Origin: Tenacibaculum sp. 190524A02b
GTDB taxonomy: Bacteria > Bacteroidota > Bacteroidia > Flavobacteriales > Flavobacteriaceae
Length of the DNA: 64,000 nt
Direction: 5' to 3'
Assembly (NCBI RefSeq): GCF_964036645.1
Contig: NZ_OZ038525.1
Coordinates: forward strand, 3,042,001-3,106,000
Positions 1 to 64,000 of the stretch are shown piece by piece. Below the pieces are notes generated by a model. The model saw nothing but the letters and a program-made list of their open reading frames with translations, made no database searches and had not been told where the DNA came from. The first letter of the stretch is position 1. Each line of letters starts with the position of its first letter. The position numbers were made by a program, and so were the translations under genes.

Positions 1-1
1 T

Positions 2-709
2 ATTGATTGTGACTATGCCACTTCTAAAGGCATTCATTTAATTTCTGCCCCTGAAGGAAATAGAAACGCTGTAGGAGAGCATACATTAGGAATGCTTTTA
101 TCTTTATTCAATAAGCTAAACAAAGCAGATGAAGAAGTAAGAAGTGGTAAATGGCTTAGAGAAGAGAATAGAGGTATTGAATTAGATGGAAAAACTGTTG
201 GTATTATTGGTTATGGTAACATGGGAAAAGCTTTTGCCAAAAAATTAAAAGGATTTGATGTAGACGTATTATGTTATGATATTAAAGAAGCTGTAGAAGA
301 TGAAAATTGCACACAAGTTAGTTTAGCAGAACTACAGGAAAAAGCTGATGTATTAAGTTTGCATACTCCACAAACTCCATTAACGATAGATATGGTTAAT
401 GATGAATTTATAAATAGTTTTAAAAAACCATTTTGGTTACTAAATACTGCTAGAGGAAAATCTGTTGTTACCAAGGATTTAGTTGACGCTTTAAAGTCTG
501 GAAAAATATTAGGAGCTGGATTAGATGTATTAGAATATGAAAAAAAATCATTTGAGAACTTATTTAATAGTGATAACCTTCCTAGTGCATTTCAATACTT
601 AATAACAGTAAACAATGTAATTTTATCTCCACATGTGGCTGGCTGGACTATAGAAAGTAAAGAAAAACTAGCCCAAACTATTGTTAATAAAATCAAAGAA
701 ATTTTTTAG
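2..709 (+). CDS. D-isomer-specific 2-hydroxyacid dehydrogenase, 5' truncated by window
   Basis: The reading frame is open from base 2, so this is the C-terminal 235 residues of a longer protein. The first ATG inside it (92) is internal. It shows the Rossmann NAD-binding signature GIIGYGNMG, the catalytic Arg in NTARGK and the catalytic His in SPHVAGW. That order is typical of NAD-dependent 2-hydroxyacid dehydrogenases, which interconvert 2-oxo and 2-hydroxy acids in the cytoplasm. The family includes phosphoglycerate dehydrogenase (SerA), glycerate and lactate dehydrogenases. The visible part ends without an ACT domain, which argues against a long SerA form. Substrate cannot be read from the sequence. 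Confidence 0.9.
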   Translation: MDCDYATSKGIHLISAPEGNRNAVGEHTLGMLLSLFNKLNKADEEVRSGKWLREENRGIELDGKTVGIIGYGNMGKAFAKKLKGFDVDVLCYDIKEAVEDENCTQVSLAELQEKADVLSLHTPQTPLTIDMVNDEFINSFKKPFWLLNTARGKSVVTKDLVDALKSGKILGAGLDVLEYEKKSFENLFNSDNLPSAFQYLITVNNVILSPHVAGWTIESKEKLAQTIVNKIKEIF

Positions 710-740
710 TAACTTGTAGCTTCTAAATTCATCATTAATA

Positions 741-1205
741 ATGAAGTACGAGGCTGCATCTCCAGAGGATTATATTACTAAAGTACCTGAGGATAGACAA
801 GAAGCTTTAAAGAAGTTACAAGCTACTATTAAAAACCATCTTCCAAAAGGATTTCAAGAAGGAATCCAATATGGTATGATTGGCTACTTTGTACCCTTAT
901 CTATTTACCCTGAAGGTTATCATTGTACGCCTAATGAACCATTACCTTTTATGAGTTTTGCCTCACAAAAAAATTCTATCAATTTATATCATAGCGGTAT
1001 ATATGCTATTCCAGAACTTCATCAATGGTTTGTTAGTGAATATCCTAAATACTGTAAACGAAAACTAGACATGGGTAAAAGCTGTATTCGTTTTAAAAAA
1101 ATAGAAGAAATTCCTTATGCACTAATCGCTGAATTATGTGGTAAAGTTTCAGTTGAGCAATGGATCGCTATTTATGAAAAAAATGTAAAAAACAGAAAAA
1201 AATGA
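741..1205 (+). CDS. DUF1801 (YdhG-like) family protein
   Basis: A 154-residue cytoplasmic protein with no signal peptide or membrane segment. The N-terminal half (PEDRQEALKKLQATI, then a GIQYGMIGYFVP stretch) and the later SCIRFKKIEEIPYALI stretch match my memory of the DUF1801 family, small proteins related to frataxin-fold YdhG whose biochemical role is not established. Its stop overlaps the start of the next gene (ATGA, 4 bases), so the two are probably translated together. Family assignment is from pattern recognition; no function is claimed. Confidence 0.75.
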   Translation: MKYEAASPEDYITKVPEDRQEALKKLQATIKNHLPKGFQEGIQYGMIGYFVPLSIYPEGYHCTPNEPLPFMSFASQKNSINLYHSGIYAIPELHQWFVSEYPKYCKRKLDMGKSCIRFKKIEEIPYALIAELCGKVSVEQWIAIYEKNVKNRKK

Positions 1206-1591
1206 AAAAAGGAAAAGTAACTGGTATAGGAGGTGTATTTTTTAAGACGGAAGACACGCAAAAAACTAAAGATTGGTACAAACAACATTTAGGGTTTAAT
1301 ACAGATGATTGGGGCTGTACCTTTTGGTGGAAAGATAACGACGGAAATAAGGCTTCAACACAATGGAGTCCTTTTGATAAGGATACAAAATACTTTTCTC
1401 CTTCTAAAAAAGATTTTATGGTTAACTACCGAGTTGAAAACTTGGTTGAACTATTAGAAGAACTAAAACAGAAAGGAATTACAGTTATAGATAAAATTGA
1501 AGAATATGAATATGGGAAATTTGGTTGGATTATTGATTTAGACGGAAATAAAATTGAATTGTGGGAACCTAAAGATGAGGCTTTTTTATAA
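1202..1591 (+). CDS. VOC (glyoxalase/bleomycin-resistance) family protein
   Basis: A 129-residue protein. It opens with GIGGVFFKTEDTQKTKDWY, the first beta-alpha unit of the vicinal oxygen chelate fold, and ends with GWIIDLDGNKIELWEP, the typical closing strand with its metal-ligand-position Glu. Members include glyoxalase I, dioxygenases and drug-binding proteins; the substrate is unknown. It overlaps the DUF1801 gene by 4 bases and is likely cotranscribed with it. It has the length of a single-module VOC protein, which usually works as a dimer. Confidence 0.85.
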   Translation: MKKGKVTGIGGVFFKTEDTQKTKDWYKQHLGFNTDDWGCTFWWKDNDGNKASTQWSPFDKDTKYFSPSKKDFMVNYRVENLVELLEELKQKGITVIDKIEEYEYGKFGWIIDLDGNKIELWEPKDEAFL

Positions 1592-1698
1592 AAAGTGAAC
1601 TACCAAAAGTAAGTTCAAAAATATCTAAAGAAAGCTATAATATTAAGGCAAAGCTCAGGCATCATTCTCTTTGATGATACCAATAAATAAGTAAAGAA

Positions 1699-1998
1699 AT
1701 GCATATTGTTGACGAAAACGGAAAACCAATTCCGCATCATTCACAAGAAAGTAAACGAATATTAGCTGGGGTTTTAGCTATAATTCTTGGTGGGTTTGGA
1801 GTCCATAAATTTGTACTTAACTATACTAAAGAAGGAATAACAACTTTGGCTTTAACCGTTGTTTTAAGTATTTTAAGTTGTGGGATTCTTTCTGGAATCA
1901 TGTGGCTAATCACTTTTGTTGAAGGAATCATTTATCTTACTAAAACTGACGAAGAGTTTATTAATATATATCAAATCAATAAAAAACCTTGGTTTTAA
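1699..1998 (+). CDS. TM2 domain-containing membrane protein
   Basis: A 99-residue protein with a short polar N-terminus and two hydrophobic segments (about residues 24-42 and 49-75). The first carries the pattern AIILGGFGVHKFVLN, the diagnostic feature of TM2 domains (a glycine-rich helix, then a turn into a second helix). TM2 proteins are small inner-membrane proteins of unknown function, common in Flavobacteriia. The next gene starts 30 bases downstream, so the two may form one transcript. Confidence 0.85.
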   Translation: MHIVDENGKPIPHHSQESKRILAGVLAIILGGFGVHKFVLNYTKEGITTLALTVVLSILSCGILSGIMWLITFVEGIIYLTKTDEEFINIYQINKKPWF

Positions 1999-2028
1999 AC
2001 TAGTATCTAACAAATAAATCAAAAACAA

Positions 2029-2520
2029 ATGGCAGAAGAAAACAACAACTTAGAAGACAATGTAAACGAAAACATTGACAAAGCAAAAAACTCCATAAAT
2101 GACGCAGCAAAAAAAGCGGGAGAAAAAGTAAATGAATTTTTAGAAAGTGAAGATGTTCAAAATATCAAAGCTAAAGCCAACGAATTTGCTGAAGACGCAA
2201 AAGAGACTTTAGGCAATGTATCTGGAAAGGCCTCGGAAATAGCCAGTGAAGCAAGCGAACATATTGCTGATTTTGCAGAAGATGCCAAAGAAAAAGTTTC
2301 GGAATTTCTAGAAAGCGAAGATGTTCAAAATATCAAAGCTAAAGCCAACGAATTTGCAGAAGATGCTAAAGAAACTTTTGATGACGTTAGCGAGAAAGCT
2401 TCTGAAATAGCCAGTGAAGCTAGTGAACACTTAGCTGATTTTGCAGAAGATGCCGAAGAGGAAATCAAAGAAGTAACTAAGAAAACAAAAAGCTTTTTCC
2501 AACGTTTGTTTGGAAAATAA
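2029..2520 (+). CDS. Acidic amphipathic-helix repeat protein (YtxH/LEA-like)
   Basis: A 163-residue, very charged protein rich in Ala, Glu, Lys and Asp, with no signal peptide and no hydrophobic segment. Almost all of it should be amphipathic helix. Residues 36-91 and 92-147 are two near-identical 56-residue copies (EFLESEDVQNIKAKANEFAE recurs). The composition resembles YtxH-type and late-embryogenesis-abundant/apolipoprotein-like proteins, which bind membranes or protect against stress. That comparison is by composition only and the true function is unknown. A hairpin terminator follows 11 bases after the stop. Confidence 0.8.
   Translation: MAEENNNLEDNVNENIDKAKNSINDAAKKAGEKVNEFLESEDVQNIKAKANEFAEDAKETLGNVSGKASEIASEASEHIADFAEDAKEKVSEFLESEDVQNIKAKANEFAEDAKETFDDVSEKASEIASEASEHLADFAEDAEEEIKEVTKKTKSFFQRLFGK
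2134..2469 (+). repeat. Two tandem 168-bp in-frame repeats inside the amphipathic-helix gene
   Basis: Units 2134-2301 and 2302-2469 encode 56 residues each and are close copies at DNA level. For example, the stretch gaagatgttcaaaatatcaa occurs in both at the same offset. The high nucleotide identity indicates a recent in-frame duplication. Confidence 0.9.
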
Positions 2521-2530
2521 TTAATTTATT

Positions 2531-2565
2531 AAAGACGGAAACACAGTCGTTTTCGTCTTTCTAAA
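2531..2565 (+). terminator. Rho-independent-type terminator after the amphipathic-helix gene
   Basis: Inverted repeat AAAGACGGAAAC / GTTTTCGTCTTT (one G-U type mismatch) with a short loop at 2531-2560. It begins 11 bases after the stop at 2520. Confidence 0.75.
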
Positions 2566-2651
2566 CAGTATACTTTTTCTTAAAATACAAGTATTTCCCT
2601 TATTATATAAATTACTTATTAAAAAGAAGAATCTATGTATTTGTAATCCCC

Positions 2652-2681
2652 TTGCATAGTTATATTTTTTTTATAAATTTG
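2652..2681 (+). promoter_or_regulatory. Consensus Bacteroidota promoter for the tail-fibre-like gene
   Basis: TTG at 2652-2654, a spacer of exactly 19 bases, then TAAATTTG at 2674-2681 matches the TTG-N19-TAnnTTTG sigma-ABfr promoter form. It lies 28 bases before the start codon at 2710, giving a short leader. Confidence 0.75.
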
Positions 2682-2709
2682 TGCCATTAATTGAAAAGAA
2701 ACAAAAATT

Positions 2710-3771
2710 ATGAAAAAGTATTGCCTTTTTACTTTCGCTGTATGCTTATTTTCTAAAAGCTTATTCTCACAAGAATACATAAATTTAACAACCAGTAATA
2801 TTAATAAGTCAAAGGATATTTCTCATATTGGTAGCTTAACCTTGGGAACTTTATACAATGACATTAATGACCCTTGGCGTGGAGCTGCTGGTAGATTACT
2901 GGAACTGTATAAACCTAGCTCTAATGTATCTTTACGAGTAGGAAATCAGTTTGGAAAATTTAGTCTATCAACAGCTGGATCAGACGGTGCTTTTTTCCCT
3001 AGTGCGAAAAAAGGAAATGTCATTTTAAGAAAACACACTACAGATAGAGTTATTTTTTCTTTAAACAGTAGTGCTAATAATGGAACCAATTCATTTGTTT
3101 TTGGAGATGCTGTTAATCAAAAAACCCTAAGTATTTTTGACAATGGTAGAGTTGGTATTGGTGTTGACAAACCTTTAGATGCTCTTCATATTAATGGTAG
3201 CATTAGAGGAAACATTGGACCTGGAGCCTTACGAGTTAAATCTGGTGCAGGTTACTTAGACATTGGAGCACAAAACACTTCTTGGGCACATATTTATACA
3301 GACAGACCTAAAATCATCTTTAATAAAGATGTTTATACAACAACTAATGCATTTTCTTCTTACAACAATGATTTGATACTAAAGACCTCAGGTACTGAAA
3401 GGTTTCGTATAAAGAAAAGCAATGGTTTTGTTGGAATAGGAACTAATAATCCTGATGCTGAATTAACTGTAAAAGGAAAAATACATACCAAGGAAGTAAA
3501 AGTAGATTTAAATGGTGTTTTAGCTCCTGATTATGTATTCTTAAAAGATTATAATTTAAAAACGTTAGATGAAGTTTCTGAACATATCAAACAAAAAGGA
3601 CATTTACCTAATGTTCCTTCTGCTAAAGAAATGGAAAAAGAAGGTGTAAATCTTAAAATAATGACCTTAAAATTACTTGAAAAAATAGAAGAATTAACTT
3701 TATACACATTAGAGCAAGAGAAAAAGATCAAAGAACAAGAAAAACGATTAATAGCATTAGAAAAAAAATAA
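2710..3771 (+). CDS. Secreted tail-fibre-like protein with C-terminal coiled coil
   Basis: A 353-residue protein with a Sec signal peptide (cleavage near SLFSQ, residues 17-21). The middle holds repeated NGRVGIGVDKP / GFVGIGTNNPDAELTV motifs, the beta-rich stalk pattern of phage tail-fibre-like surface proteins common in Bacteroidota. The end (from HIKQKGHLPNVPSA) is a conserved C-terminal cap followed by a Leu/Glu/Lys coiled coil (about residues 315-353) that should trimerise. It is likely an outer-surface fibrous protein. No T9SS sorting domain is visible. A single-gene transcript is expected, with a consensus promoter before it and a strong terminator after it. Confidence 0.8.
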   Translation: MKKYCLFTFAVCLFSKSLFSQEYINLTTSNINKSKDISHIGSLTLGTLYNDINDPWRGAAGRLLELYKPSSNVSLRVGNQFGKFSLSTAGSDGAFFPSAKKGNVILRKHTTDRVIFSLNSSANNGTNSFVFGDAVNQKTLSIFDNGRVGIGVDKPLDALHINGSIRGNIGPGALRVKSGAGYLDIGAQNTSWAHIYTDRPKIIFNKDVYTTTNAFSSYNNDLILKTSGTERFRIKKSNGFVGIGTNNPDAELTVKGKIHTKEVKVDLNGVLAPDYVFLKDYNLKTLDEVSEHIKQKGHLPNVPSAKEMEKEGVNLKIMTLKLLEKIEELTLYTLEQEKKIKEQEKRLIALEKK

Positions 3772-3778
3772 TCTAACA

Positions 3779-3808
3779 TAAAGGAAGGCTAACCGCCTTC
3801 CTTTTTTA
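3779..3808 (+). terminator. Terminator after the tail-fibre-like gene
   Basis: Perfect 9-bp stem AAGGAAGGC (3781-3789) / GCCTTCCTT (3795-3803) with a 5-base loop, followed by a run of T. It lies 8 bases after the stop at 3771. Confidence 0.9.
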
Positions 3809-3882
3809 TTTTGATTAATGCAAGCATAAGGTATGTATTTTCTACACCTTCAGCATAAACATTCCGAAAATCTCCAATGCTA

Positions 3883-4365
3883 TTAAACCTTTTGTAATCT
3901 AAAACTTTGAACTCTTTCTTCAAAGCTATTTTGCTCAATAGGTAAAACAACATTTTCAAATAGCTCTAACAAATGTTCTGGGTGCTTATCTGAAGTTAAA
4001 TTCCTTAAATTAAAATATACAAAAGAACTCCATAGAACTGCTTTTAGCTCTGTTTTATCCTCATTTAACATTCTAATTTCAACTACTAAATTTTTAGTAC
4101 TGTAACGTATTAATTGTGATTCTATAGTTACTGTTTCCATTAAATTAGCAGGCTTCAAATACGCTATTTGGTTAGAACCTACTACCCAATTTCTTCCTTT
4201 TTCTCTTCCATGTTTGTAAATATCTAAATTATAATGTTCTAATATTTGATCTTCTCTTGCATTAATCAAATAATTAAAATAAGCTCCATTATTTAAATGG
4301 TTAAAAGGATCACAATCTTGAAACCTTACTTTGGTTTTGCTTTCTAAAATTTTTGGTAGTTCCAT
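3883..4365 (-). CDS. Acyl-CoA thioesterase, 4HBT/hotdog family
   Basis: A 160-residue cytoplasmic protein. The motif VRFQDCDPFNHLNN near the N-terminus is the catalytic-Asp motif of 4-hydroxybenzoyl-CoA-type hotdog thioesterases, which hydrolyse acyl-CoA thioesters. It lies directly downstream of a TetR regulator, with a palindromic operator in the 52-base gap. That suggests the gene is induced when an acyl-CoA or fatty-acid-like ligand binds the regulator. Substrate and inducer are inferred, not shown. Confidence 0.85.
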   Translation of the reverse strand: MELPKILESKTKVRFQDCDPFNHLNNGAYFNYLINAREDQILEHYNLDIYKHGREKGRNWVVGSNQIAYLKPANLMETVTIESQLIRYSTKNLVVEIRMLNEDKTELKAVLWSSFVYFNLRNLTSDKHPEHLLELFENVVLPIEQNSFEERVQSFRLQKV

Positions 4366-4379
4366 AGTTATAAATTTTT

Positions 4380-4403
4380 AAAATATACCAATCGGTATAT
4401 TTT
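4380..4403. promoter_or_regulatory. TetR operator between tetR and thioesterase genes
   Basis: Perfect inverted repeat with 10-bp arms, AAAATATACC / GGTATATTTT, and a 4-base centre AATC. The same arms recur upstream of the regulator gene at 5043-5066. This site is 15 bases before the thioesterase start. Confidence 0.85.
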
Positions 4404-4417
4404 AGGTTAAAAAAATA

Positions 4418-5011
4418 TTATTGTTTCATTTCATTAAGTATCATTTGCTCCATCGTAGCTGATAAATCTAATAAATAACTTTTATCTTGCATAATAAATG
4501 CCATATATACAGCGCCTTCCACCATATAAAAAAAACGTTTGGCATATTGCATACTATTCACTTCTTCTCTAAGTTCTCCAGATTCTTTTCCTTTCTCTAC
4601 TAATTGTGAAAACTTATCTAAAATTCTAGTATTATAAGATCGTACCACCTCAGCTATAATGGTATTCTGATGACCAGAATCTACGCCTATGTTTAAAATA
4701 GGACATCCTCCATATTGTATATTATACTCATAATAAGTTTCATAAAAAGCAGCTAATTTTAAAAGCATTTCCAAAGGAGTTTTTCCTTCATTCACTTTTT
4801 TATTCATATCCTTCAGCACCCTTCTTACAGAAAACTTATACGCTTCCACTGCCAGTTCTTCTTTATTCGTAAAATGTCCATAAATTGCTCCTTTCGTCAA
4901 ACCTGTAGCTTCCGTTATCTTGGATAAACTCATTGCTGAAAATCCATTTTTATTAAAAATAGGTGCAACGGTTTCAATAATATAAGCTTTCGTTTTTTCT
5001 GACTTTGACAA
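4418..5011 (-). CDS. TetR/AcrR family transcriptional regulator
   Basis: A 197-residue protein. The N-terminal helix-turn-helix is plain: FNKNGFSAMSLSKITEATGL then TKGAIYGHFTNKEELA (about residues 19-55). The C-terminal ligand domain resembles the TetR_C family with the GGCPILNIGVD pattern. It is expected to repress its own gene and the thioesterase downstream, because identical 10-bp-arm palindromes precede both. The 52-base gap to the thioesterase contains one of them. The ligand is unknown. Confidence 0.92.
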   Translation of the reverse strand: MSKSEKTKAYIIETVAPIFNKNGFSAMSLSKITEATGLTKGAIYGHFTNKEELAVEAYKFSVRRVLKDMNKKVNEGKTPLEMLLKLAAFYETYYEYNIQYGGCPILNIGVDSGHQNTIIAEVVRSYNTRILDKFSQLVEKGKESGELREEVNSMQYAKRFFYMVEGAVYMAFIMQDKSYLLDLSATMEQMILNEMKQ

Positions 5012-5042
5012 ATTAATTGGATTTTATCATTGCAAAGATAAT

Positions 5043-5066
5043 AAAATATACCAAACGGTATATTTT
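5043..5066. promoter_or_regulatory. TetR operator upstream of the regulator gene (autoregulation)
   Basis: Perfect inverted repeat AAAATATACC / GGTATATTTT with centre AAAC, 31 bases before the tetR start codon. Its arms are identical to those of the operator at 4380-4403. Only the four centre bases differ. Confidence 0.88.
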
Positions 5067-5076
5067 TATTTTATAA

Positions 5077-5104
5077 AAAAGTATGTCTTCCAAAACATAC
5101 TTTT
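5077..5104 (-). terminator. Terminator after the trans-sulfuration gene
   Basis: Stem AAAAGTATGT / ACATACTTTT with an 8-base loop. On the minus strand it is followed by T residues, 7 bases past the stop at 5111. It separates this transcript from the tetR promoter region. Confidence 0.8.
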
Positions 5105-5110
5105 AAATTT

Positions 5111-6259
5111 TTATATATTCAACGCTTGCTCTAGATCAACTAATAAATCTTCTATATCTTCTACTCCAACACTTAAACGAATTAAAGCATCGGTAATTCC
5201 AATCTTTAATCGTTCTTCTTCTGGAATAGAAGCATGCGTCATAGTACTTGGATGATTCACCAAACTTTCCACGCCACCAAGAGATTCTGCTAATGCAAAT
5301 ATTCTTGTATTCTCTAAAAAGGTAAAAGCTGCTTTTTTTGTTTCATCTTTTAATTTGAACGAAACCATACCTCCAAAAGCATCCATTTGTTTTTTGGCTA
5401 CTTCATAACTCGGATGACTTTTCAAACCTGGATAATACACCTCACCTACTTTAGGATGATTCATCAAGTATTCAGCTACCGCTTTTCCATTTTCACAATG
5501 GCGTTGCATGCGTAAATGTAATGTTTTCATTCCTCGTAATGCCAAAAAAGAATCCATTGGTCCAGCTATTGCACCCGCAGCAAACTGAATAAAATTCAAT
5601 TCTTTAGCTAACACTTCACTATTTACCATTAAAGCGCCCATAACCAAATCAGAGTGCCCTCCTAAATATTTAGTTGCTGAATGCATTACAATATCAACAC
5701 CCAAGTCTAGTGGTCTTTGTAAATAGGGCGTGGCAAATGTATTATCAACGGCTATTAAAATGTTTGAATTAACCTCTTTTACCTCTTTGGTTATCGCTTC
5801 AATATCTGCAATTTTCATTAATGGATTTGTTGGTGTTTCAATCCATATTAATTTTGTTGCCTTGGAAATAGCACTTGCTACATTTCTGCTAGTATCCATG
5901 TTTACATACTTGAATGTTAATCCATATTTTTGGAATAATTTGGTAAACATTCTATAAGTACCTCCATACAAATCATCCCCAGCAATAACCTCATCACCTG
6001 GGTTTAGTATACGTAAAATACAATCAATTGCAGCAAGTCCAGATGAAAAAGCAAAACCATGTGTTCCGTTTTCTATAGAAGCAAACGCATTTTCTAAAGC
6101 AGTTCTAGTAGGGTTTGCTGCACGTGAATATTCATATCCTTTATTAACTCCCGGACTAGCTTGTGCATAAGTTGATGTTTGAAATATTGGTGTCATTACA
6201 GCACCAGTTGCTTCTTCATGTTTCTGTCCTCCATGAATTGCTTTTGTATTGAACTTCAT
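5111..6259 (-). CDS. Cystathionine gamma-synthase/lyase family PLP enzyme
   Basis: A 382-residue trans-sulfuration enzyme of normal family length. It shows YEYSRAANPTR (substrate/PLP phosphate region), SSGLAAI, and the PLP-binding lysine in HSATKYLGGH (Lys197). It ends with the SLGGVESLVNHPSTMTHAS region that closes the active site. It either makes or cleaves cystathionine in Met/Cys metabolism; synthase and lyase cannot be told apart from sequence alone. The DinB-like gene lies 13 bases upstream in the same direction, so they form an operon ended by the hairpin at 5077. No SAM riboswitch is visible upstream. Confidence 0.92.
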   Translation of the reverse strand: MKFNTKAIHGGQKHEEATGAVMTPIFQTSTYAQASPGVNKGYEYSRAANPTRTALENAFASIENGTHGFAFSSGLAAIDCILRILNPGDEVIAGDDLYGGTYRMFTKLFQKYGLTFKYVNMDTSRNVASAISKATKLIWIETPTNPLMKIADIEAITKEVKEVNSNILIAVDNTFATPYLQRPLDLGVDIVMHSATKYLGGHSDLVMGALMVNSEVLAKELNFIQFAAGAIAGPMDSFLALRGMKTLHLRMQRHCENGKAVAEYLMNHPKVGEVYYPGLKSHPSYEVAKKQMDAFGGMVSFKLKDETKKAAFTFLENTRIFALAESLGGVESLVNHPSTMTHASIPEEERLKIGITDALIRLSVGVEDIEDLLVDLEQALNI

Positions 6260-6272
6260 CTCAATAAATTAT

Positions 6273-6728
6273 TTACACTAATTTTCTAAGCGCCATAATA
6301 GCTCCTAAATGAATCCCTTCGTGTAAATTATTAAAAGCTACAGCAGTTTCAAAAGAATCTAAAACGAATCCTGTACTTGTTTCATATTCAGTATACTCCT
6401 TAAAAATCCCTGCTTTAAAATCTTCTTCTAAAGTTTCTGGTAAACCTAATAATAGTTCTTTAACCTCTTCAAATTCATCCTCTGTAAAAACCCCAGTAGG
6501 TATGGTTCCTTTTCTATAGTTTTCAATTAACTCATCAGGAACTAAGCATGATAATCCAGATAATTTATAATGTAGTAATTGTTGTGTTACCACTAAATGA
6601 GCAACATTCCAGGCAATACTATTATTATATCCTTCAGGGACAATATGTAGTTGCTCTATAGTTAAACCATCAATAAGTTTTGTTACTAGTTTTCTTGATG
6701 TTTTTAAAATTTCAAATTGTGGATTCAT
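6273..6728 (-). CDS. DinB-like (YfiT-type) putative metalloenzyme
   Basis: A 151-residue cytoplasmic protein. Its His residues fall in WNVAHLVVTQQLLHY and, near the end, HEGIHLGAIMALR, the spacing of the three metal-binding His of the DinB four-helix-bundle family. Relatives include bacillithiol and mycothiol transferases, but many members have no known reaction. It is the first gene of a two-gene transcript with the cystathionine enzyme and diverges from the ArsC-like gene. The pairing could mean a role in thiol metabolism, but that is an inference. Confidence 0.85.
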   Translation of the reverse strand: MNPQFEILKTSRKLVTKLIDGLTIEQLHIVPEGYNNSIAWNVAHLVVTQQLLHYKLSGLSCLVPDELIENYRKGTIPTGVFTEDEFEEVKELLLGLPETLEEDFKAGIFKEYTEYETSTGFVLDSFETAVAFNNLHEGIHLGAIMALRKLV

Positions 6729-6747
6729 TTTTCTGTTTATTTTAGCT

Positions 6748-6755
6748 CAAATATA
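6748..6755 (-). promoter_or_regulatory. Promoter -7 element for the DinB-like gene
   Basis: CAAATATA on the plus strand reads TATATTTG on the minus strand, an exact TAnnTTTG -7 box 20 bases before the start at 6728. No TTG sits at the ideal 19-base spacing, so only the -7 box is supported. Confidence 0.45.
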
Positions 6756-6775
6756 TTATTAAACATTTATACAAA

Positions 6776-7123
6776 ATGAAAAAAGTTTATTTTTTGCAAA
6801 CTTGCGATACATGCCGAAGAATTTTAAAAGAAGTAAACATAGAGGGTTTTGACAAACAAGAAATCAAAACAAATGCTATTACAGTTAATCAGCTTGAAGA
6901 AATGTATAACTTATCCAAAAGTTACGAAGCTTTGTTTAACAAAAGAGCAAAATTGTATAGAGAAATGGATTTGAAAAATCAAAACCTTACTGAAACAGAT
7001 TACAAGCAATATATTTTAGATGAATATACCTTTTTAAAGCGTCCTGTTTTTATTGTTGATAATGAAATTTTTATAGGAAACAGTAAAAAGGTAATTGAAA
7101 GTTTAAAAGCTAAGCTTCATTAA
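6776..7123 (+). CDS. ArsC/Spx-family thioredoxin-fold reductase
   Basis: A 115-residue protein. It starts MKKVYFLQTCDTCRRIL, with a Cys10-x-x-Cys13 motif, and has the later FLKRPVFIVDNEIFIGN block. Both are characteristic of the ArsC/YffB/Spx fold. True ArsC uses the first Cys with three conserved Arg residues. Here the KRP Arg is present, but the whole Arg set cannot be confirmed, so it may be a glutathione- or thiol-linked reductase rather than arsenate reductase. Its last four bases overlap the convergent DUF4252 gene. Confidence 0.85.
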   Translation: MKKVYFLQTCDTCRRILKEVNIEGFDKQEIKTNAITVNQLEEMYNLSKSYEALFNKRAKLYREMDLKNQNLTETDYKQYILDEYTFLKRPVFIVDNEIFIGNSKKVIESLKAKLH

Positions 7124-7596
7124 TTTGAAGCTATGCTTGTTTGAGCAGATTTAACTAAAGCAGCTAACTCATCTTTAGTTAATTTAGTTTTTACGCCTAG
7201 AAGAACTAAACCATCATTATCAGTACTGGTACTTATTACAATTTCTCTAATTAAATCAGCAGTTTCCCTAAAATATACCCTAACTCTATCTCCTCTATCT
7301 TTGATTCTAACCAAAGTTTTATAGTCATTTTTTCTTATAAACTTATTAAAGTCTTTTGCAGTAGATTGTGCTTCACTATCAAATATCATTACTTTATAGT
7401 TTTTAGCCTTTTTTAAAAATACTTCTAATTCTTCCAATTCATCATTAGAGGCAAAAAAATTTGAAGTAAACCCTGGTAGATTTAAAGATATAGCAGCCCT
7501 ATCCTTATTTGATTTATAAAAGTTTTTAAAATTTTGCTCTTGGGCATTTACTTGAAAGAAAAAAAAACTGCATAAAATAAATAGTATCGACCTCAT
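7120..7596 (-). CDS. DUF4252 domain-containing exported protein
   Basis: A 158-residue protein with a clear signal peptide (FILCSFFFFQVNA then QEQ). The rest fits DUF4252, a Bacteroidota family of small secreted or lipid-anchored proteins. Visible features are a FLKKAKNYKVMIFDS strand-helix unit and a C-terminal stretch with LTKDELAALVKS. DUF4252 genes in this phylum often lie beside ECF sigma/anti-sigma genes, but none is present here. Function is unknown. The 3' end overlaps the ArsC-like gene by 4 bases. Confidence 0.8.
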   Translation of the reverse strand: MRSILFILCSFFFFQVNAQEQNFKNFYKSNKDRAAISLNLPGFTSNFFASNDELEELEVFLKKAKNYKVMIFDSEAQSTAKDFNKFIRKNDYKTLVRIKDRGDRVRVYFRETADLIREIVISTSTDNDGLVLLGVKTKLTKDELAALVKSAQTSIASN

Positions 7597-7653
7597 AATA
7601 GTTGTTTTATTGGTTATGTACTGAAGACGAACTATTGAAAAAATTGTTACAAC

Positions 7654-7688
7654 AAAAAAGTCTTAGCAATAAATACTAAGACTTTTTT
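7654..7688 (-). terminator. Terminator after tRNA-Gln copy 1
   Basis: Stem AAAAAAGTCTTAG (7654-7666) / CTAAGACTTTTTT (7676-7688) lies immediately 3' of the tRNA on the minus strand and has a T-rich tail. Confidence 0.85.
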
Positions 7689-7690
7689 TG

Positions 7691-7761
7691 TTGGCCTACA
7701 AGGACTCGAACCTTGAATATCGGTACCAAAAACCGGTGTGTTACCATTACACCATAGGCCA
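7691..7761 (-). tRNA. tRNA-Gln (anticodon TTG), copy 1
   Basis: The 71-nt cloverleaf reads, on the minus strand, acceptor TGGCCTA / TAGGCCA with discriminator A, D-stem GTGT/ACAC, T-arm with GGTTCGAGTCC, and anticodon loop TTTTGGT. The anticodon is UUG (Gln). Starting with U1-A72 is typical of tRNA-Gln. The outermost anticodon-stem pair is C-A. CCA is not encoded. It is identical to the copy at 10438-10508. Confidence 0.95.
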
Positions 7762-7775
7762 ATAATTTGTGATTG

Positions 7776-7783
7776 CAAATATA
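7776..7783 (-). promoter_or_regulatory. Promoter -7 box for tRNA-Gln copy 1
   Basis: TATATTTG on the minus strand (CAAATATA on plus), 15 bases upstream of the tRNA. The 12-base block gcaaatatacaa is shared with the promoter of the second tRNA-Gln copy. No clear TTG lies at 19 bases. Confidence 0.6.
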
Positions 7784-7841
7784 CAAATAAAGTTTGTATT
7801 AAAAAACACAAACTTTATTTTTGTAATAAATCCTATTTCTT

Positions 7842-10286
7842 TTATCTAGCAATTATAAAAGTCCCCTTAAAATTATTTTTTTTATCATCTTTAACTAAGT
7901 ACTTGTACACCCCAGAATTAACATTTCTTAAATCACAAATAAACTCTTTTCTATTCTGTTGATTTGTCTCAAAAACTTTTGTAAAAACAACCCTTCCCAA
8001 TACATCGTATACTATAATACTTCCTTTATCGGTTTCCTTTGGTAGTCTTATAGTAGTTATATTTTTAAATGGATTTGGATAATTTACAATCCTTAAGTCT
8101 TCATTTATTTCTGCTACTTCTTTTATATTTAAAGTTCCTGCTCCACTGAAAGCTACCTCGTTAATAGCTATTGAGTATGGTACACTATTTACACCATCGC
8201 CTAATACTGAAAATACAATTGTTTTTACGTCTGTCAAATTCGCTGTAATACCATTATGGTTGGTAAATTCATTTAATGAGATTTCATATACAGTTTCTTC
8301 AGTGTTAGCTGGGATTGTATATCTATATCTTGAATTCCAATCTTCCAAACCTTCTTGCATTAGTACAATTTCAACAGCATTACTATTTGTAATTGTAAAC
8401 GATAGATAATTATAAGACGTTATATCTAAAGTTTGATCTCCTGCGAGTAGGTGCCTAAAGATATTCATGTTTCCTAAAACCTCTCCTTCTACTGAAATAT
8501 TTCTATTTACTTCATATACCATATCTTCTTCATTTACCTCTTCATTTGTTACATTAAAATTTGATACAGAAGCATAGGCATCTAAATAGTCCAGTCCCCA
8601 TGGTCCATCAGCAAGATATAAAGCATCTATACCATTCGAACCAGAAACACTAATAGAAAAACCAATATCAAACAACACACCTGTTTCAACTACTAAAGAT
8701 TCATTCCAATTACCTGTCAAATCTAGCACTGTATTCATATTAGATATTTCAGAAGTTTCGGTTGATTGTATATTACCATCAAAAACAACTTCAGATGCTT
8801 CACTTTTATTGATTAAATCTAAATATAACTTTCCATTTAAATACTTTCCTGTACTCACAAACACTGATGGAACAATTGTATTTTCGGGATCACTTATTAA
8901 ATCTTTTTCAGAAATAAACGTATCTAAAATATGGTTAGCTACAGAGAAAACTTGTGAATACGTACTACCCCATACTTGAAAATTATAATAATCACCCGTC
9001 GGATATTGTTCTATATTCCAATAACTATGTAACTCATTAGCCTCTTGAGCTTCTTTTACAGAAAAACCTAACGTATACTCTATTAAACCATTTGCTCTTT
9101 TGATTTTTGAACTCACAATTTTATGACCTCTAGTAATTACAGTTCTTACATCTTCAATACTAGAATTATTTAAACGATCACATATTGCTTTTGAATGGTC
9201 ATAGACATTACCTTCAGTTTTCGTTGCTAAAACAGCTGAAACTCTTTTTTCACCACTGTAATAATCTACTGCAAAAACTTCTTTTGCATTGGTAATCCCA
9301 ACTAAATCTTCTGGACTTGAAACTTTGGAAGTTTCTGTGCCATACATTCCTGTTGTAGGTAAGTAATTTATAATAGTAGTCTCTCCTTTATTTAGTAACT
9401 TAGATTTATTAAATTTCTCTTGATGTGTTTTTAGATTTTTGTGTGTTCTTTGTTTACTTCTTTCTAAGTTCCTTTTCGCTATTAATTGAGAAAGCTTTCC
9501 ATTACTTTCCAAGCCTCCATCATATGAAGAAGTCACATCATTAGAAGTACTTATATCTGCAACATTATTTATTCTTAATGCTGAATAAGGAGAAGCAGTT
9601 ATGTAAAAAACAGCATCGTTAAAATCATTGTCACAACTACCATAATCTCTTCTTATATCTTCAAAACCCATTATTACTCGCTCATTATCTGGATCAGAAA
9701 GTAGCACATTGTGATGTTGTAAACTAGCATCACTTTCAGGATTAAAATCAGGGTCTGAAAATAAAGTCCAAAGTCCAAACCCTACAGTTTGATACGTAGA
9801 ACTCCAAGCATTTGCTAACAACACCCAACCGATACCAGTATTGGCGGGAAAACTTCCAATTTTCACTTTATCACCAGTTAGTAAACCTCCACCACTACCT
9901 AAAGCAGATGCATTAGGAAATATAATAGTAATATCTTCCTCACTTGGTGCTGACGTTGGTGGGTTATCTAAATCATACGTGTAAAAACCTAAAACATTTC
10001 TATACCCCGCTCCCTCTGACACAAAAGTTACATAAACCTCAGCTGCATTTATTAGTTCAATATTTGTATCATAACCAGCAGTAATATATTGCGGATTGTA
10101 ATCTGGAACAGGATAGGACTCAGGTAAAGAGTTACTAATCATTTCTAATGTCTCATAAGAAACATTATCACCTGGAACTTCTAAGTAATCTGGTTTTCCA
10201 TTAGATGAAAAGGTTCCTAAATAATTATAATTTTGAGCCAAAAGCATTTGGCTGTATAGTACGATAAGGAGTAGTATTTTTTTCAT
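7842..10286 (-). CDS. Large secreted DUF4114 protein with T9SS type A sorting domain
   Basis: An 814-residue protein with a Sec signal peptide (LLLIVLYSQMLLAQ). Residues about 150-235 form a DUF4114 domain (GWVLLANAW, then GFEDIRRDYGSCDNDFNDAV), an acidic module that probably binds Ca2+. The middle is beta-rich and unassigned. The last 75 or so residues are a type A T9SS C-terminal sorting domain (NYPNPFKNITTIRL, VYDVLGRVVF, SGVYKYLVKD). It is therefore exported through the Por/T9SS machinery and anchored or released at the cell surface. The two tRNA-Gln genes flank it. Function is unknown; adhesion or matrix binding is possible. Confidence 0.85.
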   Translation of the reverse strand: MKKILLLIVLYSQMLLAQNYNYLGTFSSNGKPDYLEVPGDNVSYETLEMISNSLPESYPVPDYNPQYITAGYDTNIELINAAEVYVTFVSEGAGYRNVLGFYTYDLDNPPTSAPSEEDITIIFPNASALGSGGGLLTGDKVKIGSFPANTGIGWVLLANAWSSTYQTVGFGLWTLFSDPDFNPESDASLQHHNVLLSDPDNERVIMGFEDIRRDYGSCDNDFNDAVFYITASPYSALRINNVADISTSNDVTSSYDGGLESNGKLSQLIAKRNLERSKQRTHKNLKTHQEKFNKSKLLNKGETTIINYLPTTGMYGTETSKVSSPEDLVGITNAKEVFAVDYYSGEKRVSAVLATKTEGNVYDHSKAICDRLNNSSIEDVRTVITRGHKIVSSKIKRANGLIEYTLGFSVKEAQEANELHSYWNIEQYPTGDYYNFQVWGSTYSQVFSVANHILDTFISEKDLISDPENTIVPSVFVSTGKYLNGKLYLDLINKSEASEVVFDGNIQSTETSEISNMNTVLDLTGNWNESLVVETGVLFDIGFSISVSGSNGIDALYLADGPWGLDYLDAYASVSNFNVTNEEVNEEDMVYEVNRNISVEGEVLGNMNIFRHLLAGDQTLDITSYNYLSFTITNSNAVEIVLMQEGLEDWNSRYRYTIPANTEETVYEISLNEFTNHNGITANLTDVKTIVFSVLGDGVNSVPYSIAINEVAFSGAGTLNIKEVAEINEDLRIVNYPNPFKNITTIRLPKETDKGSIIVYDVLGRVVFTKVFETNQQNRKEFICDLRNVNSGVYKYLVKDDKKNNFKGTFIIAR

Positions 10287-10406
10287 AAGGTTTACATTTA
10301 ATACTCCAAATCTACCATTATGAAGACTCCTTACTACCCTTTTTTCGATTACTGGTATTTAACGACAGATAAAATAAATGTATGATTAGTTAGATTGAAA
10401 AAGCAA

Positions 10407-10436
10407 AAAAGCTCTTACGATTACGTAAGAGCTTTT
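10407..10436 (-). terminator. Terminator after tRNA-Gln copy 2
   Basis: Stem AAAAGCTCTTACG / CGTAAGAGCTTTT with a 4-base loop lies directly 3' of the tRNA on the minus strand, followed by a T-rich stretch. Confidence 0.88.
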
Positions 10437-10437
10437 G

Positions 10438-10508
10438 TTGGCCTACAAGGACTCGAACCTTGAATATCGGTACCAAAAACCGGTGTGTTACCATTACACC
10501 ATAGGCCA
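10438..10508 (-). tRNA. tRNA-Gln (anticodon TTG), copy 2
   Basis: Identical over all 71 bases to the tRNA-Gln at 7691-7761, with the same acceptor, D, anticodon (UUG) and T arms. It has its own consensus promoter and its own, different terminator, so the copies are independent transcription units. Confidence 0.95.
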
Positions 10509-10525
10509 ATTGCTTATTGCGGGTG

Positions 10526-10555
10526 CAAATATACAAGTCTTTTTTATTTTAGCAA
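10526..10555 (-). promoter_or_regulatory. Consensus Bacteroidota promoter for tRNA-Gln copy 2
   Basis: On the minus strand TTG (10555-10553), a 19-base spacer, then TATATTTG (10533-10526) fits TTG-N19-TAnnTTTG exactly. It is 17 bases upstream of the mature tRNA 5' end. Confidence 0.82.
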
Positions 10556-10615
10556 ACTTTTTTTTATTTTTTTGATTTAACAGAACTTTATCTAAATAAA
10601 ACAATTCAAAAATTA

Positions 10616-10623
10616 TACTTTTG
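10616..10623 (+). promoter_or_regulatory. Promoter -7 box for the DUF2723 gene
   Basis: TACTTTTG matches TAnnTTTG, 56 bases before the start at 10680. No TTG lies at the 19-base spacing, so support is partial. Confidence 0.4.
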
Positions 10624-10679
10624 CTTTACTTAAAACGTACTAGTTATTAGTACATTCGCAACAACTTATTAAACACTAT

Positions 10680-13600
10680 ATGAACGATTTTAACTACAAT
10701 AAATGGAATACTATTTTAGGATGGGTTTCATTTGCAGTGGCTTTGGTAACATATACACTAACGTTAGAACCAACTGTTAGTTCTTGGGATTGTGGAGAAT
10801 ACATATCTACAGCCGTAAACTTAGAAGTAGGACATCCGCCTGGTGCTCCATTATTTCAAATGCTTGGTGCTTTCTTTGCTATGTTTAGTAGTGACCCTAG
10901 TAATTTAGCTTTAATGGTTAACTTTATGTCTGGATTGGCTAGTGCTTTTACCATTCTTTTTATGTTTTGGACCATTACCAATTTAGCTAAAAAAATGGCT
11001 ATCAAAAATGGAACATTTAGTAAAAATGAAGCTATTGCCGTTTTAGGTAGCGGACTTGTTGGTGCCTTGGCTTATACTTTTTCAGATAGTTTTTGGTTTA
11101 GTGCTGTAGAAGGTGAAGTATATGCTATGTCTTCTTTTTTAATGGCTTTACTTTTTTGGTTAGGCTTAAAATGGGAGGCTGAACTTAATATGCCTAGAGG
11201 AAATAAATGGTTGGTTATTATCAGTTTTGTAGTTGGATTATCATTTGGTGTTCATATCTTATCACTTTTAGTGATTCCTTCTATTGTAATGTTGTACTTC
11301 TTTAAAACCTATAAGAGCATTACTGTGAAAACTACTGCCATTGCTACGTTGGTTTCAATTTTTGTTCTAGCTTTTGTTTTTAAATTCCTATTCCCTTTTA
11401 CTTTAAAGTTCTTTAGTGTTGCTGAATTGTTTTTTATCAACCAAATAGGATTACCTTATAACTCTGGAACTATTATAGCCGGAATTGTTTTAATTGCTTT
11501 ATTCTATTTTGGACTTAACTATACTCGTAAAAAAGGATTGGTTACTGTAAATACTTTAGTATTATCCGTATTATTTATCATGATTGGGTTTTCTTCATGG
11601 TTAATGCTACCTATTAGAGCCAATGCGGATACAGTTATTAATGAAAACAACCCTTCAAGTGCTCGTGAACTTTTAGCTTACTACAACCGTGAGCAATATG
11701 GTGACGCTAACGTATTTTATGATAAATATTATTCATTTGCTTATAACAGAGAGCAAGACGCTGCCCAACCTTACAAAGATGATAAACCTAAATATGAAAA
11801 AATAAATGGTAAGTACGAAATTGTAAACAGATACAAAAATGTACTTCCCAATTACTCTGATAAGCATAAAGGTTTTATCCCTAGAATGGTTGACCCAGGT
11901 GCTCAGGAACATTACAAAAGAATAGCTGGAATTCCTGCTCGTAGTAAAAGACGCCCTACATTTATTGAAAACATGAGGTTTATGATTGATTATCAATTTG
12001 GATACATGTACGGTCGTTATTTTATGTGGAATTTTGTAGGACGTCAAAATGATACGCAAGGGCATTTAGACTTTGAAAATGGAAACTGGTTAAGTGGTAT
12101 AGACTTTATAGATGAAATGCGCTTAGGCTCTCAACAGAATTTACCAGATCATGTTAAAAATAATAAAGGGCGTAATAAATACTACTTTCTTCCTTTAATT
12201 TTAGGAATTATTGGATTGTTTTATCAAACCAATAGAGATAAAAAAAACCTATACACCTTAGCTTTATTTTTTGCGTTTACAGGCTTTGCAATCATATTTT
12301 ACACCAATCCAAAACCTTTTGAACCTCGTGAGCGTGACTATGCTGTTGTAGGTTCTTTTTATGTTTTTGCTATTTGGATAGGATTTGGCGTACTGGCTTT
12401 GTATGATTATTTTAAACAATATGCTAGTAAAAGAGCCGTGGCTATAGGTGTTTCTGCAATTTCACTTATTGCTGTACCTGTTTTAATGGGATTCCAAAAT
12501 TGGGACGATCATGATAGAGGAGACAGATACATTGCGCAACTAAATGCACAAACCTATTTAGAAAGTTGTGATCCGAATGCTATTATATTTACTATTGGAG
12601 ATAATGATACCTTTCCACTTTGGTATATGCAACAAGTAGAAGGTGTTCGTAGAGATATTAAAATTGTAAACACCAGTCTTTTTCAAACAGATTGGTACAT
12701 TGACCAAATGAAAAAGAAAACCTATGAAGCAGATCCTATTCCTTCAACTTTAAAACATTCACAATATAAATATGGCACCTTAGATTTAGCCTACCACTAC
12801 CCTATTCCTCAATTAAAAGATTCTATTTTATCAATAGGTGATTTTATGCGATGGATTGCCAGTGATAATGATGCTACCTATTTAGATGCTGGTGATGGTG
12901 CAAAAGAAAAGTTTTATCCTAGTAATAAAATCAGAATTCCAGTTAACAAAGCAAATGTTTTAAAAACGGGCTTAGTTTCTGCTAAAGATGCGGATAAAAT
13001 AGTAGATTATATTGACATTACTATTGACAGACAAGGTATTGCTAAGAATCGTATTTTAATGTTAGATATACTTAATAATTTTGATTGGAAACGACCTATT
13101 TATTTTACTGGAGGTGCAAGCGCTGATGAGGAGTATATTTGGCTGAAAGATTATCTACAGCTTGATGGTATGGCGTATAAATTAGTCCCTATTAAAACAC
13201 CTAACAGAGGGAAGTCTATGTTTGAAATGGGACGTATTGATCCTGATAAAATGTATGAAAATGTTAAAAAATGGGATTGGAAAACTATTAATAATGGAAA
13301 AGTTTATTTAGACGAACAAAGCAAGCGTAATGCTATTTCTTTACGTAACAACTTAATGCGTTTATCTGAAGAATACTTAAACTTAAACGACTCTGTTAAA
13401 GCTAAAGATGTTTTAGATTTATCTTTATACAAAATGCCAATTAAAGACTTTGGCCATTTTAGTATTTCTTTAGGCTATCCTGAGCTATATTATAGAATTG
13501 GTGACATTGATAAAGCAAGAGAAACGGCTGCTTCTTTAACTACCATTTTCCAACAAAACTTACTTCACTATAGTACGTTTAGTGATCATGATTTAGATCT

Positions 13601-13799
13601 TATTCTTGATAACCTAGAAACTAATCTTTATATGTATCAAAGCTTAGTACAACAGATAACACAATACGATAAGGATAAAGATTACACTGATAAAGTTGTA
13701 AATGACTACATAAAGCATGCTAAGCTTTTTAGACATTTAATGCCTGATGAAGAAGAGCCTGCTGTAGAGCAAATACAAATGGATACTATAAAACCTTAA
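10680..13799 (+). CDS. DUF2723 (GT117/TMEM260-like) multi-pass membrane protein
   Basis: A 1039-residue protein. The N-terminal half holds about a dozen hydrophobic segments and begins with the DUF2723 signature (TLEPTVSSWDCGEYISTAVN, then GHPPGAPLFQM). The region after about residue 560 is largely soluble (GDNDTFPLWYMQQVEGVRRD), probably periplasmic with TPR-like helices at the end. DUF2723 is related to eukaryotic TMEM260, a protein O-mannosyltransferase, and is classed as GT117. A lipid-linked-sugar-dependent glycosyltransferase role is therefore plausible but unproven here. A polysaccharide deacetylase gene follows after 4 bases. Confidence 0.85.
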   Translation: MNDFNYNKWNTILGWVSFAVALVTYTLTLEPTVSSWDCGEYISTAVNLEVGHPPGAPLFQMLGAFFAMFSSDPSNLALMVNFMSGLASAFTILFMFWTITNLAKKMAIKNGTFSKNEAIAVLGSGLVGALAYTFSDSFWFSAVEGEVYAMSSFLMALLFWLGLKWEAELNMPRGNKWLVIISFVVGLSFGVHILSLLVIPSIVMLYFFKTYKSITVKTTAIATLVSIFVLAFVFKFLFPFTLKFFSVAELFFINQIGLPYNSGTIIAGIVLIALFYFGLNYTRKKGLVTVNTLVLSVLFIMIGFSSWLMLPIRANADTVINENNPSSARELLAYYNREQYGDANVFYDKYYSFAYNREQDAAQPYKDDKPKYEKINGKYEIVNRYKNVLPNYSDKHKGFIPRMVDPGAQEHYKRIAGIPARSKRRPTFIENMRFMIDYQFGYMYGRYFMWNFVGRQNDTQGHLDFENGNWLSGIDFIDEMRLGSQQNLPDHVKNNKGRNKYYFLPLILGIIGLFYQTNRDKKNLYTLALFFAFTGFAIIFYTNPKPFEPRERDYAVVGSFYVFAIWIGFGVLALYDYFKQYASKRAVAIGVSAISLIAVPVLMGFQNWDDHDRGDRYIAQLNAQTYLESCDPNAIIFTIGDNDTFPLWYMQQVEGVRRDIKIVNTSLFQTDWYIDQMKKKTYEADPIPSTLKHSQYKYGTLDLAYHYPIPQLKDSILSIGDFMRWIASDNDATYLDAGDGAKEKFYPSNKIRIPVNKANVLKTGLVSAKDADKIVDYIDITIDRQGIAKNRILMLDILNNFDWKRPIYFTGGASADEEYIWLKDYLQLDGMAYKLVPIKTPNRGKSMFEMGRIDPDKMYENVKKWDWKTINNGKVYLDEQSKRNAISLRNNLMRLSEEYLNLNDSVKAKDVLDLSLYKMPIKDFGHFSISLGYPELYYRIGDIDKARETAASLTTIFQQNLLHYSTFSDHDLDLILDNLETNLYMYQSLVQQITQYDKDKDYTDKVVNDYIKHAKLFRHLMPDEEEPAVEQIQMDTIKP

Positions 13800-13803
13800 T
13801 TAA

Positions 13804-14439
13804 ATGAGGTTATACCCTATAAAAGCTCCACGTATAGTAAGACTATTATTTCCTTATTATACGTGGAGTTTTCCTTTAGATAAAAAAGAGATCTACTTAA
13901 CTTTTGACGATGGCCCCATACCTGAGGTTACTGAATTTGTACTTAAAGAATTAAATAAATACAATGCAAAGGCTACTTTTTTTTGTATTGGTGACAATAT
14001 AAGAAAACACCCAAAAGTATTTCATCAAATACACAATGAGGGTCATAGTATCGGCAATCACACCTTTAACCATTTAAACGGCTGGAAAACATCTGTAAAT
14101 GATTACTATATAAACACCCAAAAAGCAGAAGAGTTTATTTTAAAACACACAGCTTCACTCAAGCTTTTTAGACCTCCTTATAGTAAAATAAAAAGAAAAC
14201 AAGCCAAGTTTCTTATTAGCAAAGGTTATAAAATAATAGTATGGAGTGTACTTTCTGGTGATTTTGATTCAAAAATCACGAAAGAAACTTGTTTAGAAAA
14301 TGTATTGAAAAACACTAAAAACGGAAGTATTGTTGTATTTCATGATAGCATAAAGGCACATGAAAAATTACGTTTTGTATTACCAAAAGTATTGGAAGAA
14401 TTTACAAAGCAAGGATATGCTTTTAAAGCAATAACTTAA
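13804..14439 (+). CDS. Polysaccharide deacetylase (NodB homology) family protein
   Basis: A 211-residue protein. It shows the CE4/NodB motifs: LTFDDGPIPEV (catalytic Asp and first metal Asp), GHSIGNHTFNH (metal His residues), and FRPPYSK (the R-P-P motif 3), with a late VVFHDS block for motif 5. The enzyme removes N- or O-acetyl groups from cell-wall or exopolysaccharide sugars. There is no obvious signal peptide, only a short basic hydrophobic start. It is 4 bases downstream of the DUF2723 gene, which suggests a joint role in glycan processing. Confidence 0.9.
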   Translation: MRLYPIKAPRIVRLLFPYYTWSFPLDKKEIYLTFDDGPIPEVTEFVLKELNKYNAKATFFCIGDNIRKHPKVFHQIHNEGHSIGNHTFNHLNGWKTSVNDYYINTQKAEEFILKHTASLKLFRPPYSKIKRKQAKFLISKGYKIIVWSVLSGDFDSKITKETCLENVLKNTKNGSIVVFHDSIKAHEKLRFVLPKVLEEFTKQGYAFKAIT

Positions 14440-14729
14440 ACGTATTGCTGTACTAAACCTATAAGCGTATTCGCATCTTGATCACCAGTTTGACGCCATT
14501 TCATTTCACCATTTTTATAAATCATAAACGTAGGATTTCCTTTAACACGTAACGCCTCTGCTAAAATCTCATTTTTTCTAATATCAATTTTAATCACTTT
14601 AGCTTTATCACCTAAAGCGGCAGCTACATCTCTTAAGGTATCTAAACTAGGTTCAAGCTCGCTCCAATCGGCGTAAAAATCAATTAAAACCGGTTTATCA
14701 ATACTTATGATTTCACCAAACTTTGTCAT
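14436..14729 (-). CDS. Thioredoxin-fold protein lacking both active-site cysteines
   Basis: A 97-residue, single-domain protein with thioredoxin length and order: DKPVLIDFYADW (strand and Trp22), then helices, then the cis-proline block KGNPTFMIYKNG (Pro66). Where thioredoxin has WCGPC, this has Trp22-Ser-Glu-Leu-Glu26, so both cysteines are gone and the protein contains no Cys at all. It cannot do dithiol-disulfide exchange. It may act as a binding or chaperone partner. Its end overlaps the convergent deacetylase gene by 4 bases. The fold call is secure, the role unknown. Confidence 0.88.
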   Translation of the reverse strand: MTKFGEIISIDKPVLIDFYADWSELEPSLDTLRDVAAALGDKAKVIKIDIRKNEILAEALRVKGNPTFMIYKNGEMKWRQTGDQDANTLIGLVQQYV

Positions 14730-14814
14730 TTAACATTAATTTTATCTGTAAATCGCCTAAAAATACTAAATTTTTATATATTATATATTATATTAACTTT
14801 AAAATCAAAGGTAT

Positions 14815-16038
14815 TTAGCCCTTTTTTAATTCAATCACAGTTATTTCTGGCCATATTCCTACTCTTCCAGGAAAAGCATGATAACCAAAGCCTCTATTTA
14901 CATTAATATACCTTCCAAACTCTTCATACAATCCTGCCCATTGTTTGTATACATACTGTGATGGACTCCATTTAAAAAAACCGGGTATTTCTATACCAAA
15001 TTGCAATCCGTGCGTATGACCACTTAAAGTTAATTGGTAATTAAAATCATCTTTTTTTACTTTGTATTCCCAATGACTCGGATCATGACTCATTAAAACC
15101 TTAAAATCTTCCTGATTGATTCCAGATGAAGCTTTCTCTAAATCTCCTGCTTGATTAAACCCTTTTCCCCAGTTCTCTACTCCTACTAAGGCTATTTTTT
15201 GCCCATTTTTTTCAATATATCTGTGCTCGTTTAACAATAAATCAAAACCTATTTTAGGATGAATATTTTTAATTGCTTCAAAATTCGCTTCTTTATCCTC
15301 TTTTGTTTTCCATTTAGAATAATCGCCATAGTCATGATTCCCTAAAATAGAATACTTTCCCATAGGCGCTTTTAATTGCGAAAAAACAGAAATCCAATCA
15401 TCCATTTCATGTGCAAAATTATTTACAATATCCCCTGTAAATAAAATTACATCAGATTGTTGTTCGTTAATTAAATCAACACCATAGCCTATTTTTTCTT
15501 TATTATCAAAACTTCCAGAATGAATATCGGTAATTTGTGTAATGGTAAAACCGTCAAAAGCCTCAGGTAAATCCTTAAAACTTAATTGGTATTTTAAAAC
15601 CTTATAATTGAATTTCCCTTTAAAAATCCCGTACAGTAAGCTTGCAAAAGGCAAAGCCGCTAACCCTAATGCTATTTGGGAAATAAACTTTCTTCTTCCT
15701 GCTAAACTTTTTGTTTCTTCTTGAGAAAAATACGTGATTCCTTTTTTAATAAATCGATACACATCTTCTCCTAACATCACCAAAACCATTAACAACTTTG
15801 GTAATAAAACCAATAAAAGCAGTCCAAATGCCCATTGAAACTGTCTTGTTTGTCCAGAACTCCTATCTGACGAAAAAATAACGTAGAAAAAATTAATATA
15901 TGCAATACATCCTACTCCTAACCATAGGTAACGTAACAATTTACTTTTAGTGACTACTCTTACAGCTTGAAAAGCATAGGTTTCAAATAAAATAATTGCG
16001 GTTGATATAATTAGTAACGATAGTACCCAACGTGGCAT
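14815..16038 (-). CDS. Membrane-anchored calcineurin-like metallophosphoesterase
   Basis: A 407-residue protein. Four hydrophobic segments lie in the first 140 or so residues. A full metallophosphoesterase domain follows from about residue 158: ITQITDIHSGS (D-x-H), LFTGDIVNNF (GD), SILGNHDYGD (GNHD), and LSGHTHGLQFG (GH-x-H). All metal ligands are present, so it should be active, with the catalytic domain attached to the inner membrane. It resembles YkuE/YaeI-type phosphoesterases, some of which act on lipid-linked substrates such as UDP-diacylglucosamine. The substrate here is not known. Confidence 0.9.
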   Translation of the reverse strand: MPRWVLSLLIISTAIILFETYAFQAVRVVTKSKLLRYLWLGVGCIAYINFFYVIFSSDRSSGQTRQFQWAFGLLLLVLLPKLLMVLVMLGEDVYRFIKKGITYFSQEETKSLAGRRKFISQIALGLAALPFASLLYGIFKGKFNYKVLKYQLSFKDLPEAFDGFTITQITDIHSGSFDNKEKIGYGVDLINEQQSDVILFTGDIVNNFAHEMDDWISVFSQLKAPMGKYSILGNHDYGDYSKWKTKEDKEANFEAIKNIHPKIGFDLLLNEHRYIEKNGQKIALVGVENWGKGFNQAGDLEKASSGINQEDFKVLMSHDPSHWEYKVKKDDFNYQLTLSGHTHGLQFGIEIPGFFKWSPSQYVYKQWAGLYEEFGRYINVNRGFGYHAFPGRVGIWPEITVIELKKG

Positions 16039-16206
16039 AAGTGTATTTTTTAGAATCTTGTAAAGATACTGGTTAATCTAAAAATCAATCTTTAACATCT
16101 TGTTAAAGTTTTGTAGCTTTACATGCAGAATCCGCAGATACATTTTTAGGTGATTTTCACCTTATCTAATCACATAAAATTAGCTCATTTAGCTTTATAC
16201 AACGAT

Positions 16207-19020
16207 ATGGAAAACAGGAAACGACTTTTTTTACTTGATGCCTACGCTTTAATATTTAGAGGATATTACGCTTTTATAAAAAACCCAAGAATTAACTCCA
16301 AAGGTTTAGATACCTCGGCAATTTTAGGGTTTACCAATTCTTTACTAGATGTTATTAAGCGTGAAAAACCTGATTATTTAGCCGTTTGCTTTGATAAAGG
16401 TGGAAGTGTAGACCGAGTGGAAGTTTTTCCTGAATATAAAGCCAATAGGCAAGAAACTCCTGAAGCCATTAAAATAGCCGTACCCTATATTGAAAAAATA
16501 TTAGCAGCTATGAATATTCCCGCTATTGTAAAAGAAGGTTATGAAGCAGATGACATTATTGGAACCTTGGCAAAAAAAGCAGAAAAAGCAGGACTGGAAA
16601 CCTATATGGTTACACCTGATAAAGATTATGCACAATTGGTTTCCGAACATATTTTTATGTACAAACCTCCAAGAATGGGTAATGGTTATGAAAAATGGGG
16701 CATTGAAGAAGTAAAGGCTAAGTTTGATGTAGAACGACCTGAGCAAGTGATTGACTTTTTAGGAATGATGGGAGATTCTGTTGATAACATCCCTGGGTTA
16801 CCTGGTGTAGGAGAAAAAACAGCTAAAAAATTCTTAGCTGCTTATGGTAGTATGGAAGGTCTTTTTGAAAACATTCATGAGTTAAAAGGAAAAATGAAAG
16901 AGAAAGTAGAAGCCAACCAAGAGCTAGGACTGCTTTCTAAAAAACTAGCTACCATTATGCTAGACGTTCCTGTTGAGCTGGAAGAAGACAAACTTGTTTT
17001 TGAGCAACCAAACATGGAGGAAACTATTGGACTTTTTAATGAGCTTGAGTTTAGAAGACTTGCAGAAAACTTGAAAAAAACCTTTGCGATTGCCACCAAT
17101 AGTGAAACGCCAGCAACAAATACAACCCAACCATCAAACACACAGCAGTTTGATTTATTTGCTACCCCAGGTAGTGGTACTACAAGCCAAACAGAAACGG
17201 TAAATGGATATAGAACCATCAACAATACCAACCATGTATATCAACTAGTAAATACTGCCTTAAGTAGAAAATTATTACTAGAAAAGTTACAGCAACAAAA
17301 CAGTGTTTGTTTTGACACAGAAACTACTGGTTTAAAAGCCTTAGAGGTTGAATTAATTGGTATTGCTTTTTCTTGGGAAACTGGTAAAGGCTATTATGTA
17401 GCTTTTCCTGAAGATCAAGAAGAAACACAGCAGATTATCAATGAGTTCATTCCGTTTTTTGAAAATGAAACTATTGAAAAGATTGGTCATAATTTAAAGT
17501 ATGATATTAAAGTACTTTCTAACTACAACATTGTTGTAAAAGGAAAGTTATTTGACACCATGATTGCGCATTACTTGATAAATCCAGACATGCGCCATAA
17601 CATGGATGTCCTTTCAGAAACTTACTTAAACTACCAACCCGTTTCTATTACTGAATTAATTGGTAAAAAAGGGAAAAATCAACTTTCCATGAGGCAAGTT
17701 GAACTTCCTAAACAAACAGAATATGCTGTTGAAGACGCTGATGTTACTTTACAATTAAAAGAGCATTTTACTAAGGAACTAGATAGCGGTAATGTTACTA
17801 AATTGTTTAATGAAGTAGAAACTCCGTTAGTTTCTGTACTAACCGCTATGGAAATTGAAGGTGTTAACTTAAATACCGATTTTTTAAAATCGTTATCTAA
17901 TGATTTATCTACAGATATTCAAGAACTTGAAAAACGTATTTATGAGCAAGCTGGAGAAGAGTTTAACATTGCTTCTCCAAAACAATTGGGGCCTATTTTA
18001 TTTGAAAAACTAAAATTGGTTGACAAACCTAAGAAAACAAAAACAGGACAATATTCTACCGCTGAAGATGTACTTTCTTCTTTAAAAGAGCATCAAATAG
18101 TAGCCGATATTTTATTGTACCGTCAATATAAAAAGCTTCAAAGTACGTATGTAGATGCGCTACCTAATGAAATAAACCCTAAAACAGGAAGAGTACATAC
18201 GGTATATGCGCAAGCTGTTGCAGCTACAGGACGTTTAAGTTCTAACAATCCAAACTTGCAAAACATTCCTATTAGAACTAAACGCGGACAAGAAGTACGC
18301 AAAGCTTTTATTCCTAAAGATGAAAATTATGTATTGTTAGCGGCAGATTACAGCCAAATAGAACTACGAATTATTGCAGCTTTGAGTGAAGAAGAAACCA
18401 TGATTGATGCGTTTACTAAAGGAGAAGACATTCATGCTTCAACAGCCTCTAAAGTTTTTAAAGTACCTATTGAAGAGGTAACGCGTGAGCAACGTAGCAA
18501 TGCCAAAACGGTGAATTTTGGAATCATCTATGGTGTTTCTGCCTTTGGATTAAGTAATCAGACTTCTTTAGATAGAAAAGAAGCCAAAGCATTGATTGAT
18601 GCTTACTATGAAACCTATCCTAAATTACGCGGTTATATAGCCAAACAAGTAGATTTTGCTCGTGAACATGGTTATGTAGAAACTGTATTACATAGAAGAC
18701 GTTATTTAAAGGATATCAACTCTCGTAATGCTATTGTTAGAGGCGCAGCGGAACGAAACGCTGTAAATGCCCCAATACAAGGTAGCGCTGCAGATATTAT
18801 TAAATTGGCCATGATTAATATTCATGAACGTTTTGCTAAAGAAAACTTTAAATCTAAAATGCTTTTACAGGTACATGATGAATTGGTTTTTGACGCACAC
18901 AAAGACGAACTAGAAACTATTAAACCTATTATTAAAGAGGAAATGGAAAATGCTTTTAAACTTAGTGTTCCGTTAGATGTTGAAATGGGTATTGGGCAAA
19001 ATTGGTTAGAAGCGCATTAA
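16207..19020 (+). CDS. polA: DNA polymerase I
   Basis: A 937-residue enzyme from the ATG at 16207. An open extension back to a GTG at 16150 adds 19 residues that do not resemble the family, whereas RLFLLDAYALIFRGYYAF begins right after 16207. It carries all three modules: a 5'-nuclease (ADDIIG, SVDNIPGLPGVGEKTA), a 3'-5' exonuclease that looks intact (CFDTETTGL, then GHNLKYD), and the family A polymerase palm/fingers (AADYSQIELRIIA, RSNAKTVNFGIIYG, LLQVHDELVF). It fills gaps in replication and repair. It diverges from the phosphoesterase gene. Confidence 0.97.
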   Translation: MENRKRLFLLDAYALIFRGYYAFIKNPRINSKGLDTSAILGFTNSLLDVIKREKPDYLAVCFDKGGSVDRVEVFPEYKANRQETPEAIKIAVPYIEKILAAMNIPAIVKEGYEADDIIGTLAKKAEKAGLETYMVTPDKDYAQLVSEHIFMYKPPRMGNGYEKWGIEEVKAKFDVERPEQVIDFLGMMGDSVDNIPGLPGVGEKTAKKFLAAYGSMEGLFENIHELKGKMKEKVEANQELGLLSKKLATIMLDVPVELEEDKLVFEQPNMEETIGLFNELEFRRLAENLKKTFAIATNSETPATNTTQPSNTQQFDLFATPGSGTTSQTETVNGYRTINNTNHVYQLVNTALSRKLLLEKLQQQNSVCFDTETTGLKALEVELIGIAFSWETGKGYYVAFPEDQEETQQIINEFIPFFENETIEKIGHNLKYDIKVLSNYNIVVKGKLFDTMIAHYLINPDMRHNMDVLSETYLNYQPVSITELIGKKGKNQLSMRQVELPKQTEYAVEDADVTLQLKEHFTKELDSGNVTKLFNEVETPLVSVLTAMEIEGVNLNTDFLKSLSNDLSTDIQELEKRIYEQAGEEFNIASPKQLGPILFEKLKLVDKPKKTKTGQYSTAEDVLSSLKEHQIVADILLYRQYKKLQSTYVDALPNEINPKTGRVHTVYAQAVAATGRLSSNNPNLQNIPIRTKRGQEVRKAFIPKDENYVLLAADYSQIELRIIAALSEEETMIDAFTKGEDIHASTASKVFKVPIEEVTREQRSNAKTVNFGIIYGVSAFGLSNQTSLDRKEAKALIDAYYETYPKLRGYIAKQVDFAREHGYVETVLHRRRYLKDINSRNAIVRGAAERNAVNAPIQGSAADIIKLAMINIHERFAKENFKSKMLLQVHDELVFDAHKDELETIKPIIKEEMENAFKLSVPLDVEMGIGQNWLEAH

Positions 19021-19066
19021 ATCACAAAAACTCTGTACTTACTTCAATTCTTAACACAGCTTAATA

Positions 19067-19510
19067 ATGAGAAGAAATTGGACAAGAAATGAATGAATTT
19101 TAGCTTTTAATCTTTATTGTAAAATACCTTTTGGTAAGATAAACTATCGAAACCATTTAATAATCAAATTAGCTGGAGCTATTGAAAGAACTCCTTCTGC
19201 TGTTGCTTGGAAACTAGTAAATTTTGCTAGCCTTGACCCTTCCTTAACTAAAAGAGGAATAAAAGGAGCAACCAATGCAGGGAAATTAGATAAAATTATT
19301 TTTGAAGAATTCACAAATAATAGGGAAAATTTAGCTTATGAAAGTGAGCTTCTATTAGCTAAATTTTTAAAAGAAGAAATATAATCACCAACTGAAGAAA
19401 CTTTTCAAATAAAACAAGGAATCGAAAAAGAAAGAAGAGTTAAAATAACTTTTGGTTGTAACGCTATTTTAGAGCGAGATATTGAAGTGTATACTAACAT
19501 TTATTTGTAG
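19067..19510 (+). pseudogene. Decayed HNH-endonuclease gene with two in-frame stops
   Basis: One frame of 148 codons running from ATG 19067 to TAG 19510 is interrupted by TGA at 19094-19096 (codon 10) and TAA at 19382-19384. Read through, it gives MRRNWTRNE, stop, ILAFNLYCKIPFGKI, and later TPSAVAWKLVNFASLDPSL and LAYESELLLAKFLKEEI. This matches my memory of the N-terminal domain of a Bacteroidota HNH endonuclease family. The expected C-terminal Cys/His nuclease domain is not visible; only about 40 unclear codons follow the second stop. The frame is otherwise preserved without indels, which suggests fairly recent inactivation. Confidence 0.8.
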
Positions 19511-19689
19511 CATTTAATAAGTAAGCTGTAAAAACATTATTAATCTTAAAGACTATTCACCAAGTAATACTATAAAGTAGCTTAAGATTCCTGCATTCCA
19601 CAAACTTCACTCAGGATTTATCTATTAATTTTGAATTATAAATGCTTATAACTGTAAGTAGCACTTTTTAGAACTAGAAAATGTTATTG

Positions 19690-20253
19690 TTAAATAAGTT
19701 TATGCACTCTAGTTTGTAATTCTGGTATTACAAATTTTTCAAACCAAGGGTTCTTAGTGAGCCAAAAACGATTTCTAGGTGATGGATGCGGTAATACAAA
19801 ATACTGCGGTAAGTACTCTTCATAATTGTTTACCGTTTCTGTAAGTGTTCGCTTTGCTTTATTTTTCAAATAATAGTTTTGTGCGTACATACCTATTAAA
19901 AGTACTAATTTAATGTCAGGCATTTTGTTTAACAATAACTCATGCCATTGTGGAGCACATTCTTTTCTAGGTGGTAAATCTCCAGATTTTCCTTTTCCAG
20001 GATAACAAAATCCCATAGGCACAATACCAAAATTAGTAGTATTGTAAAACTGCTCTGAGGTTACATTTAACCATTTCCTAAGTTGTTTTCCACTGGCATC
20101 ATCCCAAGGAATACCAGAAGCGTGTACTTTAGTACCTGGAGCCTGCCCTATTATCAAAATCTTAGAAGTATCGCTGGCAAAAACCACTGGTCTTGGCTCA
20201 ATAGCATGTTTGCACAAATCACAAGTTCTAATTTTTACTAGTAAATCTTCCAT
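19690..20253 (-). CDS. Uracil-DNA glycosylase family protein
   Basis: A 187-residue protein with the superfamily active-site block IIGQAPGTKVHASGIPWDD (motif A with GQAPG) and the motif-B-like LPHPSPRNRFW, where His is followed by PSPRN. Four cysteines (Cys11, Cys14, Cys83, Cys99) are spaced as in the iron-sulfur uracil-DNA glycosylases of families 4 and 5, so a [4Fe-4S] cluster is plausible (inference). The likely role is removing uracil from deaminated DNA. The gene stands alone. Confidence 0.88.
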   Translation of the reverse strand: MEDLLVKIRTCDLCKHAIEPRPVVFASDTSKILIIGQAPGTKVHASGIPWDDASGKQLRKWLNVTSEQFYNTTNFGIVPMGFCYPGKGKSGDLPPRKECAPQWHELLLNKMPDIKLVLLIGMYAQNYYLKNKAKRTLTETVNNYEEYLPQYFVLPHPSPRNRFWLTKNPWFEKFVIPELQTRVHKLI

Positions 20254-20280
20254 TCTATAAAACTAACAAAAAGACATAAA

Positions 20281-20312
20281 AAAACTCGTTTCCTCCCGAA
20301 ACGAGTTTTAAT
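20281..20312 (-). terminator. Terminator after the 33-residue peptide gene
   Basis: Perfect stem AAAACTCGTTTC (20281-20292) / GAAACGAGTTTT (20298-20309) with a 5-base loop. It lies 27 bases past the peptide stop on the minus strand. T runs on both sides could let it work in both directions. Confidence 0.85.
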
Positions 20313-20335
20313 TTTATTCAAAAAATTTTTATTTT

Positions 20336-20437
20336 CTAGTGATTTAATGCATATCCGGCCCCTTTTCCGAATTCTTTTAAAATTAATTGCATGTTTTTAA
20401 AAAAGTTTTGAATCCCCTTAAGTAATTTTGTTCTCAT
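20336..20437 (-). CDS. Small basic 33-residue peptide gene
   Basis: A short frame of 34 codons. The peptide runs MRTKLLKGIQNFFKN, then MQLILKEFGKGAGYALNH, giving an amphipathic, basic N-terminal helix and a glycine-rich end (GKGAG). It has a near-consensus promoter just upstream (20467-20497) and a perfect terminator just downstream (20281-20309), so it looks like a complete monocistronic transcription unit. I do not recognise the family. Membrane-active peptide, toxin, signal or leader are all open. An alternative is that the transcript is a small RNA and the frame is chance. Confidence 0.55.
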   Translation of the reverse strand: MRTKLLKGIQNFFKNMQLILKEFGKGAGYALNH

Positions 20438-20466
20438 GATAAGTTTTTTATTAATTTCCCTTATTA

Positions 20467-20497
20467 CAAAGATACAACTTAACTTGTTGATTTACAA
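20467..20497 (-). promoter_or_regulatory. Promoter of the 33-residue peptide gene, with overlapping inverted repeat
   Basis: On the minus strand TTG (20497-20495), a 20-base spacer and TATCTTTG (20474-20467) fit the Bacteroidota promoter form, 30 bases before the start codon. The -33 element lies inside a perfect inverted repeat, TTGTTG-ATTTA-CAACAA (20484-20500), which could be an operator. Confidence 0.65.
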
Positions 20498-20600
20498 CAA
20501 AATCAGACTCCCAAACGTTAATCATGCATAAATATTGTATAAATGGTAAGAAATTCATGATAATTTAACAAAAATCATTCACAAACTGCACTCAGGTTTT

Positions 20601-20963
20601 TCACAAAACCTTTACAAAGTCCTCAAAAGCAACATAATACGGCTTATCTTTCACAACTGGAAGCTCAATACTTTCTGCATTTGCTATACCAATTCCTGCA
20701 TACCAAACCTTAGCATTCTGTTTTTTAGCATGTTCTTTAAATGTTTCCATCCAAAGTACATCATATTCCTGCGGAGACTGAATATTATTAGTAACCTTTA
20801 CCAATACAAAAATGGTAGGTTCTCCTTTTTTAAACAATACAAATTGTGGGTGCTTTTTTAAGGTACTATTAACGGCAACAAACTCATACCCCATTTCTTG
20901 CAACTTTTTACCCACAATGTTCATTCCTAAATTGTGTAGTTCCTGTTCTGTAAGTATGTGCAT
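20601..20963 (-). CDS. Hypothetical protein, unrecognised small family
   Basis: A 120-residue cytoplasmic protein starting at ATG 20963, one base after the stop of the DEAD-box gene, so the two are cotranscribed. The frame stays open for 33 more codons upstream, but those lie inside the helicase 3' end and encode unlikely Lys/Glu-rich sequence. Visible traits are LTEQELHNLGMNIV at the start, a FVLFKKGEPTIFVLVKV beta hairpin, and WYAGIGIANAES near the end. The order resembles a small restriction-nuclease-like or Nudix-size alpha/beta fold, but I cannot name it. No signal peptide or membrane segment. Confidence 0.75.
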   Translation of the reverse strand: MHILTEQELHNLGMNIVGKKLQEMGYEFVAVNSTLKKHPQFVLFKKGEPTIFVLVKVTNNIQSPQEYDVLWMETFKEHAKKQNAKVWYAGIGIANAESIELPVVKDKPYYVAFEDFVKVL

Positions 20964-20964
20964 T

Positions 20965-22323
20965 TTATTTTCTTTTCTTATTACGCTTATTATAGTTTTT
21001 ATCACCTCTTGTTTTAGGCTTTTTATATTTTTTAGCAATTTCTCTTCTATAAGAGCCTCCAAGGTTTACTTTTTTATTTTTTTCTTTCTTTTCATGAAAA
21101 GCTTCTCCTGGTACATACTCTTGAGAAGTTCTATTTTTAGATTGTTGTTTATCTTCCCTAGGCCTTTCTTCTTCTGTTAACTGCTTTGATATTTCTACAT
21201 GTTCAGGAATTTCTACTAAAGGAATGGTATAATTCATTAACTCTTCTATCTGCAATTTTGCTTCCTGTTCTTTTTCAGTAGCAAAAAGTATTGATTTTCC
21301 TTTATTCTCTGCCCTACCTGTTCTTCCTATTCTATGCATATAGTTTTCAGGGTACTGAGTTGGGTTGAAGTTAATAACATGTGATATTTCTTCTAAATCC
21401 AAACCACGTGCAATAACGTCTGTAGCTATTAAAATTCTATGATTTCCTTTATTAAACTCCTCTATAGAACGTAAACGGTAGTTTTGCGTTTTATTAGAGT
21501 GTATTACACATAATTGCCCTGGAAATTCTTCTTCTAATAAATTAAAAATCCTGTCTGCATTCCTTTTATTAGGTGCAAAAACTAACACTTTTTTAAACTC
21601 CTGTTTATCAAACAACAATTCATTCAGTAAGTTTATTTTGGTGTAAAAATTAGGAACATTGTATGCAGTTTGATCTATATTATCTAAAGGTGTACCACTT
21701 ACCGCTATGGCTATTTTTTGAGGCCCAATAAAATAATCATCAATCAAGGCCTCCACATCTTCAGTCATCGTTGCTGAAAACATTACATTTTGACGTCTTT
21801 GCGGTAATAAATCAAAAATGTTTAATAATTGAAACCTAAAACCTAAATCTAACATTACATCTACTTCATCAATCACCAACTTTTGAATAGACCTTAGCTT
21901 TAAAACATTACTAATCGCTAAATCGTATAAACGTCCTGGTGTTGCTACAATAATATCTGAACCTAGTGCTACTGCTTCTTTATGCCTATTTAAATTTACA
22001 CCTCCATATACACCAATAACTCTTAGCGTGATGTATTTTGCTAATTTTTCAATCTCTTCAACTACCTGAACCACTAACTCTCTTGTTGGTACCAATATCA
22101 ACACTCTTGGGTGTAATTGTTTTGAGAATTTTAAATCTCTTAATATTGGTAAGACATAGGCAAAAGTTTTACCAGTACCCGTTTGTGCAATACCTACCAC
22201 ATCCTTTCCTGATCTAATTATAGGAAAAGCCTGTTCTTGTATTGGTGTTGGGTTTTGAAAACCCAAATCTTCAATTGAATTTCGTAATGGATTTGATAAA
22301 TCCAGCTCTAGAAAAGAAACCAT
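20965..22323 (-). CDS. DEAD-box ATP-dependent RNA helicase
   Basis: A 452-residue protein with every helicase motif: Q-motif (FQNPTPIQEQAFP), Walker A AQTGTGKT, PTRELV, TPGRL, Walker B as DEVD rather than DEAD, SAT, and HRIGRTGR in the C-terminal RecA domain. The last 75 or so residues are a Lys/Arg-rich tail ending KNYNKRNKKRK, expected to bind RNA. The cytoplasmic role is RNA remodelling such as ribosome assembly or cold-shock mRNA turnover. It is the first gene of a two-gene transcript. Confidence 0.95.
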   Translation of the reverse strand: MVSFLELDLSNPLRNSIEDLGFQNPTPIQEQAFPIIRSGKDVVGIAQTGTGKTFAYVLPILRDLKFSKQLHPRVLILVPTRELVVQVVEEIEKLAKYITLRVIGVYGGVNLNRHKEAVALGSDIIVATPGRLYDLAISNVLKLRSIQKLVIDEVDVMLDLGFRFQLLNIFDLLPQRRQNVMFSATMTEDVEALIDDYFIGPQKIAIAVSGTPLDNIDQTAYNVPNFYTKINLLNELLFDKQEFKKVLVFAPNKRNADRIFNLLEEEFPGQLCVIHSNKTQNYRLRSIEEFNKGNHRILIATDVIARGLDLEEISHVINFNPTQYPENYMHRIGRTGRAENKGKSILFATEKEQEAKLQIEELMNYTIPLVEIPEHVEISKQLTEEERPREDKQQSKNRTSQEYVPGEAFHEKKEKNKKVNLGGSYRREIAKKYKKPKTRGDKNYNKRNKKRK

Positions 22324-22339
22324 CTTTAGAAAATTTTCA

Positions 22340-22347
22340 CAAAGGTA
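22340..22347 (-). promoter_or_regulatory. Promoter -7 box for the DEAD-box gene
   Basis: TACCTTTG on the minus strand (CAAAGGTA on plus) matches TAnnTTTG, 16 bases before the start at 22323. A TTG lies further out at 23 bases, longer than ideal. Confidence 0.5.
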
Positions 22348-22382
22348 CGGTTTCTATTCTTAGAACTTCTCAATAAATGTAA

Positions 22383-22541
22383 TCAAGTCAGTTTGAAATT
22401 TCTATCTATCAATGATACATGTAAAAATGTAGTTTTACATTCATAACAACTATATTTTTTACTACTGATAAAAAAAAGTTTTTGAAATACTGATCTTTTC
22501 TTTCGTCTGATTAATACAGACTGACAACACGGACAATTCAT
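22383..22541 (-). CDS. Mini zinc-ribbon protein, copy A (52 residues)
   Basis: A short frame of 53 codons from ATG 22541 to TGA 22383. The protein starts MNCPCCQSVLIRRKKRS, then FQKLFFISSKKYSCYECKTTF. The CPCC at the start and CYEC near residue 32 give two CxxC knuckles about 26 residues apart, separated by a basic linker, which is a minimal zinc ribbon. It is clearly paralogous to the gene at 22621-22758 (shared CPxC, RKKR, F-x-KLF, KKY-x-CY-x-CKT). I do not know a named family; nucleic-acid binding is an inference from charge and fold. Confidence 0.72.
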   Translation of the reverse strand: MNCPCCQSVLIRRKKRSVFQKLFFISSKKYSCYECKTTFLHVSLIDRNFKLT

Positions 22542-22620
22542 TTTATTTTGTTTTTTAACCCCTTTGCAAAACTATTTAAAACAACTATCCAACACCTCAC
22601 CCTTTTCGGGTGATTTTCAC

Positions 22621-22758
22621 CTAACTTTTCAATTTTTTTCTTGAGTAAAAAACTGTTTTACAGTTATAGCATTTATACTTTTTACCTAAAAAAAGTTTTT
22701 CTAAAAAATTCCGTTTTTTTCTCTTAACTGTAGTTGATTCGCAGTTTGGACAGCTCAT
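22621..22758 (-). CDS. Mini zinc-ribbon protein, copy B (45 residues)
   Basis: A short frame of 46 codons from ATG 22758 to TAG 22621. It begins MSCPNCESTTVKRKKRN and continues FLEKLFLGKKYKCYNCKTVF, then ends in a basic tail. The CPNC and CYNC knuckles match those of copy A 79 bases downstream, with the same basic linker and KLF motif. Two related frames retaining all four Cys while differing elsewhere point to selection on protein. Both read toward the DEAD-box gene. Function is unknown. Confidence 0.75.
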   Translation of the reverse strand: MSCPNCESTTVKRKKRNFLEKLFLGKKYKCYNCKTVFYSRKKLKS

Positions 22759-22860
22759 AATATTTCATTCTGTTACGAAGTTTAAAAGAAATGTTTATTT
22801 ATTAAAGAAAAGTTTCCGAATGGTTAATTATTCCTTACAAACAACATTTAAAAAGTAAAA

Positions 22861-22884
22861 AACCGATGTAAAACTCCATCGGTT
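22861..22884 (-). terminator. Terminator after the repeat-adhesin gene
   Basis: Stem AACCGATG / CATCGGTT with an 8-base loop, 37 bases beyond the stop at 22922 on the minus strand and followed there by a T run. Confidence 0.85.
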
Positions 22885-22921
22885 CTTATTTTTCTATTCT
22901 TAACTTAACGTAAATTATCTT

Positions 22922-25015
22922 TTAATGTAAATCTACCCATGATGATTTTCCGAATTTAACTTTCATCCATAAATCTCCTGGGAATGCAAGACTCACTGTA
23001 AATGCACTTCCTCCTCCATAATCAGCAAATGGATAATAAGCACAGGATTGATCTACAAAAACAGTATATTGTTGGCCTGACACCACATTTATTGATGTTG
23101 ATAGTGTAATTTCTTGCTCTCCTGCTCCTACAGTGAATGACTGTGTATGAATTGGAGTTCCGGTAGTTGTATTTCCACTAAATATTTGTAAGGTACCTCC
23201 TGTTACTGCCGCTTGAAAGTTTAGAGCCACTTTTGTCCAAGAAGCAGTTTCTGTAACGGTAAATGATTGTCCTGCGTTTGTTAAATTCCCTTTAAAAGTG
23301 TTATGACTTATTAATAATTCCGATTCTGGAAATCCTTGGTATCCTTGAAATTTACCTGTTTCTGAATTAAAAATAACCATACCTGGTGTTTTTGGTAATG
23401 CATCTCTTTGTGCTGTACTTAAACGAGGTAAAAGTAATCCTCCTGTTGTTGAGTTTATTTCTACTGCTGCTCCTGAGTTTACCGTTGGTGTTCCTACTCC
23501 TAGCTTATTTACATTTGTTATTGACTTTCCTCCTGCGTCATTACTTTCTGTTAATACAGTACTTAATGAAGGTGTAGTTGGAGTTGTCCATGAAGTTGCA
23601 GTTCCATTTGTACTTAATACTTTTCCTGTGTTTCCTGTTTGGTCTGGTAACTCAGCATACTTACTTAAATCTACTGTGGTTGCAGATTCATTGTTCGTTA
23701 TTTTTAAATTATTACCATCTAATGATAAATCTTGAATCTCATTACTTACACTTCCATCAACTTCCGTGGTTAAATACCCATTATTGTTTACATAAGTATC
23801 AACCTGTGCTTCGGTTAACTGTGTATCTGTATTATCTAAATATCCACTTAAATCAATTTCTGTTGCAGATTCATTGTTGGTTATCTTTAACTTATTAGCT
23901 GTTAATGATAAATCTTGAATCTCATTGCTTACACTTCCATCAACCTCTGTAGTTAAATAACCATTATTGTTTGCATAATCATCTACCTGTGCTTCAGTCA
24001 ACTGTGTATCTGTATTATCTAAATATCCACTTAAATCAATTTCTGTTGCAGATTCATTATTCGTTATCCTTAACTTATTAGCTGTTAATGATAAATCTTG
24101 AATCTCATTGCTTACACTTCCATCAACTTCTGTAGTTAAATAGCCATTATTGTTTGCATAAGCATCTACCTGTGCTTCGGTTAACTGTGTATCTGTATTA
24201 TCTAAATATCCACTTAAATCAATTTCTGTTGCAGATTCATTATTCGTTATCTTTAACTTATTAGCTGTTAATGATAAATCTTGAATCTCATTGCTTACAC
24301 TTCCATCAACTTCTGTAGTTAAATAGCCATTATTGTTTGCATAAGCATCTACCTGTGCTTCGGTTAACTGTGTATCTGTATTATCTAAATATCCACTTAA
24401 ATCAATTTCTGTTGCAGATTCATTATTCGTTATCTTTAACTTATTAGCTGTTAATGATAAATCTTGAATCTCATTGCTTACACTTCCATCAACTTCGGTA
24501 GTTAAATAACCATTATTGTTTGCATAAGCATCAACTTCAGATTCTGTTAATTTGGTATCAACTGTTTGTGTAAAATCTGAAATTTGACTTTGTGTAATAG
24601 TTCCTGTAAAGTTTTTAGCTGTTTTAGCATGTAAGGCATAAGGTACACTCATTAATTGACTGGTACCAGTAATTGTATAATTTGTTCCACCTTTTGGATC
24701 TGTTTCTGTTTTTATAAAATACGTATCATTAGACCAATCTATTGTATTAAATGCTCCAGAAACATTAGTTCCTTCTCCTATTTTTAAACTAATTAAACCA
24801 TTCGTGTTTGTTAATGGTGTATGTGTTTCTGCATAAACAACTGTTCCGTTTACAGCGCCTTTTAAAATACTTATTTGTACACCTACTGACTTTTGAGTTA
24901 TTAATTTATTAGTTGCATCTCTTACAACTGCTTGGTAACTTATTTTTTCTGGTGTTTGTGCCAATAAGTTACTTGAAATCATTGCTGCTATTAACAAGGG
25001 GTAGAATTTCTTCAT
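22922..25015 (-). CDS. Secreted adhesin-like protein with five 61-residue repeats
   Basis: A 697-residue protein with a signal peptide (LLIAAMISSNLLAQ). Residues about 20-155 are the common N-terminal head of Bacteroidota tail-fibre-like proteins (ISYQAVVRDATNKLI). Then come five 61-residue repeats, each holding VDAYANNNGYLTTEVDGSV and a diverging SLTANKLKITNNESAT part. A linker (GKVLSTNGTATSW, LGVGTPTVNSGAAVEI, LPRLSTAQRDALP) and a C-terminal beta-sandwich of about 120 residues with jelly-roll-like traits follow. It is probably a surface fibre or adhesin. A T9SS-sorted small protein is encoded 4 bases upstream, so the two are coexpressed. Confidence 0.8.
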   Translation of the reverse strand: MKKFYPLLIAAMISSNLLAQTPEKISYQAVVRDATNKLITQKSVGVQISILKGAVNGTVVYAETHTPLTNTNGLISLKIGEGTNVSGAFNTIDWSNDTYFIKTETDPKGGTNYTITGTSQLMSVPYALHAKTAKNFTGTITQSQISDFTQTVDTKLTESEVDAYANNNGYLTTEVDGSVSNEIQDLSLTANKLKITNNESATEIDLSGYLDNTDTQLTEAQVDAYANNNGYLTTEVDGSVSNEIQDLSLTANKLKITNNESATEIDLSGYLDNTDTQLTEAQVDAYANNNGYLTTEVDGSVSNEIQDLSLTANKLRITNNESATEIDLSGYLDNTDTQLTEAQVDDYANNNGYLTTEVDGSVSNEIQDLSLTANKLKITNNESATEIDLSGYLDNTDTQLTEAQVDTYVNNNGYLTTEVDGSVSNEIQDLSLDGNNLKITNNESATTVDLSKYAELPDQTGNTGKVLSTNGTATSWTTPTTPSLSTVLTESNDAGGKSITNVNKLGVGTPTVNSGAAVEINSTTGGLLLPRLSTAQRDALPKTPGMVIFNSETGKFQGYQGFPESELLISHNTFKGNLTNAGQSFTVTETASWTKVALNFQAAVTGGTLQIFSGNTTTGTPIHTQSFTVGAGEQEITLSTSINVVSGQQYTVFVDQSCAYYPFADYGGGSAFTVSLAFPGDLWMKVKFGKSSWVDLH
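23636..24550 (-). repeat. Five tandem 183-bp repeats in the adhesin-like gene
   Basis: Units of exactly 183 bp occupy 24550-24368, 24367-24185, 24184-24002, 24001-23819 and 23818-23636. The marker cttccatcaac recurs at 23751, 23934, 24117, 24300 and 24483. Inner units are nearly identical; the outermost diverge, as expected from unequal crossing-over or slippage. Confidence 0.95.
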
Positions 25016-25019
25016 GTAA

Positions 25020-25502
25020 TTAATTTTTAATTATTTTGAATGTTTTTATTAAGTTTTGGTTGCTATATACACTTAGCATGTATGCACTTTCTGGTAGACT
25101 TTCCATGTTAATTGTAGTCTTAACATCTTTTAATTTTTCAGCCTCCAATAAACGTCCTTGTATCGTATATAATTTATAACTAACATTTTTTTCTGTATAG
25201 TTTCCTATACTTAATGTGAGGTTATTAATGGTTGGATTAGGATATGCTTTTAAGTTTAGCTGGATGTCCTCAATTTCTACACCTAGTGTTGTAGAAATTT
25301 CATAAGGTTGCTGTACACCTTCAGTTACTGAACCTTCTGCACTTGAATGTGTACTATATACAACGCCTCCAATACTATAACTTGAACTTCCTTCTCCAGT
25401 TGCATTACCTCCTGAAGATGTTACGACCTCCTGTGCTTGTAATGCTCCTATTGATAATAGTAGAAATACGATACTTATTTTTAATTTGTTTTTAAGCCTC
25501 AT
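25020..25502 (-). CDS. Small secreted protein with T9SS type A sorting domain
   Basis: A 160-residue protein. The signal peptide (IVFLLLSIGALQAQ) is followed by a short Gly/Ser-rich region (SSGGNATGEGSSSYSIGGVV). The rest, from about residue 80, is a type A T9SS sorting domain (LNLKAYPNPTINNLTLSI, VSYKLYTIQGRLLEAEKL, SAYMLSVYSNQNLIKTFKI). Only about 50 residues make up the mature part, unusually little cargo. It lies 4 bases upstream of the repeat adhesin and probably is cotranscribed. It could act as a surface partner or anchor for it. Confidence 0.85.
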   Translation of the reverse strand: MRLKNKLKISIVFLLLSIGALQAQEVVTSSGGNATGEGSSSYSIGGVVYSTHSSAEGSVTEGVQQPYEISTTLGVEIEDIQLNLKAYPNPTINNLTLSIGNYTEKNVSYKLYTIQGRLLEAEKLKDVKTTINMESLPESAYMLSVYSNQNLIKTFKIIKN

Positions 25503-25736
25503 ATATTTTGGTTTATATGGGCAAATATCTCTATGTTAGATACTTTAAAAAATTATTTGTGAAGAATCACTGTTTTTTTGGGAAGTTATATACAATAAAA
25601 TTTGCTAACTTTATTCTCTAGCTAAAGATGTAGTTTTTTTAGAAAACAAACATAATCTAAACCTTAATATATAGTTTTTGGTTCAAAGATTCTAAACTGT
25701 GCTTAATATATGCCTTGAAGTGGTAAAAAAATAAAA

Positions 25737-26441
25737 CTACAACAATGTAATTGCTTCTTCTATGCTCTTTTTATATTTTAACGAAACCGGTATCTCTTTA
25801 TCTAAAATAGTAATAAAGCCTTTCTTTATCATATCAATTTTATTGATGTTTACTACATAACGTTGATGACTTTGATAAAATAAGTTTTGAGGCAATTCTT
25901 CTTTAAACTCCAATAGCTTTCTTCTAATAACATATATTTTTTCCTTTAGTTTTACTTCTAGATAATTACCATCAGATTTCACATAGTAAATTTCCTTAGT
26001 AGCAATTTTTATTTTAGCATGTCCGTCTTTTATAAAAACAAATTCGTTAATTTTTATATTTATTTTCTGACTTTCAAAAAAATTATCTAATGCAATGTTA
26101 ATAGTAGTTAATAATATAGGTTCTTGATAGGGTTTCATTAAAAAACCATTGGGTTTGGTTTCCAACACTTCTTTTAATGTTTGTTGGTCTCCGTAAGCAG
26201 TTAAATATACTATAGCTATTTTTAAATGCTTTCGTATTTGTTGTGCCAACCAGACACCGTTTTTGTCTCCTGCTAAATTAATGTCTAATAGAATTAAGTT
26301 TGGTGGTGATTTTAGTATTTCCTCCCAAGCTATTTCTGCTTTTGCTGATGATCCAGAAACTTCATAGTTATTTTCTAACAACATGGTTTCTAATGACATT
26401 CTTGATATGGCAATATCTTCAACTACATAAACCTTTATCAT
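25737..26441 (-). CDS. LytTR-type DNA-binding response regulator
   Basis: A 234-residue protein. The REC receiver domain (residues about 1-120) has the acidic pair (VVEDI), phospho-acceptor Asp53 in LILLDINLAGD, and the switch Thr (YLTAYGD). The LytTR DNA-binding domain follows (about 130-234; KIATKEIYYVKSDGNYLEVK, FYQSHQRYVVNINKID). It is the output of the histidine kinase 9 bases upstream. Target genes are unknown; the adjacent adhesin pair is an obvious guess, unproven. Confidence 0.93.
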   Translation of the reverse strand: MIKVYVVEDIAISRMSLETMLLENNYEVSGSSAKAEIAWEEILKSPPNLILLDINLAGDKNGVWLAQQIRKHLKIAIVYLTAYGDQQTLKEVLETKPNGFLMKPYQEPILLTTINIALDNFFESQKINIKINEFVFIKDGHAKIKIATKEIYYVKSDGNYLEVKLKEKIYVIRRKLLEFKEELPQNLFYQSHQRYVVNINKIDMIKKGFITILDKEIPVSLKYKKSIEEAITLL

Positions 26442-26450
26442 TCTATCCTT

Positions 26451-27200
26451 TTATTTTACTTTAAAATTAAAAATATAAACTAGCCCTTGTTCATTTTTTA
26501 TTGTTAGGTCAGCTTCTATTTCTTCCGCTAACATTTTTATTAATCTCCTCCCTAATGTTTTTATATTTTCTCCTTCATCTGCATTGTACCCTTTTCCGTT
26601 ATCTGCATACGAAAACTGAAACTCGTCTTTAGTTGTTTCTTTTAAAGTAATACATACCTTTCCTTTTTGTTTGTCAAAAGCATATTTTAAAGTATTTGTT
26701 ATCAATTCATTTACAATTAAACCTAAGGTAGTAGCATAATTTACAGGCAAAGAAACATTTGCTGTTTTAAGTTCATAAATTATTTTTTCGTGTGAAGAAA
26801 CCTGTAATAATCTAGTACCAAGTTCATGTAGGTATTTTTCCATTGAAACTAAAGACAAGGTATCATCTTTATACAACATTTCATGAACCAAAGCTATAGA
26901 ATTTATATGCCTTTGTGATTCATCTATCATTGCTGTTACTTTTTCATTTTTATGCTTTACAGACTGCAAGTATAAAAGTCCAGAAATTAACTGTAAATTA
27001 TTTTTTACTCTATGATGTATTTCTTTTAATAAAATGGTTTTCTGCTTCGCTATTATTTCTATTTCTTTCTTTTTTTCCTCAATTTTAATTCGGTCTTTTC
27101 TAGATTTTAGAATGAAAATAACAATAGCTATTAGAAATACAAATAGAAATATAATTGCGTATGCTACTACAAAAAATAAATCTCGTTGATTATTAATCAT
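26451..27200 (-). CDS. Sensor histidine kinase, HisKA_2/HWE-like
   Basis: A 249-residue protein. It has one N-terminal membrane segment (about residues 8-32), a short coiled linker, then EIHHRVKNNLQLISGLLYLQ with phospho-acceptor His at 62-63, the HisKA_2 form. The ATP-binding domain has NELITNTLKYAFD (N box) and SYADNGKGYN (G1 box). It lacks any extracellular sensor domain, so sensing likely comes from the overlapping upstream membrane-protein gene (8-base overlap). It phosphorylates the LytTR regulator next to it. Confidence 0.92.
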   Translation of the reverse strand: MINNQRDLFFVVAYAIIFLFVFLIAIVIFILKSRKDRIKIEEKKKEIEIIAKQKTILLKEIHHRVKNNLQLISGLLYLQSVKHKNEKVTAMIDESQRHINSIALVHEMLYKDDTLSLVSMEKYLHELGTRLLQVSSHEKIIYELKTANVSLPVNYATTLGLIVNELITNTLKYAFDKQKGKVCITLKETTKDEFQFSYADNGKGYNADEGENIKTLGRRLIKMLAEEIEADLTIKNEQGLVYIFNFKVK

Positions 27201-27843
27201 CTAAACCATGTTTATTTATATAGCTCCACTCAACAAATATCAATACTTGGTACACAATATAAAATAGCGTGTTAAAAATCCAAATATCAATATATGGATC
27301 TTCTATAAAAACCAACTCATAATTTCCAAATAAAAATATTAATGAACTGCAAAGAAGGTATAAAATCATACCAATACAGAGGTAAAAATATTTTTTATTG
27401 GTTCCTAAAGTATTGTTTAAATGAATTAATGCATAGATAATTAATAATGCAGAAGTAACTGCTATTTCAAACAAGTTAAACTGCCAAAACAAGTCAGTAT
27501 TATACACATACATACCTATAATTATAAGCATTACAATTATATAATTAATAACGACTAGTTTTTTTAGCTTTTGGCTGGTAAATAAGCGATAGAAGACAAT
27601 GCTTAATAGAATAAATTGGCCATTAAAATAAAAATGTGAGAGGTAAAAGTTTTGATTTGGATATAAAAAACCTATTGTATTACAGAATAATTCAATTACA
27701 AATAATACCGCTAAGTATATAGCAACGTATTTGTAGGTAATATTATTAAACTTTTTAACCTTACTTAAAAATAATAGTGAATTAATAAGTAATAAAAACA
27801 AACTAAAAACACTTAATGCAAATCCAAAAAATAAAGCCCCCAT
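27193..27843 (-). CDS. Seven-helix-type membrane protein, probable sensor of the kinase
   Basis: A 216-residue, very hydrophobic protein with about seven predicted membrane segments (for example FGFALSVFSLFLLLINSLLF, then YVAIYLAVLFVIELF, IIVMLIIIGMYV, and LFYIVYQVLIFVEW at the end). There are no charged domains between them. Its stop overlaps the kinase start by 8 bases, so the two are translationally coupled. That suggests a sensory partner in a split receptor. The topology recalls 7TM sensor modules of Bacteroidota histidine kinases, but I cannot confirm a named family. Confidence 0.75.
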   Translation of the reverse strand: MGALFFGFALSVFSLFLLLINSLLFLSKVKKFNNITYKYVAIYLAVLFVIELFCNTIGFLYPNQNFYLSHFYFNGQFILLSIVFYRLFTSQKLKKLVVINYIIVMLIIIGMYVYNTDLFWQFNLFEIAVTSALLIIYALIHLNNTLGTNKKYFYLCIGMILYLLCSSLIFLFGNYELVFIEDPYIDIWIFNTLFYIVYQVLIFVEWSYINKHGLDD

Positions 27844-27923
27844 GTATAAACTGCTTTGTTATAAAAATACTATTTTTTCTATATATCGTTTATACTTCTT
27901 CTTTTCCATGCATTTTTTCTAGT

Positions 27924-27956
27924 AAAAAACCGATGCAAAATTGCATCGGTTTTTTT
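27924..27956 (-). terminator. Terminator of the nqr operon
   Basis: Perfect 15-bp stem AAAAAACCGATGCAA / TTGCATCGGTTTTTT with a 2-base centre (in practice a smaller stem with a tetraloop), 19 bases past the nqrF stop on the minus strand. Confidence 0.9.
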
Positions 27957-27974
27957 ATGGTATTTAAATAAATC

Positions 27975-29285
27975 TTATCCTCCAAAGTCATCAAAACGGA
28001 TGTTCTCATCTGGGATTCCAAAATCTTCTCCCATTTTTTGTACCGCTTTGTTCATTAATGGTGGTCCACAGAAATATAATTCTATATCTTCCGGTGCATC
28101 ATGTTTACTTAGGTAATTATCAATTACACAGTTATGCACAAAACCTACAAATCCATCTCCTTCAGCATCAATATCAGTTTTAACTTTCCAGTTATCTTCT
28201 TCTAACGGTTCAGATAAAGCAATGTGGAATTTAAAATTAGGGAACTCTTTTTCTAAAGCCCAAAAATGTTCTAAATAGAACAACTCTCGCTTAGAACGTC
28301 CTCCATACCAATATGATACTTTACGTCCAGTTTTTAAAGTTTTGAATAGGTGATATAAGTGCGAACGCATTGGTGCCATACCTGCTCCACCACCTACATA
28401 TAACATTTCTGCTTCAGACTCATTAATAAAGAATTCTCCATAAGGCCCTGATATAGTTACTTTATCTCCAACTTTTCTAGAAAACACATAAGATGATGCA
28501 ATACCTGGGTTTACATCCATCCATCCGTTCTTAGCTCTATCCCATGGTGGAGTAGCGATACGAACGTTTAACATAATTTCACGTCCTTCTGCAGGGTAAG
28601 AAGCCATAGAATATGCTCTTTCTACTACCTCATCATTCTTCATTACTAAAGGCCATAAACCAAACTTATCCCATTCTATTTGAAATTTATTAGGTGTTTC
28701 ATGCTCTTCAGGATGTGCTGTAATATCCATATCAGAAAACTTTACTTCACATTTAGGTATTTCAATTTGAATATACCCTCCTGCTTTGTAATCCATGTCT
28801 TCTGGAATCTCAACTACAAATTCTTTAATAAAAGACGCTACATTGTAATTTCTTACTACTACTGCTTCCCATTTCTTAATTCCAAAAATTTCTTCTGGAA
28901 TTGAAATATCCATATCTTGCTTTACTTTTACTTGACATGCTAAACGAATACCATGTTGTAACTCTTTACGAGTAAAGTGAGGCGTTTCCGTTGGTAACGC
29001 TTCTCCTCCTCCAGAATTTACATGACACTCACACTGCACACAAGATCCACCACCTCCACATGCAGATGGTAAAAATATTTTTTCGTTTCCTAAAGTAGAT
29101 AATAACGTTCCACCAGATGCTACCTCTATTGTTTTATCACCATTAATGGTAATTTTCACAGGTCCAGATGGCGCTAATTTTTGCTTTACAAATAATAATA
29201 AAGCTACCAATAATAAAATTACTGCTAAGAACGCTAAAACTGTAATTAGGACTGTTCCTCCTGTACTTGCTTGTAATACTATCAT
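27975..29285 (-). CDS. nqrF: Na+-translocating NADH:quinone reductase subunit F
   Basis: A 436-residue subunit. One N-terminal membrane helix (LITVLAFLAVILLLVALLLF) is followed by a 2Fe-2S ferredoxin domain (ACGGGGSCVQCECH and a later Cys in RLACQVKV), an FAD domain (RAYSMASYP, the R-x-Y-S motif), and the NADH domain (MLYVGGGAGMAPMRSH, ELYFCGPPLMN). It is where NADH is oxidised and electrons enter the Nqr pump. It is the last gene of the nqrABCDEF operon and overlaps nqrE by one base. Confidence 0.97.
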   Translation of the reverse strand: MIVLQASTGGTVLITVLAFLAVILLLVALLLFVKQKLAPSGPVKITINGDKTIEVASGGTLLSTLGNEKIFLPSACGGGGSCVQCECHVNSGGGEALPTETPHFTRKELQHGIRLACQVKVKQDMDISIPEEIFGIKKWEAVVVRNYNVASFIKEFVVEIPEDMDYKAGGYIQIEIPKCEVKFSDMDITAHPEEHETPNKFQIEWDKFGLWPLVMKNDEVVERAYSMASYPAEGREIMLNVRIATPPWDRAKNGWMDVNPGIASSYVFSRKVGDKVTISGPYGEFFINESEAEMLYVGGGAGMAPMRSHLYHLFKTLKTGRKVSYWYGGRSKRELFYLEHFWALEKEFPNFKFHIALSEPLEEDNWKVKTDIDAEGDGFVGFVHNCVIDNYLSKHDAPEDIELYFCGPPLMNKAVQKMGEDFGIPDENIRFDDFGG

Positions 29286-30022
29286 TATTCTGTAATTTCT
29301 TTAGTGTTATCAGCTAATTCTTTAGTTTCTTTCTTAGCTTCTTCTTTTTGCTCTTCTACTTTGATTTCAGCTTTTGGAGCTTCTTTTTTCTCACCTGCAT
29401 CATCACCACCTGTTAACATTCCTCCAAAACTCATAAAACCAATAGCCATTAAACCAGTAATGATGAATGTTATTCCTAACCCTCTTAATGCTGGTGGTAC
29501 CGCTGAGTAACGGATTTTTTCACGAATAGCAGCAATTGACAATATAGCTAAGAACCATCCAATTCCTGAACCAATTCCGTAAACAAATGATTGACTTAAT
29601 GTTGGAATTTCACGAGATTGCATAAATAATGAACCTCCTAAAATAGCACAGTTAACTGCAATAAGCGGTAAGAATATACCTAAAGAGTTATATAATGCTG
29701 GTGCAAACTTCTCTACAATAATTTCTACTAATTGTACCATTGTTGCAATGGTTGCAATAAACATGATAAATGATAAGAAACTTAAATCATAATCTGCATA
29801 CTCAGCTCCTAACCAAGATAAAGCTCCTGGTTGTAATATATATTGATCTAATAACCAGTTTACAGGTACAGTAACAGCTAATACAAAAATTACCGCAGCT
29901 CCCATACCTACTGAAGTAGATACTTTTTTAGAGATAGCTAGGTATGAACACATTCCTAAGAAGGTAGCAAATACCATGTTATCAATAAATATCGATTTGA
30001 AAAATAATTCTAATAATTCCAT
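29285..30022 (-). CDS. nqrE: Na+-translocating NADH:quinone reductase subunit E, with charged tail
   Basis: A 245-residue, six-helix membrane subunit ([31 protein letters not shown]). Its conserved Cys in MCSYL and NCAILGG sit in half-helices that bind the intramembrane Fe cluster with NqrD. The protein is normally about 200 residues. Here about 40 extra residues follow the last helix, made almost only of Glu, Lys and Ala ([19 protein letters not shown]), probably a disordered or helical tail outside the membrane. Its role is unknown. Confidence 0.95.
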
Positions 30023-30100
30023 ATTTCTTATAGTATTGAGTATTGAGTAGTTAGTATTGAGTTAATTTTCAACTCATATATCTAACATCTCATTACTATT

Positions 30101-30745
30101 TTAATCTTCAATTAATGCTTTATTTCTACTACGTTGTACCCAAATGATAATACCTACCACTATTAAAGCCATTGGAGGCATAATCATGAATCCGTTATTC
30201 TCATATCCAATAGCGTATAATCCTGTTTTTTCAACAGCATCTCCTAATACTGGAAATCCAAATAATGACCCTGATCCTAATAATTCTCTAAAAAATGCCA
30301 CAATGATTAAGATTACTCCATAACCTAAAGCATTTCCTACACCATCTAAAAATGATTTCCATGGTCCGTTACCTAAAGCAAATGCTTCAAAACGTCCCAT
30401 AATAATACAGTTTGTAATGATAAGCCCAATAAAAGCTCCTAATGTTTTACTTAATTCATAAGCAAATGCTTTTAGTACTTGATCTACAATAATTACTAAG
30501 GTAGCAACTACAATTAACTGTACAATAATTCTAATTTTTGATGGAATAATATTTCTCATTAAAGAAATTACCACGTTACCTGCTCCTAAAACAAATAGTA
30601 CAGATATTGCCATTACAACTGCAGCTTTAAGCTCTGCTGTAATTGCTAATGCTGAACAGATACCTAATACCTGAATGGTAATTGGGTTATTATCTGCTAA
30701 CGGATCTTTAATTAATCCTGCGTCTTTCTTTGATAAAAGTCCCAT
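30101..30745 (-). CDS. nqrD: Na+-translocating NADH:quinone reductase subunit D
   Basis: A 214-residue membrane protein with six hydrophobic segments. VLGICSALAITAELKAAVV and IITNCIIMGRFEAFALGN carry the paired Cys of the NqrD/NqrE core, which bind iron within the membrane and lie on the Na+/electron path. It sits 2 bases after nqrC and 78 bases before nqrE; that longer gap holds short direct repeats and no gene. Length is normal for the family. Confidence 0.97.
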   Translation of the reverse strand: MGLLSKKDAGLIKDPLADNNPITIQVLGICSALAITAELKAAVVMAISVLFVLGAGNVVISLMRNIIPSKIRIIVQLIVVATLVIIVDQVLKAFAYELSKTLGAFIGLIITNCIIMGRFEAFALGNGPWKSFLDGVGNALGYGVILIIVAFFRELLGSGSLFGFPVLGDAVEKTGLYAIGYENNGFMIMPPMALIVVGIIIWVQRSRNKALIED

Positions 30746-30747
30746 AA

Positions 30748-31488
30748 TTATTTTAATGTTTTAAAGTAAGGTACGTACTGTTTTAACTCAGTTCTAATCA
30801 TTGCAGAAACCCCATCACCTGTAATAGTTGCTCCAGCAATTGCATCTACCTCGTTATCTTTTTTATCTTCATTTTTTGGATCATTGTTCCCTTTTGCTAC
30901 TTTTATTCCAGCAAAAACTCCATTCTTCATTAAATCCTCTCCTTCAAAATCATCCATAAAATAACGTTGCTTAATGTTTGATCCTAAACCAGCAGTTTCT
31001 CCTGCATGATCAAAATAAACACCTTGCACAACCATGTTTTTATCCATTGCTACATATCCCCAAATCGCATCCCATAATCCTTTTCCTCTAATTGGTGCTA
31101 TGTAAAATGTTTTTCCTTCTTTCTCTCCTACAAATAAAGGTAACTTACGTGTTTTTCCTTCTTTTGCTAAAGTTTGTTGTTTTTTAACATCAATCAAGTA
31201 TGCTTTGTTATCTTCTTTAACATTAGCTCCTTCAATTACTAATTGTTTTTTGATGTATTTTGAAAATTCGTCTGCTACTTTATTTTTAGATACAAAAACA
31301 GCACTTGTTTCGTCATTTTCATTTACGCCCATTGCGTATAAAATGTTTTGCTGTTTTTCTATACGTTTGTTAGCATCAATTGTAGGTCTTAAAGATGATG
31401 CTGTAAAAGCTAACAACGCACCTACTACTAGTACCATTCCTATTGCGAAAAGTACTGTATACATATTAGTATCTGTCTTCTTACTCAT
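30748..31488 (-). CDS. nqrC: Na+-translocating NADH:quinone reductase subunit C
   Basis: A 246-residue subunit with one N-terminal membrane helix (VLFAIGMVLVVGALLAFTAS) and a large periplasmic FMN-binding domain. The flavinylation site is in DAIAGATITGDGVSAMI, where the Thr of the GAT motif carries covalent FMN (attached by an ApbE transferase not encoded in this window). GLWDAIWGYVA and AGETAGLGSNI are also conserved family blocks. It is 2 bases downstream of nqrB. Confidence 0.97.
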   Translation of the reverse strand: MSKKTDTNMYTVLFAIGMVLVVGALLAFTASSLRPTIDANKRIEKQQNILYAMGVNENDETSAVFVSKNKVADEFSKYIKKQLVIEGANVKEDNKAYLIDVKKQQTLAKEGKTRKLPLFVGEKEGKTFYIAPIRGKGLWDAIWGYVAMDKNMVVQGVYFDHAGETAGLGSNIKQRYFMDDFEGEDLMKNGVFAGIKVAKGNNDPKNEDKKDNEVDAIAGATITGDGVSAMIRTELKQYVPYFKTLK

Positions 31489-31490
31489 AA

Positions 31491-32696
31491 TTAAGCAGTT
31501 TTAGCTTTTAAACGTTTTAATCTCTTTTTTACATTTCCTTGTACCACGTAATGGTCAATCGTTGGAGCAAATACATTCATTAACAAAATAGCTAACATTA
31601 CTCCCTCTGGATATGCTGGGTTGAATACACGAATCATAATAGAAATAAATCCGATTAAGAATCCGTAAATCCACTTTCCTTTATTAGTTTGAGATGCTGT
31701 TACTGGGTCAGTAGCCATATAAACTGCTCCAAATGCAAATCCACCAATTAATAAGTGCTTCCAAAAATCTAAACTCATTAATCCGTAAAACTTGCTAGTT
31801 TCAGCAATAATTCCATTATCTGCAATTACATTGAAAATGAAGCCCATTGCTAAAGCTCCTAATACTGATGATAACATAATTCTCCAGCTACCAATTTTTG
31901 TAAAGATTAAGAATAAACCTCCTAATAAAATTAACAGCGTAGATGTTTCTCCTACTGAACCTGGAATAAATCCAAAGAACATATCAGAAACTGAAAAGCT
32001 AGGTGTTGCATTTTGTGCTAAACTTCCTAACATCGTTTCTCCAGAAATAGCATCTGCAGTTCCTGCTAATTCTCTAGCTTGATGAACCCATACTTTGTCT
32101 CCTGACATCCAAGTTGGATATGCAAAGAATAAAAATGCACGAATAGTTAAAGCTGGATTTAAGATATTCATTCCAGTACCTCCGAATACTTCTTTACCTA
32201 TAACTACTCCAAACGCTACCGCTACGGCTAACATCCAAAGTGGTAAATCTACTGGTACAATTAACGGTACTAACATTCCAGTTACTAAGTAACCTTCTTC
32301 AATCTCGTGCCCTTTAATAATACAAAATATAAATTCTATAGCTAAACCAACTACATACGATACAATTACTAATGGTAAAATCTTAAAAGCTCCGACTAGT
32401 AGGTTGTCTAAATTCCAAAAGTTAGTACTAAAGAAAGACATTCCTTCAGTAAAACCATTTGTTGCTGCATGGTGTTGATATCCTGCGTTAAACATACCGA
32501 ATATTAAACATGGTACTAATGCCATGATTACTGTATTCATTGTACGTTTAAGATCATCTGCTGCCTTTATGTGCGTACCTCCATGGGTAGTTTCATTTGG
32601 CAAGTATAAGAAGGTATGAAAACCGTTAAATAGCGGTGCCATTTTAGTTCCTTCATACTTCTTTTTTAAATTATGTAAGTTTTGTTTTAAGCCCAT
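31491..32696 (-). CDS. nqrB: Na+-translocating NADH:quinone reductase subunit B
   Basis: A 401-residue, multi-helix membrane subunit. The covalent FMN Thr lies in DAISGETMLG, matching the SGxT form of the family. Conserved blocks include GKEVFGGTGMNILNPALTIR and VYMATDPVTASQTNKGKW. It contributes the riboflavin/FMN path and the quinone and Na+ sites. It is 4 bases downstream of nqrA in the same transcript. Length is standard. Confidence 0.97.
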   Translation of the reverse strand: MGLKQNLHNLKKKYEGTKMAPLFNGFHTFLYLPNETTHGGTHIKAADDLKRTMNTVIMALVPCLIFGMFNAGYQHHAATNGFTEGMSFFSTNFWNLDNLLVGAFKILPLVIVSYVVGLAIEFIFCIIKGHEIEEGYLVTGMLVPLIVPVDLPLWMLAVAVAFGVVIGKEVFGGTGMNILNPALTIRAFLFFAYPTWMSGDKVWVHQARELAGTADAISGETMLGSLAQNATPSFSVSDMFFGFIPGSVGETSTLLILLGGLFLIFTKIGSWRIMLSSVLGALAMGFIFNVIADNGIIAETSKFYGLMSLDFWKHLLIGGFAFGAVYMATDPVTASQTNKGKWIYGFLIGFISIMIRVFNPAYPEGVMLAILLMNVFAPTIDHYVVQGNVKKRLKRLKAKTA

Positions 32697-32700
32697 AACT

Positions 32701-34053
32701 CTATCCTAATTCAGCTCTCATTAAATCTAATCCTTCACGAACTATCTTTTGGTGAGGTTGTTTTGATACACAAATAAATTCTGTTAATGCAAAATCTTCC
32801 GGCGCTATTTCATATGCACCTAAGCCTTCCATTTCATCTAGGTCTTTATACATACATGCTTTTAATAATTGCATTGGATAAATATCTAATGGAAATACTT
32901 CTTCATATGAACCAGTAACCACAAATGCTCTATGCTCACCGTTAGTGTTCGTATTTAAATCGTATTTTTTCTTTGGGTTTAACCATGAAAAAGTTAACGC
33001 TCTAGAAGTAGATATTTTATTAAAAACTGGTTTGTTCCATCCGAAAAACTCATAATCGTCTCCTTCAGGTATTGCTGTAACTTCGTTATCATAATATCCT
33101 AAGAACCCATTTTCATCAACCTGTAATCCACTAAGAATATTACCACTTACCACACGCGTATTTTCTGCGTTTAAATTTCCTTTTACAACATCCGCTATTT
33201 GAGCTCCTGCTAATGCAGTAACGTATTGTGGTTTATTAAATCTTGATCCTGCTAAAGCTACAGTTCTAGTTGCATTGAATTTACCAGTTAACAATAACTC
33301 TCCAATAACCACCAAATCTTGTGGGGTAACTACCCAAACAACTTCTCCTTTATTAATTGGATCAATTTGTGCTATTTGTGTACTTACGTTACCTACTGGG
33401 TGTGGTCCAGAAACATTATGTAATTCTACTCCATTAATGTTTCTAAGCGGAGATGCTGAAGCATCTTTAGCCACAGACACATGTACTTTACCTGAAGTTA
33501 ATTTTGTTAATGCTGTTAAAGCGGCTTGTAATTCTGCCTCTTTTCCTTTTAGCGTGTAATCATAATCTGCTGCTAAAGGAGCACTTGCGTAGGCTGAAAC
33601 AAAAATTGCCTTTGGTTCTTGATTAGGGTTTGCAACCACATCATACGGACGTTGTTTTACAAATGGCCAGCATCCAGAAGCAAACAAATGTTGCTTTACC
33701 TCTTCGCCAGACATAGATCCTACATCTTTTTTACCAAAATCTTTGTATTCCTGCTTTCCATCAGCAGTGATTTTAATTGCTAAAACTTTTCTTCTCGCTC
33801 CACGAACGATCTCTGAAACTTTTCCGCTTACAGGACTAGGAAATAAAATACGTTCGTCACTTTTATCATAAAAAAGTGCTTCTCCTGCTTTTACTTCTGT
33901 ACCCTCTTTTGCTAAAATTTTAGGAATAACGCCGTGAAAATCATCTGGCTTAATCGCAAAAACACTACCTAAGGAAAGTTCGGTAGTTACCTGTTCTGCC
34001 TCGCCAACGAGCTTGATATCCAAGCCCTTTTTAATACGGATGTCTTTTGACAT
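32701..34053 (-). CDS. nqrA: Na+-translocating NADH:quinone reductase subunit A
   Basis: A 450-residue, soluble peripheral subunit with the usual start (IRIKKGLDIKLVGEAEQ) and blocks HGVIPKILAKEGTEV, LFPSPVSGKVSEIVRGARRK and SGPHPVGNVSTQI. The C-terminal part resembles the RnfC-like family but without iron-sulfur Cys motifs, which is normal for NqrA. It is the first gene of the six-gene operon, preceded by a TAnnTTTG -7 box. It helps form the quinone site with NqrB. Confidence 0.97.
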   Translation of the reverse strand: MSKDIRIKKGLDIKLVGEAEQVTTELSLGSVFAIKPDDFHGVIPKILAKEGTEVKAGEALFYDKSDERILFPSPVSGKVSEIVRGARRKVLAIKITADGKQEYKDFGKKDVGSMSGEEVKQHLFASGCWPFVKQRPYDVVANPNQEPKAIFVSAYASAPLAADYDYTLKGKEAELQAALTALTKLTSGKVHVSVAKDASASPLRNINGVELHNVSGPHPVGNVSTQIAQIDPINKGEVVWVVTPQDLVVIGELLLTGKFNATRTVALAGSRFNKPQYVTALAGAQIADVVKGNLNAENTRVVSGNILSGLQVDENGFLGYYDNEVTAIPEGDDYEFFGWNKPVFNKISTSRALTFSWLNPKKKYDLNTNTNGEHRAFVVTGSYEEVFPLDIYPMQLLKACMYKDLDEMEGLGAYEIAPEDFALTEFICVSKQPHQKIVREGLDLMRAELG

Positions 34054-34088
34054 AGTAACTGATTAATTTGATTTTCTTAAAAAACACG

Positions 34089-34096
34089 CAAATTTA
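34089..34096 (-). promoter_or_regulatory. Promoter -7 box for the nqr operon
   Basis: TAAATTTG on the minus strand (CAAATTTA on plus), an exact TAnnTTTG box 35 bases before the nqrA start. No TTG at 19 bases; one lies at 24. Confidence 0.5.
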
Positions 34097-34215
34097 AAAA
34101 TTTTGAAATCCACATAAGACCAAAAACTTTTTTATCTTTATAAAACCGCTTTATTTATATCTATTCTAAATAATTTAATTACTTTTTGGCGTATATTTTG
34201 ATATTTTTGTTTTCT

Positions 34216-35436
34216 ATGGCTAGAAACATATTCTTTTTTATTCTACTGAGTTTTTACTTGAACTGTATATATTCTCAAACTATTAAATCGATACAATTAA
34301 GACCTGCGCATAACCCTAAACTATTTAGCCCAATTGTGAGGTTAGGTGAGGTTTTAGAATTATCATTTGACGACTTAGATGCTGACAATAAAGAATACAT
34401 GTATAAAGTTGAACATATGACACATGACTGGAAACCTAGCAACCTGAGTAGCAACCAATACATTGATGGCTTTGATCAAAATGAAATTATCAACTTCACC
34501 AATTCATTTAATACCCTACAACCTTACACACATTATTCTATTAAAATACCAAATGCTAATACAATTATTACAAAAAGCGGTAATTATTTAATTTCAATCT
34601 TAGATGAAAATTATGAGGTAGTTTTCACTAGGCGATGTATTTTTTATGAAGATATTTCTATTGTTGGTGTTGCTGTTTACAGAAGTAGAAATACTTTACA
34701 AAGTAATAGTGAACAAACGGTTCAATTTTCTGTTAACCATCCTGGTTTAGTTATCAATAATCCTAATCAAGAAGTAAAAGCTGTTCTTATACAGAATAAT
34801 AACTGGCAAACTTCAATTAACAATATCCAACCAATATTCATTAAGCCTCAACAATTAATATATAATCATACTCAAAAAACAAACTTCCTTGGAAATAATG
34901 AGTTTTTAAACTTTGACACAAAATACGCTAGAAATACTAGTTTAAATATTGCAAAAGTTGAACGTGACGACTTATACAATTCTTATTTATTTACTGACGA
35001 ATCTAGAGCCAATAGACCTTACACTTATAATCCAGACATTAATGGTCAATTTATTATTAATACTTTAGATGCTCAAGACCCAATTACAGAAGCAGACTAT
35101 ACTAAGGTTCATTTTTCTTTATTTTTAGAAGAACCTATAAATAACAAAGAAATATACGTTTATGGTGCTTTTAATGGTTTTAAATTAGAAGAAGAGAACA
35201 AAATGACCTACAACAAAACTAACAACATTTATGAAACCTCAATTATTCTCAAGCAAGGTTTTTATAATTATAGTTATGCTGTAGTTAACAAGAACACTAT
35301 TAACCTGAACACCATAGATGGCTCCTTTTTTGAGACAGAAAATGAATATACAGCTATCATATACTATCGCCCTTTTGGTGGATTTTATGACAGAGTTATA
35401 GGGATTGGCAATGGTTTTTTTAACCAAAATAGGTAA
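34216..35436 (+). CDS. Type IX secretion system plug protein (DUF5103 family)
   Basis: A 406-residue protein from ATG 34216. A TTG start at 34186 would add 10 hydrophobic residues before an already complete signal peptide (FFFILLSFYLNCIYSQ). The body has the DUF5103 pattern: IKSIQLRPAHNP at the start, a YMYKVEHMTHDWKPS block in the middle, and FYNYSYAVVN with an early-set-like fold near the C-terminus. The family is known as the T9SS plug protein, which closes the SprA translocon pore from the periplasmic side. Its presence fits the T9SS-sorted proteins found elsewhere in the window. Confidence 0.85.
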   Translation: MARNIFFFILLSFYLNCIYSQTIKSIQLRPAHNPKLFSPIVRLGEVLELSFDDLDADNKEYMYKVEHMTHDWKPSNLSSNQYIDGFDQNEIINFTNSFNTLQPYTHYSIKIPNANTIITKSGNYLISILDENYEVVFTRRCIFYEDISIVGVAVYRSRNTLQSNSEQTVQFSVNHPGLVINNPNQEVKAVLIQNNNWQTSINNIQPIFIKPQQLIYNHTQKTNFLGNNEFLNFDTKYARNTSLNIAKVERDDLYNSYLFTDESRANRPYTYNPDINGQFIINTLDAQDPITEADYTKVHFSLFLEEPINNKEIYVYGAFNGFKLEEENKMTYNKTNNIYETSIILKQGFYNYSYAVVNKNTINLNTIDGSFFETENEYTAIIYYRPFGGFYDRVIGIGNGFFNQNR

Positions 35437-35484
35437 CAAAACTATACATTTGTAAAAATTGGTAAATTATATTAAATTTAATGT

Positions 35485-35871
35485 ATGTTCCAACAGATAA
35501 CAAAAGGCATTAAAGTTTCGGTAAGAACAAGGTATAATGGCATTACTCACCGTGGTTATGTTAGGTATTATGCATTTAGTTATTTTATTACAATAGAAAA
35601 CAAATCTGAAAATACAGTACAATTGTTGGAGCGATATTGGGAAATTTTTGATGCTTTAAACAATATAGAACGTGTTTCGGGTGAAGGTGTAGTTGGCCAA
35701 ACCCCCATCATAAAACCTAATGATATTTATAATTACCAGTCAAACTGCTTACTATTGTCCCCTATTGGTGCAATGGGTGGTAAATATAAAATGATAAACT
35801 TAACTTCATCAAAAAAATTCTTTGCAACTATACCTACTTTTCAACTAACTACTATATCTACTAAAAATTAA
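35485..35871 (+). CDS. apaG: ApaG family protein
   Basis: A 128-residue protein with the whole ApaG/DUF525 domain: ITKGIKVSVRTRY, YFITIENKSENTVQLL, then VSGEGVVGQTPIIKPN and SPIGAMGGKYKMI. ApaG is a small beta-sandwich protein associated with Co2+/Mg2+ resistance in enterobacteria; its exact molecular role is still unclear. It overlaps the start of the DUF3667 gene by one base, so the two form an operon. Confidence 0.92.
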   Translation: MFQQITKGIKVSVRTRYNGITHRGYVRYYAFSYFITIENKSENTVQLLERYWEIFDALNNIERVSGEGVVGQTPIIKPNDIYNYQSNCLLLSPIGAMGGKYKMINLTSSKKFFATIPTFQLTTISTKN

Positions 35872-36977
35872 TGGCTAAAAATAATAAGGTAGCAATTATT
35901 AAAGATCCTAATTGCTTAAACTGCAACTATCCTTTCACAAAAGGTGAAAAATTTTGTCCTGAATGTGGGCAAAAAAACAAAGGAAAAAGAATTACTTTAC
36001 TAAGTTTTATTCGTGAAATGTTTGCTGGTTTCTTTTCTTGGGATGCTAAATTTTGGCGTACTTTAATTCCTCTTTTAATTAACCCAGGTAAAGTTTCAAG
36101 AAATTATATTGAAGGAAGGAGAAGCAGATACTCTAATCCATTTCGTTTTTACTTAACAACCTCTATTATTTTCTTTTTACTATTAGGAGCTTCTAAAACG
36201 TATGATAGATTTCAAGAACTAACCCATGGTAAAAAGGAAGATACTGAAACTATTGCTTCCAATAAAAACTCTCCAGGAATAGCCATAGACTCTATAAAAA
36301 ACATTGTTAATAAAGAAATTAAAAACCAAAACATCCCAATTGACTCAACCACACAAAAAGAAATTTCTAATGTTATTAATGGTATTCAAAAAAAGGAGAG
36401 ACCTAATGAAATTTCTTTTTTTGGAGAAAAAAGTACGTTTAAGTTAGATAGGTTTATACGGTTTAATAGGGATAATCCAGACTTAGATATAGATCAAGCG
36501 TTAGACAGCTTGCAAATGAAAAAAACGTTTTTCAATCGTTTTATTTACAACCGAGCTGTTTTTGCTCGTAAAATAGTTAAAGATGAAAACACTTTAACAA
36601 AGTTCTTAGATCAACTTCTATCTTATGGATCTGTAGCTTTATTTATTTTTCTTCCCATATTTACTTTCTTTTTAAAAATACTGTACTTACGAAGAAACTA
36701 CACGTATGTTGAGCATTTAATTTTTGTATTTCACACACAAACGGTATTTTTCTTATTACTGTCTGGATATACTATACTTGATTTTTTCTCAGAAAACTCT
36801 CACATTTGGATATTTGCCTGTTTATTTGTCTTATATCTATTTATGGCCATGAAAAAGTTTTATCAACAAGGTTTTTTTAAAACATTTATTAAATTCACCA
36901 TTATTAATCACGTATTTATATTTTTAGCTTCCATTGGAGCTATATGTGTAGCTTTAGTAGCTTTTGCTTTCAGTTAG
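35871..36977 (+). CDS. DUF3667 zinc-ribbon membrane protein
   Basis: A 368-residue protein. The N-terminus is a zinc ribbon (Cys15, Cys18, Cys29, Cys32 in CLNCNY and CPECGQ). Next comes an amphipathic block (LLINPGKVSRNYIEGRRSRY), which is the DUF3667 signature, then one membrane segment (FYLTTSIIFFLLLG). A long charged loop follows, and the protein ends in about four membrane helices. It should lie in the inner membrane. Function is unknown. The 3' end overlaps the convergent NRDE gene by 24 bases. Confidence 0.85.
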   Translation: MAKNNKVAIIKDPNCLNCNYPFTKGEKFCPECGQKNKGKRITLLSFIREMFAGFFSWDAKFWRTLIPLLINPGKVSRNYIEGRRSRYSNPFRFYLTTSIIFFLLLGASKTYDRFQELTHGKKEDTETIASNKNSPGIAIDSIKNIVNKEIKNQNIPIDSTTQKEISNVINGIQKKERPNEISFFGEKSTFKLDRFIRFNRDNPDLDIDQALDSLQMKKTFFNRFIYNRAVFARKIVKDENTLTKFLDQLLSYGSVALFIFLPIFTFFLKILYLRRNYTYVEHLIFVFHTQTVFFLLLSGYTILDFFSENSHIWIFACLFVLYLFMAMKKFYQQGFFKTFIKFTIINHVFIFLASIGAICVALVAFAFS

Positions 36978-37664
36978 TGCTTCCTTAGCCTGCAAATCTA
37001 GATAATTCATAGTAACCTTAGTTGCTATTTTCTGAACAGAAGTTATACTTACTGTTTGTACTTTGGCTCTTTTCATTTTCAGTGAAGTTTCTTTAGTCCC
37101 CTTACTTTCATCTTTATGAAAGTGAATAATATTAGGCTGCGTGAACTTTTGATTTTTCTTTAACCAATTAGCAAACCATGTTTTACGCAACTCTTTTACC
37201 TCTTGAGTATATAATGTTGATGATGACCATATTTTAGGCTCTTGAGATAACTTTGTAAAATATTTTTCCTGACCATCCCACACCAATTCATAAGCTACTA
37301 ATGCCTCATTCCAGTCTACTAACACAATTGTAAAAGGCTCTACTCCTTTAAAATTAAATCTTTCAATTTCTTTTACCACATCATCTACTATTAGTAATTT
37401 CTTTACAATAACCCCTCTACTCATTTTATACACATCTTCCCTTTCATGCTTTACAAAACCTCCGTTTAATAAACAAATCAATCTATTCTTTTCACTTAAA
37501 CCAATCCAAGTACCACCTGCTAATGCATCTTTTGGATACGTTAAATTTACACCATACTCACTATACGTTTCTGGAGAAATTGTTTTACGTTTTGGATCTT
37601 CATCTCTATTAGATGTTAATATAAAATCATTCTCTCCTAATGGTAAATAAGTAACTGTACACAT
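36954..37664 (-). CDS. NRDE (TANGO2-like) family protein
   Basis: A 236-residue, cytoplasmic protein. It starts MCTVTYLP with Cys2, the position of the Ntn-hydrolase nucleophile, and contains the family motif FILTSNRDEDPKRKT. WIGLSEKNRLICLLNGG is the next conserved block. NRDE/TANGO2 proteins have been linked to haem handling in animals; the bacterial role is open. The C-terminal 60 or so residues are rich in Lys and Thr. It converges with DUF3667 and their 3' ends overlap by 24 bases, leaving no room for a terminator between them. Confidence 0.88.
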   Translation of the reverse strand: MCTVTYLPLGENDFILTSNRDEDPKRKTISPETYSEYGVNLTYPKDALAGGTWIGLSEKNRLICLLNGGFVKHEREDVYKMSRGVIVKKLLIVDDVVKEIERFNFKGVEPFTIVLVDWNEALVAYELVWDGQEKYFTKLSQEPKIWSSSTLYTQEVKELRKTWFANWLKKNQKFTQPNIIHFHKDESKGTKETSLKMKRAKVQTVSITSVQKIATKVTMNYLDLQAKEALTESKSY

Positions 37665-37726
37665 GTTATTTTAAATTGTTATTATTTAAGACGCAAAAGC
37701 TATTTAATTATTACTAAAAATAAATG

Positions 37727-37734
37727 TAAATTTG
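37727..37734 (+). promoter_or_regulatory. Promoter -7 box for pruA
   Basis: TAAATTTG, an exact TAnnTTTG box, 80 bases before the pruA start. No TTG sits at 19 bases. The leader would be fairly long. Confidence 0.5.
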
Positions 37735-37814
37735 TACCTCTTAAAACCTAAACATAGTGCTTTAGTTTTTAAGAAACAAAAAATAAATTTAATCTTAACA
37801 AACAACATATAATA

Positions 37815-39440
37815 ATGGGAAAAGGATTTTTTCATGTGCCAACAGCCATTAATGAGCCAGTAAAAGGATATGCTCCTGGTTCTCCTGAAAGAGAAGCGGT
37901 AGCTGCACAATACAAAGCATACTTTAACGGATCTGTAGATGTACCAATGTACATTGGCGGAGAAGAAGTAAGAACAGGAAACACACGTAATATGACTCCT
38001 CCACATGACCATCAACATGTTGTTGGAACTTATCATTATGGTGATAAAAGTCACGCAGAAAAAGCTATTGCTAATGCTTTAGAAGCTCGTACAGAATGGG
38101 CACAAATGCCTTGGGAACAAAGAGCTGCTATATTTTTACGTGCTGCTGAATTAATTGCAGGTCCATACCGCGCTAAGATTAATGCTGCTACAATGATAGC
38201 ACAATCAAAAACTGTGCACCAAGCAGAGATTGATGCTGCTTGTGAATTAATTGACTTTTTACGTTTTAACGTAGAGTATATGTCTGAAATTTACAATGAG
38301 CAACCAAATTCTGATGATGGAATTTGGAATAGAGTTGAATACAGACCGTTAGAAGGTTTTGTATATGCTATTACTCCTTTTAACTTTACTGCAATTGCTG
38401 CAAACTTACCAGCATCAGCTGCAATGATGGGGAATGTAGTAGTTTGGAAACCATCTGACAGTCAAATTTTCTCAGCTAAAGTTATTGTAGATATCTTTAA
38501 AGAAGCTGGTGTACCTAACGGTGTTATTAATGTAATTTATGGTGATCCTGTTGAAATTACAAACGTAGTATTATCTTCTCCGGATTTTTCTGGTTTACAC
38601 TTTACAGGTTCTACTTTTGTATTTAAAGAATTATGGAAAAAAATAGGTGAGAATATTCACACTTATAAAACATACCCTAGAATTGTAGGTGAAACTGGTG
38701 GTAAAGATTTTATCATAGCACATCCATCTGCAAATCCTAAGCAAGTAGCTACGGGTATTTCACGTGGTGCTTTTGAATTCCAAGGGCAAAAATGTTCTGC
38801 AGCTTCAAGAGTTTATTTGCCAAAATCTCTAGCTGAAGAAACTTTAAATTTTGTAAAAGAAGATATCGCTTCTTTCAAAATGGGTTCTCCTGAAGATATG
38901 AGTAACTTTATTACTGCGGTTATTCATGAAGGTTCTTTTGATAAGTTAGCTAAGTATATTGACCAAGCTAAAGCAGATTCTGATGCTGAAATTATTGCTG
39001 GAGGTACTTACGATAAATCTAAAGGTTATTTTATAGAACCTACTGTTATTTTAACTACCAACCCTAAGTATACAACTATGGAAACTGAATTATTTGGTCC
39101 TGTTGTTACTATATATGTATATGAAGATGCGGATTGGGCTGAAACATTACAATTAATTGATGGTACTTCTGAGTACGCTTTAACTGGTGCTGTATTCTCT
39201 ACTGACAGATATGCTGTTGCTGAGGCTACTAAAGCATTAGAAAACTGTGCTGGAAACTTCTATATTAATGACAAACCAACTGGTGCTGTTGTAGGACAAC
39301 AACCTTTTGGTGGTGCCAGAGCTTCTGGAACTAACGATAAAGCTGGGTCAGCTCAAAACTTATTACGTTGGGTATCTCCAAGATTAATCAAAGAAACTTT
39401 TGTTTCTCCAACAGATTATCGTTACCCATTCTTAGGTTAA
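37815..39440 (+). CDS. pruA: L-glutamate gamma-semialdehyde dehydrogenase
   Basis: A 541-residue aldehyde dehydrogenase, the stand-alone PruA form. The catalytic Glu is in IVGETGGKDF and the catalytic Cys in FQGQKCSAASRVY. Family-typical features are the start (FHVPTAINEPVKGYAPGSPE), the AITPFNFTAIAANLP NAD site and the late PFGGARASGTNDKAG block. It oxidises glutamate semialdehyde/pyrroline-5-carboxylate to glutamate in proline and arginine breakdown. No proline dehydrogenase gene is next to it, unlike bifunctional PutA. A strong terminator follows. Confidence 0.96.
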   Translation: MGKGFFHVPTAINEPVKGYAPGSPEREAVAAQYKAYFNGSVDVPMYIGGEEVRTGNTRNMTPPHDHQHVVGTYHYGDKSHAEKAIANALEARTEWAQMPWEQRAAIFLRAAELIAGPYRAKINAATMIAQSKTVHQAEIDAACELIDFLRFNVEYMSEIYNEQPNSDDGIWNRVEYRPLEGFVYAITPFNFTAIAANLPASAAMMGNVVVWKPSDSQIFSAKVIVDIFKEAGVPNGVINVIYGDPVEITNVVLSSPDFSGLHFTGSTFVFKELWKKIGENIHTYKTYPRIVGETGGKDFIIAHPSANPKQVATGISRGAFEFQGQKCSAASRVYLPKSLAEETLNFVKEDIASFKMGSPEDMSNFITAVIHEGSFDKLAKYIDQAKADSDAEIIAGGTYDKSKGYFIEPTVILTTNPKYTTMETELFGPVVTIYVYEDADWAETLQLIDGTSEYALTGAVFSTDRYAVAEATKALENCAGNFYINDKPTGAVVGQQPFGGARASGTNDKAGSAQNLLRWVSPRLIKETFVSPTDYRYPFLG

Positions 39441-39467
39441 GAATCATTTTATTAATATAAATACTGT

Positions 39468-39500
39468 AAAAGCAATCTCTTATTTGAGATTGCTTTTCTG
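39468..39500 (+). terminator. Terminator after pruA
   Basis: Perfect stem AAAAGCAATCTC (39468-39479) / GAGATTGCTTTT (39486-39497) with a 6-base loop, 27 bases after the stop at 39440. Confidence 0.9.
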
Positions 39501-39528
39501 TTTTTAAGACAAGTACCTTCTTTTCACT

Positions 39529-39536
39529 TACCTTTG
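39529..39536 (+). promoter_or_regulatory. Promoter -7 box for the rhlE-type helicase gene
   Basis: TACCTTTG matches TAnnTTTG, 14 bases before the ATG at 39551. The very short leader supports 39551 as the start. No TTG at 19 bases. Confidence 0.5.
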
Positions 39537-39550
39537 CAAAAAACAATTTG

Positions 39551-40783
39551 ATGTATTTTTCTGACTTACCTATTCATAAAACAATTTTAAAAGCGTTAGC
39601 TGAAAACAAGCATCATACCGCTACTCCTGTTCAACAAAAAGCAATTCCTCTTATTTTAGAACAAAAAGATGTAGTGGTAACTGCTCAAACTGGTACTGGA
39701 AAAACGGCTGCTTTTGCGCTACCTATTATTCAAGGTTTATTAAAAGAACAAGATACTGTACAAGGTGGTAAAAAGATTAAAGCTTTAATTGTTAGCCCTA
39801 CTCGTGAGTTGGCTATTCAAATTCACGAAAGTTTTACCAAATATGGAAAATACACCAATTTAAGAAGTACTGCTGTATTTGGCGGCATGTCTACGGCTCC
39901 ACAAAAAGATGTACTAAAAAAAGGAATTGATGTTTTAATTGCTACGCCTGGTAGGTTAATTGATTTACACAAACAAAATTCAATTGACTTAAATTCATTA
40001 AAAACTCTTGTATTAGATGAAGCTGATTTAATGTTAGATATGGGGTTTGTTGAAGATGTGAAACGAATTGAAAAATTATGTCCTCGTAAAAAACAAACAT
40101 TACTTTTCTCTGCAACTATGCCCAAAAAGATTGCAGAATTAGCTAAAAATATGCTATATAAACCTGAAAAGATAACTATTGCTCCTTCAGGTACTACTGC
40201 TAAAAACATAGGCCAGTTATTATACTATGTACCTAAGAAAAATAAAACTGACTTATGCCTACATCTACTTCGGAATACGATACAAGGTAAAATAATTATT
40301 TTTAGACGTACCAAATTTGGTGTTGACAAATTAGAACAAACACTTATAAAAAACGGTTATAAAGTAACTAGCTTGCATGGAGACAAAACACAAGCACTCC
40401 GTAATAAAGCTATTGAAGATTTTAAAGAGAAAAAAGCTACTATTTTAATTGCTACAGATGTTGCTGCTAGAGGCATAGATATTAGTAAAATTGATGCGGT
40501 TATTAACTTTGACTTACCTAATATCCCCGAAACATATGTGCATAGAATAGGCAGAACAGGTAGAGCTGGAAAATCAGGAATTGCCTTATCATTTTGTAGT
40601 GCAGATGAAACTTCTTATATAAAAAACATCCAAGAGTTATTACAAAAGCAAATAACTATTATTGAAGACCATCCATTTCCTTTACATAAACCCAAACCTA
40701 AAAAACAACCTAACACTATTAGCAAACATAAAAAAGGGAGAAAATCTACCAATTCCAAAAAAAACAAAAAAAGGTGGTACTAA
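39551..40783 (+). CDS. DEAD-box RNA helicase, RhlE type
   Basis: A 410-residue protein from ATG 39551; a TTG at 39548 would only add one Met. It shows Q-motif (HHTATPVQQKAIPLI), Walker A AQTGTGKT, PTRELA, TPGRL, DEAD, SAT and HRIGRTGRAG. The C-terminal tail is short and basic (KPKPKKQPN, then KHKKGRK and KKNKKRWY). This compact core plus basic tail is the RhlE arrangement. It remodels RNA in the cytoplasm and is the second DEAD-box helicase in the window, different in length and Walker B from the one at 20965. Confidence 0.94.
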   Translation: MYFSDLPIHKTILKALAENKHHTATPVQQKAIPLILEQKDVVVTAQTGTGKTAAFALPIIQGLLKEQDTVQGGKKIKALIVSPTRELAIQIHESFTKYGKYTNLRSTAVFGGMSTAPQKDVLKKGIDVLIATPGRLIDLHKQNSIDLNSLKTLVLDEADLMLDMGFVEDVKRIEKLCPRKKQTLLFSATMPKKIAELAKNMLYKPEKITIAPSGTTAKNIGQLLYYVPKKNKTDLCLHLLRNTIQGKIIIFRRTKFGVDKLEQTLIKNGYKVTSLHGDKTQALRNKAIEDFKEKKATILIATDVAARGIDISKIDAVINFDLPNIPETYVHRIGRTGRAGKSGIALSFCSADETSYIKNIQELLQKQITIIEDHPFPLHKPKPKKQPNTISKHKKGRKSTNSKKNKKRWY

Positions 40784-40857
40784 CCTAAAACACAACAATA
40801 CAAATACTTACAATAATTTTCATTATATTTGGGGATATCTTCATTATCCCCTTATAA

Positions 40858-42492
40858 ATGGAAAGTTTACAGAAATTCAACCAAGTACTTGGCTTACGCT
40901 ATGCCAAACATTTTTTACGTAGAACATCTTTTAACTATTCTTCTGAAAAAATTAAAGCATTTGCTTTACTAACACCTGAAGAAGCTTTTAATCAACTTAT
41001 TACTAACCAAAATAATACTTGGAACGAGCCTTATGATCCTAGACCTACAGATGCTCCTCATGGTTATTGGACTTCATCTACTGAAAATCCAACTTCTTTT
41101 GATGGCCAAACAAGAAAAAGAAGAATTGTTACTGCTTGGTGGTGGTATAATGCTATCAAACAAAATTCTTTAAAACAAAAGCTTACCTTCTTTTTACATA
41201 CATCATTTACAACATCTAAGGATGGAGGTACAGGAACTTCCACTCATTTTTTTGATCATTTACGTTTACTAGAACATTACGCGTATGGCAATATTAAAAC
41301 TTTAGCAAAAAAAATAACCTTTGATAATTCCATGCTGAACTATCTGGACAATACTCAAAATAATGCTAATAACCCTAATGAAAATTATGCTAGGGAATTT
41401 TTAGAGTTATTTACCATATTAAAAGGGCCACAGATAGGTAATGGGGATTATACTAATTACACAGAATTTGATGTACAACAAACTGCTAAAGTTTTTTCTG
41501 GTATTAAAATACAGGTAGACAGAAGTGAAATAGATTCAGACACAAACCTTCCTAAAGGAAAGGCCTACGTTGCTAAACACGATACAGAAAACAAAACTTT
41601 TAGTGATGCTTTTAATCAACAAACCATTACTGGTAAAAACACAGAAGAAGGAATAGTAGAAGAGTTGAGTGATTTTGTTGAAATGGTGTTTGCTAAAGAT
41701 GCTACAGCTATTTCATTTTGTAGAAAGCTATATCGCTTTTTTGTAAAAAGTGAATGGAATGATGAAATTGAGCAAACTATTATTATTCCGTTAGCTACTG
41801 AGCTAAAAAATAATAATTATGAAATTTTACCTACTGTAAAAACCTTGCTCACTTCTCAGCATTTTTTCGATGCAAGTGATGGAAATAATACTGATGAAAT
41901 TGTAGGTAGTATTATAAAAAGTCCACTACAATTAATTAGTGAAACTATTACTTATTTTAATTTACTAATTCCAGATCCAATTGCTGATGCTGAAGACTTT
42001 TTTATCTTTTTCAACTTTATTCATAATACTTATTTAGCTTCTGCTGGTATGATTTTATGGTCTCCTGATTCTGTAGCGGGATACCCTGCTCATTATCAAG
42101 AACCTGATTTTGATAGACATTGGTTTTCTTCTAATACAGTATTAGCTCGGTATAAAATGATAGAAAGTTTGCTATCTGGACGTAATAAACTTGGTAATAA
42201 TGGCCGTATTAGAGCTATTTTAGAGATCCCTAAGTTTATAAAAAACAATATTACCAATGCTTCCAATGCTATTGAATTAATCACTGAACTCGCCAATCAT
42301 TTATACCCTGAAAGTATTAATGATGAGAGAAAAAATTACTTTGCTGAAAATCTTTTAGAAGGTTTCCCTGATTATTACTGGACAACTGCTTGGGTTGAAT
42401 ACCTTAATACTGGAGACGATACCATTGTAAGATCTCGATTGAATGCACTGATAGGAAATATGATTAATGCTCCTGAATTTCAGTTAATGTAA
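40858..42492 (+). CDS. DUF1800 family protein
   Basis: A 544-residue protein. It opens with LGLRYAKHFLRRTSFNYS (the DUF1800 entry motif, G/A-x-HLLRR form) and contains NENYAREFLELFTI and FDVQQTAKVFSGIKI, strong family signatures. Later blocks include DATAISFCRKLYRFFV and MILWSPDSVAGYPAHY. DUF1800 genes occur beside DUF1501 genes in many Bacteroidota and Planctomycetota, as here (30-base gap). The pair is presumed to act together on a secreted substrate, but its function is not known. No signal peptide is evident at this start, so export is uncertain. Confidence 0.88.
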   Translation: MESLQKFNQVLGLRYAKHFLRRTSFNYSSEKIKAFALLTPEEAFNQLITNQNNTWNEPYDPRPTDAPHGYWTSSTENPTSFDGQTRKRRIVTAWWWYNAIKQNSLKQKLTFFLHTSFTTSKDGGTGTSTHFFDHLRLLEHYAYGNIKTLAKKITFDNSMLNYLDNTQNNANNPNENYAREFLELFTILKGPQIGNGDYTNYTEFDVQQTAKVFSGIKIQVDRSEIDSDTNLPKGKAYVAKHDTENKTFSDAFNQQTITGKNTEEGIVEELSDFVEMVFAKDATAISFCRKLYRFFVKSEWNDEIEQTIIIPLATELKNNNYEILPTVKTLLTSQHFFDASDGNNTDEIVGSIIKSPLQLISETITYFNLLIPDPIADAEDFFIFFNFIHNTYLASAGMILWSPDSVAGYPAHYQEPDFDRHWFSSNTVLARYKMIESLLSGRNKLGNNGRIRAILEIPKFIKNNITNASNAIELITELANHLYPESINDERKNYFAENLLEGFPDYYWTTAWVEYLNTGDDTIVRSRLNALIGNMINAPEFQLM

Positions 42493-42522
42493 TAAAAAAA
42501 TAATCCCCTTAAATATTATCAA

Positions 42523-44163
42523 ATGAAAAGAAGACAATTTATAAAACTAGCCTCTACAGCTTCTGCTATAGGTTTAATGCCTTTTGAATTAAAAGCTATG
42601 CTTAAAACAGCAGCTATTGCAGATTGTGGAGATTTATCTAATAGAAAATTAGTTCTCATCAATTTAGCTGGAGGAAATGATGGATTGAACACCTTAATTC
42701 CTATCAATGGGTACGATATGTACGCTAATCTTCGTCCTACTCTAAAAATTCCTAATTCTGGAACTAACAAATTTCTAAATTTAGACAGTACTTTACCCGA
42801 GAATCAACAATTAGGATTACATCCTGCTTTAAGTGGATTCAAATCTTTGTATGATAATGATCAATTACGTATAATTCAATCGGTTGGTTATCCTTCACAA
42901 AATAAAAGTCATTTTGCTTCTAGAGATTTATATTCAACAGGAAATGATGGGAATAGTTGGGACAATGGAAGTGATTCTGGATGGATTGGTCGTTTCCTTG
43001 AAAAATATTATAGTGGTGAACTTGAAGAAAGCTATCCTTTAGGAGTGCAAATAGGTTCTAATAAAACCGAACTTGGTTTTCACGGAGAGGAAGAACATGG
43101 TTTAGCTATTAATATTTCTGGGCAAGACCCTTCTGGTTTTTATACAGAATTAAATGGTTTAGGTGGTTTACCTCCTACTACAATTCCTTCATCTGATTTT
43201 GGTACAGAATTACAATACATTATTAATGTAAATACTTTATCAAACAAATATTCTCAAGCTATTTCTAACGCTTTTAATAACGGGCAAAATTCGTCTACCT
43301 ATCCTGATACTGATTTATCTAATCAGCTAAAAACTGTGGCTAGGCTTATTAGTGGCGGATTAAAATCTAAAGTATACATGGTTCGTATTGGTGGTTTTGA
43401 TACACATGATAATCAAAATCAAAATGATAGTGATATTACAGGTGAGCATTATACCTTATTGCAGACTGTTTCAGAAGCGGTTTCTGCTTTTATGAATGAT
43501 TTAACTTCGCAAACATTAGCCAATGATGTAGTTGGATTAACTTTTTCAGAATTTGGTAGAAAGGCTAAAGAAAATGGAAATCTAGGAACGGATCATGGTG
43601 AAATAGCACCTATGTTTGTTTTTGGAAATCCTGTTAATGGTGGAGTTTCTGGTATAAATGTAGACTTAACTGAAGCTACAAGTGATAATAATTACCAAAT
43701 AAAAACTGTACAATATGACTATAGGCAAACCTTAGGTACGTTACTTCAAGATTTCTTAGGCGCTAGTAATTTGGTTATTGACGGAACTTTTTTCAATAAT
43801 TCAAATAGTCAAAGTTTTACTGACTCTAAAATTACTGAGTTATTGAAAGGTTCATATTCCGTTGCTGAAAATTGTTTACTTGACACTTTATCTACAAGTG
43901 AGAACTTAAATACCAATGATCCTAATAAATGGTTTGTTTACCCAAATCCTTTTACTGATATTTTGTATTTAAATTCATTAGACGAACATTCAAAAATTAA
44001 TTACCAACTATATGATAATCGTGGACAAGTAATTATGCAAGGAAGTAAACAACCCTATAATAATACTTTTAAAATCAATGTTCCTTCTTTAGCTTCAGGT
44101 ATTTATTTCTTAAAAGTTATTAGTAGCGAGAAAGCTGAAATTCATAAAGTTTTTAGGCTTTAA
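42523..44163 (+). CDS. DUF1501 protein with Tat-like signal and T9SS sorting domain
   Basis: A 546-residue protein. The N-terminus KRRQFIKLASTASAIGL fits a twin-arginine (Tat) signal. The DUF1501 (sulfatase/alkaline phosphatase-like fold) body has KLVLINLAGGNDGLNTLIP near the start, a MVRIGGFDTHDNQN block, and FSEFGRKAKENG then GTDHGEIAPMFVFG. The last 75 or so residues form a T9SS type A sorting domain (VYPNPFTDILYLNSL, YDNRGQVIMQ, SGIYFLKVI). It is cotranscribed with the DUF1800 gene. Tat export with T9SS sorting in one protein is unusual. The enzyme activity is unknown. Confidence 0.88.
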   Translation: MKRRQFIKLASTASAIGLMPFELKAMLKTAAIADCGDLSNRKLVLINLAGGNDGLNTLIPINGYDMYANLRPTLKIPNSGTNKFLNLDSTLPENQQLGLHPALSGFKSLYDNDQLRIIQSVGYPSQNKSHFASRDLYSTGNDGNSWDNGSDSGWIGRFLEKYYSGELEESYPLGVQIGSNKTELGFHGEEEHGLAINISGQDPSGFYTELNGLGGLPPTTIPSSDFGTELQYIINVNTLSNKYSQAISNAFNNGQNSSTYPDTDLSNQLKTVARLISGGLKSKVYMVRIGGFDTHDNQNQNDSDITGEHYTLLQTVSEAVSAFMNDLTSQTLANDVVGLTFSEFGRKAKENGNLGTDHGEIAPMFVFGNPVNGGVSGINVDLTEATSDNNYQIKTVQYDYRQTLGTLLQDFLGASNLVIDGTFFNNSNSQSFTDSKITELLKGSYSVAENCLLDTLSTSENLNTNDPNKWFVYPNPFTDILYLNSLDEHSKINYQLYDNRGQVIMQGSKQPYNNTFKINVPSLASGIYFLKVISSEKAEIHKVFRL

Positions 44164-44208
44164 TACTATTTTACAGACAATATTTGATTAATACTTTAAA
44201 AGTATCCA

Positions 44209-44245
44209 AAGTACAATTAGGTTAACGCTATTAACCTTTGTACTT
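44209..44245. terminator. Strong hairpin at the convergent DUF1501/rsmG junction
   Basis: Stem AAGTACAA-TT-AGGTTAA / TTAACCT-TTGTACTT, 15 pairs with a 2-base bulge and loop CGCTA. It overlaps the last codons of rsmG (stop 44231-44233). T runs after it are weak, so it may be a two-way terminator or an mRNA-end protector. Confidence 0.5.
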
Positions 44246-44860
44246 CATAGGCAAGTGCACTACTTTTTTAGTTTCAAAAAAATCTTCTTCAAAATAATTT
44301 GGTAAATCATATATAGTTGCCTTAGGAAAGCTAGCCAACTCTTCAGTTAAATCACCTCCTTTTAAATACAAAATTCCATTTTTTAATTCGTGATTTTGTT
44401 TTTTATGAACTTTGTTTTTCACCCATCTATGAAATGTTTCCATCTGAGCTACTGCTCTACTTACAATAAAATCATAAGTTTCTTTTACTTCTTCTACTCT
44501 ACCATGCGTGGTTTTAACATTTTCTATGCCTAAGCCTGCAACTACTTCATTTACCACTTTTATTTTCTTTCCTATAGAATCTACCAAATGAAAATTGGTT
44601 TCTGGAAATAAAATAGCTAACGGAATCCCAGGAAACCCTCCTCCGGTACCTACATCCATAACTTGAGCACCAGCTTTAAACTCCATAACTTTCGCTATTC
44701 CTAAAGAGTGCAATACATGACGTAAATATAACTCATCAATATCTTTACGAGATACTACGTTTATTTTCAAATTCCAATCTTTATACAGTTCTTGTAATTT
44801 AGAAAACTGTTCTAATTGTTGCTCAGTAAGCTCACCAAAGTATTTATTAATTATTTCCAT
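44231..44860 (-). CDS. rsmG: 16S rRNA (guanine-N7) methyltransferase
   Basis: A 209-residue protein from ATG 44860. An upstream ATG at 44893 would add 11 residues, but a -7 promoter box (44878-44885) lies inside that stretch, which argues against it. It carries the SAM-binding block QVMDVGTGGGFPGIPLAILF and the later FIVSRAVAQMETFHRWV region, both RsmG signatures. It methylates G527 (E. coli numbering) of 16S rRNA in the 530 loop; loss gives low-level streptomycin resistance in other bacteria. It ends in the hairpin described at 44209. Confidence 0.95.
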   Translation of the reverse strand: MEIINKYFGELTEQQLEQFSKLQELYKDWNLKINVVSRKDIDELYLRHVLHSLGIAKVMEFKAGAQVMDVGTGGGFPGIPLAILFPETNFHLVDSIGKKIKVVNEVVAGLGIENVKTTHGRVEEVKETYDFIVSRAVAQMETFHRWVKNKVHKKQNHELKNGILYLKGGDLTEELASFPKATIYDLPNYFEEDFFETKKVVHLPMKYKG

Positions 44861-44877
44861 TGATACTATTTTCGCTG

Positions 44878-44885
44878 CAAAAGTA
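44878..44885 (-). promoter_or_regulatory. Promoter -7 box for rsmG
   Basis: TACTTTTG on the minus strand (CAAAAGTA on plus), an exact TAnnTTTG box 17 bases before ATG 44860. This supports the shorter rsmG start. Confidence 0.5.
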
Positions 44886-44975
44886 AAAAACAAATTTGGT
44901 ATGTTGATTTTTAAATAAAAGATATTCTTATCGTTAAAAAGTTATTCAAACTCATTATTGTCACATAAAAACCGT

Positions 44976-44983
44976 TATTTTTG
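44976..44983 (+). promoter_or_regulatory. Promoter -7 box for the desaturase gene
   Basis: TATTTTTG matches TAnnTTTG, 20 bases before the start at 45004. The nearest TTG upstream is at 15 bases, shorter than ideal. Confidence 0.4.
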
Positions 44984-45003
44984 TCTTTCTTAATAAGCGT
45001 TAA

Positions 45004-46095
45004 ATGAAGACAGTAAACTTCTCAAGAATTGACAATAAAAAGTTCTTCAGGACTTTAAACAAACGAGTAAACACTTACTTTAAAGAAAATAATATAAAAC
45101 GTACTGGTAACTGGAAGTTATATACTAAAGCTGCTATTATGTTTGCCATTTTTATTGTTCCTTTTGTACTAATTTTAACCATTGACATGTCACAATGGGT
45201 AAAACTAGCTTTATCTATAGTTATGGGAATTGGAATGGCTGGTGTGGGTATGAATGTTATGCACGATGCCAATCATGAGTCATTTTCTAGTAACAAATGG
45301 GTTAACAAATTAATGGGTAGTAGTATTTATATTTTAGCAGGAAATGTTTATAACTGGAAAGTGCAACATAATGTTTTACACCACACTTATACGAATATAA
45401 AAGATCATGATGAAGATATTGATGCAGGAAGAGTTATTCGTTTTTCTAAGCATGCAAAATGGTTATGGATTCACAAGTTCCAAAAATACTATTCTATCTT
45501 CTTGTATGGACTATTAACTATTAACTGGGCTATTACTACTGATTTTAAGCAAATGCGTAGTTATTTAAAAAGAAAACTTTCTTACGGTAAATTTCCTAAT
45601 CCAGCTACAGAATGGACGAAGCTTGTGGTTTCAAAACTTGCTTATTATTCTTTGTGGGTTGTTTTACCTATTGCTGTTTTAAATATTGCTTGGTGGAAAG
45701 TTTTAATTGGTTTTTTTGCCATGCACTACACCGCTGGTATTATTTTGAGTGTTGTATTTCAGTTAGCACATATTGTACCTAAAACTGAAATGCCTTTACC
45801 AGATGAAAATGGAAATATTAAAAATACATGGGCTATTCATCAATTATATACAACGGCTAATTTTGCACCTAAAAATTGGATTGTTAATTTTTATACTGGT
45901 GGGCTAAATCATCAAGTAGAACATCATATTTTTCCAAATATTTCTCATATTCATTATAAAAAACTAGCTAAAATAGTTAAAGAAACTGCTTTGGAGTTTA
46001 ATCTACCTTATAATGAATATAACACTACAAGAAAAGCTATTGTAGAACATTTTAAACATTTAGCAGAATTAGGAAAGAAACCACAACTAGCATAG
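45004..46095 (+). CDS. Membrane fatty acid (acyl-CoA/acyl-lipid) desaturase
   Basis: A 363-residue membrane enzyme. It has the three histidine boxes of the desaturase/hydroxylase superfamily: HDANHES, HNVLHHTYTN and QVEHHIFPNISH. The Q-x-x-HH form of the third box fits front-end/linoleoyl-CoA-type desaturases. Two pairs of hydrophobic segments surround them (FAIFIVPFVLILTIDM and similar). It introduces a double bond into membrane acyl chains, probably for fluidity at low temperature. The aminotransferase gene follows after 28 bases, so they may share a transcript. Confidence 0.92.
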   Translation: MKTVNFSRIDNKKFFRTLNKRVNTYFKENNIKRTGNWKLYTKAAIMFAIFIVPFVLILTIDMSQWVKLALSIVMGIGMAGVGMNVMHDANHESFSSNKWVNKLMGSSIYILAGNVYNWKVQHNVLHHTYTNIKDHDEDIDAGRVIRFSKHAKWLWIHKFQKYYSIFLYGLLTINWAITTDFKQMRSYLKRKLSYGKFPNPATEWTKLVVSKLAYYSLWVVLPIAVLNIAWWKVLIGFFAMHYTAGIILSVVFQLAHIVPKTEMPLPDENGNIKNTWAIHQLYTTANFAPKNWIVNFYTGGLNHQVEHHIFPNISHIHYKKLAKIVKETALEFNLPYNEYNTTRKAIVEHFKHLAELGKKPQLA

Positions 46096-46123
46096 TAAAA
46101 GAACAACAACGCAATATATAACA

Positions 46124-47311
46124 ATGTCAAACGCATTATCAAACAGAATTAACAGTTTACCTGTTTCTCAAACCTTAGCAATGGCCGCTAAAGCCAGAGA
46201 ATTGAAAGCTGAAGGGAAGGACATCATTAGTTTAAGTTTAGGAGAACCTGACTTTAACACACCTGATTTTATTAAAGAAGCAGCAGTTGAAGCCATTAAT
46301 CAAGATTATAATTCATACACACCTGTAGATGGGTATGCTGAATTAAAAGAAGCTATTTGTTCTAAATTCAAAAGAGATAACAATTTAGATTATAAACCTA
46401 GTCAAATTGTGGTTTCTACTGGAGCAAAACAATCTATTGCTAATGTAGCTCAGGTATTATTAAATCCTGGTGATGAAGTTTTATTACCTGCTCCTTACTG
46501 GGTAAGCTACTCTGCAATTGCAACTTTATGTGAGGCTAAATTTGTAGAAATTCCTTCTTCTATTGATACGGATTTTAAAATTACTCCTGAACAATTAGAA
46601 GCTGCAATTACTCCTAAGACTAAAATGATTTTCTTTAATTCGCCTAACAATCCTAGCGGATCTATTTATAGTGAAGAAGAATACAGAGCTTTAGCCAAGG
46701 TTTTAGAAAAACATCCTCAGATTTATATTTTATCTGATGAGATTTATGAGCATATTAATTATGGAAGTAAACTATTTAGTTTTGCTGCTATTGAAAATAT
46801 GTATGATAGAACTATTACTGTTAATGGACTAGCCAAAGCTTTTGCTATGACAGGTTGGAGAATTGGTTTTATTGGTGCTCCTGAATGGATTGCTAAAGCT
46901 TGTACTAAAATGCAAGGGCAAATTACTTCTGGAACCAATTGTATTGCACAACGTGCAGCTATTACTGCGGTATCTGCAAGTCCAGATAAAGTACAATACA
47001 TGGTAGATGAGTTTAAAAAACGTAGAGATATTGTTTTGGACTTATTAGGTCAAATTGAAGGTTTTAAATTAAATGTACCTGAAGGTGCTTTTTATATTTT
47101 CCCTGATATTTCTGCTTTCTTTGGAAGAACAATTAGAGGAAAAGCTATTAACAATGCTAACGATTTTTCTATGTTATTATTAGAGGAAGCTAACGTAGCA
47201 TCTGTTACTGGTGAAGCTTTTGGAGCTCCAAATTGTATCCGTTTATCATATGCAGCTTCTGAATTACAATTACGTGAGGCTGTAAAAAGAATTAAAGAAG
47301 TTTTAAGTTAG
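46124..47311 (+). CDS. Class I aminotransferase, probable aspartate aminotransferase
   Basis: A 395-residue PLP enzyme of fold type I. It starts with SLPVSQTLAMAAKARELKA and ISLSLGEPDFNTPDFI, typical of the AspC/AAT I-gamma group. The PLP-binding lysine is in VNGLAKAFAMTGWRIGF, and the substrate-carboxylate Arg is in NCIRLSYAAS near the end. NSPNNPSGSIY and LSDEIYEHINY are the other family blocks. It most likely interconverts aspartate and oxaloacetate with glutamate/2-oxoglutarate; a broader amino acid range cannot be excluded. Confidence 0.93.
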   Translation: MSNALSNRINSLPVSQTLAMAAKARELKAEGKDIISLSLGEPDFNTPDFIKEAAVEAINQDYNSYTPVDGYAELKEAICSKFKRDNNLDYKPSQIVVSTGAKQSIANVAQVLLNPGDEVLLPAPYWVSYSAIATLCEAKFVEIPSSIDTDFKITPEQLEAAITPKTKMIFFNSPNNPSGSIYSEEEYRALAKVLEKHPQIYILSDEIYEHINYGSKLFSFAAIENMYDRTITVNGLAKAFAMTGWRIGFIGAPEWIAKACTKMQGQITSGTNCIAQRAAITAVSASPDKVQYMVDEFKKRRDIVLDLLGQIEGFKLNVPEGAFYIFPDISAFFGRTIRGKAINNANDFSMLLLEEANVASVTGEAFGAPNCIRLSYAASELQLREAVKRIKEVLS

Positions 47312-47334
47312 AAATTAACTTATAAAAAATATTG

Positions 47335-47369
47335 AAAAACTGTTTAATCTATGTATTAGGCAGTTTTTT
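47335..47369 (+). terminator. Probable terminator after the aminotransferase gene
   Basis: Arms AAAACTG and CAGTTTT flank an inner TTAAT/ATTA pairing. A T run follows. It starts 24 bases past the stop at 47311. Confidence 0.6.
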
Positions 47370-47406
47370 GTTTTTCATGTTATACGGAACTTTAATAAAA
47401 TATTTT

Positions 47407-48180
47407 TTACATCTTCACCAAAATCTCTTTCATCATTTTTGCAGCTAAAAAAGCCGTCATGTTTTGAAAGTCTTTAGTAGGGTTATACTCTACAATATCT
47501 GCTCCTACTATTTCAGCGTCTATACTTTGTATAATTTCAATGACTTGCCTTGAAGTAAAACCTCCTGGTTCATGATGGGAAACACCTGGTGCAAAAGCAG
47601 GATCAAATCCATCCATATCTAAAGATATATATAAAGGGTTTTCAAACTTAGGCAACTTACTAATATCCCAATCTTTCATAGTATGAATTTCAACATTAAA
47701 CAAAGCAGCTTGGTCTGCTTGATGTGGATTTAATGTTCTTATTCCTACTTGCACTAATCTTTCTGCTAGTTTGTCTTCCATAATTCTAGCAAAAGGACAA
47801 GCGTGTGAATATAAATTTCCTTCAAAATTATCGTATAAATCAGCATGGGCATCAATATGAAGAATATCTAACTTTGGGTATTTTTTATGCAATGCTTTTA
47901 AAATAGGATACGTTATAGAATGATCTCCTCCTAATGTAAAAAGCTTATCTCCTTGCTTCAAATTCTGTTCAGTTATTTTTTCAATATCAAAATATGATTC
48001 AATATCAAAATCACCTTTATCTCCATTTAAATAACCTTCAATAGAACTTCCATTTTCAGCATATAAATTCATTGAGCCACTATTTAACGCTTCTCTTATT
48101 AGTTTTGGGGCTAACTTATGTCCTTTTTGATAGGATGAATTCTCATCAAATGGAATTCCTTGGATACTTACATTGGTCAT
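47407..48180 (-). CDS. Agmatinase/arginase family ureohydrolase
   Basis: A 257-residue enzyme with the complete dimanganese site: GGDHSITYP, LHIDAHADLYD and YISLDMDGFDPAFAPG. It also has HHEPGGFTSRQV, the family's substrate-side block. It hydrolyses a guanidino substrate to urea plus an amine; agmatine (to putrescine) is the likeliest by resemblance, with formimidoylglutamate or guanidinobutyrate possible. It is slightly short for the family (often 290-310) because the N-terminal arm is brief. It is monocistronic by position. Confidence 0.9.
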   Translation of the reverse strand: MTNVSIQGIPFDENSSYQKGHKLAPKLIREALNSGSMNLYAENGSSIEGYLNGDKGDFDIESYFDIEKITEQNLKQGDKLFTLGGDHSITYPILKALHKKYPKLDILHIDAHADLYDNFEGNLYSHACPFARIMEDKLAERLVQVGIRTLNPHQADQAALFNVEIHTMKDWDISKLPKFENPLYISLDMDGFDPAFAPGVSHHEPGGFTSRQVIEIIQSIDAEIVGADIVEYNPTKDFQNMTAFLAAKMMKEILVKM

Positions 48181-48281
48181 TACTAAAATGGTTATTTTTA
48201 TACTGTTTTATTTACTAAAACTATCCTAATTTTTCTCAAAAGGCTCTTCTTACTAACTCTATAAGTTAAAATACTTAAAGT

Positions 48282-48340
48282 CTTTCTGCATATTGCAACT
48301 ACAAATTTGGTAATACCCGAAACCTTCCTGCATATTACAA
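48282..48340. repeat. Imperfect 17-bp direct repeat in a gene-free gap
   Basis: CTTTCTGCATATTGCAA (48282-48298) and CTTCCTGCATATTACAA (48324-48340) match at 15 of 17 positions, 42 bases apart. The 275-base gap around them holds no gene that I can support. Confidence 0.6.
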
Positions 48341-48424
48341 GAAACTTTAGGGTAAAATTAAATACTATATTAAAAACACAAGCCTTTTTTATAGTTATAA
48401 TATACTCTTTTTAAACAGTATAAA

Positions 48425-48477
48425 CAAAAAAAGCACAGGTAATAAAGATTATAAGTTAACTATTCATTTTACCTGTG
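48425..48477 (-). terminator. Probable terminator of the sulfide operon
   Basis: Arms CACAGGTAA (48434-48442) and TTACCTGTG (48469-48477) pair across a 26-base loop and are followed on the minus strand by a run of T. The upper arm overlaps the last codons of the HMA gene. Confidence 0.5.
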
Positions 48478-48722
48478 GCACAGCTAACAAAAGATTTAGC
48501 TTTATGAAGTATTGTATTTTTATCACCAGCTTCAGGATAGCCTAATTTTGATAATTTTTCTTTAGCTAATATTAAGTGATTCGCTTCTGACACAAAGGTT
48601 ACTAATGATTGTTCTACATTTATTACCACTTCATTAATTCCTTCAATACTATCTAACCCTTTTTTTATGGTTGTAGCACATCCTCCACATTTTAAATTTT
48701 CTATATATATTTCTTGTATCAT
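48456..48722 (-). CDS. Heavy-metal-associated (HMA) domain protein
   Basis: An 88-residue protein from ATG 48722. An ATG at 48743 would add 7 residues and overlap the rhodanese gene by 19 bases; with 48722 the genes sit 2 bases apart. Residues 1-66 are an HMA ferredoxin-like fold, with the metal site Cys-x-x-Cys in ENLKCGGCATTIKKGL (family form M/L-x-C-x-x-C). A C-terminal tail adds one more Cys (SFVSCATGKMNS). It normally binds Cu+ or another soft metal. It is last in the sulfide operon, where it may instead handle sulfane sulfur or protect against metal-sulfide chemistry (inference). Confidence 0.85.
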   Translation of the reverse strand: MIQEIYIENLKCGGCATTIKKGLDSIEGINEVVINVEQSLVTFVSEANHLILAKEKLSKLGYPEAGDKNTILHKAKSFVSCATGKMNS

Positions 48723-48724
48723 CT

Positions 48725-49102
48725 CTATTTCTTTTGTTTCCATTCTGTATAGCCTCCTTCTACATTATATACCTTAAACCCGTTTTTAACTAAAGTTTCA
48801 GCCGCTATTAAACTCCTTCCTCCTGATCTACAGTATAAATATACTGGTTTTTCTTTATTTAAAGTATGTAATACTCTTGCTTCAAAATCAGTAGCAGTAA
48901 CATCTATTTTTTCTGCATTTTGTATAATTCCTCCTTCCCATTCCTTAGGTGTTCTTACATCTACTAATTGAATGTTATCTCCATTACTTAATAAGGTTTT
49001 TAAATCAGTAACCGTAATATTTTCTATTTCTTTAGATTGGGTTTGACATGCTATTGAAAACACCGTAAAAAAAACTGCTGCTATTATTTTTAAATACTTC
49101 AT
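48725..49102 (-). CDS. Rhodanese-like lipoprotein
   Basis: A 125-residue protein. The start (IIAAVFFTVFSIACQ) has a lipobox with Cys19, so it should be a lipid-anchored periplasmic protein. The rhodanese domain has IQLVDVRTPKEWEGGII and the catalytic loop YLYCRSGGRSL with nucleophile Cys, then GFKVYNVEGGYTEWK. It transfers sulfane sulfur between thiols or cyanide. It lies 7 bases downstream of the persulfide dioxygenase gene, giving the cell sulfurtransferases on both sides of the inner membrane. Confidence 0.92.
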   Translation of the reverse strand: MKYLKIIAAVFFTVFSIACQTQSKEIENITVTDLKTLLSNGDNIQLVDVRTPKEWEGGIIQNAEKIDVTATDFEARVLHTLNKEKPVYLYCRSGGRSLIAAETLVKNGFKVYNVEGGYTEWKQKK

Positions 49103-49109
49103 AATCTAC

Positions 49110-50519
49110 TTATTTTAATGTTGATGGACAAACTGTTGTTGTTCTTTCAATTGTAGTTTCTTTAATTGCCTTATAGCCTCCTGCTACATCTATAACATGG
49201 TGATATCCTCTTGCTTTTAATATTGAAGCTGCAATAACAGACCTATAACCTCCAGCACAATGCAAATAAAAATCTTTATCTAAAGGAAACTCATTAATGT
49301 GTTTGTTAATAAAATCTAGAGGTGTATTTGGTACATCTACAATATGTTCATTTTCATATTCTCCAGGCTTACGTACATCAAAAACAATCGCGTTATTTTT
49401 AATCGCTTCTTGTAATTGATTAGCTTGTACAGAGACTAAGGTATCTACTTCTTTATCTGTTTCTCTCCAAGCCTCAAAACTACCTTCTAAATATCCTAGA
49501 ACATTATCAAAACCTACTCTAGATAATCTTGTAATGGTTGTTTCTTCTTCTCCTTTAGGCGTGATTAATAAAATAGGTTGTTCTACATTTTTTATTAAAG
49601 CACCAACCCAAGGCGCAAATGTACCTCCTAGGCCTATAAAAATTGACTGAGGAATGAATCCTTTAATAAATTCAGATTGATGTCTTACATCTAGAATAAC
49701 AACCTCATGTTCATTTGCTTTTTTCTCAAATTCTGCAACTGATAATGCTTGTGCTCCATTTTTTAATACATCATCTATAGATTGATACCCTTCTTTATTC
49801 ATTTTTACATTGAGTGGAAAATATTCTGGTGGAGGTAATAAGCCATCCGTTACCTCTTTTACAAACTCCTCTTTTGACATATTTTCTCTTAACGCATAAT
49901 TAGTTTTCTTTTGCTCACCTATAGTTCCTACCGTTTCTTTACTCAAGTTTTTACCGCAAGCTGATCCAGCTCCATGCGCTGGATATACGATTACATGATC
50001 TTCTAAAGTCATAATTTTAGTACGTAAACTATCAAATAGTAAACCTGCAAGTTCTTCCTGAGTTAAATCGGCTGCTTTTTGGGCTAAATCTGGTCTTCCC
50101 ACATCTCCCAAAAACAAAGTATCTCCACTAAAAATAGCATGGTTATTTCCATTTTTATCTTTTAGTAAATAGGTTGTACTTTCCATTGTATGCCCAGGAG
50201 TGTGCAATGCTGTTATCGTTATATCCCCTATTTTAAATACTTCTTTATCTTTTGCTATATGTGCTTTGTACTTTGTTGTGGCTGTTGGTCCATATACAAT
50301 AGTAGCTCCTGTTTTTTCTGCTAGTGTTACATGTCCACTTACAAAATCAGCATGAAAATGTGTTTCAAAAATATATTTAATAGTAGCATTATTTTCTTTT
50401 GCTGTATTTATATACGACTTTACTTCCCTAAGTGGATCTATAATTGCTACTTCTCCTTTACTTTCAACATAATAAGCTCCTTGCGCTAAGCACCCTGTAT
50501 AAATTTGCTCTATCTTCAT
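49110..50519 (-). CDS. Persulfide dioxygenase-rhodanese fusion (CstB-like)
   Basis: A 469-residue, cytoplasmic protein in three parts. The metallo-beta-lactamase domain (residues 1-240) has THFHADFVSGH (His54, His56, Asp58, His63) and FSGDTLFLGDVGRPD, the ETHE1 persulfide dioxygenase signature. Two rhodanese domains follow. The first (around 270-350) has ILLITPKGEEETT in place of the active-site loop and no catalytic Cys. The second (370-465) has FYLHCAGGYRSV with its Cys. This matches CstB-type enzymes that oxidise persulfide to thiosulfate or sulfite. A SulP transporter gene is 15 bases upstream. Confidence 0.93.
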   Translation of the reverse strand: MKIEQIYTGCLAQGAYYVESKGEVAIIDPLREVKSYINTAKENNATIKYIFETHFHADFVSGHVTLAEKTGATIVYGPTATTKYKAHIAKDKEVFKIGDITITALHTPGHTMESTTYLLKDKNGNNHAIFSGDTLFLGDVGRPDLAQKAADLTQEELAGLLFDSLRTKIMTLEDHVIVYPAHGAGSACGKNLSKETVGTIGEQKKTNYALRENMSKEEFVKEVTDGLLPPPEYFPLNVKMNKEGYQSIDDVLKNGAQALSVAEFEKKANEHEVVILDVRHQSEFIKGFIPQSIFIGLGGTFAPWVGALIKNVEQPILLITPKGEEETTITRLSRVGFDNVLGYLEGSFEAWRETDKEVDTLVSVQANQLQEAIKNNAIVFDVRKPGEYENEHIVDVPNTPLDFINKHINEFPLDKDFYLHCAGGYRSVIAASILKARGYHHVIDVAGGYKAIKETTIERTTTVCPSTLK

Positions 50520-50534
50520 AATGTTATTATTGTT

Positions 50535-52265
50535 TTATTGGTACGCCTGATGTATGTATTGTGCGTATTTTTTTTGATTTAAATTATCCCCTGTTTTAAA
50601 AAAGTGAACGGCGCCATTAGCTCTCATAAAAAACTGATCTAACCCTACCACTTCTAACATTCCTCCTCTAAAAAGCGCATCTCTTACTGGCCCTTTTACT
50701 CCTGCGAAGAAAAATGTGACTCCTTTCTTTTTAAAATACTTTATTCTTTCTTTCAACATTTCTACCCCAGTACTATCCACTCTATTTATACTCTCTGCAT
50801 CTAATACAATAAGTTTTAAATCTTCTCCTTTTTCTTCTGCCATTTCTTCTAGTTTATCTCTAAAATAACTAGCATTAGCATAAAAAAGCTGTGCATCAAA
50901 TCTAAACACCAATACTTCTTTGTCTATAATAACTTCTTTAAACCTGTTCTTGTTTCTATAAAAATCAGAATCAGGTACCTTTCCTAATTCTATTACATAC
51001 GGCCTTGATGTTCTAAATATTAATAATACTAAAGACAATCCTACTCCTGTTATAATTCCATATTCAATACCTAAAAACAAGGTTGCTAAAAAGGTAACTA
51101 TCAGTAGCCAAAAATCTAAGTTATTTGCTTTCCATAACCTTTTGGCCTCTTTTATATTTACTAAATTAAATACTGCAACTACAATAATAGCCGCTAATAT
51201 AGTTTTAGGTAAATGATAAAATACTGGTGTTAAAAACAACAACGTAAGTATTACTAACACCACTGATATAAGCGCTGACATTCCTGTTTTTGCTCCTGCT
51301 TCAGCATTTATTGCAGATCTTGAAAAGCTTGATGTTGAAGGATACGATTTAAATAATGCTCCAACCATATTACTTAACCCAAGAGCTATTAATTCTTGGT
51401 TAGGCCTAATTCTATATTCATCTTGTTGTGATTCTAGTGTTTTTCCTATAGAAATTGTTTCTAAATACCCAACCATTACTAAAGTTAAGGCTATTGGCAT
51501 TAATTCTTTTACCAAAGCTATATCAATAGTTGGGACTGAAAATCCAGGTAAACCTGAAGGAATATCTTTAACTATAGCTACTCCTGACCAAAAGTCTCCA
51601 AAATATTTAACTACGGTAATTCCAAAAACAACTACAACTAATGCGTTTGGAATTTTTCTATTTATTTTTCTAAGTACTATTATTATAGCGCAAGCTATTA
51701 GACCTATAATGGTTGTTTTTTTATGGTAAAATTGTATTCTGCCAAAAATATCTTCTAAGAGAATATGAATTTGATCGCTTTGTAAAAAATCAACTCCTAA
51801 TAAATTTTTAAACTGATTTAATCCAATAATTAAAGCTACAGCTGAAGTAAACCCAGATATTACAGGTCTAGATAAAAAATTTACTACAAAACCTAACTGA
51901 AAAACTCCCATCAATAATTGAATAATTCCTACTATCAAAGCTAATAAAATAGCTATGGCAATATAACTTTCAGAACCTGTTAAAGCCAATGTTGATACTC
52001 CAGTAGCTACTATTAACGAATCCATCGCTACTGGTCCAATAGCTACTTGGCGTGAGGATCCGAAAATTGCATACATCAACTGTGGCATTAATGCAGCATA
52101 CAATCCGTAAATAGGTGGCAACCCTGCAATTAAAGCGTAAGCTATACCTTGAGGTATTAAAACAATAGCTACAGTTATCCCTGCTATAACATCACCTTGT
52201 AATTGTGATTTTTGATAGCTTGGTAGCCACTCTAAAATTGGTATTAACTTTTTAACTAGCTTCAC
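50535..52265 (-). CDS. SulP family inorganic anion transporter with STAS domain
   Basis: A 576-residue protein. About 12-14 membrane segments cover residues 20-430, with the SulP signature region near the start (VIAGITVAIVLIPQGIAYAL). A C-terminal STAS domain follows (LIVLDAESINRVDSTGVEML, about 460-560). Family members carry sulfate, bicarbonate or other anions. As first gene of an operon with the persulfide dioxygenase, it probably moves sulfite, sulfate or thiosulfate; bicarbonate is the main alternative. Confidence 0.92.
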   Translation of the reverse strand: MKLVKKLIPILEWLPSYQKSQLQGDVIAGITVAIVLIPQGIAYALIAGLPPIYGLYAALMPQLMYAIFGSSRQVAIGPVAMDSLIVATGVSTLALTGSESYIAIAILLALIVGIIQLLMGVFQLGFVVNFLSRPVISGFTSAVALIIGLNQFKNLLGVDFLQSDQIHILLEDIFGRIQFYHKKTTIIGLIACAIIIVLRKINRKIPNALVVVVFGITVVKYFGDFWSGVAIVKDIPSGLPGFSVPTIDIALVKELMPIALTLVMVGYLETISIGKTLESQQDEYRIRPNQELIALGLSNMVGALFKSYPSTSSFSRSAINAEAGAKTGMSALISVVLVILTLLFLTPVFYHLPKTILAAIIVVAVFNLVNIKEAKRLWKANNLDFWLLIVTFLATLFLGIEYGIITGVGLSLVLLIFRTSRPYVIELGKVPDSDFYRNKNRFKEVIIDKEVLVFRFDAQLFYANASYFRDKLEEMAEEKGEDLKLIVLDAESINRVDSTGVEMLKERIKYFKKKGVTFFFAGVKGPVRDALFRGGMLEVVGLDQFFMRANGAVHFFKTGDNLNQKKYAQYIHQAYQ

Positions 52266-52325
52266 GTTTCTTTTTTAAGTTCTGGGGTAAAACTTAGAAA
52301 ATTTTCTCATTATTATCTTCTACTC

Positions 52326-53348
52326 TTAAAATAACTCACCTTGCCTTGTTCCTTTTATTCTTCCTAAATGTTTATAGGCTAAATCAGTCACTTCTCTTCC
52401 TCTTGGGGTTCGCATAATAAAACCTTGTTGAATTAAAAAAGGCTCATATACTTCTTCAATAGTTTCAGCGTTTTCAGCTACGGCTGTAGCTAGCGTTGTA
52501 ATTCCTACTGGTCCTCCTTTAAATTTATCTATAATAGTCGTTAGAATTTTATTATCCATTTCATCCAAACCATGAGCATCAACATTCAATGCTTTTAAAG
52601 CGTATTTTGCTATCTCAATGGTAATTTTACCATCTCCTTTTATTTGTGCAAAATCTCTTACTCTTCTTAATAAAGCATTTGCTATACGTGGTGTACCTCT
52701 ACTTCTTCCAGCTATTTCAATGGCTGCTTCCATTGATATTGGAACTTTTAATATATAAGCACTACGTTGTAAAATAGTACTAAGTAATTCTGTTGAGTAA
52801 TAATGTAGTCTGCTACTAATTCCAAATCTGGCTCTCATTGGAGCCGTTAATAATCCCGAACGGGTGGTTGCTCCAACTAAAGTAAATGGCTCTAAGTTAA
52901 TTTGTACAGTACGTGCATTAGGTCCAGACTCAATCATTATATCAATTTTAAAGTCTTCCATTGCAGAATATAAATATTCCTCTACAATAGGACTTAATCG
53001 ATGAATTTCATCTATAAATAGTACATCTCTTTCATCAAGATTAGTCAATAAACCTGCTAAATCTCCCGGCTTATCTAACACTGGCCCAGAAGTTACTTTA
53101 ATACCTGCATTTAATTCATTAGCTAATATATGTGCTAATGTGGTTTTTCCTAACCCTGGAGGTCCATGGAATAATGTATGATCTAAAGCTTCATCTCTTT
53201 GATTTGCAGCTTCAACAAATATTTTAAGATTTTCAATAGCTTGTTCTTGACCGGTAAAATCATCAAAACTAAGCGGACGTAGTTTTTTTTCTACATCCAT
53301 TTCTTCGTTTGAATAATTTGTATTTTCTGGATTTAAATGCTCATTCAT
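52326..53348 (-). CDS. ruvB: Holliday junction DNA helicase RuvB
   Basis: A 340-residue protein from ATG 53348. The frame opens 7 codons earlier (53369), but a promoter -7 box lies at 53356-53363 within that stretch. It has the AAA+ core: [15 protein letters not shown] (Walker A), [12 protein letters not shown] (Walker B), LVGATTRSG (sensor 1), ARFGISSRL (Arg finger region). A winged helix follows ([16 protein letters not shown]). It drives branch migration of Holliday junctions with RuvA, not encoded here. Confidence 0.97.
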
Positions 53349-53355
53349 ACGTTTA

Positions 53356-53363
53356 CAAATATA
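53356..53363 (-). promoter_or_regulatory. Promoter -7 box for ruvB
   Basis: TATATTTG on the minus strand (CAAATATA on plus), an exact TAnnTTTG box 7 bases before ATG 53348, so the leader would be very short or absent. No TTG at 19 bases. Confidence 0.45.
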
Positions 53364-53444
53364 CTTCAAATAAAACGTTTAGTTTGTGATAAAAGTTACG
53401 AAGTACAAAGAGTTATCCAACAATTTACTTCGTTTTAAAGTTGT

Positions 53445-54314
53445 CTATTTCTGATAAATCCCTGCTTCCATAAATGCTTTTTTAGCAGCTTCTGTTACAT
53501 CTGCTTCAAATAACTTTTCATAACGCGCATCTAAAACATAAGCCTTTACTACTACTTTTGTTGCTGGATGATTGCTGAAATGGTCAAAAAATAGAATGGT
53601 TACAGGTTTGTCTATATTTAGGTATCTAGATGTAATAGCTGCTTCATTCGCTATTTTCCTTACTTTACTTACGTTTACATTTAAAGGCAACCATAAATTA
53701 ACCACTACCATACAATCTAAAGCCCCAGAATTAGCATTGGAGATATTATCTGAAATAATAGCTGAATTTGGTATAGTCACTAAATTATCATCTAACGTAT
53801 TAATTTGTGTATTACGTAGACCAATATTTACCACTTCTCCGTAATTCCCTTTTATATTGATTCTATCTCCTATCTGAAAAGGTCTATCCAGTATAATTAA
53901 CAAGCCTCCAAATACATTTTTTAAAATATCCTGCATTGCGAACCCTAATGCTAATGCAGATGACCCCATTAATGCATATATTGCTTCTGCTGACGGATTA
54001 AAAAGGGTCATGATTAAGGTATAAATTGCTAATGTCCATACCAAAATATTTACTACTGGTTGTATTCTTAAAATCTTTAATCTATGACGATTAAAATTCT
54101 TCACCATATTCTTGAAGAACCAGTTTAGTAATTTTATTAATCCCCATGTTAATAATAATACTACTAAAATGGTAAGTATTTTAGTAAATGATATAATGTC
54201 TTTAGCATTATTGATAGTTTCACCTACATTTTTTTGTACGTCTTCTACTGTTTCTTGCTGTGCATATCCAATACTAGTTATAAATAGAACTAAGTAATTT
54301 ATTAATTTCTTCAT
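53445..54314 (-). CDS. MscS-type mechanosensitive ion channel
   Basis: A 289-residue protein. A cleavable signal or first helix (YLVLFITSIGYAQ) is followed by three membrane segments. The third is the pore helix of MscS: ALMGSSALALGFAMQDILKN then VFGGLLIILDRPFQIGDRI. The beta domain (INTLDDNLVTIPNSAI) and a short C-terminal part complete it. It opens at high membrane tension to release solutes during osmotic downshock. It lies one base from the P-loop-like gene upstream and both read the same way, so they form a tightly coupled pair. Confidence 0.92.
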   Translation of the reverse strand: MKKLINYLVLFITSIGYAQQETVEDVQKNVGETINNAKDIISFTKILTILVVLLLTWGLIKLLNWFFKNMVKNFNRHRLKILRIQPVVNILVWTLAIYTLIMTLFNPSAEAIYALMGSSALALGFAMQDILKNVFGGLLIILDRPFQIGDRINIKGNYGEVVNIGLRNTQINTLDDNLVTIPNSAIISDNISNANSGALDCMVVVNLWLPLNVNVSKVRKIANEAAITSRYLNIDKPVTILFFDHFSNHPATKVVVKAYVLDARYEKLFEADVTEAAKKAFMEAGIYQK

Positions 54315-54315
54315 T

Positions 54316-55503
54316 TTATTTAATATTTCTATTTAAACGTTCTCTTAATCTATCTTTTAATGCATCTAAATACATTAAATTAATTCGATATTGTATTGTT
54401 TGTTTTTTGCTATTTTGTACGGGTCTAATTAGGTTTTTTTCTAATAATTTTTCTATTGTTAATCTACTTGTTCTATTGGTATTTCTTAAAACCACATTTA
54501 ACTCCTGAATTGTTAAAGCCCTATGCTGAAAGATAGCTTCTAACGTAAATAAATCACTCAAATTTAAATCTTCAATTTCCTTTGAGACATATGGTTTTAT
54601 ATATACTGTTTTATCTTTGACTTTATAGGCAGAATCTCTTGCATATAATATTGCTTTAGATATATTTCCTTTAGAAAAGCTGTATAATTTTTTTAAGAAT
54701 AGTTCCTCTAATAATTGTTGCCTTTCTTCTTTAGTGACTTTCTTTAATTGATTTTCAACTTTTCTAGTCATGTCATTAGGTTTTAGATAAATAATATCAT
54801 AACCTGCATTTCTAGACATTATTTCTTCTTTTAACAACTCATCTTCTATTGGATTAAGTCTAATGATATATGGAAAATTAGAGGCAAAAAATTTAACTCT
54901 ATTTAAGTAATAAAAAGAATATTTATTAGCTGAAATTATCCAAAAAATATTTTTTTTGGTAGCGTGTAAGAATAATAGAAAGTCCTCTAATAGATTAAAT
55001 CCATTAATTTTTCTCATAAAAAGCCGTTCTATATTTTCAACAATGATTACTTCTTCTTCAACATTATTAATAATATATTCTCTCAAATCATTTAAGGTTT
55101 TATAATCACCTTCAAGTTGTAAATATTTTTGGAGTATAGTAACTAAGCTTTGGTAACTATCAATAGGTTCATAAGTCTCCAAAATTTTAGCCGATGGATA
55201 AATATAAGTACTTGCGTGCAATAAAGAAGTTGCCCCTTCCCCTGGATGTGTAACTACCAATACGGGCGCTTTTATTATTTTCCAGTTTTCATAAGCTCTT
55301 TCTAAACTTAACAAACCACTTTCTCTCCCTTTTAAGGTATCTTTATTTTGTAATGGATATAATGTAAATCTTTCTAAATACTCTTCTGGAAGTTCATTTC
55401 TTTCTTCAGCTTCCTCTATAATAGCTGCTTCTGATTGAAGTTTTATATCGAGTACTTTATAAACTACATTCTTTATCCCTTTCAGTTTTTCTGAAAATGA
55501 CAT
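54316..55503 (-). CDS. P-loop-like ATPase with degenerate Walker A and C-terminal winged helix
   Basis: A 395-residue, cytoplasmic protein. Residues 81-100 read VLVVTHPGEGATSLLH, which looks like a P-loop but has Gly90-Ala91-Thr92, so the usual Lys is Ala. Around 152-162 is VIIVENIERLF, a Walker-B-like strand with Glu-Asn, and IFWIISANKYSFYYLNR resembles a sensor strand. The last 100 or so residues suggest a winged helix-turn-helix (ALTIQELNVVLRN and TIEKLLEKNLIRP). I do not recognise a named family. It precedes the MscS gene by one base, so a channel-regulating role is a reasonable inference. Confidence 0.7.
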   Translation of the reverse strand: MSFSEKLKGIKNVVYKVLDIKLQSEAAIIEEAEERNELPEEYLERFTLYPLQNKDTLKGRESGLLSLERAYENWKIIKAPVLVVTHPGEGATSLLHASTYIYPSAKILETYEPIDSYQSLVTILQKYLQLEGDYKTLNDLREYIINNVEEEVIIVENIERLFMRKINGFNLLEDFLLFLHATKKNIFWIISANKYSFYYLNRVKFFASNFPYIIRLNPIEDELLKEEIMSRNAGYDIIYLKPNDMTRKVENQLKKVTKEERQQLLEELFLKKLYSFSKGNISKAILYARDSAYKVKDKTVYIKPYVSKEIEDLNLSDLFTLEAIFQHRALTIQELNVVLRNTNRTSRLTIEKLLEKNLIRPVQNSKKQTIQYRINLMYLDALKDRLRERLNRNIK

Positions 55504-55559
55504 TGATTTTGATTTTTTGTTAGGCTAAGATAATCAATCCTATTGGGAAATAATTCCAT

Positions 55560-55588
55560 AAAAAAAGTCTTCCAATATTTGGAAGACT
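55560..55588 (-). terminator. Terminator of the act-cox respiratory operon
   Basis: Perfect stem AGTCTTCCAA (55566-55575) / TTGGAAGACT (55579-55588) with a 3-base centre. On the minus strand it is followed by a T run, 28 bases past the coxA stop. Confidence 0.88.
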
Positions 55589-55615
55589 CTTAGTAGTTAT
55601 TTTATGTTCTAATTA

Positions 55616-57388
55616 TTATGATGGCTCTTCGCCTTCTAATAATGGTGTTGTCTGTAAAACAAAATCTTTACCGTGTAAATATTCACCGTTCTCATCAGTC
55701 TTACTGTAATCATAAGCCCATCTGTGAACTTCTGGAATAGCTCCTGGCCAGTTTCCGTGAATATGTTCTACTGGTGTTGTCCATTCTAATGTGTTAGCAT
55801 TCCATGGGTTTTGAGTGGCTTTTTGGCCTCTATAGATTGAGATGAAATAGTTTGCTAAGAATATTAACTGCGCTAATCCACCAATAATAGCCATAACAGT
55901 CATAAACACATTAATGTCTGCTAAATCATCAAACATTGGAAAGTTTGAGTTTGTATAATAACGACGTGGTAAACCTGCTAATCCAATAAAGTGCATTGGG
56001 AAGAATACTCCATACGCAGAAATTATAGTAATCCAGAAATGCCAATATCCTAATGTTTTGTTCATCATCCTACCGTACATTTTTGGGAACCAATGGTAGA
56101 TTCCTGCAAACATTCCAAATAATGCAGACACTCCCATTACTAAGTGGAAGTGCGCCACTACGAAATAAGTATCATGAACGTTAATATCTAATGCTGAATC
56201 TCCTAAAACTAATCCTGTTAAACCTCCAGTTACGAATGTAGATACTAATCCGATAGAGAATAACATAGCTGGATTCATTTGCAGGTTTCCTTTCCATAGT
56301 GTAGTTACATAGTTAAATGCTTTTACAGCCGAAGGAATTGCAATTAATACCGTAGTAAATGTAAATACAGAACCTAAAAATGGATTCATTCCAGAGATGA
56401 ACATATGGTGTCCCCATACAATTGTAGAAAGGAATGCGATTGCCATTATAGATCCAATCATCGCACGGTATCCAAAAATTGGCTTACGTGCATTTGTTGA
56501 TATAATTTCCGATGTTAAACCTAATGCTGGTAATAAAATGATATATACCTCTGGGTGACCTAAGAACCAGAATAAGTGTTCAAATAATACTGGTGAACCA
56601 CCTTGATAATGTAATACTTCTCCTGAAATGAATATATCAGATAAGTAGAAAGAAGTACCAAAACTTCTATCAAATATTAATAATAATGCTGCTGATAATA
56701 ATACAGGGAACGAAATCACACCAATAATTGCTGTAATAAAGAAAGCCCACATTGTTAAAGGCAATCTTGTCATTTTCATTCCTTTTGTACGTAAGTTTAA
56801 AACTGTAACGATGTAGTTTAATGAACCTATTAATGACGATGCAATAAAGATTGCCATAGAAACTAACCATAACGTCATACCTGTACCTGAACCTGGAATA
56901 GCCTGCGGTAAAGCAGATAAAGGAGGATAAATTGTCCACCCTGCAGATGCTGGCCCTGCTTCAACAAATAATGAAATAACCATTACTACTGAAGATAAGA
57001 AGAACAACCAGTAAGATACCATGTTCAAAAATCCTGAAGCCATATCACGTGCTCCAATTTGTAACGGAATTAATAAGTTTGAGAATGTACCACTTAAACC
57101 AGCTGTTAATACAAAGAATACCATAATTGTACCATGTATTGTTACCAATGCTAAGTACATATCTGGATTCATTACTCCATCTGTTTGATGATGTCCTAAA
57201 AATGCTTCTATAATAGAAAATGATTTTTCTGGCCATGCTATTTGTAAACGGAATAACATTGACATAAACACTCCAATAATTCCCATAAACATTCCTGTTA
57301 TCAAGAATTGCTTTGAAATCATTTTATGGTCTGTACTGAAAATGTATTTCGTTACAAATGTTTCTTTGTGGTGATGATGATCTGACAT
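55616..57388 (-). CDS. coxA: Cytochrome c oxidase subunit I
   Basis: A 590-residue protein with 12 or more membrane segments. Haem-copper signatures are all visible: the low-spin haem His in ALVTIHGTIMVFFVL, CuB His with HPEVYIILLPALG, the paired His in WGHHMFISGM, and the HDTYFVVAHFHLVMG block with the haem ligands. It reduces O2 to water and pumps protons. It follows coxB by 32 bases and ends the operon. A small soluble C-terminal tail is normal. Family A-type features (the YIILLP Tyr) are present. Confidence 0.97.
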   Translation of the reverse strand: MSDHHHHKETFVTKYIFSTDHKMISKQFLITGMFMGIIGVFMSMLFRLQIAWPEKSFSIIEAFLGHHQTDGVMNPDMYLALVTIHGTIMVFFVLTAGLSGTFSNLLIPLQIGARDMASGFLNMVSYWLFFLSSVVMVISLFVEAGPASAGWTIYPPLSALPQAIPGSGTGMTLWLVSMAIFIASSLIGSLNYIVTVLNLRTKGMKMTRLPLTMWAFFITAIIGVISFPVLLSAALLLIFDRSFGTSFYLSDIFISGEVLHYQGGSPVLFEHLFWFLGHPEVYIILLPALGLTSEIISTNARKPIFGYRAMIGSIMAIAFLSTIVWGHHMFISGMNPFLGSVFTFTTVLIAIPSAVKAFNYVTTLWKGNLQMNPAMLFSIGLVSTFVTGGLTGLVLGDSALDINVHDTYFVVAHFHLVMGVSALFGMFAGIYHWFPKMYGRMMNKTLGYWHFWITIISAYGVFFPMHFIGLAGLPRRYYTNSNFPMFDDLADINVFMTVMAIIGGLAQLIFLANYFISIYRGQKATQNPWNANTLEWTTPVEHIHGNWPGAIPEVHRWAYDYSKTDENGEYLHGKDFVLQTTPLLEGEEPS

Positions 57389-57420
57389 AATCTATACTTT
57401 ATATCTAATTTATAAATATC

Positions 57421-58431
57421 TTATTTAATAACTTGAGCTAATGTTTTTTGTTCTGATAACCACTTTTTGTATTCAGCCTCTTCTACAACAGTAATTTTCA
57501 TTTGCATATTATAGTGAGAAGCTCCACAAATTTTATTACATAATAATAAGTAATTAAATTCATATGGTTCCTCTTCACCTTTAGCAGCTCTGATTTTGTT
57601 TATCCCTTTAGTTTTTGCAATTACCTCAGGGTTTTTACGCATTTCTTCAGTAGTAAATTTAGGTGTAAATGCAAACTGGGTTACCATACCAGGCACACAG
57701 TTCATTTGCGCTCTAAAGTGAGGCATATAAGCTGAGTGCAATACATCTTGCGAACGGAACTTAAATAATACTTTTTTACCTTTTGGTAAATATAATTCAG
57801 TTACCTGCTTATCATCTTTAGCATTTGGGTCTGACATATCAACCCCCATAGTGTTAATTCCTTTAATAAAATTAACATTTCCTAAACCTAATTCATTATC
57901 TGCACCTGCATATCTAGCATCCCATCTAAACTGTTGAGAATATACCTCAATTACAATAGGATTTTCATCATCTCCAACATACATTACGTTATTCCATTGC
58001 CATAACCCATATCCAATTAACAAAACAATTGTTACTGCAGGAATAGTAGTCCATAACAATTCTAATTTATGACTATCTGCATAAAACAACGCTTTGTTAT
58101 TCTTATTACCTCTATACTTGTAAGAGAAGTAAAAGATTAAAAACTGCATAGCGAATTGAACAATTCCAATTAGCCAAAACGTTATATCGAATAAATTATC
58201 GTCATGTTCTCCTTCTATAGAGGCAGACTCAGGTAACATTATAACATTCATTGCTATTAAGCAGTAAATCATCATTGCATATAAAAATGCAAGGAAACCT
58301 AATGATATTTTACCTTGTATATCATTGTCTTTATCTGTAGCAATTACAGAACGAAAATTCATTATACGAGTTATTTGCCAAAAGCTAACTCCTATTGCAA
58401 CTGCTATAAAAATGTAAAATAAAGCGAGCAT
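57421..58431 (-). CDS. coxB: Cytochrome c oxidase subunit II
   Basis: A 336-residue protein. It has a first hydrophobic N-terminal segment (LALFYIFIAVAIGVSFWQI), then further helices around residues 45-110. The periplasmic CuA domain follows: EVYSQQFRWDARY, HSAYMPHFRAQMNCVPGM, and NYLLLCNKICGASHYNMQMK with the paired Cys, His and Met CuA ligands. It accepts electrons from cytochrome c or from complex III directly. It is 35 bases downstream of actF. Confidence 0.96.
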   Translation of the reverse strand: MLALFYIFIAVAIGVSFWQITRIMNFRSVIATDKDNDIQGKISLGFLAFLYAMMIYCLIAMNVIMLPESASIEGEHDDNLFDITFWLIGIVQFAMQFLIFYFSYKYRGNKNNKALFYADSHKLELLWTTIPAVTIVLLIGYGLWQWNNVMYVGDDENPIVIEVYSQQFRWDARYAGADNELGLGNVNFIKGINTMGVDMSDPNAKDDKQVTELYLPKGKKVLFKFRSQDVLHSAYMPHFRAQMNCVPGMVTQFAFTPKFTTEEMRKNPEVIAKTKGINKIRAAKGEEEPYEFNYLLLCNKICGASHYNMQMKITVVEEAEYKKWLSEQKTLAQVIK

Positions 58432-58466
58432 AATATCTAAACTATTATTTATTATTATTTTATTTA

Positions 58467-59858
58467 TTAATGATGATTACTATCTTCTCCTCTATGTTCG
58501 ATGATATAGTAATGGTGTGTTTCACTCTCATGAAGGAATGGATTTCCTTTTGCTAATGGACTTGCTTTTGCAAATGCATTAAAAGTTGCGAAGATAAACA
58601 ATCCTATAAAGAATAATATTCCGCTTATTTCACCAATTCCGAATCCCCATTGACCTCCAACTGTTCCTGGCATAATCATTACAAATAAATCTACATAATG
58701 ACCTACTAATATAACTACACCTCCTAATACTACTAACCAAGGAATACTCTTAAAGTCACTGTTAATTAATAACAATACAGGGAAAATGAAGTTTAATACA
58801 ACCATTCCTAAAAATGGTACTTTATACTCGTGAAAACGTTGAACAAAATAAGTGGTTTCTTCTGGCATATCTGCATACCATATTAACATAAACTGAGCAA
58901 ACCATAAGTAAGTCCAGAATACAGAAAAACCAAACATAAACTTTGCTAAATCGTGAATATGACTGTCATTTACAAATGGTAAAGCTCCTTTAGCCCTTAA
59001 GTAAATAGTAACAATAGCTATTACTGTTAATGCAGATACTAATAAAGTAGCTAATACATACCATCCAAATAATGTAGAGAACCAGTGAGGGTCAATCCCC
59101 ATAATCCAGTCCCAAGACATCATAGATTCAGTAATCATGAAGAATACTACAAAACCAACACTAATATTATAAAGGTTTTTGTGTAATTTTAAATCTCCGT
59201 TATCTTGTTGTAATGATTTCTTTCTTATAATAAATCTAAAAACATTCCATCCTAATAAATAGAATACACCTCTCATTGCCCATCCTGGTACATTCATCCA
59301 CCAGCTCTTACGATCAACAATTGCATCGTAATTTGGACTTTGAGGGTCAAATACGCCTTCAGCCATCCATGGGAATAAGTGGTTTTTATGCATTACGGTT
59401 AATACAATAAATAGTAACATAAAAACACTTACATAGTGTATATTACTTGAAATTGCTTCCATTACTCTAAATAGTACTACAGACCAACCAGCCTGTGCTA
59501 CTCTTTGTGCTGCATAAAAAGCCATTACTAACAAACTAATTCCTAAGAAGAAAAGCATTGCTACGTAAAAAGCAGACCAAGGTCTGTTTTGCATTTGATG
59601 AAATGCATGCTCTGCATGTGCGTCATGATTGTCATTGGCATGAGCTGTATCATGAGATTTTCCGTGATCAGAAGCTTTATCATGTGATGTACCATGAGAA
59701 TCACCATGTGAACCATGTGCATCATGTTGTTTTGCTAAAATCTCTTTTGCTTCCTCTAAAGTACTAGGTGCAGTTACAAAATTATATACAGTACCTAACA
59801 AACCTATTACCATTAAAGCCAGCGCAAATATTTTTAATTTTCCTGTAAACTGATACAT
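58467..59858 (-). CDS. actF: Alternative complex III subunit F, with His-rich insertion
   Basis: A 463-residue membrane subunit. About ten hydrophobic segments from residue 95 on carry the quinol:cytochrome c oxidoreductase family blocks (GVFYLLGWNVFRFIIRK; WDWIMGIDPHWFSTLFGWYV). Near the N-terminus, after one helix, residues 45-87 form a His-rich loop of 12 His in 43 residues (HDAHGSHGDSHGTSHDKASD and on), not part of the conserved fold. It probably binds metal, or is a flexible spacer. It is 35 bases upstream of coxB and 21 bases downstream of actE. Confidence 0.94.
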   Translation of the reverse strand: MYQFTGKLKIFALALMVIGLLGTVYNFVTAPSTLEEAKEILAKQHDAHGSHGDSHGTSHDKASDHGKSHDTAHANDNHDAHAEHAFHQMQNRPWSAFYVAMLFFLGISLLVMAFYAAQRVAQAGWSVVLFRVMEAISSNIHYVSVFMLLFIVLTVMHKNHLFPWMAEGVFDPQSPNYDAIVDRKSWWMNVPGWAMRGVFYLLGWNVFRFIIRKKSLQQDNGDLKLHKNLYNISVGFVVFFMITESMMSWDWIMGIDPHWFSTLFGWYVLATLLVSALTVIAIVTIYLRAKGALPFVNDSHIHDLAKFMFGFSVFWTYLWFAQFMLIWYADMPEETTYFVQRFHEYKVPFLGMVVLNFIFPVLLLINSDFKSIPWLVVLGGVVILVGHYVDLFVMIMPGTVGGQWGFGIGEISGILFFIGLFIFATFNAFAKASPLAKGNPFLHESETHHYYIIEHRGEDSNHH

Positions 59859-59879
59859 ATCTTAAATATCTATATAGAT

Positions 59880-60425
59880 TTATTTTAATTCGCTTCTTAA
59901 TTTTTCAACGTATTGTACAACTTGCCAACGCTCGTTATATCTAAGTTGTGATGCGTGAGATCCCATTAAGTTTTTACCATACATAATCACATGATAAATA
60001 CTACCTGGTGTTAAATCTCTGTCCTTATAATTAGGGATTCCATTAAATTTATCTCTTTGAGATAAAATTCCATTACCATCCCCTTTCTTTCCATGACATG
60101 CAGCACAGTAAATTCCGTATAACTCTTTTCCTTTTGCTAAGTTCGCTTCTGTAGAGTCTATAGGATTTTTTAATTCTAATTTTGCTTTTTCATATCCCTC
60201 ATTTGTATCAGGAATATCATAAGCAACTATACCATTTCTACTAACTGTACCAGCAACTGGTTCTCTGTTTACTACAACACCACCAGCAGATTTTACTCCA
60301 TTTGCATCATAAGGAACAGATACGTACATATCTGGCATGTATTGAACTTGTGGAGTTCTTTTGTTATTACAAGAAATTATACTTGCAATTACTACTAAAG
60401 TTAAAACTATTTTTAAACTTTTCAT
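59880..60425 (-). CDS. actE: Alternative complex III subunit E, mono-haem cytochrome c lipoprotein
   Basis: A 181-residue protein. A lipobox (IASIISC, Cys19) follows the signal segment, so it is lipid-anchored on the periplasmic side. A single haem c motif, Cys107-Ala-Ala-Cys110-His111 in GIYCAACHGKKGDGNG, and the later Met ligand region (MYGKNLMGSHASQL) make a class I cytochrome c domain. It passes electrons from ActA/ActB toward the oxidase. It is 11 bases downstream of actD. Length fits the family. Confidence 0.95.
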   Translation of the reverse strand: MKSLKIVLTLVVIASIISCNNKRTPQVQYMPDMYVSVPYDANGVKSAGGVVVNREPVAGTVSRNGIVAYDIPDTNEGYEKAKLELKNPIDSTEANLAKGKELYGIYCAACHGKKGDGNGILSQRDKFNGIPNYKDRDLTPGSIYHVIMYGKNLMGSHASQLRYNERWQVVQYVEKLRSELK

Positions 60426-60436
60426 ACTATCCTTAA

Positions 60437-60964
60437 TTAATGCTTTTCTACTACGTTAATTTCTACAGCTCCTGTTGTTTCTAATAAAGACTTTAATTCA
60501 TCTTCATTTCCATGAACAGCTATTTCCATCAAGAAATGATCATCTGTTGTTCTTGGATCTGGATTTTCAGCTTTTTTAAATGGCCAAATTTTACTACGCA
60601 TGTAAAATGTAATTACCATTAAGTGTGCTGCAAAGAATACTGTTAATTCAAATAAAATTGGCACAAATGCTGGCATATTAGTAGCCCAAGAAAAACTTGG
60701 TTTTCCACCAATATCTTGCGGCCAATCAGCAATCATAGTATACCAAGTTAACCAAGTAGCTACCGCTGTACCTGTAATTCCGTATAAGAATGCTGTAATA
60801 GCTAAACGGGTTGGTGCTAACCCCATTGCTTTATCTAATCCGTGAACTGGAAAAGGAGTAAAAACCTCTTCAATATGATGATGCTCGGCTTTAACCTTCT
60901 TAACGGCATCCATTAAGATATCATCATCATTATATAATGCGTGAATTACTTTATTAGTGCTCAT
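60437..60964 (-). CDS. actD: Alternative complex III subunit D (DUF3341)
   Basis: A 175-residue protein. Its N-terminal soluble part (VIHALYNDDDILMDAVKKVK then IEEVFTPFPVHGLDKAMGL) is the DUF3341 signature. Two membrane helices follow (ITAFLYGITGTAVATWLTWY; PILFELTVFFAAHLMVITFY), and a short acidic C-terminus ends it. It overlaps the end of actC by 11 bases, so translation is coupled. It is a structural membrane subunit of alternative complex III. Confidence 0.95.
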   Translation of the reverse strand: MSTNKVIHALYNDDDILMDAVKKVKAEHHHIEEVFTPFPVHGLDKAMGLAPTRLAITAFLYGITGTAVATWLTWYTMIADWPQDIGGKPSFSWATNMPAFVPILFELTVFFAAHLMVITFYMRSKIWPFKKAENPDPRTTDDHFLMEIAVHGNEDELKSLLETTGAVEINVVEKH

Positions 60965-62354
60965 TGTTCTCGTCTCTTAATTTTTTAAAGTTCTCTCCTG
61001 ATGATTTCAAGATTGTTTTTACCTCTGCAGTAGGAATTACTGGGAAAGTTCTTGCATATAATAAGAATAATACAAAGAAGAATCCAATAGTTCCAATGAA
61101 TATACCTACATCTACAAATGTAGGCTCAAAACGCCACCATGTAGAAGGTAATTGTCCTTTACTTAATACAATTGCAATAATATCAAAACGCTCAAACCAC
61201 ATACCAATGTTAATTGCAATAGATACTAAGAAAGATACAATAAAGCTTCTTCTTAATTTCTTAACCCATAAGATTTGTGGAATGATGATATTGAATATCA
61301 TTAACGACCAGAATGCCCATCCATATGCTCCTGCTTCTGCTCCAAATGATAAATATGTATAATTCTCATAAGGAGAACCGGTGTACCATGCTATAAAGAA
61401 TTCTGTTGCATAAGCTACGGCTACAATACCACCTGTTAAGATGATTACAATATTCATATACTCTACGTGTAAACGTGTAATATATGCTTCTAAGTTTGTT
61501 ACCTTACGCATCACCCCTAAAAGCGTTTGTACCATTGCAAATCCTGAGAAAATTGCCCCTGCAACGAAGTATGGAGGGAAAATTGTTGAGTGCCATCCTG
61601 GGTTTACAGAAGTAGCAAAGTCAAACGATACAATAGTATGTACAGAAAGTACTAACGGTGTAGCTAAACCTGCTAATACTAAAGATACTTCTTCAAAACG
61701 TTGCCAATCTTTAGCTCTACCAGACCATCCAAAAGATAATAAAGCGTAAATTTTCTTTTGGAAAGGCTTTACTGCCCTATCACGTATCGTTGCAAAGTCA
61801 GGTAATAAACCAGTCCACCAGAACACTAATGATACCGATAAATACGTAGAAATTGCGAATACATCCCATAGTAATGGCGAGTTAAAGTTAACCCATAATG
61901 ATCCGAATTGGTTTGGAATTGGTAATACCCAGTATCCATTCCAAGGACGTCCCATGTGAATAATTGGGAATAAACCTGCTTGGAATACCGCAAAAATAGT
62001 CATCGCTTCCGCAGAACGGTTAATTGCCATTCTCCATTTTTGACGGAATAATAAAAGTACTGCAGAAATTAATGTACCAGCGTGACCGATACCTACCCAC
62101 CATACGAAGTTGGTAATATCCCATGCCCAACCAATGTTTTTACTTAATCCCCATACACCAATACCAGTTCCTACGGTGTAGAAGATACATCCAAATCCCC
62201 ATAACATTGCTGCTAAAGCGATATAGAATGCTATATACCAATTTTTGTTTGCTTTTCCTTCAATAGGTCTAGCTATATCCTCAGTAATATCATGATAAGA
62301 TTTCTCACCAAGTATTAAAGGTTCTCTATAAGATGATTCGTAATGAGACGACAT
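60954..62354 (-). CDS. actC: Alternative complex III subunit C (NrfD/PsrC family)
   Basis: A 466-residue, multi-helix membrane protein with about nine to ten segments. It shows NrfD/PsrC family blocks: GVWGLSKNIGWAWDITNFVW, VWWVGIGHAGTLISAVLLLF, and VSFDFATSVNPGWHSTIFPP. It forms the quinol-binding membrane core of alternative complex III with ActF and is thought to help translocate protons. It is 23 bases downstream of actB. Confidence 0.95.
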   Translation of the reverse strand: MSSHYESSYREPLILGEKSYHDITEDIARPIEGKANKNWYIAFYIALAAMLWGFGCIFYTVGTGIGVWGLSKNIGWAWDITNFVWWVGIGHAGTLISAVLLLFRQKWRMAINRSAEAMTIFAVFQAGLFPIIHMGRPWNGYWVLPIPNQFGSLWVNFNSPLLWDVFAISTYLSVSLVFWWTGLLPDFATIRDRAVKPFQKKIYALLSFGWSGRAKDWQRFEEVSLVLAGLATPLVLSVHTIVSFDFATSVNPGWHSTIFPPYFVAGAIFSGFAMVQTLLGVMRKVTNLEAYITRLHVEYMNIVIILTGGIVAVAYATEFFIAWYTGSPYENYTYLSFGAEAGAYGWAFWSLMIFNIIIPQILWVKKLRRSFIVSFLVSIAINIGMWFERFDIIAIVLSKGQLPSTWWRFEPTFVDVGIFIGTIGFFFVLFLLYARTFPVIPTAEVKTILKSSGENFKKLRDENNEH

Positions 62355-62377
62355 AATCTATTTTCTTATAATTTTAA

Positions 62378-64000
62378 TTAAGCTTCGTTTGTATTTCTTA
62401 CTTTCACTTGATACACTACGTTTGGTTTTGTACCGATGTAATCTAACACGTGGAAAGCTCTTCTATCTTCTTTTAAATGCGCTACTGCATCTTCTGAATT
62501 GTTCACATCACCAAACACCATTGCTCCTGTAGAACAAGCTTGAGAACAAGCCGTTTGGAATTCATCTTTCTTAACTGCTCTACCTTCTTTCTTAGCCTTT
62601 AAGATAGTAGCTTGTGTCATTTGAATACACATAGAACATTTTTCCATAACTCCTCTTGAACGAACAACTACGTCTGGGTTTAACACCATTTTTCCGTACT
62701 CATTATTCATATTGAAGTCAAATTCTTCGTTTTCTGCATAGTTAAACCAGTTGAAACGACGTACTCTATATGGACAGTTGTTTGCACAATAACGTGTACC
62801 TACACAACGGTTATATGCCATGTGGTTTTGACCTTGACGACCGTGAGATGTTGCCGCTACAGGACATACTGTTTCACATGGTGCATGGTTACAGTGCTGA
62901 CACATCATTGGTTGAAAAGCAACTTGAGGGTTCTCTGCTGGGTTTTCTAACGCATCAAATAAATCACCTCTACTTAAACCTAATACCTTCTCAGTATAAA
63001 GTCTCTCAACTTCTTGATTTGGTACATTAGGGTTTTGCTTCTTAAACTCTTCTAATGTTATTTTAGCTTGCTTCTTATCGTGTTGTCTGTCTTCAACAGT
63101 TGAAGAATAGTAACGATCAATACGTAACCAAGCCATATCTCTACCAACTCTTACTTCATCTTTACCAACAACTGGAACATTGTTTTCTGCATGACATGCT
63201 ACTACACACGCCCCACAACCTGTACAAGATGTTAAATCAATAGATAAATTAAAATGGTGTCCAATACTTCTATCATGATCATCCCATAAATCAATTTTAC
63301 TTCCTTCTGTTTCTTGGTGATCATATGAAACCATGAAAGGCTTATTCCAAGTATGTTTAGGATCTAATGATTTATTATTTACTTCTTTTAAAGAAGCTTC
63401 TCTTAAAATATCATGACGCCCAGCAAGTGTACTTTGTACTTGCATACAAGCAAACTTGTGCCATCCTGAAGTTTTTTCTATAGAAACATTGTATTGAACA
63501 TTGTTTCCGTTTTTATATAATGAATAGGCGTTTACACCTACTTGCATTTCTTCTTTTAATCCTTGCTTTCTACCATACCCTAAAGCTAATCCTAACGACC
63601 CTGGTGCTTGACCTGGTTGAATCATTACTGGTACATTCTCTAAAGCTACTCCGTTTACAGTTACCTTAGCATAATTACCATCAATAGCTCCGTTATCTTT
63701 TACTGGATTTGCAAAACCTAACTTCTTAGCATCTGCCATAGACATAGTTAAGTAATTATCCCAAGAAGCTCTGGTTAAAGGATCTGGCAACTCTTGTAAC
63801 CAAGGGTTATTGGCTTGCTTACCGTCTCCTAATGCTGTTGATGAATATAATTTTAATTCAAATCCAGAAGACTTAACAGAAGCTACTAATCCGTTTGCTA
63901 CTGCTACAATATCAAATACTGTTTCTTCAGTTTCTTCTTGTTTAGGCACTTCTACTTCCTCAACAACTACTTCAGGCTTAAAGAATCCATCATGTAAAGC
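62378..64000 (-). CDS. actB: Alternative complex III subunit B, C-terminal part (iron-sulfur protein), truncated by window
   Basis: The frame is open to the window edge (base 64000), so the N-terminal molybdopterin-oxidoreductase-like part lies outside. A GTG at 63949 is only an internal codon. Visible are four Cys clusters of a ferredoxin domain: DLTSCTGCGACVVACHAENN, MCQHCNHAPCETVCPVAA, RCVGTRYCANNCPYRVRRF, and CSMCIQMTQ with QTACSQACSTGAMVFGD. These hold three [4Fe-4S] and one [3Fe-4S] cluster in the known complex. It passes electrons from quinol to the cytochrome subunits. It is the first visible gene of the act-cox operon. Confidence 0.95.
   Translation of the reverse strand, partial: ALHDGFFKPEVVVEEVEVPKQEETEETVFDIVAVANGLVASVKSSGFELKLYSSTALGDGKQANNPWLQELPDPLTRASWDNYLTMSMADAKKLGFANPVKDNGAIDGNYAKVTVNGVALENVPVMIQPGQAPGSLGLALGYGRKQGLKEEMQVGVNAYSLYKNGNNVQYNVSIEKTSGWHKFACMQVQSTLAGRHDILREASLKEVNNKSLDPKHTWNKPFMVSYDHQETEGSKIDLWDDHDRSIGHHFNLSIDLTSCTGCGACVVACHAENNVPVVGKDEVRVGRDMAWLRIDRYYSSTVEDRQHDKKQAKITLEEFKKQNPNVPNQEVERLYTEKVLGLSRGDLFDALENPAENPQVAFQPMMCQHCNHAPCETVCPVAATSHGRQGQNHMAYNRCVGTRYCANNCPYRVRRFNWFNYAENEEFDFNMNNEYGKMVLNPDVVVRSRGVMEKCSMCIQMTQATILKAKKEGRAVKKDEFQTACSQACSTGAMVFGDVNNSEDAVAHLKEDRRAFHVLDYIGTKPNVVYQVKVRNTNEA

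Follow-up and report, generated by a model that had tools for sequence, protein, structure and literature searches.

Two unannotated zinc-ribbon microprotein genes, one of them a probable target of a LuxR/NarL-type two-component system

RESULTS

Two small genes beside a DEAD-box helicase gene

The window, by which we mean the whole stretch of DNA analysed (64,000 nucleotides), carries two short minus-strand frames, here called ORF-A and ORF-B, flanked by a 697-aa adhesin-like gene and a DEAD-box helicase gene. The features of the locus, in window positions, are as follows:

20965..22323, minus strand: RhlE/CshA-like DEAD-box helicase gene, neighbour of ORF-B, a candidate partner in one reading
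22340..22347, minus strand: TACCTTTG, probable -7 element belonging to the helicase gene itself, recognised by eye and also present in genome G002
22383..22541, minus strand: ORF-B, ATG to stop, 52-aa zinc-ribbon microprotein gene and probable target of a LuxR/NarL-type two-component system
22567..22574, minus strand: TAGTTTTG, -7 element (TAnnTTTG), beginning 33 nt upstream of the ORF-B start codon and 22 nt past the palindrome
22597..22613, no strand: palindrome TCACCC-N5-GGGTGA, probable operator of the ORF-B promoter, beginning 7 bases after the ORF-A stop
22621..22758, minus strand: ORF-A, ATG to stop, 45-aa four-Cys zinc-ribbon microprotein gene with no operator-like element upstream
22858..22887, minus strand: terminator-like hairpin separating the upstream adhesin-like gene from ORF-A

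The frames had been proposed by a sequence-only reading of this DNA, and both have the coordinates and lengths it gave. The common plan that it described, with CPxC, RKKR, KLF and KKYxCYxCKT, is present in both proteins, except that its F-x-KLF fits ORF-B only, because ORF-A has F-L-E-K-L-F; ORF-B also has a fifth cysteine (CPCC). A frame of at least 38 aa with the pattern M..CPxC-(18-30)-CxxC occurs twice in the window and in none of 150 Markov-1 random windows of like composition. Differences between ORF-A and ORF-B fall 15/9/22 on the three codon positions (37 codons), with silent sites saturated. The adhesin-like gene (22922-25015) contains near-identical repeats and has a weak mosaic-adhesive-trimer match, below the cut-off, and a marginal CVNH match. 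Upstream of ORF-A lies TTCGGAAAC (22812-22820, minus strand), and the motif TTCGGAAA[CG] recurs in six more helicase-locus regions, 58-122 nt 5' of whichever family gene comes first.

A microprotein family concentrated in the genus

Searches of 166 genomes of the genus gave a family match in 115 (E<=0.01), while in the genome of the window (G000) ORF-A and ORF-B are the sole two members, the third match having an E of 4.25. Across the bacterial family 13 of 299 genomes match (E<=0.001), two of them in the genus and four through a DUF2007-like protein, and across the phylum 15 of 375, four of them in the genus; the four-Cys microproteins are thus a family concentrated in the genus. Relatives with a genus name on record are Polaribacter, some records giving only Flavobacteriaceae or Bacteroidia. 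There are two main flavours, the first of 41-65 aa, resembling the window genes and often located 5' of the helicase gene, and the second of 51 aa (MKxCPxCKS), found alone or up to four in a row, which in 32 of 36 named loci faces a gene that we take, without a family scan, to be rseP-like.

The sequence-only reading held that the proteins are under selection, and named lost frames or cysteines in relatives, or DNA changes lacking codon-position bias, as grounds for giving it up. When this was examined, relatives were found to keep the frames, and all four cysteines (C3, C6, C30 and C33 of full-length ORF-A) are kept in 21 helicase-type sequences, aligned with ORF-A and ORF-B lacking their first Met. 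Substitutions between family members fall mostly on silent sites: among helicase-type pairs with at least 62% identity, which leave out ORF-A and ORF-B as too divergent, dN/dS was computable for 17 of 22 and ranged from 0.03 to 0.28, silent sites being saturated in the other five. When pairs of every type were pooled (dS<1.5; 1094 pairs, not independent of one another), the median dN/dS was 0.18. The family is therefore under purifying selection.

That genes of this size escape gene callers also proved correct. As a single query, ORF-B (used rather than ORF-A) found no candidate sharing three 5-residue words among 5.8 billion proteins. A profile of the 21 helicase-type sequences retrieved two proteins at E<=0.001 (from 344 candidates out of the 5.8 billion), each 44% identical to ORF-B, and a mixed profile of 22 retrieved 53, of which those named by their source are a hypothetical protein or uncharacterized protein; absence in such profile searches is no proof, because they sample words. 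We are practically certain that both frames are real, functional, unannotated protein-coding genes; their short length and near-absence from the protein database would suit chance open frames in AT-rich intergenic DNA, which are extremely improbable given the retained cysteines, the low dN/dS and the empty random windows.

The duplication proposed to join ORF-A and ORF-B fared less well: a poorly resolved family tree (54 columns) leaves them unpaired and lends no support to a recent duplication, a single clade being unrejected (p-AU 0.077), and the same tree gives no demonstration that the operator-bearing family genes form one clade. Elsewhere, at G163:C7:71028-71986, a pair of nearly identical family genes separated by about 0.8 kb represents a recent duplication. 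A phage origin was considered and set aside, the 51-aa-type alignment, the sole one tried, having no relative in viral contigs and the structural model of ORF-B giving no Foldseek match among viral models at E<=0.001. Keyword literature searches listed no report on the microprotein family, no paper on Polaribacter zinc ribbons, and nothing joining zinc fingers, response regulators and connectors.

Predicted properties of the proteins

Zinc binding by ORF-A and ORF-B is predicted from their cysteine knuckles. Neither protein, searched without its first Met, reaches a Pfam cut-off: PF12760 (Zn_ribbon_IS1595) gives 17.0 bits for ORF-A and 10.2 for ORF-B against a gathering cut-off of 25.4. With the same sequences, the NCBIfam zinc-ribbon families score 15.3 bits versus a cut-off of 61 and 15.1 versus 20.9 for ORF-A, and at best 11.1 versus 28 for ORF-B. 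The AlphaFold2 model of ORF-B has a mean pLDDT of 86.9 and resembles the NrdR and Dof zinc domains with weak Z, and the microproteins are basic (pI 9.8-10.0); from this charge and the weakly matched model, binding to DNA or RNA is possible. A PDB sequence search returned mainly C2H2 finger arrays, taken for a repeat artefact.

A palindrome at near-fixed distance from a -7 element

Upstream of ORF-B the order is TCACCCGAAAAGGGTGA, 22 nt and TAGTTTTG, the latter fitting TAnnTTTG, presumably the -7 consensus of the Bacteroidota type. The palindrome has nine sites in its own genome versus none for the reversed pattern, all nine with a 5-base centre in a search permitting 3-7, and 35 sites in 12 of the 166 genus genomes versus two control sites. 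When TAnnTTTG was sought within 60 nt on either side of 34 exact sites, 26 of 27 occurrences lay at 21 or 22 nt; in the own genome eight of nine sites have it 21-22 nt on, the exception being the site of a 61-aa peptide described below. A free scan of 119 family upstreams gave 22 TAnnTTTG versus 18 expected (5 versus 2.5 when TTG was added), and since this is near expectation the promoter claim rests on the palindrome-anchored spacing. Judged as a target of this element, ORF-B has the exact palindrome at 22 nt, and the element is absent upstream of ORF-A and of most of the family. An unmatched control set, 36 named loci from other genus genomes with 848 kb of strand sequence, contained no element hit. 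The helicase and family loci, totalling 768 kb, gave six, a figure that includes the family-gene elements and counts some twice; the reversed pattern gave zero and one hits, respectively.

The palindrome could instead be an intrinsic terminator of ORF-A, as its sequence can fold into a hairpin and lies 7 bases past the ORF-A stop codon. We rejected this very unlikely reading on the invariable 5-base centre, the near-fixed 21-22-nt spacing to the -7 element and a terminator scan that omits the palindrome; moreover, the ORF-B strand has no T-run after it and an identical element precedes a kinase gene.

The kinase, the response regulator and other genes behind the palindrome

This kinase gene lies outside the window:

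G000:C1:2944208-2947060: kinase gene in which Reg_prop, HisKA_3 and HATPase_c pass their cut-offs and Y_Y_Y does not

The palindrome stands 46 nt before it, and the gene that follows encodes a Response_reg plus GerE protein, that is, a response regulator of the LuxR/NarL type. Kinase matches were found in 16 of 166 genomes at the original cut of E<=1e-60 and in 12 at E<=1e-180, a cut chosen after sight of a gap in the match list. The palindrome and the kinase (E<=1e-180) each occur in 12 of 166 genomes and together in 10, with a Fisher p of 1.3e-12 that is uncorrected for kinship and only a guide because the genomes are related; the same 10 genomes combine site and kinase at the 1e-60 cut. G022 has a palindrome site and no kinase match, and G049 has the kinase with an element of two mismatches only. 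Seven genomes (G000, G002, G041, G084, G153, G168 and G172) have an exact palindrome within the 200 bp ahead of the kinase match. Inspected by eye, the -7 element on this side fits the consensus in G000 and G084; at 21 nt it departs by a single letter, with GA or AA in place of TA, in G002, G153, G168 and G172, and in G041 none can be recognised.

Own-genome sites also precede genes for an M61 peptidase, for secreted-looking proteins of 1520 and 1048 aa (no family scan), for an 893-aa protein with G8 and sorting-tail domains, and for proteins of 1201 aa (no scan) and 858 aa (LRR, DUF7619). Five palindromes fall within 11 kb (G000:C1:2947107-2957863), before the kinase, the M61 peptidase and three large secreted-looking proteins, and this stretch is a regulon island. 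At G000:C1:4723355 (locus L197, 3114-3299) the palindrome is followed by an unannotated 61-aa frame with a GGG stretch and four cysteines, possibly a secreted peptide. Six short peptides with Gly-Gly-like leaders follow sites in four related genomes (three in G002, one each in G084, G122 and G172); of five scanned, two have no NCBIfam match and three score under curated cut-offs of the bacteriocin-leader type, so the double-glycine label is a deduction. In G041 and G002 a site is followed by a protein of about 225 aa, the two looking related; the one scanned matches FeeM (N-acyl amino acid synthase) below threshold (E 0.063), which would make a signal-molecule synthase possible. Further site-associated proteins are Spo0M-like (E 1.7e-9) and cadherin/LRR, each with an unscanned look-alike in another genome.

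Family genes wired to the element or near the kinase

The 12 kinase genomes were examined together with G042 and G169, both added because their family gene has the element; of the 33 family places in these 14 genomes, 25 were scanned, then five more, and three were left out. A palindrome with at most two mismatches precedes 10 of the 25 family genes, with a gap to TAnnTT of exactly 22 nt in a search allowing 20-23, and these are one in each of 10 genomes:

Helicase locus: ORF-B in G000, and genes in G002, G042 and G169
Divergent from the kinase: G011, G153 and G163
After the regulator: G168
Elsewhere: G041 and G049

G011 and G153 count as one lineage because they have the same protein. Eight of the 12 kinase genomes thus have an element-bearing family gene, and in the other four (G076, G084, G122 and G172) no family gene is preceded by an element of its own. 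In G042 and G169 the element precedes the family gene and there is no kinase match; the five further family loci showed no element. In G172 a site before a Gly-Gly peptide gene is followed by a hairpin and then a family gene (by eye). Five of the 12 kinase genomes (G011, G153, G163, G168 and G172) have a family gene less than 0.9 kb away from the kinase (218-840 bp), versus a chance expectation of 0.04 over the 12, calculated with family-gene numbers entered by hand.

A second palindrome upstream of the 51-aa type

Upstreams of the 51-aa type were reduced to 50 by dropping near-copies and those without a -7-like element. All nine exact cases of GTA-N4-TAC lie 35 or 36 nt before the -7 element, versus at most one at any offset in shuffles. 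AGGTA-N4-TAC plus the -7 element gave 65 hits in 50 of 166 genomes versus eight control hits. Among 30 such loci, three precede a family gene and seven (L295, L300, L301, L307, L308, L315 and L321) a gene that we presume to be acyl-CoA/AMP-ligase-like; the remainder have no frame within 300 nt, a chance-like frame or an unrelated gene. The GTA-N4-TAC promoters constitute a regulon distinct from that of TCACCC-N5-GGGTGA.

DISCUSSION

Computation establishes two real and conserved genes, an element with its spacing, and the co-occurrence and adjacency of the kinase, and on these grounds we consider it highly probable that ORF-B belongs to the kinase/regulator regulon. We infer that the regulator controls the element promoters because the site stands before the kinase gene and the two co-occur. 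ORF-A and ORF-B are members of a genus-wide family of basic, predicted zinc-ribbon microproteins. ORF-B would be transcribed from its own promoter, which is probably activated when the response regulator of the Reg_prop/HisKA_3 kinase and REC-GerE regulator pair binds TCACCC-N5-GGGTGA, immediately upstream of the -7 element. Other genes probably under the control of this pair are its own, those of the large secreted proteins and, in related genomes, those of the short peptides with double-glycine-like leaders. The ORF-B protein would then most likely act inside the cell, as a connector within the regulon that binds nucleic acid or protein. That ORF-B is a small regulator or effector in this regulon is, as a whole, the explanation that we moderately favour; its molecular role as a connector or nucleic-acid binder is put forward tentatively, the connector being suggested by gene position only.

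Alternatively, ORF-B could play no regulatory role and be a purely passive target, a housekeeping or stress protein that binds metal and happens to belong to the regulon. In favour of this, the family also occurs outside the regulon, by the rseP-like gene and behind another type of palindrome. However, the kinase has a family gene nearby in five of 12 genomes, and the element-bearing genes number one in each of 10 genomes, at different places; this looks like selection for wiring to the system, and we hold the passive reading to be a serious if doubtful contender.

Partnership with the adjacent helicase, as suggested by the sequence-only reading, gains no support. The DEAD-box helicase gene does adjoin the frames on the same strand, 59 bp after ORF-B, the proteins are basic, and of 43 located helicase loci (out of 49 scanned, from the genomes with the most similar helicases) 16 have a family gene in the 3.5 kb upstream. 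However, the helicase matches at E<=1e-140 in 153 of the 166 genus genomes, such a gene is missing from that interval in the other 27 located loci, and the helicase has its own promoter-like element after ORF-B, in the window and in G002. Family genes also sit at several unrelated places, by the rseP-like gene, a histidine kinase or elsewhere. On the helicase distribution, these unrelated sites and the locus counts we rejected RNA- or DNA-binding partnership as the main reading; it is quite unlikely, and the helicase is probably a neighbour only.

Returning to ORF-B as a regulator or effector, a wider and frankly unlikely extension is that these microproteins are dedicated connectors of the LuxR/NarL-type system in Polaribacter and relatives, passing the state of that system on to control, at the RNA or DNA level, of a programme of peptide competition and surface adhesion, with others wired to a second regulator (GTA-N4-TAC type of site) in the same geometry, about 30.5 nt from the palindrome centre to the -7 element. 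A microprotein family nearly invisible to annotation gains a testable regulatory address, consisting of a palindrome, a kinase-regulator pair and a co-regulated gene set. Conserved promoter elements can thus assign roles to genes missed by annotation, and the system is a defined one in which to ask what single zinc-ribbon microproteins do in bacteria.

Among known systems, the transposase zinc ribbons of IS1595/InsA (PF12760, PF03811) give the top Pfam score for ORF-A (17.0 bits), and PF12760 matches 18 of 22 members weakly (E<=0.1, ORF-A and ORF-B without the first Met), but the scores are under the cut-off (25.4) and the transposase domain is absent. NrdR repressors have an ATP-cone domain after the zinc ribbon, whereas ORF-B stops at residue 52 and no ATP-cone family is among its Pfam matches. 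The proteins of related genomes that we call DUF2007-like, after what we take to be the domain N-terminal to the ribbon, have a similar CPxC...CxxC ribbon after KLFPFF or the like; unlike the family, they carry it within a protein of about 125 aa, and profile scores are just about 20-25 bits. Such proteins lie 6-9 kb from a CPHCGSS-type family gene on the same contig in G011, G153, G122 and G172. With LuxR/NarL-type regulons that have autoregulated kinase genes, the likeness extends to REC plus GerE, a palindromic site and near-fixed promoter spacing; keyword literature searches, which did not cover the palindrome itself, listed no zinc-ribbon microprotein as a target of such regulons. According to two papers, the zinc-finger microproteins of Haloferax volcanii have fewer than 70 aa and two C(P)XCG motifs, are free-standing and number many per genome (PMC6562870; PMC11241148), and 12 of 16 deletion mutants had a phenotype, including biofilm and swarming (PMC6562870); AlphaFold2 cannot decide zinc binding, according to the second (PMC11241148). 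ORF-A and ORF-B are likewise small with two CxxC knuckles, and no homology is claimed; they lack the Gly after either knuckle that the C(P)XCG definition includes (PMC11241148). Unlike the haloarchaeal proteins, they are bacterial, have a long basic middle and, in the case of ORF-B, are probably tied to a two-component regulon.
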